A stretch of DNA of 25,952 nucleotides from Entophlyctis helioformis (lineage: Eukaryota; Chytridiomycota; Chytridiomycetes; Chytridiales; Chytriomycetaceae): positions 1-25,952 of the forward strand of contig JAHLKH010000272.1 of assembly GCA_025526915.1 (NCBI GenBank), written 5' to 3'. The translations under genes and the position numbers were made by a program. Under the pieces are notes generated by a model. That model worked only from the letters and a program-made list of their open reading frames with translations. It was not told the origin of the DNA and did no database searches. Below, piece by piece: positions 1-25,952 of this stretch (position 1 is the first letter of the stretch; every line of letters begins with the position of its first letter).

Positions 1-997
1 ACGACTTGTAGCCCAGATACGCGGCGGAGAACCTGCGCGGTGCCAAACAGATGCGTTGCACAGACGCCCACGAGCCCGTGTCAGCAAGCCGTGTGTGCGT
101 GGGCATCTGCAAGGCATCGACCAACACGTATGCATTGTGTGCGACGGAGATCTTGGCCGACAGACAGACACACAAAAGGACGTACCAGAAGGTTGTGAGG
201 CCGGCAAAGAAGAGAGCGCCGAGCAGGAACCAGAAGAGGAAGAAGCCGGCAATGGCGAGGAGCGATCCCTGCACGATGGCAACACCAGTGCCTGTGTTGC
301 GCGACGGTCGGGTCAGCGCAAGTACGTCGTCAGGCGACTCGTTAGACTTTGCCGTCGGCTGATGAGCTGAGCCGCTCTCACGGGAGCAGCGCACGGCGAC
401 GGGAGAAACCGTTGCGGCGCGTCGCAGGGGCACAGTGCAGGCCCCCGCCACCCGTGTAATGCGGGCGGGCGGGCGGGCGGCCGGTTGAGAGCGGGCGGGC
501 GGGCCAATGCGGATGGCGCATCCAGCAGCAGCAGCAGCGGCAGCAAGGGCAAGAAGGCGGCAGTTGAACTCACCGGCAGTGCCGAGCACGATGGCGCCGG
601 ACGTGAGGCCAAAGGCAGCAAACGTGCCGAGGGGAATGCGGAGAACAGGACGATGGCGACGAGGAAGGCCTGTTGGTGGTGGCATGAATGGGGCGGCAGA
701 TGCGGGGGCGGCAGATGCGGGGCGGCAGACAGAGCGTGAGACAGGACGTGAGACAGAGCGTGAGACAGCTGGGCAACAACAACGACTGCACAGAGCAGCA
801 ACAACAGCAACAACAACGGCGACGACGACTGCGCACCATCAGAGGCGGGTAGCGCTTGAGCACGGCCTGGGTGTACTTGAGCGAGGCGATGGCAGCCTGG
901 CGGGCCTGCTCGAGGCAGGGCCGACCTTCTGCTGGGCAGAGTGCGACCAGGTGGCCACGGAGATGAGGGCGGACTGGGGCTTGGGGAGAATGGCCAT
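1..997 (-). CDS. Promethin/LDAF1-like lipid-droplet membrane protein (partial, C-terminus off left edge)
   Basis: Exons on the minus strand are read as 997-837, 669-574, 366-186 and 32-1, with GT-AG introns between them. The product starts MAILPKPQSALISVATW, runs through an amphipathic stretch (CLEQARQAAIASLKYTQ), then hydrophobic hairpins (AFLVAIVLFSA, PLGTFAAFGLTSGAIVLG) and, after a polar exon, SLLAIAGFFLFWFLLGALFF followed by WFSAAYLGYK. This order, an amphipathic helix followed by paired membrane hairpins with a (V/I)(Q/E)GSLLA motif, resembles promethin/LDAF1 and yeast LDO16 proteins, which work with seipin at ER-lipid droplet contacts. The family call is by pattern only; another small hairpin membrane protein is possible. 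Two one-base frame breaks occur (near 922-930, and near 642-650 between FSA and PLGTF); one added base repairs each. The start is the first ATG of the conserved frame. Confidence 0.45.
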
Positions 998-1105
998 TGG
1001 GAAGCTAAGAGGTGCCTGCAGGCGCAGCAGATGGGCGGTCAGCATGCGTGCCGGCCATTCGAGGATCTGCCACGTAGTCCAACGTACGTTGTTTGGTTTA
1101 GAGCC

Positions 1106-1116
1106 AAGTTGCCGCC
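1106..1116 (+). repeat. Left copy of 11-bp flanking direct repeat (candidate target-site duplication)
   Basis: AAGTTGCCGCC lies immediately outside (overlapping by 2 bp) the left inverted repeat. The same 11 bases recur in the same orientation at 10818-10828, just outside the right inverted repeat. Flanking direct repeats of 8-11 bp are typical of Mutator-like insertions; this is inference from position and identity. Confidence 0.5.
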
Positions 1117-1135
1117 CGGTTCTCATACCATTACC
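1115..1135 (+). repeat. Left terminal inverted repeat (imperfect, 21 bp)
   Basis: The 21 bases run from CCCG through TCATAC to ATTACC. They match the reverse complement of 10794-10814 at 17 of 21 positions without gaps. Both copies keep CCCG, TCATAC and ATTACC. The pair encloses the FEN1-Fanzor gene and nothing else. Confidence 0.5.
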
Positions 1136-1136
1136 C

Positions 1137-1192
1137 CTGGTGGAATATTCCTGATTGGTCAATTCTGGTGGAATCGCTGTGATTGGTCGATC
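1137..1192 (+). repeat. Two 28-bp tandem units with inverted CCAAT boxes
   Basis: Units 1137-1164 and 1165-1192 both begin CTGGTGGAAT and both contain TGATTGGTC, the reverse of a CCAAT box. They lie just inside the left inverted repeat and about 290 bp upstream of the FEN1-Fanzor start. They may be promoter elements or subterminal transposase-binding repeats. Confidence 0.5.
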
Positions 1193-1483
1193 TAGAGAGC
1201 CCTTGCACAGTGCAGACACTGCGTGATGCGAGCACAGCAACGACAGTGGTGCAGGCAGCAGCGCCTGCTGTCTCGCTGGGCCGTGCGTGTGTGTCCTCCA
1301 TGAATAAAGAGGGGCGAATGCATAGTCATGTGCAACGCTCTCTCTCTCTCTGAGGAGCATGCCATTCCACACACAGACCAGTGCTCCATGCATTGCTGCC
1401 AACCATCAGTCTGATATTACGAGAGCAGCTTGCCCGTAAAACGACCGACACCAACACACACAACAACAAACCAACGAGCACAC

Positions 1484-3388
1484 ATGGGAGTCGTCGACAG
1501 TCTCCCCACCATCGACAAGAGAGGTGGTGTCAAGACGTACAAAGCAGACACCCCTCTGCCCACTGCCATTCAGGCCATTGCCCAGCAGCAGCCAGATGCA
1601 GCAGCAGCAGCAGCAGCAGCAGCCGACTCGGAGCCCATCAGCTGCATCATCCATGTCGACATCCTTTGCCTGCTCTACGGCGATATCATCAGAGCAGCAG
1701 CCGCAAAGCCGCCCCAGTCTGACAATGACTGGAGGCTGCTACTCGAGCCGCTCATCAGCAGCCTCGCCGCAGCCATTGGACAGCTGCACACAGTCCAGCT
1801 GCACGTTGACGGCTCGCAGCTTGACACTGGCACCAAGGCTGCCTATGCCAGGCGGGCCTGGGCGGCATTGGAGGCGGCATCCTTTCTCATGGCTGAGGCA
1901 GTCAAGCGAAATGCCGGCCAGAAGAGCGGCAAGCTCTTGAGGTGTGCCACTTGCTGCTGTTGATCTGCATGCTGTACTGACTGAATGCCATTCCAGAAAC
2001 GAGATGCAGCGCCTGCAGAAGGCATACCCCCTCACACGCGAGCGCAAGGCAGCCATCTCGAAGGCCCTGGGCAGTCTTCTCAGATACTTCAAAGGCGGGT
2101 CGTCTGTGTGCCTTTGCGAGAATGAGGCGGATGTTTGCATTGCACGCCATTCCCGCGAAGCAAGGTTGGTCGGCCTTCTGCATGCTTCTAGAATCCATGG
2201 CTCACGCGCCTTCTTGACAGCAATGTGCCAGTCATTGTCATCAGTGGCGACTCCGATCTGGTGTTCCACTGTGCCGGCTATTGCCCTGTCCTGCTGCTGC
2301 AACTGCGCAGTGGGCAGATCAATAGAATGCGATCCTACAATCACCATGGGATTGCCTCCATTGCAGCCGCCTTAGGCTTGCCAGACATTCCCTTTGTCTG
2401 CCAGTTGGTGGCCGCAATGGCGAGCAATGAATACTTTCATTGTGTTGGGATTGGTAGGTTGGCTTGCCTGCTTTGCATTTTTGGATGTCATGCACTGCGA
2501 CCTTGACTTACTCGTGATGCTGCGATGTGGACTTGAAAGGGATTGTCACGGCTGCAAAGTGCATCATGGCATGCATTCGGTTGGAGGCAGAGCAGCTGGG
2601 TATCTCTGTCGCGGATGTCTGTGAATGCCTCCAAGACCCCGACATTGCCAGGATGTTTGTGCATGTCATCAAGATTGCGTTCATGTGGCAGATGTACAAG
2701 ATCGGCGGCAAGCCTCTTGCTCAGTCATTCAGCAATGCCTTCGCGGTGTTTCTCAACCGTGACGAGAGAGGAGCCGATATTGGAGAGATCACAGCCCCAG
2801 CATGTGGCCATTATGCCAGTGTGTTTGCAGGACAGATGCGGCAGTAAGTCTTGGTTTGGATGCACTTGGACAGCATGGCATTGACATGAATGCATGCACC
2901 ATCCAATGGCAACAGCATCACTGCCAACAGGACCATCTCGCCCCAAAACAGGTAGGCACGGCTGCAATCTCTGCAGGATTCTTGTGGCACTGACTCTGAT
3001 GGATGCCACTGGCAGATCTGCCTCTGCATGCACGGCCTACAGCGACTGCTGCTTGAGCCACACGGCACAGCAGCTGAAGGGAAATGCCAGTGGTGCGGTT
3101 TGGCACATCACACGGGACGCAGTCACAGAGCTCGCCAACCACACTGTCAGCACAAGGCGGATGGACGGCGTTTTTGGCGAATTCAATGGCTGCCGTGTCG
3201 TGCTTGGCTGCATCCTCCGGTGCACAGCAGATCAGCTTGCCAATGACAGCATCAACAGCCGCGACATTCTTGCTGATATCTGCGAGAATGCAAGCAAGCA
3301 GCTGCTCCAGGCTGTGCACGAGAAGGATCTCGCTACAAAAGGATATGAGATACTCAGCCCAGCTGAGCAGAGCCTGTTACACGCCTTT
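1484..3388 (+). other. FEN1/XPG (PIN-like) 5'-nuclease domain of the fusion
   Basis: Family signatures appear in order. MGVVDSLPTI is the N-terminal MGI-x-GL type start. HVDILCLLYG carries D59 (FEN1 D34). LHVDGSQLDTGTK carries D109 (FEN1 D86, the VFDGxPPxxK motif). CENEADVCIAR carries E194 and E196 with the E-x-E spacing of FEN1 E158/E160. VISGDSDLVF carries D219 and D221 (FEN1 D179/D181). MASNEYFHCVGIG aligns with the LGSDY...GIG helix-two-turn-helix entrance but has Asn278 where FEN1 has D233. FEN1/XPG enzymes cut DNA flaps and bubbles using two metal ions held by these acids. Six of the seven acids are present, so activity is plausible, perhaps altered at the second metal. A poly-Ala run (~39-47) interrupts the N-terminus. 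Confidence 0.75.
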
Positions 3389-6300
3389 GTGAGTTTTGGG
3401 TGGCTTGGATGCGTGTCTTGACTGTCCACTGCATGCTGTTGCTGATTTTGAGCATGGCTGACTTGATCCATCACTGGGTGAGCAGATGGTGATCCTGAGA
3501 CTGCAGGAACGGCTCAAGAGGTATCCAGGCATCGCATGTGCACCATTCAGGCGTTCAAGGAAGCCAGGTTCGCTCTGCATTTGTTTGGCACAGTGCGACC
3601 TTGTGTATTCACAATCAATCACGGCATTCTTCTGGCAGGCAACCGCAAGGCTAAACAGCACCGCAGAAAGAGCACACGGATCGCGACTCGAAAGGCTGTC
3701 GCTGCCATTTGCAAACAGGCCATAGATACGCTGAATCTCTTGGAATGCCAAAAGAAACACAGCCCGGACGACTTCAAGCCGCTGGCACTTTCTGAGCAGT
3801 ATCAACAAGCCACAGACACACTGACACTGATCATTGACAGGGCTCCAGTGCGTCTTTGCATTTCTATGCTCTGTTTGCATGTGGCGGCTTGATGCACCTG
3901 CTCATGCTTTGACTTGACAGGTCGGCAAGCCACCGAAAGTGCCAAAGATGCTGCTGCCATCTCCAGCCGCAGCTGATGGCACAGATCGCGACAAGATCCT
4001 CTACATTGATGTGCTTCAAGACACAAAGACAACCGTGAGTTGAACTGCAGGCTTGTGATCATGAGCATCTTGTGCATATTCAGAATGCACGCCTAAGATT
4101 GCATCCAAACACGGCAGGAGCCATACCTTGTCACACTGGCCAGACAGGCTGTATTCAAGAAGGAGCGAGAAGAGCGTGCAGAGAAGGCCAAGGCAGATGA
4201 GATCATCAAGGAGCTCAAGAAGGATGCAAGCAAGCAAGCCCGCCAGGCTCAATCTGAGGATGAGACACGGGCGTAAGTGGCATATGGCATGTCGCGTGCC
4301 TTGATTGTGCTTGCTGACATGCATTCTGCTGGCAGATACGCATTTCATGCAAGACGCACCTTGCACAATGAGCTTGTCTGGATGGGCGACTACAAACAAG
4401 GGGCCTGCCAGACTCTTCCTGCAGCCGCCAATTTCAAAGCACCAACAGAGGAGGGCACGGAGAAAGACAAGGAGAAGGACGAGCACGAGCGCGAGCAGGA
4501 GGCACAGCAGCATCCCAAAGCACCAAAGGCTCAGACAAACACGCAGCAACATCGCCCCAATATGATTGTGGATCTGAAGGTATGGGAGTTGATCGCGATG
4601 CTGCTCTGCATGCTCGGCTTTTTGCATGCTGACAGGTGTGCAGGAGATGGTTTCAGACAATCCAGCAAGCGCAAAGTTGTTGGGCCCTCCAGCCAAACCA
4701 CCATCAGCAGAGCAAACCATCGCCATGGTCGTCCTAGCCTGCATTGCCAAGGTTTACACGTTCATCGTCGGCGCTCGGCATGTCGGGATTGTGATGCTCG
4801 GCGCTGTTCTCGAAGTACTGCTCAAGCTCGAGTCAGATGAGCCGCTGCCACTTGATTATCGCGTTTTCAAGTGGACCCGTGATGGAAAGACCAACTACTG
4901 CTTTCTTGATCGCGAGAAACTTGACCGCAAGACGGAGGCTGCGCTCTTGGCAGGATACTGTGTGCTGGAAAAGGACACCATGGTCCGGTTTATGTACGGC
5001 GTTGGTCCACATGGTTGCAAGGGCAAAATCCCTTTCTATGGGGATTCTGTGATCCTCTCAAAGGACACAGTGCTTGAGCTCTGCTCGCTCGGACACGTCA
5101 AGAAGCCCAAGCAGCCCAATGGCCCCAATGACCCTGACAGTCCTGACAGCCATGAGGACGATCGCGACCACGAGGATGATGATGATCATGATGACCACGA
5201 GGACGATGACAATCATGAGGATCACGAGGACAACGAGCAGCATGAGGATCACGAGGATGACGAGCAGCATGAGCAGCACGAGCAGCAAGCAGAAGCAGAA
5301 GCAGAAGCAGCAGCAGTCATTCCAACTGCCAATCAACTCCTCACAGCACTGACCAGCAGCAGATCCGGTGGCGAGACGTCTGTGGCATGTCTCCTACGCC
5401 ACATTGTCACGATTGTTGGCAATGGTCGCATGGCAAAGCCGCGATCATATATGGACACCACCAACACATGGCTGGTCACCGTCATGCAACTGATTGTTCA
5501 CCGTAACTGGACGCGGCGCATGGTGCACGCCAATGCAGGCAAGGTGCGTGCAGACATGGCTGATGCTGACATGATGGGCATGGATATGATGGATGCTGAC
5601 AAGATGGACGCGATCCAGACAAGCGCGATCCAGACAGATTTGGACAAGGCAGTCCTGCCATGCAAGCTGGCTGTTGGTCTGTGTGGGAAAGCGGCCAATG
5701 ACATCTACAGCTACTTGGCCCAAGATATCTGCACCATGCTGGCAGTGCATGTCATCTCGAACCAGTCGATGCTCGTGCTTGCTGCTGCCCACCAGCTGAT
5801 GCCCGGCGCATCAAAGGAGGAGGTCGTGGCATCAGTCGCGGCCATGACCAAAGCCATTGAGGATGCCATGCCACTGGCCGCCAAGGACGCGGCACCACTG
5901 GTCGCTGAGGACGCCATGCCACTGGCCGCCAAGGATGCCCCATCGCTGGCCGATCTTGACACTGCACCACAAGCCACTCTGGATGCTGCACCTCCTGCGG
6001 CAGGTCGCAAGAGGGCCCTGTCTAGCTCTTCGTCGCCCACCGATTGCACCGCGACCAAGAAGCCATGTGGCGAGAGGGACGAGGCCACCACAGACGCGGC
6101 ATCCAGCACACCTTCAGACACAGAGGGCATAGCCATTGCTGGGATCCCCCAACAGCTGGTCAGGCTTGCGACGATCTTGCTCAACAAGTCTGTCAGAGTT
6201 CCTGCTCGAGTGCAGCGAAGGCACAGGGAACTGCGGGTCTGAGGCACAGACAAAAGGAAGAGGAGCTGTCAGGCGACAGTGTCTGTGGCAGGCAATTGAA

Positions 6301-9300
6301 TGTGTATTCTAAGAAGTACCTGAGGCACAGACAAAAGGAAGAGGAGCTGTCAGGCGACAGTGTCTGTGGCAGGCAATTGAATAGAACAGCAAGGGAAGGG
6401 CAGAGACGCGAGACACAGAATTGGAAAAGCCAACAGACGATAATCTAACACCCCCCCTAGCCGAGGAGGCCAAGAGGACCCAAGGCGGTAGAAGAAGAGA
6501 AAAATTTTAAGCCTCGTCATCCCCCTGATGATCCGCGGAGGACGTCAAAAGCCTTGAGCATGGGTGGGCAGAGAAGAAGACGCAGTAGACTGAGCAGTGG
6601 TCGCTGGGCTGTGCAGGATGCGATCAGGGCGGTGGTTGACGCAGCAAAAAATCGACCAATCAGAGACAAGATGTCAAGAAAGAGGATCGGAGAAATTGAC
6701 CAATCAGCAACGAGATGTCAAGGAAGTGGATCGGAGACGCGTTGTGGGCGAAGGGCGAGATGTTTGAGCAGATCTGAAGGTGCGAGACAACAAAGAGAGA
6801 GAGATGGTGGACGCCGAGCGCAACGAGAAGGACGTTGAGGACGGTGTGGAGGGCCGGAGAACCGGTAGGCACTGAGCGCGCCGAGAAGGACGACGAGAAC
6901 AGTGTAGGGACTGGCGAACCAGTAGGTGCCGCAAGCGGCGAGGAGGATGTAGTAAAGGTGGACTGGCGACGCGGCAGGCCGAGCAGTGGTCGCTGGCTGT
7001 GCTGGGTGCGATCCGGATGGTGGAGGAGTGTGATGTGGGGGCTGGAGACGCGTCAGGCTGAGCAGTGGTCGCGGTGGAAATTGACCAATCGGAGACGAGA
7101 TGTCAAGAAAGAGGATCGGAGAAATTGACCAATCAGCAACGAGATGTCAAGGAAGTGGATCGGAGACGCGTTGTGGGCGAATGGCACGATGTTTGAGCAG
7201 ATCTGAAGGTGCGAGACAACAAAGAGAGAGAGATGGTGGACGCCGAGCGCAACGAGAAGGACGTTGAGGACGGTGTGGAGGGCCGGAGAACCGGTAGGCA
7301 CTGAGCTCGACGAGAAGGACGACGAGGGCAGTGTGGGGGCTGGAAGACCAGTGGACGCCGAGCGCAACGAGAAGGACGTTGAGAACGGTGTAGAGGGCCG
7401 GAGAACCGGTAGGCACTGAGCTCGACGAGAAGGACGACGAGGGCAGTGTGGGGGCTGGAGGACCAGTGGACACCAAACGCAACGAGAAGGACGTTGAGAA
7501 CGGTGTGGAGGGCCGGAGAACCGGTAGGCACTGAGCTCGACGAGAAGGACGACGAGGGCAGTGTGGGGGCTGGAAGACCAGTGGACGCCGAGCGCAACGA
7601 GAAGGACGTTGAGAACGGTGTAGAGGGCCGGAGAACCGGTAGGCACTGAGCTTGACGAGAAGGACGACGAGGGCAGTGTGGGGGCTGGAAGACCAGTAGG
7701 CGTCGCGAGCGACGAGGAGGATGTCAGAAGGGATGTGAGGGCCAGGCGGGTGCCGCGAGCGGCGAGATTGCTGTTTCTAGGGCTGTTCTTGTCAGAGTTC
7801 CTGCTCGAGTGCAGCGAAGGCACAGGGAACTGCGGGTCTGAGGCACAGACAAAAGGAAGAGGAGCTGTCAGGCGACAGTGTCTGTGGCAGGCAATTGAAT
7901 GTGTATTCTAAGAAGTACCTGAGGCACAGACAAAAGGAAGAGGAGCTGTCAGGCGACAGTGTCTGTGGCAGGCAATTGAATAGAACAGCAAGGGAAGGGC
8001 AGAGACGCGAGACACAGAATTGGAAAAGCCAACAGACGATAATCTAACAAAGTCGCTGTCGGAAATAGGCAAGTTCTACTGGCTGCGCAAGCTGGCCGGC
8101 GAAACAGTGATCAAATTATGCCCTGAGGCGGCGAATCGGGACCCGTTTGTTCATATCACCGAGACCATTCTGTTTTGGTCGGTGATAGGGAACCCAAAGG
8201 ATCGCAAGCCAACCAAGAACAACGCGGCATTGCAGGCTTTGCAAAAGCGTCTCTTGGCTGCGATCAGCAGTAGGTCGCACTTGGTTATGCCATGCTTACA
8301 TGATTTGATACTTACAAACCACTCTTCTCAAAGAGCCTGGCTTGCAAGCCTTGAATCTTGCGTCATCCAACAAGGACATACAAGCCGCTTTCAGCTCAAG
8401 CCGCGAGGATTGCGTTCTCGACATTCTCCTCCCCGGACTCGCCTCGGATACACGACGCTTCCAGACGCCTGCAGACGCTAAGGTCCAGATGGACGCGGCT
8501 GCCAAGGCCAGAGCAGACGCCATTGCCGATGCGACTCTTGAGGCCAAGAGACTCCTTCTGGTTGGCAAGGTGCGCGAGGATTACATCCAGGCTGCGATCA
8601 AAGCCCTGCCCCCAGCGCGACCAACCAAGGCTGTCAGACTAGGCAGCATCAAGACCGATGGATACAGCGTCTCTCAGCTGACTCTGGACTTTCGCACAGA
8701 CCGTCCAGAGTCGCCTCGCAGTATGTGGCGCACTTGAATGCGATGGTGCACACATTGGTTCTGACATCCGCCTTGATCTGCAGGTCCCAACGCGGCGTCT
8801 TCAGCCCAGCAACTCAGTCTTGCTGGTGATGCTCATGATCACATGGACGTCACATGTGAGTTGCTGTACCAATCCAGACGCGCACTTGTTGACCACACCG
8901 ACTGACATGCCATCCACAGCCACCGATCCAGCCGACCCATCAGCCACCAAGCCAAAAGCACCCAATCCTGTAAGCCACTTGCATGCCAACCTCGCGCATT
9001 GGTGCACATGCACTGCACATTCCTCACTCATGTCATGGCACGACAGGCCCAGTGCAACTTTTACGCCTCGCAGCGACTGCGTGACATCATCAACGCCAAC
9101 AATCTGTTCACTGACCAAGGCTACCAGTCTGTTCGTGTTGTCAGCTTTGATTGGGGCAAGCGGTACCTGTATGGCGCGTCCAGCATCTTGGTCGACCTCA
9201 GAGACTTTTCGTATACGCTCGAGTCCAACTATGTGCTCTCCTCTGGCGTATTTCATGCTGAGCGTGACCTTCAGCGGTGGTATGCATGCAATGACTCTGC

Positions 9301-10656
9301 CACATGCACTCTTGACCAGATCAACTCACAGTGCCCGTCTCTTGCGCCAGGTTTGATGACCGACTTGCCAAGGCTGCTGACATCCAGGCGGCCATTGCAT
9401 TTGTTGTCGGTGCCCCTCCACATTTCCTCTTCCATTTCTCTTTTCGTACTTTCCATTTTGGGTTGTCCAGCTTTTCAAATACTAGCTCCGTTTCCAGTTG
9501 CTGCCGTTTACCTTCAGTACCCGTCCGCTACAGCATTCAAGACAGCAAAGCATGCCGATCCAAACGTCAAGCCTGGCGAGAGAGCCTTTTGGGATCTGCG
9601 CTGCCATGCTTACTGCACACCATTCCTGAATGCACGGGTACGTTTTCTCTATATCTGGATGTCCATTGACACAGCCGCCATGCTGCTTGATCGCCTGCTG
9701 ATTGCACTGGACGGCATGGCATGGCATGGCATTCCACAGAAGGTCAAGGCCAAGCGGTTCACCATGTGCAGCAACAGCACGTCTATTCGCGGAAACGCTC
9801 TTGAGGGCATCATGAAGCTGGCAGGATCGACCACTGGAAAGCGCGCATCTGCTGCATCTCAAGGCCGCTGTGACAAGCCAACAGAGAAGGACATTCCCGT
9901 TGTGTGGGCATTTGGCATCGACTTTACTGGCCAAGGTGGCCGGCACGCTGTGTTTGAGAAGTTTCTCATCAGGCATCTGCGGTCGTCTGGATATGCCTAT
10001 GTGCGTCTGATGCCACACTGTCCATCCATCCATCCATCTATCCATCTGTGCACCAACTGACCACACGATCATGCACACACACACATACACAGATCTACCG
10101 CTGCAACGAGAACCTGACCAGCCAGATGTGCCCGCAGTGCAAGCAGCGGATCCCAGACAATAACCGCACCAACCTGCGACGCTACGAGTGCACAGACTGC
10201 AAGACCGTCTACCACCGAGACGTGCTTGGAGCCACCAACATCGGGATGGTCGCACTGTGGCATCTGCTCTTTGGACACCGGCCGCTCTACTTGACGCACA
10301 CCAAAGCCGACAGCAATCCAGCCACGACAGAGTACCTCAAAAGCATCGCAAGAATGCATACTGCCATCAAGCTGCGTGCACGAGATGCTCCGCCTGTTGT
10401 CCCACAGCCTCAAACGCGGAAACACTTCAAGTCGCATGTGGCCTCATGGGATCAGATCAGCCTGTCGACCAGCAGCGTTCAAGACGTGCTGTACAGCAGC
10501 GTTCAAGACACGGACCATCCGTCGTCCAGCTGCGACCAGCACGCAGACAGCCTGCCCTCAAGTCACTTGACCTGCATCCCACACAGTGACTTGTTTGACT
10601 ACCAACTCTTTGAATCGGGGCACCTCCCGATCGACCTAACGGGTCACTTTTTCTAA
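1484..10656 (+). CDS. FEN1/XPG nuclease-Fanzor (TnpB-like RNA-guided nuclease) fusion, split by an LTR element
   Basis: Twenty exons are read: 1484-1941, 1997-2164, 2221-2453, 2540-2843, 2916-2951, 3016-3388, 3486-3567, 3639-3847, 3921-4034, 4118-4272, 4336-4579, 4644-6190 joined to 8055-8269 across the LTR element, 8334-8720, 8784-8855, 8920-8969, 9047-9279, 9351-9409, 9471-9637, 9740-10000 and 10093-10656. Every junction keeps frame and the total, 5,931 nt, is a multiple of three (about 1,976 residues). Most introns are 55-100 bp with a CTGAC- or TTGAC-like branch motif. Residues 1-300 match FEN1/XPG. Residues 850-1300 are a low-complexity acidic and repetitive linker. Residues ~1550-1976 match Fanzor. 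A basic cluster (GRKRAL...TKKPC, near 6005-6070) could be a nuclear signal. The weakest exon choices are 7 (3486-3567) and 17-19 (9351-10000). As the sequence stands, the LTR insertion truncates the product after ~1,307 residues plus some LTR-encoded ones, so the Fanzor part is probably not made from this copy. Two separate genes are less likely because no stop or start separates the halves. Confidence 0.72.
5143..5310 (+). repeat. His/Asp/Glu-rich low-complexity segment
   Basis: Within exon 12 the frame encodes a long run of H, E, D and Q (units such as HEDHED, EDDEQHE, EQHEQQ) that ends in AEAEAEAAA. It is a disordered acidic linker between the FEN1 half and the Fanzor half. The clustered histidines could bind metal; that is speculation. 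The DNA repeats short GAxCAC/GAGGA units. Confidence 0.7.
5857..6000 (+). repeat. Six octapeptide (24-bp) repeats in the linker
   Basis: Six consecutive 8-residue units are encoded: DAMPLAAK, DAAPLVAE, DAMPLAAK, DAPSLADL, DTAPQATL, DAAPPAAG. The DNA repeats with the same 24-bp period. The units look like a flexible, alanine/proline-rich spacer grown by slippage, sitting ~190 bp upstream of the LTR insertion point. Confidence 0.75.
6186..6190 (+). repeat. Left target-site duplication AAGTC of the LTR element
   Basis: AAGTC directly precedes the left LTR and recurs directly after the right LTR at 8050-8054. Five-base duplications are the norm for LTR-retrotransposon integrases. Joining 6190 to 8055 gives codons AAC AAG TCG CTG in the frame of both flanking coding parts. 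Confidence 0.93.
6191..6450 (-). repeat. LTR copy adjoining the polypurine tract (3' LTR in element orientation)
   Basis: This copy matches 7790-8049 base for base as read. Inside it a 62-bp unit occurs twice (6240-6301 and 6321-6382), separated by 19 bp. Each unit contains the small inverted repeat CTGTC-AGGC-GACAG. Confidence 0.93.
6451..6457 (-). promoter_or_regulatory. Polypurine tract
   Basis: The plus strand reads CCCCCCCTAG right after the LTR. On the minus strand this is CTAGGGGGGG immediately upstream of TGTTAG, the normal position for plus-strand DNA priming in LTR elements. No comparable purine tract precedes the other LTR on the plus strand, which fixes the orientation. Confidence 0.7.
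6585..7309. repeat. ~429-bp-offset duplication inside the LTR element
   Basis: Sequence around 6653-6880 recurs at about 7082-7309 with few differences, including the GAGACGCGTTGTGGGCGAA and GGCCGGAGAACCGGTAGGC stretches. GACCAATC occurs near 6654, 6698, 7083 and 7127. No coding function is evident. Confidence 0.75.
7236..7695. repeat. 115-bp tandem repeat, about four copies, inside the LTR element
   Basis: Copies starting GTGGACGCCGAGCGCAACGA (one variant reads GTGGACACCAAACGC) begin at 7236, 7351, 7466 and 7581, exactly 115 bp apart. Because 115 is not a multiple of three and the unit lacks minus-strand stops, overlapping minus-strand frames stay open and give repetitive Ser/Pro/Arg-rich open frames (for example 7053-7823). 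They have no gag-like features, so I regard them as non-coding. Confidence 0.85.
7790..8049 (-). repeat. LTR copy at the 5' end in element orientation
   Basis: Second copy of the 260-bp terminal repeat, followed by AAGTC (8050-8054). The internal 62-bp units are present here too, at a constant 1,599-bp offset from the first LTR. Confidence 0.93.
8050..8054 (+). repeat. Right target-site duplication AAGTC of the LTR element
   Basis: Second copy of the 5-bp duplication. The coding frame of the host gene resumes at 8055 (NKS|LSEIGKFYW). Confidence 0.93.
9047..10656 (+). other. Fanzor/TnpB core: RuvC-I, RuvC-II region, zinc ribbon, RuvC-III
   Basis: RuvC-I is VVSFDWGKRYLYGA, with D1584 at 9149-9151. 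After helical exons comes VVWAFGIDFTGQGG (near 9905-9935), which sits where TnpB carries the RuvC-II glutamate but has Asp (9920-9922). Then follow CNENLTSQMCPQC, a 16-residue loop, CTDC, and VYHRDVLGATNI. The zinc ribbon is CX2C-X16-CX2C, with cysteine codons at 10129, 10138, 10189 and 10198. RuvC-III Asp is at 10219-10221. The Glu before TS (10108-10110) occupies the relocated catalytic position reported for Fanzors. The family uses an RNA copied from the element end (omega-RNA) to cut matching DNA. The C-terminal ~140 residues are Ser/His-rich and look disordered. Confidence 0.8.
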
Positions 10657-10793
10657 CGATAAAGGTGAGCACTTCGTTGGATGTGCCTCGCCCGCCTGTC
10701 GTCGCATGCTCGTTGCTGACTCGAACCTTCAATCACGTGATATGTGGGCATCTATTCAACGCCTCTTGCGACGAATTTAACTCCAAAATCCTT

Positions 10794-10814
10794 GGTAATT
10801 GTATGAATATCGGG
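10794..10814 (-). repeat. Right terminal inverted repeat (imperfect, 21 bp)
   Basis: Reads GGTAAT...GTATGA...CGGG on the plus strand, the inverted partner of 1115-1135 with four mismatches. Three bases (CCG) separate it from the right direct repeat. Confidence 0.5.
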
Positions 10815-10817
10815 CCG

Positions 10818-10828
10818 AAGTTGCCGCC
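10818..10828 (+). repeat. Right copy of 11-bp flanking direct repeat
   Basis: AAGTTGCCGCC, identical to 1106-1116 and in the same orientation, 19 bp before the Exo70 ATG. Confidence 0.5.
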
Positions 10829-10846
10829 ACAATATAACCCATCGAA

Positions 10847-13778
10847 ATGGTTCTCTTGAACACGGCCCTCGCGTACGTTGCTGTACCGTGCCGTGACATG
10901 CCGTGCCATTGGCAGCGAGGCGGGCTTGACGCTGACCGCCAGGACCGTCGGGGCTGCAACAGACATCCCTTCTCGGAAGAGCAGGCGGAGCGCAAGCGCG
11001 AGCTTGAGCGGAAGCTGGCATATGACACGGAGAAGCTGAATCTGCTCGAGACGAGTCTGGACAAGACCAACCGACTCACAGAGCAGATGGTGTGTCGCCG
11101 TCTGTTCAGGAGTAACATCGCCAGCGGCCGTTGGTGGCCGTGCGCTGCTGTGCCCTCTCTGACACTGCCACGCCTGTCTGCCATGCCTGCCACAACAACA
11201 ACAACAAACCACGCCGCGTTCATCTCGGAGCCAGCAAGCCATGCTCGCGTCCTTTGACAATCGCCTGTCCAAACTCGAAAACTTTATCCTGCCCATCCAC
11301 AGGTCGACCCAGAAACTCACCCGTCTGCACACGAGTAAGCTGCGCACAGCCTTTGTAAACTCGCCACGGCCACGATGCTGACAGCACGAAACTAGACATT
11401 GATCTGGCTCTGGCCCAGATCGACAACTTCACGGGCACGTTTGATGTCATCAAGCAGCACGAGGCCGTCGTGACCAAAGGGTGCGTGGTCGCGCGCGTCT
11501 CGCTGATTGTCCCCTTGAGCCTGACCTTTTCTGTCCACGTGGTGGGCTGGCAGACCGCGCGGCATCGAACTGCAGACGTATCTGGTGTCGATCGCCAAGC
11601 TCAAGGAATCTCTGCACAGCCTCGAAGCGGCAAAGTACAAGTCGTCGGAGCGCACTGTGCAGGGACTGGTGAGTGGCACGCGGATGTGTGCTGGTGCTGT
11701 GTGCTGATGCCAGTCTGACATGCTCGTATGTGGCCGCGTGTTTTAGAAAGCAACGCTGTGGAACGGTATCCGCCAGCTGGACGAAATGTTTACAGCCACG
11801 CTCCAGGCCGCCAGCGATGCCATTGACCCGGCCGTGTATCTGTCAGACGGCACGTCACCACGACTGTTGTGTCTCTGCCTGGCAACGCTCCATGTCGCCG
11901 CAACTGACACTGCGCCAACATGGCATGGCATGGCATGGTATGGGTTTACAGACGAGTCGCCGGCTATCCCTGACGCCAAGCTGGTTGAGCTGCAGAACCT
12001 TGCCAATGCACTCGCAGACTCGCTGGTGGAGATTGGGCCCATCTCGGCATTCATCAAGCAGTACGAGGACGTGCGGTCGGCGCATCTGATCAAGGTCATG
12101 GCAGGCGTCAGCCAGAGCGCCAAAGATCAGGAACTCAAGAGCGTCAACCAACGCGGCACGTACCAGAAAGGATCCAGTCTGCTCGTTCCGTACGGCAAAA
12201 CACTCTTGCGAGCCCTCAATGTGCGTGCGTCTATCTATCCATCCACTGGTTGTCTGGTTTGCAAGTTGGCTGCTTCTATGCCAATCGTGGCACGACTGGC
12301 TGACATGGACGACCGCCTAGAGCGAGCATCTCCTGCACCTGAAAATCGTGCCCAAGCACCATGCGGTCACCACATTCGTGGCGACCATCAGCGCGGCGGT
12401 TGATGGCTTCCTGGACGCGTGCGAGACTATGCTCAATCGCGTGCGCCGCAACATCCAACGCCGCGAGATCAACGACGTGTACATGCTGATTGATGTCTGG
12501 GACGACCTGTCCGACATGTTTTCGCGCCATGCTGCCCTGCAGGCTGTGAGTGTCATGTGCTGTGTGAATATGTGGTTGGCACGTGGTTCTGATGAGCGTG
12601 CACTGATTGCGCGTGGTGATGGTGACGTGAGTGTAGTACTGTGGGAAGAAGGGGCACGAGATTGATGTCGTGCTGGGTAATGCCAGCGCGACTGTCATCA
12701 GCTACTTCAAGGAGATTTACGACGAGTTCAAGGCGAGACACGCGTGGACCTGTGCATACATCCCTGGCTTTGGCACGCGCGCTGACGATGCTGTGGATGA
12801 ACTCGCTGCAGACGGACTCGGAAAAGAAGCAGTCTGCTTTGTCTGTCGATGGCACTGTCCACGAAACAACAAGCATGGTGTGGTGGTCATGAGGGAGTCA
12901 GATGCTCGCTGATGGTGTGTGCGTTGGGGACTCACGAGCGTGCATGGCAACGACAGACCATGAACACACTCAAGCGTCTGCTCGACTTTTCTCATGCCAT
13001 GGACCACATGATTATCAACAGCCAGGTACCGCGTCATTGCCATCAGCCATCACCTGCCGGCCCTTGCAGGCTGACAAACCACCCAACACGGCACAGGGCA
13101 AGACAGGCTCGTTCCCCGCCACGTCCTTCCCAGACTTTATATCCAAGATGGTCGAGTCGCTGCTCACCGACCTGGAGACAAAGTCCAAGGGCTACAAGCG
13201 ACCGACGCTCACGACGCTCTTCCTCCTCAACAACTACCACTACATCCTCAAGAGCATCAAGGGCACCAAGTCGCTCGCCGAGAGCATCGGCCCAGACGTC
13301 CTCGACTCGCTCGAAAAGAGCATCAAGCGCCAGTTGGACGTGTACCGCAACTCGTGGATGCCCATCATCGAGCACCTGATGGACACGACCAAGATCTCGG
13401 ACCAGGGCAAGATCGTCACGAGTCTGAGCAAGGCGCAGCGCGAGACCATCAAGGACAAGTTCAAGGCGTTCAATAAGGATTTCGACGAGCTGTTCCAGAC
13501 CCAGAAGGCGTACGCCATTCCCGATGTCGAGCTGCGTGCACAGGTCGTTAAGGAGGTCAAGCAGGTGCTGCTTCCCATGTACAACCGCTTCCATGACAGG
13601 CGAGTCGGGCATCCTTGTACCCCCTCTGCTGTTGTGATGTCATACGTGCACTCACACGCGTCGACACGCACACAGGTACACGGAAGTCGAGTTTTCCAAG
13701 AACAAGGAAAAGTACATCAAGTACGACAAGGACGCGCTCGCCCAAACACTCGACAAGTTTTTCGATGCGTCGTCGTGA
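10847..13778 (+). CDS. EXO70: Exocyst complex component Exo70
   Basis: Many short introns separate exons whose peptides match Exo70 along its whole length. An N-terminal coiled coil (ERKRELERKLAYDTEKLNLL) is followed by NIDLALAQIDNFTG, then a helical-rod core with FLLNNYHYILKSIKG and DGTVHETTSMTMNTLKRLLDF. The C-terminus PMYNRFHDRYTEVEFSKNKE runs into YIKYDKDALAQTLDKFFD and a TGA at 13776-13778. Exo70 binds PI(4,5)P2 and Rho-type GTPases and helps tether secretory vesicles to the plasma membrane. The first exon (MVLLNTALA) does not join cleanly to the coiled-coil frame, so the start or an early splice is uncertain, or there is a frame break near 10917-10985. One intron (12733-12811) appears to use a GC donor. 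The start lies 19 bp from the edge of the candidate mobile element, so the insertion may have displaced its promoter. Confidence 0.9.
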
Positions 13779-13889
13779 GCTGGCCCGTCTCTCCTCTCCC
13801 TTCCGGGTCTTCATTCATACATGATAAATACAATTGGCGTGGAGATCTGGCCATTCAGACGCATGCAGACACACGCAGACACACGCTGG
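13779..13889. terminator. Convergent 3' ends of Exo70 and the kinesin gene
   Basis: Only 111 bp separate the two stop codons. A GATAAA stretch (near 13822-13828) could serve as a weak poly(A) signal for Exo70. Overlapping 3' UTRs are likely. Confidence 0.4.
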
Positions 13890-16800
13890 TCACCGTACAC
13901 GGCCTGCACTCATTTTGCCGATTTCGTGGTTGAGGGCATGGACGTCTTGCATGATGAGGTGGCGGTTATTGACGACAGAGAGCGTCTGGTCAAGCGGGAG
14001 CCTTTCGCGCGGCTTGGCTGTCTTGTTTGCGGCGGAAACAGCGGCATGGCTGCTCACCGTGGGCGTAAAGCCGTTCGAGCCGGATCCGACAATCGGTGCA
14101 TGCTCGCGTCGCGGCGGTCGTTTCAGCGGCGACCCCTGCGATGTGGTCGTGGTGGAAGTCGACTGCCGCGACACGGACCGTTGCTGTGTTTGTTGCTCTT
14201 GCCGTTGGCGTGACGCTGGCGGTGCTGCTGACGGTGCCTTGGGCTGTTTCGACGGCGACAAGGACTGACTGTGCGGTTTGGCTGCCGTTGAACGCGACGG
14301 TGATGCGGCATGGCTGGCGGACGGCGGCAAGGGGCGTGCCGTCCTGGCCGGCGATGGTTTGGCCGTGTAGGACGTGGTGGTTAGTCGACCACCCGCTCCC
14401 GCCGCCCGCTGTGCAGACGAGACTGCGGGCAGCTTTCCCGGGCTTGCAGCAGACGGCCCAGGCGACCGAGCGGCCGACAAGCCCTTGCGCGGTGACGACG
14501 GCAGCGCGACTTTATCGCGTCCGCGTGCACGCGAGGTTGCGGTTGCACGCGCGGCTACGTGGGCACCACTCGGCTGAACAGACACGGCCGGCAGATGCTG
14601 TGCAGGCGTGTCAGACCGCTTGAGAGTATTCACACGATGCGTGGCCATGGTAGGCGGGCCCGGCTCGTACATGGACCCTGTCCCTGCCGCTGTCCTGCCG
14701 CCGGTCGCCGACTTTCGGCCCGACGGCTGGCGTTTCCCTGTTGCCGACGACGCGACGGACGACCGCCCGCCCGCTTGCCCGCCTGTCCTGCTGCTCGCTT
14801 GCCCCGCCATCGGATGGCGCGATGATGGCGGTACGGGCTGTGGCGTGATGGGCGGGAACATGGGCGTGCCGCCGTAATGCGATGGGTATCCGCCGTTGTG
14901 GCCGGCGTGACCGGCGTTGCTGTGCATGGACGTTGTATCCGAGAAGCCGCCATCCATGTGTCCGGCATGCATTGCGTGGGTGTTGCTTGCTGCCTGCAGT
15001 CTGCCGTGTCCCTGCAAGTCGTGCACTGTATGCGACCCGGCGATCCCATGCAGTTCGAGCGGGTCATGCGCCATGTACATCTGCTGCTGCTGTTGCTGTT
15101 GCTGCTGCTGCATCTGCTGCATGTGGTGCTGCATGTGCTGTTGTGGATGTAGCTGTGGCTGAACAGGCGGGAACAGCGCCGTGCCCACAGACGCCACGGA
15201 TGCCGTATCGCCCTTCATGCCGCCACTTCCACCGGTAGCGATATACTTGCGATCGCCGTTGAGCGCACCACGCAACGCCTGGTTCTCCTTCTTCAGCCCC
15301 GCAATCTCGCGCTTGAGGATCAGCACCATCTCTTCGCGGGCATCCAGCCGCACGACGGGCTTGTTCACAATCCGACGCGCCTTGGACGCGTACCGCAGCG
15401 TCTTGATGGTTTCGGCCATGTTGGCCAGCCCGGGCGACACGCAGGCGATCATGAGAGCGAGGCCGTTGCCGCCGAGCGAGTCGGCGAGCAGCTTGGTGAG
15501 CTTGGAGTCGCGGAACGGGATGTGGCCCTGGCGTTTGCGCGAGTCGGAGAGCGCCGTGATGCAGAGGCCGAGCGTCAGCAGGCTCTTGTTGATACTGAGC
15601 GCCTCGGTGAAGGTGTCACCGGTCGCTTTGGACTCTTTGACCTTTTCGCTTCCTGCGATTGTGCGAGAGCGTGCGAGAGTGTGTGAGTGTGTGAGAGCGT
15701 GTTTGTGGGTCTGGGAAAGCGGTGGCAGGGCAATGCGCCATGCACAAGACCGCACCTGCCAGATCAACAAAGCTGATCTTTCCGTGTGCCTTGACTGGCC
15801 GGCCTTCGTCCTTGTCCATGGACACGGTCTCCAAGTAGATCGTGAGAACGCTATGGCTGCGCGACGAGTGCTCGTTCATGTCATGCGACGCCGTCGTGCG
15901 GTTTCTCAATCCTGTCCACCAACCAGCCGGTCATTCATCCAGTCAGCCAACACTCCGCGCATGTACCACGACGGGAGGACTGCTTGCCTTCTTCGAGAAC
16001 GGCGAGTGCATCGTCAAGGACTTCGCAGTCGACAATAAACAGATTCTCGACATAAAAGCCGCGTTCGGCGCTCCACCGGACCGGCAGCGTTGTGTTGGGC
16101 GGATTCAGCAGATCCTGGACCTGCACAGCCAGCCATCAGCCTCACCGCGACCACTCAACAACGCATGCAACTCTCGCAACCCACATGCTCATTGTAAATC
16201 TCGAGATACGACGCCTGGATACGGATGCCGACGAGCACGCCCGCAGCCCGCAGCGTCGCCACATGGCCAAACAGGAAATTCAGCGCGCGCGGCACAATAC
16301 CGACCGTGTCCGGCGTCTGCGGGCCGTCTGGTCCCGTGATCGTAAACGTCTTGCCGCTGCCCGTCTGCCCAAACGCGAATATCGTCGCGGCGTAGCCATT
16401 GAGCGCCTGGTTCACGAGATCGCGGATACCGGACAGGTCGAAAAAGAGCGACTGCGCCGTGTGCGCGTCGTGGACTTGGTCAAATGTCATGCTTGTCATT
16501 CGGCCGTCTGGCATATACACCTGTGTATGCAGTGTCAGCATGCATGTGCGCGATACTGCGATACTGCGACAATGCGACTCTGCGACCAAGACTTGCTATG
16601 GCTGATCGGCCGTCTTCGCTTGCTTGGACAATCTTGTACTGGCTGTCTCGCGTCGACTCGGTCTGTGCCGGCGGCCGTATTCTGTTCCATCGGCGTCCAA
16701 GCCCACCACGGGTGTTAGTTGGTACTGACACGCGCCATGTGTGACGCACGCACAGTGACGCCAGCTGCCGGTGCGTACCTGACAATCGTGCGCACCTGGC

Positions 16801-17091
16801 CCTGTGGTTCATCTGCCACGCCCATGACACCGAGACTGCCATCGACTGCCATTAAATCTGCTGTCACGCAACAGACGCGCGCGCGCGCGCTCTGGTCAGT
16901 CTCGACAGTCGGGTCGCAGTGACACGGCCGCGTCGTGCGGCGTGGTCGCAAACCGCTGAATGCGTACCTCCAGCAGTCGACTCGTCCTGTTCAGCAGACG
17001 GCGGCGCGGACCCATCGCCATCGCCATCGCCGTCGCCATCGCCGGCACCCGCAGCAGGCGGTTCTTTCTTCTTGCCCAAGCCAAACGCCAT
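13890..17091 (-). CDS. Kinesin with N-terminal motor, KIF12/kinesin-12-like
   Basis: The start at 17091 gives MAFGLGKKKEPPAAG and a GD-repeat leader, then VRTIVR|IRPPAQ opening the motor. Motor motifs follow: FAFGQTGSGKTFTITG (P-loop, near 16340-16380), SYLEIYNEHV, NEHSSRSHSV (switch I), DLAG|SEK split by an intron (switch II), and LTKLLADSLGGN. The neck reads RIVNKPVVRLDAREEMVLIL and then LKREIAGLKKEN, resembling KIF12-type kinesin-12 proteins. The tail is long, low-complexity and basic (poly-Gln 15075-15120, Ser/Pro/Arg-rich to 13890), with little coiled coil. The protein should be a plus-end microtubule motor; cargo is not evident. Motor exons are in frame, although the splice near 16500-16640 could not be fixed exactly. 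Assignment to a subfamily is tentative; the kinesin call itself is firm. Confidence 0.9.
15070..15120 (-). repeat. CAG/poly-Gln tract in the kinesin tail
   Basis: About 10-13 glutamines in the minus-strand frame, flanked by QMQQ and HPQQHMQHH, produced by CAG/CAA triplets. It is part of a disordered tail and likely variable in length. Confidence 0.85.
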
Positions 17092-17265
17092 TCAACGCCA
17101 CGACACGCAGTCTATCAATCGGAGATGAAGCAAGAGACAATCGACTGTAGAGCCGTGTATTGGATGTGGATGTAGATGGATCGCAAAAGACAACAAGGGG
17201 GAGCGACAAAGGAAAATGCTATTACAGAGACATGAGAGGGCAGGATGGCAGGATGGCAAGCAGCT
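17092..17265. other. Short spacer between kinesin start and kinase stop
   Basis: A 174-bp interval between two minus-strand genes. It must hold the kinesin promoter and 5' UTR and the kinase 3' UTR. No distinct motif is visible. Confidence 0.5.
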
Positions 17266-19297
17266 CTATTCCTCGGTGAGGCGAGATCCGGCCGAGACCA
17301 TCGAGTTGGCACGCTGGATGCTGGCAATCGCAAACACGGCTAAGGGCACCAACCAGCACGCGTCAGTCTCGTCAAGGGCAAACCCAACAGGACAGACACA
17401 GCGACAGGACAACCATAGCCACGAACCCTTCTTGAACGTCTTCTTGGCGTTAAAGTTCTTGATGACGTTGGGCAAGAGGTCGACAGACTCCTGGGTCGAG
17501 AGCCACGGGTGCATCAGAGCCTCTTTTGCAGTCATGCGCTTGGACGGATCGACAATGAGGAGCCGCGAAATAAACTCCTTGGCAAGCGACGACACGTGGC
17601 CCCAGTACTCTTCGTCAAACTCAAAACTTGCCCGACACGATCGACTGGTAGAGCAGCGTTGTGGAGTTGGTCTCGCCGCCCCAGAAAGGCGTGTAGCCAC
17701 AGAGGAGGACATAGGTGACTAGTGTGCGTGTGAGTGTGCGTGTTGGTCAGGGGGAACGGCGTCGATGTGAGGTTGGCGGACCAAGAGACTGGACTTACTG
17801 ACTCCAATGGACCACATGTCCACAGCGACACCGTGGCCAAGGTCCTTGAGGATCTCGGGGCGACATAGTGGGGCGTGCCGCAGGACGTGGTCAGGAACTG
17901 GTTGGTCTTGACGGCCTTGGACAGGCCGAAATCTGTGAGCTGCAGCCATCGTTAGCCGGCAGACGACCGAGTCACAGACCACGAGAGCGGGCAAAGGACA
18001 GAGCCTACCAGGATGTCCGACTCGTCGGTTGTGTCACGGAAGATCATGTTCTCGGGCTTGAGATCTCTGTGCACAATGTCTGGGCAAGACGAACGCATGT
18101 GAGCATCGTGTGCGGAGATGCCGTTCCCAGTCTACGACTATGGGCAGCTGCCCACTCACTGTGCTCGTGGAGGTAAGCGAGTGCGCTGATGAGCTGCTTG
18201 ACGATCGAAGCAGCGTCCTTTTCCGTGTAGCTGCCCTTTGCAAGAATGCGGTCAAAGAGCTCGCCACCTGCCACGATGGATTGCAGCGGTCAGCAAGCAT
18301 GCCACGCCGACATGACTGGCAGCGTCCGGCAGACAACGACGCACCGCTGGCGAGTTCCATGACCAGGTAGTAGTGCGTGGGGGTCACATAGAGGTCTTTC
18401 AGCGCAATGATGTTGGGGTGCGAGATGCTCTGCAGGATGGCAATCTCGCTCTGCATCATGGTGTCGTGGTCTGTCGTTCCACAGCGTCAACGTCAGCCAG
18501 CAGATCCGCCAGCCAGCGAGCCAGCCAGACGGGCATGCAGCCGTGGATGGACCGACCCTTGAGCTTGGATCTGTCGACAATCTTGACGGCAAACTTTTGA
18601 GAGTCGGACTTGCGGACGACCTCCTTGACGGTCGCTGGTTGGCGGCAGATGACGGCACAGCCAGCCACGGCCGATCGGCGACACGGACGGAGCGAGCATC
18701 GGCGGCGGCGGTGGAGGGCAGCGACAGCGGTGGCCGTGCAGACACCAGGCGATTGCAGTCAGTACGCGGCGTGCAGCGGACAGGCAGTTGCAGTTGTGGT
18801 TGCGGTGCAAGGCAGTTGTAGGGCAGTTGCGCAAGGAGAGCCAGCCAAGCCAGCCAAGCCAACCAAGCAGAGCACAGCGCCATTGGGCAACGTGGCAACG
18901 TGGCAATGAAGCGCCGGCGGGCCGTACAAGGCTGGCCGCTGCCTGGCTCGCTGGTGCCTGGCCGGGGGCTGCCCCGTGCACAATCGGGCGGCGGCTTGCT
19001 CTGCAGCACTCGCACTGCCTGGTCCGACTGCGGCTGCAGCTGGCCCGCCCGCCCGCCTGCCCGCCCGCCCAGCCACAGGCCTCGCAGCGAGTGGAGAGGC
19101 GTTGCCGCCATCGGGCCAGCCGGGCCAGCCAGGCAGGACAGGCAGACGGAGGGTGGAGACGGCGGCTTACCAAAGGCGCCGTTGCCGAGCGTCTTGCCCA
19201 GGAAGTAGTGCGCATCAAAGTCGTTCTGGATCCGCCCCGTCTTGGTGGCCTTGGGGGCTGCCGCCTTGCTCTTAAAGAACTTGTCGAACATGCCCAT
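17266..19297 (-). CDS. Calcium/calmodulin-dependent protein kinase type I (CaMKI-like)
   Basis: Exons give the full kinase order: LGKTLGNGAFG (glycine loop, split by a 536-bp intron), KFAVKIVDRSKLK (catalytic Lys), MMQSEIAILQSISHPNIIAL, YYLVMELASGGELFDRILAKG, DIVHRDLKPENMIF (catalytic loop), LTDFGLSK (DFG), CGTPHYVAPEIL (activation/APE), DMWSIGV, GKFEFDEEYW, and VDPSKRMTAKEALMHPWL. After the catalytic domain NAKKTFKK|AVFAIASIQRANSM fits a CaMK autoinhibitory and calmodulin-binding segment, so the kinase is presumably activated by Ca2+/calmodulin. Length fits CaMKI (~350-400 aa). The APE motif is frame-broken: four C's occur where five are needed (near 17858-17862). The kinase most likely functions in Ca2+ signalling in the cytosol. 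Confidence 0.9.
18635..19170 (-). other. Unusually long (536-bp) GC-rich intron of the CaMK gene
   Basis: The donor after GNGAFG (GTAAGCC on the minus strand) and the acceptor before ATVKEVVRKSD bound an intron about six times longer than its neighbours. It contains short direct repeats (CCAGCCAAG, GGCAACGT, CCCGCC runs) and no recognisable gene. Open frames across it look like compositional artefacts. Confidence 0.6.
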
Positions 19298-19428
19298 GGC
19301 TGCTTTGGTCGTTGTGCTTTAGGCGGGCAAGGTGGTAATGTGGACCAAAAACTTCATGGCAGGCGGTAGATGGACGGATGGATGGATGGACAGACGCATA
19401 GATGAACAGACGGATAGACGCAGACAGA
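19298..19428. other. Spacer between kinase start and citrate-synthase-family stop
   Basis: A short interval with a GATG/GGAT microsatellite (about 19370-19392). It should carry the kinase promoter; no clear motif is seen. Confidence 0.4.
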
Positions 19429-22404
19429 CTACTGCGAGTGGCTCTCCTTCTGCGTCGGCTGGCGGGCAATCACACGCGGGCTGCCGCTGCCCCGAGAGCA
19501 GGTTGGGCACGCTGCTGTTCGGGGCTGCAGACGCGCCGAGCTGGCCGATCGCGCCGGTGCCTGTGCACTGCCGCTGTCCTGCACGTTGGTCGACGACGGC
19601 GAGCGGGGCAGCGGGTGCATGGCCAGGTTGGCAAGCAGCTGCGCCTGGCGCTCCTGCAGATCGTGCAGGTCCTTCTTGAGCTGCTCGACCGTCTGTGTCG
19701 CAGAGGGATCCATGAGCGTGAGTGGGTGATGATGGGCGGGCTCTGCAACGGGCGAGAGTAGCCATGATGATGGCCATGATGGCCGCAGGCATCCAACGTA
19801 CCGTCTCCATGTTGCTCTGCTGCGACATGTTGCCGCCAGAGCCGCCAAACGAGCGAGGGCCGCCCACCAGCGTGCGCATGAGTCCACGGATCGACTCGGC
19901 CCGTGCCTCAATCTTGCGGCTAAACGTAGACCCCGGCGATGTGGGTCCGTCCACAGTCGGAATGGGCATGGCCGCGTTCGACGCGGGACTGCCAGGACGG
20001 CCCTTACCGCTCTTGTCTCTCTCGGCAGCATCCAGCGTGCGTCCCATGTCCTCGAGTGCCTTTTGAATGTGCGCAATCTCGTCCCAGACCTCAGCTTCGC
20101 CAATGTTGGCGCCGCGACGACGGGCAGCCTGCGGGTCGCTGCGCTGGTACTCGAGACCAGCGTCGCGGCGGCTGCATCCGGGTGCATGCTGGGACGACGG
20201 CCAAAGTCGAGCGGCTCATATGGACGGTGGTTTTTCACCAATGTAGATCTGTTGCAAAGCACCGTGTCAGCAGCGGGTTACGGCCACGACAAGGCAACAG
20301 CCAAGGGCACGCCATCGACAGACTGCTGCAACGCACTTGGCGTGGGCGGTAGATCTTGTACTCGGGATCATCCAATGCTCTCGACGAGATGGGCAATCAT
20401 GCCGGCGACGCGCGGCAGGAGCATCCAGACGGGGAACATGTCCGACGGGAACTGGCAGCGTGTGGAAAAAGACACCGGTCCAGTAGTCGATGTTGGGGTA
20501 CAGCTTGCGGTTGATAAAGTACGGGTCGGAGAGGGCCCTTGCCTCGAGCTGCAGGGCAATCTCGCCGAGCTCGCCCTTGCCCATAATCTCAAACAGCTCC
20601 AGAGTCAGCGTCTTGCAGAGACGCACACGGGGGTCGTGGGTCTTCCAGATGCGGTGGCCAAAGCCCATGAGACGCAGGCGGTTCTTTCTGGGGCGAGAAG
20701 GTGGCGATGCTATCGCGAGCGGTCGTGCCCGACTGCTTGACCAGTGACAGGAACTCGTCGATTCTGTCGACGCTGCCGATTCGCTTGAGCATGTCCACGA
20801 CGGCCGAGCTGCACACCGCACGCGAGCCACGCGGTCAGTGGGTGATCGGCACACATAGCCATCTGAGATGCGAGCCATGAACGGCGCTACTACCTTTGCG
20901 CTCGCCAAAGAGGGCACCGGCCGCACCCGAGAGGGCGGTGTAGGGGTCGACACCAGACGAGGCCAGGTGGCGCATCATGACGGTGGAGCAGTTTGAGCCG
21001 CTCTCGGCCAGGAGGATAAAGACCTTGTTGAGGATCTTGACGAGGCGCGGGTCGGGACGGTAGTCGATCTCGTTGAGCTTGTCCATCATGTAGAGCAGGT
21101 TCTCGCAGTAGTCCATTGAGCCAGCCAGCGGACGGTTGAAGGGGCGGCCTGGTGACGAGGGGAGGGTCAGTGGGTGAGGTGGTGGGTGAGGTGGTGCACA
21201 AGGTGTGCAGCCAGGAGGGCCAACCGACCACGATCACAATCACGACAGATCCGACAACAACAAGAGCAACAACAGCAACGACGATCATCACGCACCCAGA
21301 CGGTGGCGGTAGGCGTTTGCGGCAATGGTGGTCATTCTGCCGACCATGCGGTAGATGGTGGCGTTGCGGGTCTCGTCGACCTTGCGGATGCGGTCGGCCT
21401 CTTCGGGGGTCGGAGTCTTGCCGGGGCGATCCTGGGCTTGACGTAGAGATTCTCGCCCTTGGAGGGCGGGGTTGGCGTCGGGGTGGAACGTGGACAGCGC
21501 GGCGATGGTCGAGATGACCATTGCCCATGGGGGTGCGCGTCGTGGCGGAACGTGCTCATCTGCCGGAGTGCATTGTTGTTAGTGAGAGTGGCATTATTGT
21601 TAGTGGAATGCATCAGTGGAATGCATAAGCGGCAGATGCATACGCATGGCTGCCATCCATCCATCGCACGTCACATTGACGCCGGTCCCCCACGGCCACT
21701 CGCTCCACAGCCAGATCACACGACCCGCGCAGTCATGTGCCTGCAATGAGACAGAGTGGCAGACAGGCCAACGCACCTGCCGTTCAAGGCCCGTGTGCAG
21801 TAGTTGTGGGTCATGATGTTGTACGCCCACGTCTTGCCCTCGACCTGTGGGGGCGTGAGAGGCGTGAAGACAAGAGAGGCGTGAGACATGTGAGACAAGA
21901 GAGACAAGAGACAGGAGGAGAGACAAGAGGCAGGAAGAGGCACCGCACCTTGTTGGGCAGCTCGCCGTGCAGCAGCAGGTAGGCGACCTCGAGAAAGTCG
22001 CCAGTGCTCGACCAGATCCTCGACCATCGTAGCCTCTGTAGTACAGCTTGCCGTTCTCGCCGTCGACGGACGAGATGGCCGAACTTGCACACGGCGGTGT
22101 TCTTGAAGCCCTGGTCATAGAGGCGGATGGGCACGGTGTCTGCGGGGCTCACGGGCGGCGGGCGTGGTCTGGGGCGATCTTGATCTGGGCAAAGGCCGTG
22201 GCGGGGATCCAGCAGACGTCGTTGGAGAGGATGGGCACGGTGACGGTGGCGCCCGTCAGCGAGTCGGTGACGGTGAGCGAGCTGCTTGGATGGGCGGGCG
22301 TGAGACACGAGTGAGACATGCGAGTGTGAGACACATGCGAGTAGGTCGAGTGCGGCACAGCAGGCGAGACACACGCACTCTGACGGGGGAGCGACGGCAG
22401 CCAT
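19429..22404 (-). CDS. Citrate-synthase-family protein (bacterial/glyoxysomal type) with C-terminal coiled-coil tail; many frame breaks
   Basis: From ATG at 22404 the exons read MAAVAPPS|DSLTVTDSLTGA, RLYDQGFKNTAVCK, AISSVDGENGKLYYRGY, FLEVAYLLLHGELPNK, the DAHP...ISTIAALSTFHPDANPAL segment, RMVGRMTTIAANAYRHRLG, MDYCENLLYMMDKLNEIDY, MMRHLASSGVDPYTALSGAA, LMGFGHRIWKTHDPR, RKLYPNIDYWTGVFFHTL, FPSDMFPVWMLLPRVAGMI and DDPEYKIYRPRQ. This is the type found in bacteria and plant glyoxysomes; no N-terminal mitochondrial signal is evident. Catalytic His of GFGHR and Asp of NIDYWTG are present, but the PLHGGANE segment with the other active-site His is replaced by GERKG/SSAVVDM. After the normal C-terminus the frame continues about 200 residues (VWDEIAHIQKALEDMG; TVEQLKKDLHDLQERQAQLL). 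About a dozen single-base frame shifts, mostly doubled bases, break the exons. It may be a pseudogene, a divergent enzyme, or a gene in poorly polished sequence. Confidence 0.75.
21880..21935. repeat. GAGACAAGA-type purine minisatellite in an intron
   Basis: Repeated GTGAGACA, GAGACAAGA and GACAGGAGG units lie in an intron of the citrate-synthase-family gene. A similar GTGAGACAG cluster occurs at 733-770 in an intron of the first gene. No function is assigned. Confidence 0.5.
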
Positions 22405-22678
22405 GTGGGGCAGTTGGACAGGCAAGTTTGAGACCGGGTTCGCTGCCTTGGTCAAGGCAGAGTCACGTGAGAGCACACGTGACCCGCAGTTGGAAAAGCA
22501 GCGTTGCGAACTGCCCCACGGATCTGCCCCGACAGACCACGGCCGAGACTGCATGTGTGTGGATGCCTGCATGTGTGTGGATGCCTGCCTGCTGTGTGTG
22601 CATGCGTGTGTCTGCTGTGACTGACTACAAGGCCGTGGCTGCCCACCACCACAACCACGACTAGCCCGCCAGCCCGCC
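22405..22678. promoter_or_regulatory. Bidirectional promoter interval between citrate-synthase-family gene and Elp4
   Basis: 274 bp separate two divergent ATGs. It contains two copies of a TGTGTGTGGATGCCTGC unit (around 22554-22588) and two CACGTGA-like or ACACGTGAC sites near 22465-22492 (E-box-like). Both genes should be driven from here. Confidence 0.5.
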
Positions 22679-24583
22679 ATGTCGTTTCGCAGGCACGGCA
22701 GCAGCCGCTTGAATGCACCATCGCCCGGTGCTGGCCGTGCACAGGCGGGTGCTCAAGCATCCAGTGCAGCCGGTGCATCCACAGCAGCCAGCACGTCAAT
22801 GCCAACGCCAACGTCTCCAGCAGCCAGTGCACCACCGCCCTCGCCCAGGCTGCAGGCTGCCGGCGCCGCCCTGCCCGGCACGCGCATCTCGGCCAACAGC
22901 CGCACGACGCTGACGTCCTCGGGCGTGTCGTCGCTCGACGACGTGCTCGGCGGCGGCCTGCCCCTGGGCTCGCTGCTGCTGCTGCGCGAAGACCGCTTCT
23001 CGGGCTACGCCGCCCTGCTGCTCAAGTACTTTGCCGCCCAGGCCGTCGCATCGGCCCACGCCCTGACCCTCGCCTCGGCCGACCTGCCGCTCCCGCTGGA
23101 CGACTGGCTGGCCGACCTCATGGCCGTCGTGCCGGCCTCGTCGTCGTCGTCGTCTGCTGCGTCTGCGTCTACTGCTGCGTCTGCTGCCCTCGACGACACC
23201 GACGACGCTGATGCCGCAGACGGCCACTCGCCGTCGTCCGCGTCTGGCAGATCTGCGTCGCTCTTGATCCCGTCGGCGTCGGGCGCCATCCTCCCTTCGA
23301 CGGCCCCGTCCGTTGCCGGCCGCTCCCGCGCACTGGGATCGCTGCGCTCGGCTGCTCAACACCACCACAGCAACCACCACAGCAACCACCACAGCAACCA
23401 GCACAGCCAGATCACCTGCAACAACCACAACAACTACAACAACAGCAACCACAACAACCACAACAACCACAACAGCCTGCCGCAGACGATCGCATGACTA
23501 TTGCTTGGCGATACCAGTCGCTGCCGCAGTTCTCGTCGTCTTTGTCGTCTGGCACTCCGTCTGCAACGTCTCGCCAAGGTACATGCTCCTCTGCCCTCTG
23601 CTCAGGCTGCCGCGCTGGCAGACGTGTACTCACTCGCGTCGCTGCACAGGCCAGACCTACTGCCACACGTTCGACATCACAAAGCGCATTGCGCCTGAGC
23701 TGCTTGCGGCCGTTCCCATCACCCTACACGACCCTCTCTCGCTCACATCTGGCCAGCAGCCCGTCTACAGATCGCTGCTCAACAAGATTCGCACACAGAT
23801 TGCAGACGGCGGCTTTAGGTAAGCGGTGCGTGTGTGTGTCTGAGCCTTGGACAGGACTGACGCGACTGGTGCGACTGGTGCGACTGGCATCGGCCTTGCA
23901 GTCCGCAGGCGAGCACAGACTCGGAGACGTCCCGCACCGTGCTGCGCATCGCCATCCACTCACTCGCATCGCCGGGCTGGTCGGCGTCCGCAGCCGGCCC
24001 CGAGCCGTCGATGCAGGACGTGTGCCTGTTTCTGCACGGGCTCAAGGCGGCGGTGCGCGGCACGCACGCGGTGTGCATGGTGACGGTGCCGGCGCATCTG
24101 TTTGACGACTTCCACGGCATGAACGCGCACACGCACCCGCTCATGCGGCGGCTCGAGCACATTGCGGACGCGGTGCTGGAGATTGAGTCGTTTGCCGGGT
24201 CGCCGCGGCCGGCCAACGCGTCGTACACGTCCGAGTACAGCGGGCTGGTGCACCCGCGCCGCGTGTTCTCGCTGCAGTCGCACGCAGACACGACGCGGCT
24301 CACGCCCGTGCAGCTCGCCTCGCTCGCCTTCAAGGTGCGGCGGAAGCGCTTCTCGATCGAGACGTTCCACCTGCCGCCCGACGTTGGCGGCGACGGCCCC
24401 TCCTCGTCTGCATCTGCATCTGCGTCGTCGTCGTCGTCGTCGTTGCAGGGCACTGGCACTGGCACTGGCACTGCGACAAGGACCGCACCACGCGCAGGGC
24501 CGCGGGCGGGAGCGTCTGCAGGCGCCAAGGCGGCGAGCGCGTCGTGCCACGCGGCAGACGCACGCAACCCGCTCGACTTTTGA
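22679..24583 (+). CDS. ELP4: Elongator complex protein 4 (Elp4/PAXNEB)
   Basis: Exons are read as 22679-23578, 23650-23818 and 23902-24583, with GT-AG introns of 71 and 83 bp. Matching segments are GVSSLDDVLGGGLPLGSLLLLRED followed by LLLKYFAAQAV (RecA-like core), MTIAWRYQSLPQF, TYCHTFDITKRI, LRIAIHSLASPGW, and the C-terminal FKVRRKRFSIETFHLPPD. Elp4 forms the Elp4-5-6 hexameric ring of Elongator, needed for wobble-uridine modification of tRNA. The protein is enlarged by a Ser/Ala/Asp-rich insert (residues ~155-205) and an Asn/His/Gln/Pro-rich stretch. The frame changes by one base somewhere in that CAA/CCA repeat (about 23350-23480), so the repeat is either mis-sequenced or hides a small intron. 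The stop is followed at once by AATAAA. Confidence 0.92.
23350..23490 (+). repeat. CAA/CCA/CAC low-complexity tract in Elp4
   Basis: Imperfect CAACCACCACAG units are open in all three frames (Asn/His, Thr, or Gln/Pro rich). The Gln/Pro frame leads directly into ...DDRMTIAWRYQ, whereas the upstream exon enters in the Asn/His frame. Confidence 0.8.
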
Positions 24584-24585
24584 GC

Positions 24586-24591
24586 AATAAA
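24586..24591 (+). terminator. Poly(A) signal AATAAA of Elp4
   Basis: AATAAA begins 3 bp after the Elp4 TGA and is followed by an alternating CG run. The Blm10 ATG lies about 170 bp downstream, so the 3' UTR must be short. Confidence 0.6.
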
Positions 24592-24761
24592 GCGCGCGCG
24601 CGCGGCCCGTGTCGGCGTGCCGCACCCTGGCCCCCGTGTCATTGTGCCGCACCCCGGCCGGTCGTGGGCAAGCTGCAAACGCGCAGCGTGCACGCTCTTG
24701 CCCGCACAACCACAAACACCTTCGACACCACCACCGCAACCTTCGACCACCACCGCACATG

Positions 24762-25952
24762 CACGCAGACCCGACGCTCGCCCCCGTGCGCAAGCGGCGC
24801 GTGTGGAGCGCGCGGCTGCCGTACGAGACCGCCGCAGAAGGCGCCGAGTGGCTGACGCAGACCCGCCAGGCCCTCGTGCTCGCCGTGCACGCCCGCGACT
24901 ACGGCCTGGGCCTCGCCCACGCCGCCAAGGCCCTCAAGGAGTAAGCCCTGGCCTGCGTGCCTGTGTGCCCGCCCGCCTGCCTGCATGCAACCCTGGCCCT
25001 GCCTCGCTGACACCGTCACACGCCTGCCTACGCACGTCGACGCACGCAGGTACCTCGCCCGCAAGTACCCGCTGTCGTTCGACGACCGCGCCTGGTTCGC
25101 CACCGCCCTGTACGGCCTCGCCTGCATCCCCGACCTCGACCTGGACTTGGCGACGTGTACGCGAGCGTCGCCACCAAGCTGCTCAAGTGCGTCCTGCCCT
25201 GCCCGCCTTGCTGCTCTTGCGCATCCTGCTACTCTTGCTAACAGATCCCCCGCGTAGGAGCAAAGACCACCTGCCCACGGGCTCGATCGTCTTGGACTGG
25301 CGCCCCATCAACGCCTGCCTGCACAGGGCCTTCTTCCCAAAGCAGCGCAGCGAGATGTTCCCCGCCGGCTACAAGTTCGTCAACACGATCATCAAGCTCG
25401 CAGAGGCGGCCAGGCGCCACTTTGCCCCCGACTGCGCCGCTGACATCCTGGCCGAATACCTGCCCCGGCTCAACGTGCACGATCTGTCCACGCTGATCAC
25501 AAACTTATCGCTCGTCTCTCTCTTCCTGCCTGTCCACGCGCCGCCGTCGCTGCCGTCGCCCTCCGACTGGGACACGCTGCCGGACGAGCCCCAGCAGCGG
25601 TTCCACTGGGTCCCAACCCTCTTTTCCGTGTGGCTCATGGTGGCCGACGTGCCCAGCTACGACATGCTGTTCTTTGACCTGTTTGCCCGTCTGGCCGAGT
25701 CCCAGGTCGCCCATCCTGACTCCGTCGCCTGGACCGATCTCCAGATTCGCACCGTGTTCACCATTGGCATGAAGAACCTGGAGCTGCCGGTCGGCAGCGG
25801 CGCCAGCGGCCTCGCCACCATGCCCATCCGCAGCAACAATGCCAGCATGGATCTGTCGCTGAGCACCGGCGACAGAAAAATCGAGCTCATGGAGGGTCTG
25901 CGCAAGAACTCGATGGAGACGTTTGCTCGGTTCATCGTGTTCACCATCTTCC
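24762..25952 (+). CDS. BLM10: Proteasome activator Blm10/PA200 (PSME4), N-terminal part, runs off right edge
   Basis: Exons are read as 24762-24940, 25050-25186 and 25258 to the window end. The peptide reads RLPYETAAEGAEWLTQTRQA, LAHAAKALKE|YLARKYPLSFDDRAWFATAL, YGLACIPDLDLD, YASVATKLLK|SKDHLPTGSIVLDWRPINAC, FFPKQRSEMFPAGYKFVN and onwards into HEAT-like helices. This matches the N-terminus of Blm10/PA200: the LPY start, the KYPL segment and the L-x-W-R-P-L/I motif. The protein is a HEAT-repeat solenoid that caps the 20S proteasome and promotes ubiquitin-independent degradation. About 395 residues are visible of a family normally near 1,800-2,100. One base is missing near 25147-25151 (GACTTGG, expected GACTTGGG) to keep DLDLGDVYAS in frame. 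Confidence 0.88.

Follow-up and report, generated by a model that had tools for sequence, protein, structure and literature searches.

Several described systems resemble the locus reported here. According to the accessible parts of two reports, the Fanzor1 element SPu-1 of Spizellomyces punctatus, with its nuclease SpuFz1, is likewise a DNA transposon of a chytrid, has inverted-repeat ends and encodes a TnpB-type RuvC protein (PMC3627910, PMC10432273); it spans about 2.1 kb, with one ORF of 633 aa and putative TA duplications (PMC3627910). The Ealt TnpB/Fanzor clades of Yoon et al., as far as the available text of that study describes them, share with our locus a glutamate that precedes the zinc-finger CxxC by six residues, a zinc ribbon and the RuvC-III aspartate (PMC10711439). 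In the FEN1, EXO1 and XPG nucleases, as at this locus, the catalytic acids come in the same order and the seventh is followed by a helical DNA-binding stretch. AcademX transposons carry a nuclease of the XPG type, for which we know of no Fanzor-type partner. In the accessible portion of their description, they are likewise DNA transposons with an accessory nuclease, and their target duplications measure 3-4 bp (PMC10045372).

We analyzed a 25,952-nucleotide stretch of the Entophlyctis helioformis genome (the window). In contrast to SPu-1, the element found there belongs to a type of about 7-9 kb, with 18 introns, longer duplications and a predicted protein of about 1,777-1,950 aa bearing a fused N-terminal nuclease module. 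We judge it about an even bet (probability near 0.5) that its single recognised gene encodes one protein, in which a FEN/XPG-type module, a long middle region and a TnpB/Fanzor-type RuvC module would combine an RNA-guided cut with flap trimming, a transposase acting in trans. Searches whose reach was set by shared short exact words returned no relative of the full-length protein at E<=1e-3 among 7,993 candidates and none in scans of viral contigs; with the same reach, the Fanzor part retrieved eight proteins and the FEN part three, all from E. helioformis. The preliminary description of this locus knew of no described FEN/XPG-Fanzor fusion, and a targeted literature search likewise found none; searches on Academ with XPG, on XPG in DNA transposon superfamilies and on E. 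helioformis itself gave nothing relevant among the papers listed.

A terminal-inverted-repeat transposon and its gene

A DNA transposon family with terminal inverted repeats, present at high copy number, is represented in the window by a single copy (Table 1), which measures 9.7 kb with two insertions and about 7.7 kb without them. Its left terminal motif occurs at 90 genome places with <=2 mismatches and its right terminal motif at 164 with <=3, reversed-pattern controls giving 0 in both cases, and left and right ends are paired in 43 cases. Flanking repeats of 7-11 bp accompany 18 of 32 end pairs, a raw count taken without a shuffled control. The element hence has both the fixed inverted-repeat ends and the target duplication by which such transposons are recognised, and the mobility earlier ascribed to the locus is borne out by a gene lying inside an element with end motifs, end pairs and flanking repeats. 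Short derivatives of the transposon are also present in the genome. A 7.5-kb element (C25) has the same ends, with a match to the gene only near these two ends and unrelated ORFs between them.

Table 1. Features of the transposon copy in the window
Feature	Position	Strand	Details
Flanking direct repeat AAGTTGCCGC (target duplication), left copy	1106..1115	.	10 bp
Whole transposon copy	1116..10816	+	end motifs and copy alignment
Left terminal motif, imperfect inverted repeat of right end	1116..1135	+	genome motif count
FEN/XPG-like module, exons 1-4	1484..2843	+	1484-1941, 1997-2164, 2221-2453, 2540-2843
Middle region, exons 5-11	2916..4579	+	2916-2951, 3016-3388, 3486-3567, 3639-3847, 3921-4034, 4118-4272, 4336-4579
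Bridging exon 12	4644..8269	+	4644-6190 and 8055-8269, LTR element between
LTR element, 1,859 bp	6191..8049	+	LTRs 6191-6450 and 7790-8049; AAGTC at 6186-6190 and 8050-8054
Exons running into Fanzor-like module	8334..8969	+	8334-8720, 8784-8855, 8920-8969
RuvC-I exon (SFDWG)	9047..9279	+	
Exon interrupted by second insert	9351..9637	+	9351-9401 and 9538-9637
Solo-LTR-like insert, 131 bp	9402..9532	+	TG...CA ends; GCATT at 9397-9401 and 9533-9537
RuvC-II region exon (FGIDFTGQGG)	9740..10000	+	
Last exon: repositioned glutamate (NENLTSQMCPQC), zinc ribbon, RuvC-III (YHRDVLGATNI), stop	10093..10656	+	
Right terminal motif	10791..10816	+	genome motif count
Flanking direct repeat AAGTTGCCGC, right copy	10818..10827	.	

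The gene runs from a start at 1484 to a stop at 10656, with FEN-like motifs near its start and HRDVLGATNI near its end, all of them where the preliminary description had placed them. Exons 1-12 (1484 to 6190) are joined by GT-AG introns in one open frame, and the exons after 6190 are open in the joining frame. A Pfam scan of a 934-aa middle part of the protein at E<=10 gave no family for the middle region, and no transposase domain was detected either there at that threshold or in the whole protein at E<=1. Among 100 listed of the 164 right ends, inspection by eye revealed none facing both ways around another gene; a transposase hidden in the element was rejected within the reach of this inspection and the Pfam scans.

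The two nuclease-like modules

The N-terminal half is partly supported as a remote FEN/XPG relative. The Pfam family XPG_I_2 matches 4/4 members (best E 2.9e-4, the first member falling under the cut-off), and a collinear FEN/XPG profile match scores 31.75, where the best of 200 shuffles reaches 22.6; its HH probability is only 21%. Residues D56, D106, E193, D195, D216 and D218 are invariant in the alignment of four subfamily representatives (A1). Of the 12 rows displayed, 10 have D at the seventh acid, D276; the window copy has E there, and the position is unread in one copy (L022). These acids are collinear with those of FEN1 and EXO1, from which we presume their catalytic roles, and a GIG/H2TH-like stretch after NDY also aligns. 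Identity to the classical nucleases in the profile alignment is only 16-18%, and the XPG_I model misses the module: a genome search with XPG_I recovered host genes only, none in element copies, and no XPG family turned up when the whole protein was scanned with Pfam at E<=1. The FEN1/XPG identity first proposed is partly supported, as remote homology, by XPG_I_2 and by the profile score above all 200 shuffles, but not by a PDB profile search with the N-terminal half, which gave no match at E<=10. An AlphaFold2 model of this half, from an alignment of 5 rows only, reached a pLDDT of 35.7, and competing weak Pfam matches to FAD_binding_4 appear in 2/4 members.

The most durable alternative accepts the FEN/XPG fold and has the module act on RNA, for instance in guide-RNA trimming, or only bind; in the trimming case, the fusion would unite a guide-maturing nuclease with a guided cutter. 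XPG_I_2 belongs to a wider group that includes proteins of RNA metabolism, and the fact that it, and not the classical XPG_I, is the best Pfam match, together with the remoteness of the homology to DNA flap nucleases, speaks for this possibility. We nevertheless regard it as unlikely, albeit worth keeping in view, given the alignment of both the acids and the GIG/H2TH-like stretch with FEN1 and EXO1.

The C-terminal half is, by its sequence, a TnpB/Fanzor relative. It matches the zinc ribbon PF07282 (E 1.7e-9, 38.2 bits versus a curated cut-off of 26.3), and the guided_TnpB model matches 3/3 members, with a best E of 5.9e-7 that lies under its curated cut-off. The D-E-D RuvC triad is kept (D1433, E1619 and D1656 in the numbering of copy L027), its glutamate in the repositioned, Fanzor-type place six residues before CxxC (C1626). 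The Fanzor label thus holds for the repositioned glutamate and the zinc ribbon, but not for the DPG fingerprint, as RuvC-I reads DWG in the 12 rows displayed of 21. The same substitution separates the module from the Ealt clades, as does a spacing to the glutamate of 183 residues, versus 120-160 in the pattern given in the accessible text of PMC10711439.

A C-terminal module that is no longer RNA-guided, so that the fused protein would serve as the element's own transposase or as a target binder, is improbable. The element's lack of a transposase domain by Pfam and the departure of RuvC-I from DPG are consistent with such a loss, and so are right-end RNAs that fold no better than shuffles (z from -1.3 to +1.1 in 6 copies); AAG in 16 of 27 insertion flanks, versus 1.9 expected, fits it as well, and would also suit a cutter that has a target motif of its own. 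Against it stand the conserved zinc ribbon, the retention of all three RuvC acids and the finding, reported in the available part of PMC3627910, that Fanzors often occur in elements belonging to several transposase types, of which some lack the transposase.

The joined reading frame and two later insertions

The joined reading frame through both halves is real, as the preliminary description had it, and is kept in divergent copies. Among the matches listed, a Fanzor exon follows on the same strand, 4.9-12.9 kb downstream, at 96 of 146 FEN places, whereas 0/146 have one upstream on the same strand and 5/146 one on the opposite strand, all these counts being lower bounds. Because the linkage recurs so widely, a one-off join or an assembly artefact was rejected. 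No stop interrupts the bridging exon (1.4-1.8 kb) in 11 of 20 copies, among them some with a protein identity of about 46%; for each open copy, the chance of this is 5e-8 or less per frame. Full-length spliced alignments were obtained at 45-47%, 59-70% and 96% protein identity, with introns mostly shared.

That two adjacent genes in one transposon yield two proteins, the join being a gene-model error, is slightly less probable again than a guide-free cutter. The join is a predicted one, the pieces that have been annotated measure just 187-397 aa and only 1 of 21 copies is open end to end (1,777 codons), the other 20 not; the open bridging exons nonetheless weigh against a gene boundary, and so do shared introns that extend through both halves.

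The gene of the window copy is broken by two later insertions. The first (6191-8049) is an LTR element, putatively non-autonomous and TRIM-like, recognised by its two identical 260-bp LTRs, its TG...CA ends and a 5-bp duplication, AAGTC; its LTR has 40 genome matches, some partial and two being its own LTRs. The second (9402-9532) lies at a junction uninterrupted in 20 of 20 relatives, and there are relatives without either insert. With both set aside, exon-length arithmetic gives 19 exons and 1,951 codons plus the stop, not the twenty exons and 1,977 codons first counted, a reading that went wrong in mistaking two transposon insertions for introns; the exons do join in a single frame, as described, but two of the supposed introns are insertions. 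Although frame-keeping GT...AG pairs can be placed near both insert edges, a lone gene of about 20 exons with these 1.9-kb and 136-nt stretches as true long introns is scarcely credible in view of the LTR-type ends and duplications at both, their absence from relatives and the recurrence of the LTR across the genome. The inserts may be accidentally spliced out in the window copy.

Proposed mechanism and meaning

On the preferred reading, a guided cutter fused to a flap nuclease, the RuvC module would acquire an RNA transcribed from the right end of the element and cut the allele or vacated site without the element, and repair from the element-bearing copy would then restore the element at the cut site. 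Such copy-back logic has been proposed for TnpB. By trimming flaps or the displaced strand at this cut or R-loop, the FEN module would tip repair towards the element. As no transposase domain was found, excision and staggered insertion would most likely depend on a transposase in trans. We advance more tentatively a fuller version, which we think somewhat less likely than its opposite: a two-nuclease polypeptide makes an RNA-guided RuvC break while its fused flap nuclease acts on the displaced strand and thereby skews repair towards copying of the element, and lineages with far-diverged nuclease and middle regions exchange or homogenise the cutter third.

According to the accessible part of PMC10432273, it is not known what role eukaryotic Fanzors play in biology. 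A covalent flap-handling partner, if true, would point directly to the events that follow a Fanzor cut, and would provide a natural blueprint for linking an enzyme that processes DNA ends with an RNA-guided cutter, in a family with well over 100 sites in a single fungal genome.

Linkage and reading frame of the two modules

Genome queries with the third exon of the FEN part and the last exon of the Fanzor part each yielded at least about 150 scored matches. Merged, the matches listed make up 146 places for the FEN exon and 181 for the Fanzor exon. Of the FEN places, 96 are followed on the same strand by a Fanzor place (median 5.8 kb), none has one upstream on that strand and 5 have one on the opposite strand; the 50 outside those 96 are unlinked among the matches listed. 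Spliced alignment of the protein of L027, the copy whose gene is open throughout (1,777 open codons in 19 exons), runs near full length in 20 of 21 sequences, with another copy, L015, lacking the start; identities to L027 fall in three ranges (96-100%, 59-70% and 45-47%). Most of the 18 L027 intron positions recur across the aligned sequences; where these vary, some of the introns drawn are artefacts of the program. Strict stitching leaves one of the 21 sequences without interruption over its whole length and the copy L014 without one up to residue 1,530, and the others present earlier stops or frameshifts that may in part be alignment errors.

The main evidence against two separate genes is genomic and comes from the exon bridging the middle region and the Fanzor part, which is fully open in 11 of the 20 sequences where its bounds could be measured (the nine others include the window copy with its insertion, and the copy L020, which has no such bounds, was excluded), the chance of an open frame being at most 5e-8 in each. 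Because this exon stays open in those sequences, two separate genes are disfavoured, and the FEN and Fanzor halves appear to belong to one gene. Protein matches, 8 to the Fanzor part and 3 to the FEN part, are all named Entophlyctis helioformis, a chytrid of the order Chytridiales. In a separate region, L037, an apparent host FEN1 gene is followed about 1 kb downstream by a Fanzor-like exon on the opposite strand.

Transposon ends, target sites and the window copy

Twenty copies, a non-random set picked from match lists, align across the element, the more diverged ones only in part. The 29.57-Mb genome contains 90 matches to the 20-bp left end, with 2 mismatches allowed, and 164 to the 26-bp right end, with 3 allowed, and no occurrence of either reversed pattern; by eye, each end is an imperfect inverted repeat of the other. 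When the 90 left ends were paired with the 100 right ends listed of the 164, at least 43 end pairs resulted, of which 33 enclose FEN and Fanzor matches, 5 FEN only, 2 Fanzor only and 3 neither. Three pairs delimit short elements (987, 1,050 and 2,167 bp) that retain part of the 3' coding region and, since two have identical flanks, represent two distinct sites. The region L078 has the same transposon ends, with gene matches near both ends only and unrelated repeated-sequence ORFs inside. Of 32 end pairs, 18 lie between direct repeats of 7-11 bp, or 16 of 30 without duplicates, in a raw, uncontrolled count. The triplet AAG falls within the first 8 bases in 16 of 27 right flanks (control mean 1.9, maximum 9 in 2,000 draws), the 27 being those left of 32 once 3 duplicates and 2 flanks continuing as repeat sequence were set aside.

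Features of the window and of related regions (G000, the genome; C2, C18 and C25, its contigs; the window is contig C272)
Feature	Position	Strand	Remarks
Transposon	about 1116-10816		extent of copy alignment
First insert	6191-8049		LTR element, 1,859 bp
Second insert	9402-9532		131 bp, solo-LTR-like
Kinesin motor gene	13893-15875	-	E 3.2e-33; ordinary host gene beside transposon
PAXNEB gene	22628-24580	+	ordinary host gene beside transposon
L021	G000:C18:100900-110899		aligned with window 359-12053
L037	G000:C2:291198-291499 and C2:292503-292769		
L078	G000:C25:58000-65700		

The open frame claimed in the preliminary description was recovered from the ATG at 1484 to 6190 as twelve exons joined by GT-AG introns, and it picks up again beyond the LTR element. 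Two stretches that had been read as introns are instead inserts. The first carries a pair of identical LTRs (260 bp each), has TG...CA ends and is flanked by AAGTC, a duplication of 5 bp; its inner part consists mainly of tandem repeats, and its LTR has 40 genome matches, part of them partial and two being its own LTRs. This insertion is probably recent, because the LTRs are identical. The second insert has TG...CA ends, a GCATT duplication and 14 genome matches including itself, mostly partial. Its junction is uninterrupted in 20 of 20 relatives, and that of the first insert is recognisable in 7 of 20 by a short junction test, the rest being too diverged there or unmatched. The copy L021 shares with the window the flanks on both sides, about 95% alike, and the same transposon insertion, and it carries neither insert; the two appear to be a duplicated or allelic locus. 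Given the LTR-type ends, the duplications and the absence of the inserts from relatives, the window copy of the gene is broken by two later insertions.

Affinities of the two modules

The proposed Fanzor half is partly supported by a match to PF07282 above cut-off (E 1.7e-9), by the D-E-D residues D1433, E1619 and D1656 (L027 numbering) at the RuvC-I, II and III positions, and by a repositioned glutamate six residues ahead of CxxC, an arrangement reported for Fanzors (PMC10711439). RuvC-I reads DWG, not DPG, and lies 183 residues from the glutamate, as opposed to 120-160 in the pattern of that paper. Each of 3 members matches the NCBIfam models guided_TnpB and IS200_TnpB below whole-protein cut-offs, and weak PDB profile matches (E 0.4-1) comprise an AI-designed RNA-guided nuclease, the TnpB-like L79 and Cas-phi.

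For the FEN1/XPG half, XPG_I_2 matches all four divergent N-terminal members taken alone (best E 2.9e-4), with weaker competing matches to FAD_binding_4 in two of the four and DUF7742 in one, but XPG_I finds only three host genes in the genome and no element copy. The full protein gave no XPG match in Pfam at E<=1, a search of PDB profiles with the module (E<=10) returned nothing, and PHROGs nothing informative. A profile built from 10 copies, of which 4 remained after filtering, was compared with host EXO1, FEN1 and XPG, named from motifs, and two archaeal FEN1 proteins. It scored 31.75 (P 0.0011, HH probability 21%), above all 200 column shuffles (at most 22.6), in an alignment that is collinear with the catalytic motifs and spans 109 columns, extending to 225 when the setting is loosened; against the three host proteins only, it scored 28.2 (60 shuffles, at most 25.3). 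AlphaFold2 gave a pLDDT of 35.7 from an alignment of 5 rows. Six acids (D56, D106, E193, D195, D216 and D218) are invariant in a four-row alignment, and at the position of a seventh, 10 of the 12 rows listed have D, the window copy has E and the copy L022 could not be read. On these grounds the N-terminal module is likely, if not proven, to be a FEN/XPG relative, with a probability of roughly 0.85.

In keeping with the preliminary description, which knew of none, no fusion of Fanzor/TnpB with FEN1, XPG, a PIN domain or a flap endonuclease emerged from targeted literature searches, in which TnpB and flap endonuclease papers were judged by title. The one paper linking Fanzor and FEN1 concerns large-cargo integration, judging by its title. 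Fanzors are already known to lie inside transposons of many kinds (PMC3627910), and a term search of that paper gave no mention of FEN1, XPG or fusion.

Divergence along the gene and a possible mechanism

Ratios of dN/dS in 12 copy pairs, a rough guide in decayed multicopy elements, are 0.28-0.47 for the FEN part (7 of 12 pairs, FEN dS at least 0.6) and 0.42-0.49 for the middle (8 of 12, middle dS at least 0.58). For the Fanzor segment dS is only 0.07-0.33 in 12 of 12 pairs, with dN/dS of 0.39-0.81. In the 4 diverged pairs that were examined, intron identity in the 3' third is 84-99%, and across window 9047-10816 and its relatives the subfamilies are far more alike, introns included, than in the FEN and middle parts. 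The low dS and the similar introns make the 3' third look homogenised, or exchanged between lineages, beyond selection on protein alone. In the comparison of L027 with the window, identity at fourfold-degenerate sites is 63% for the FEN part and 53% for the middle; for the interleaved introns it is 89% and 82%, and for the 250 nt ahead of the start codon 92%. Intron likeness exceeds that of fourfold sites in all 10 pairs in the FEN part and, with one tie, in 9 of the 10 in the middle: exon sequence has evolved faster than intron sequence, silent sites included. RNA-silencing pressure on mature transcripts, or cDNA-mediated exchange, would fit this contrast.

In 6 copies, folding of right-end RNA gave z between -1.3 and +1.1, which leaves a folded guide RNA without support so far. 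The anatomy of the element, its copy number and its conserved motifs are matters of observation; as a best guess at its mechanism, the C-terminal module would carry out RNA-guided cutting, the N-terminal module would trim a flap or displaced strand, and repair would then copy the element, with a transposase acting in trans.
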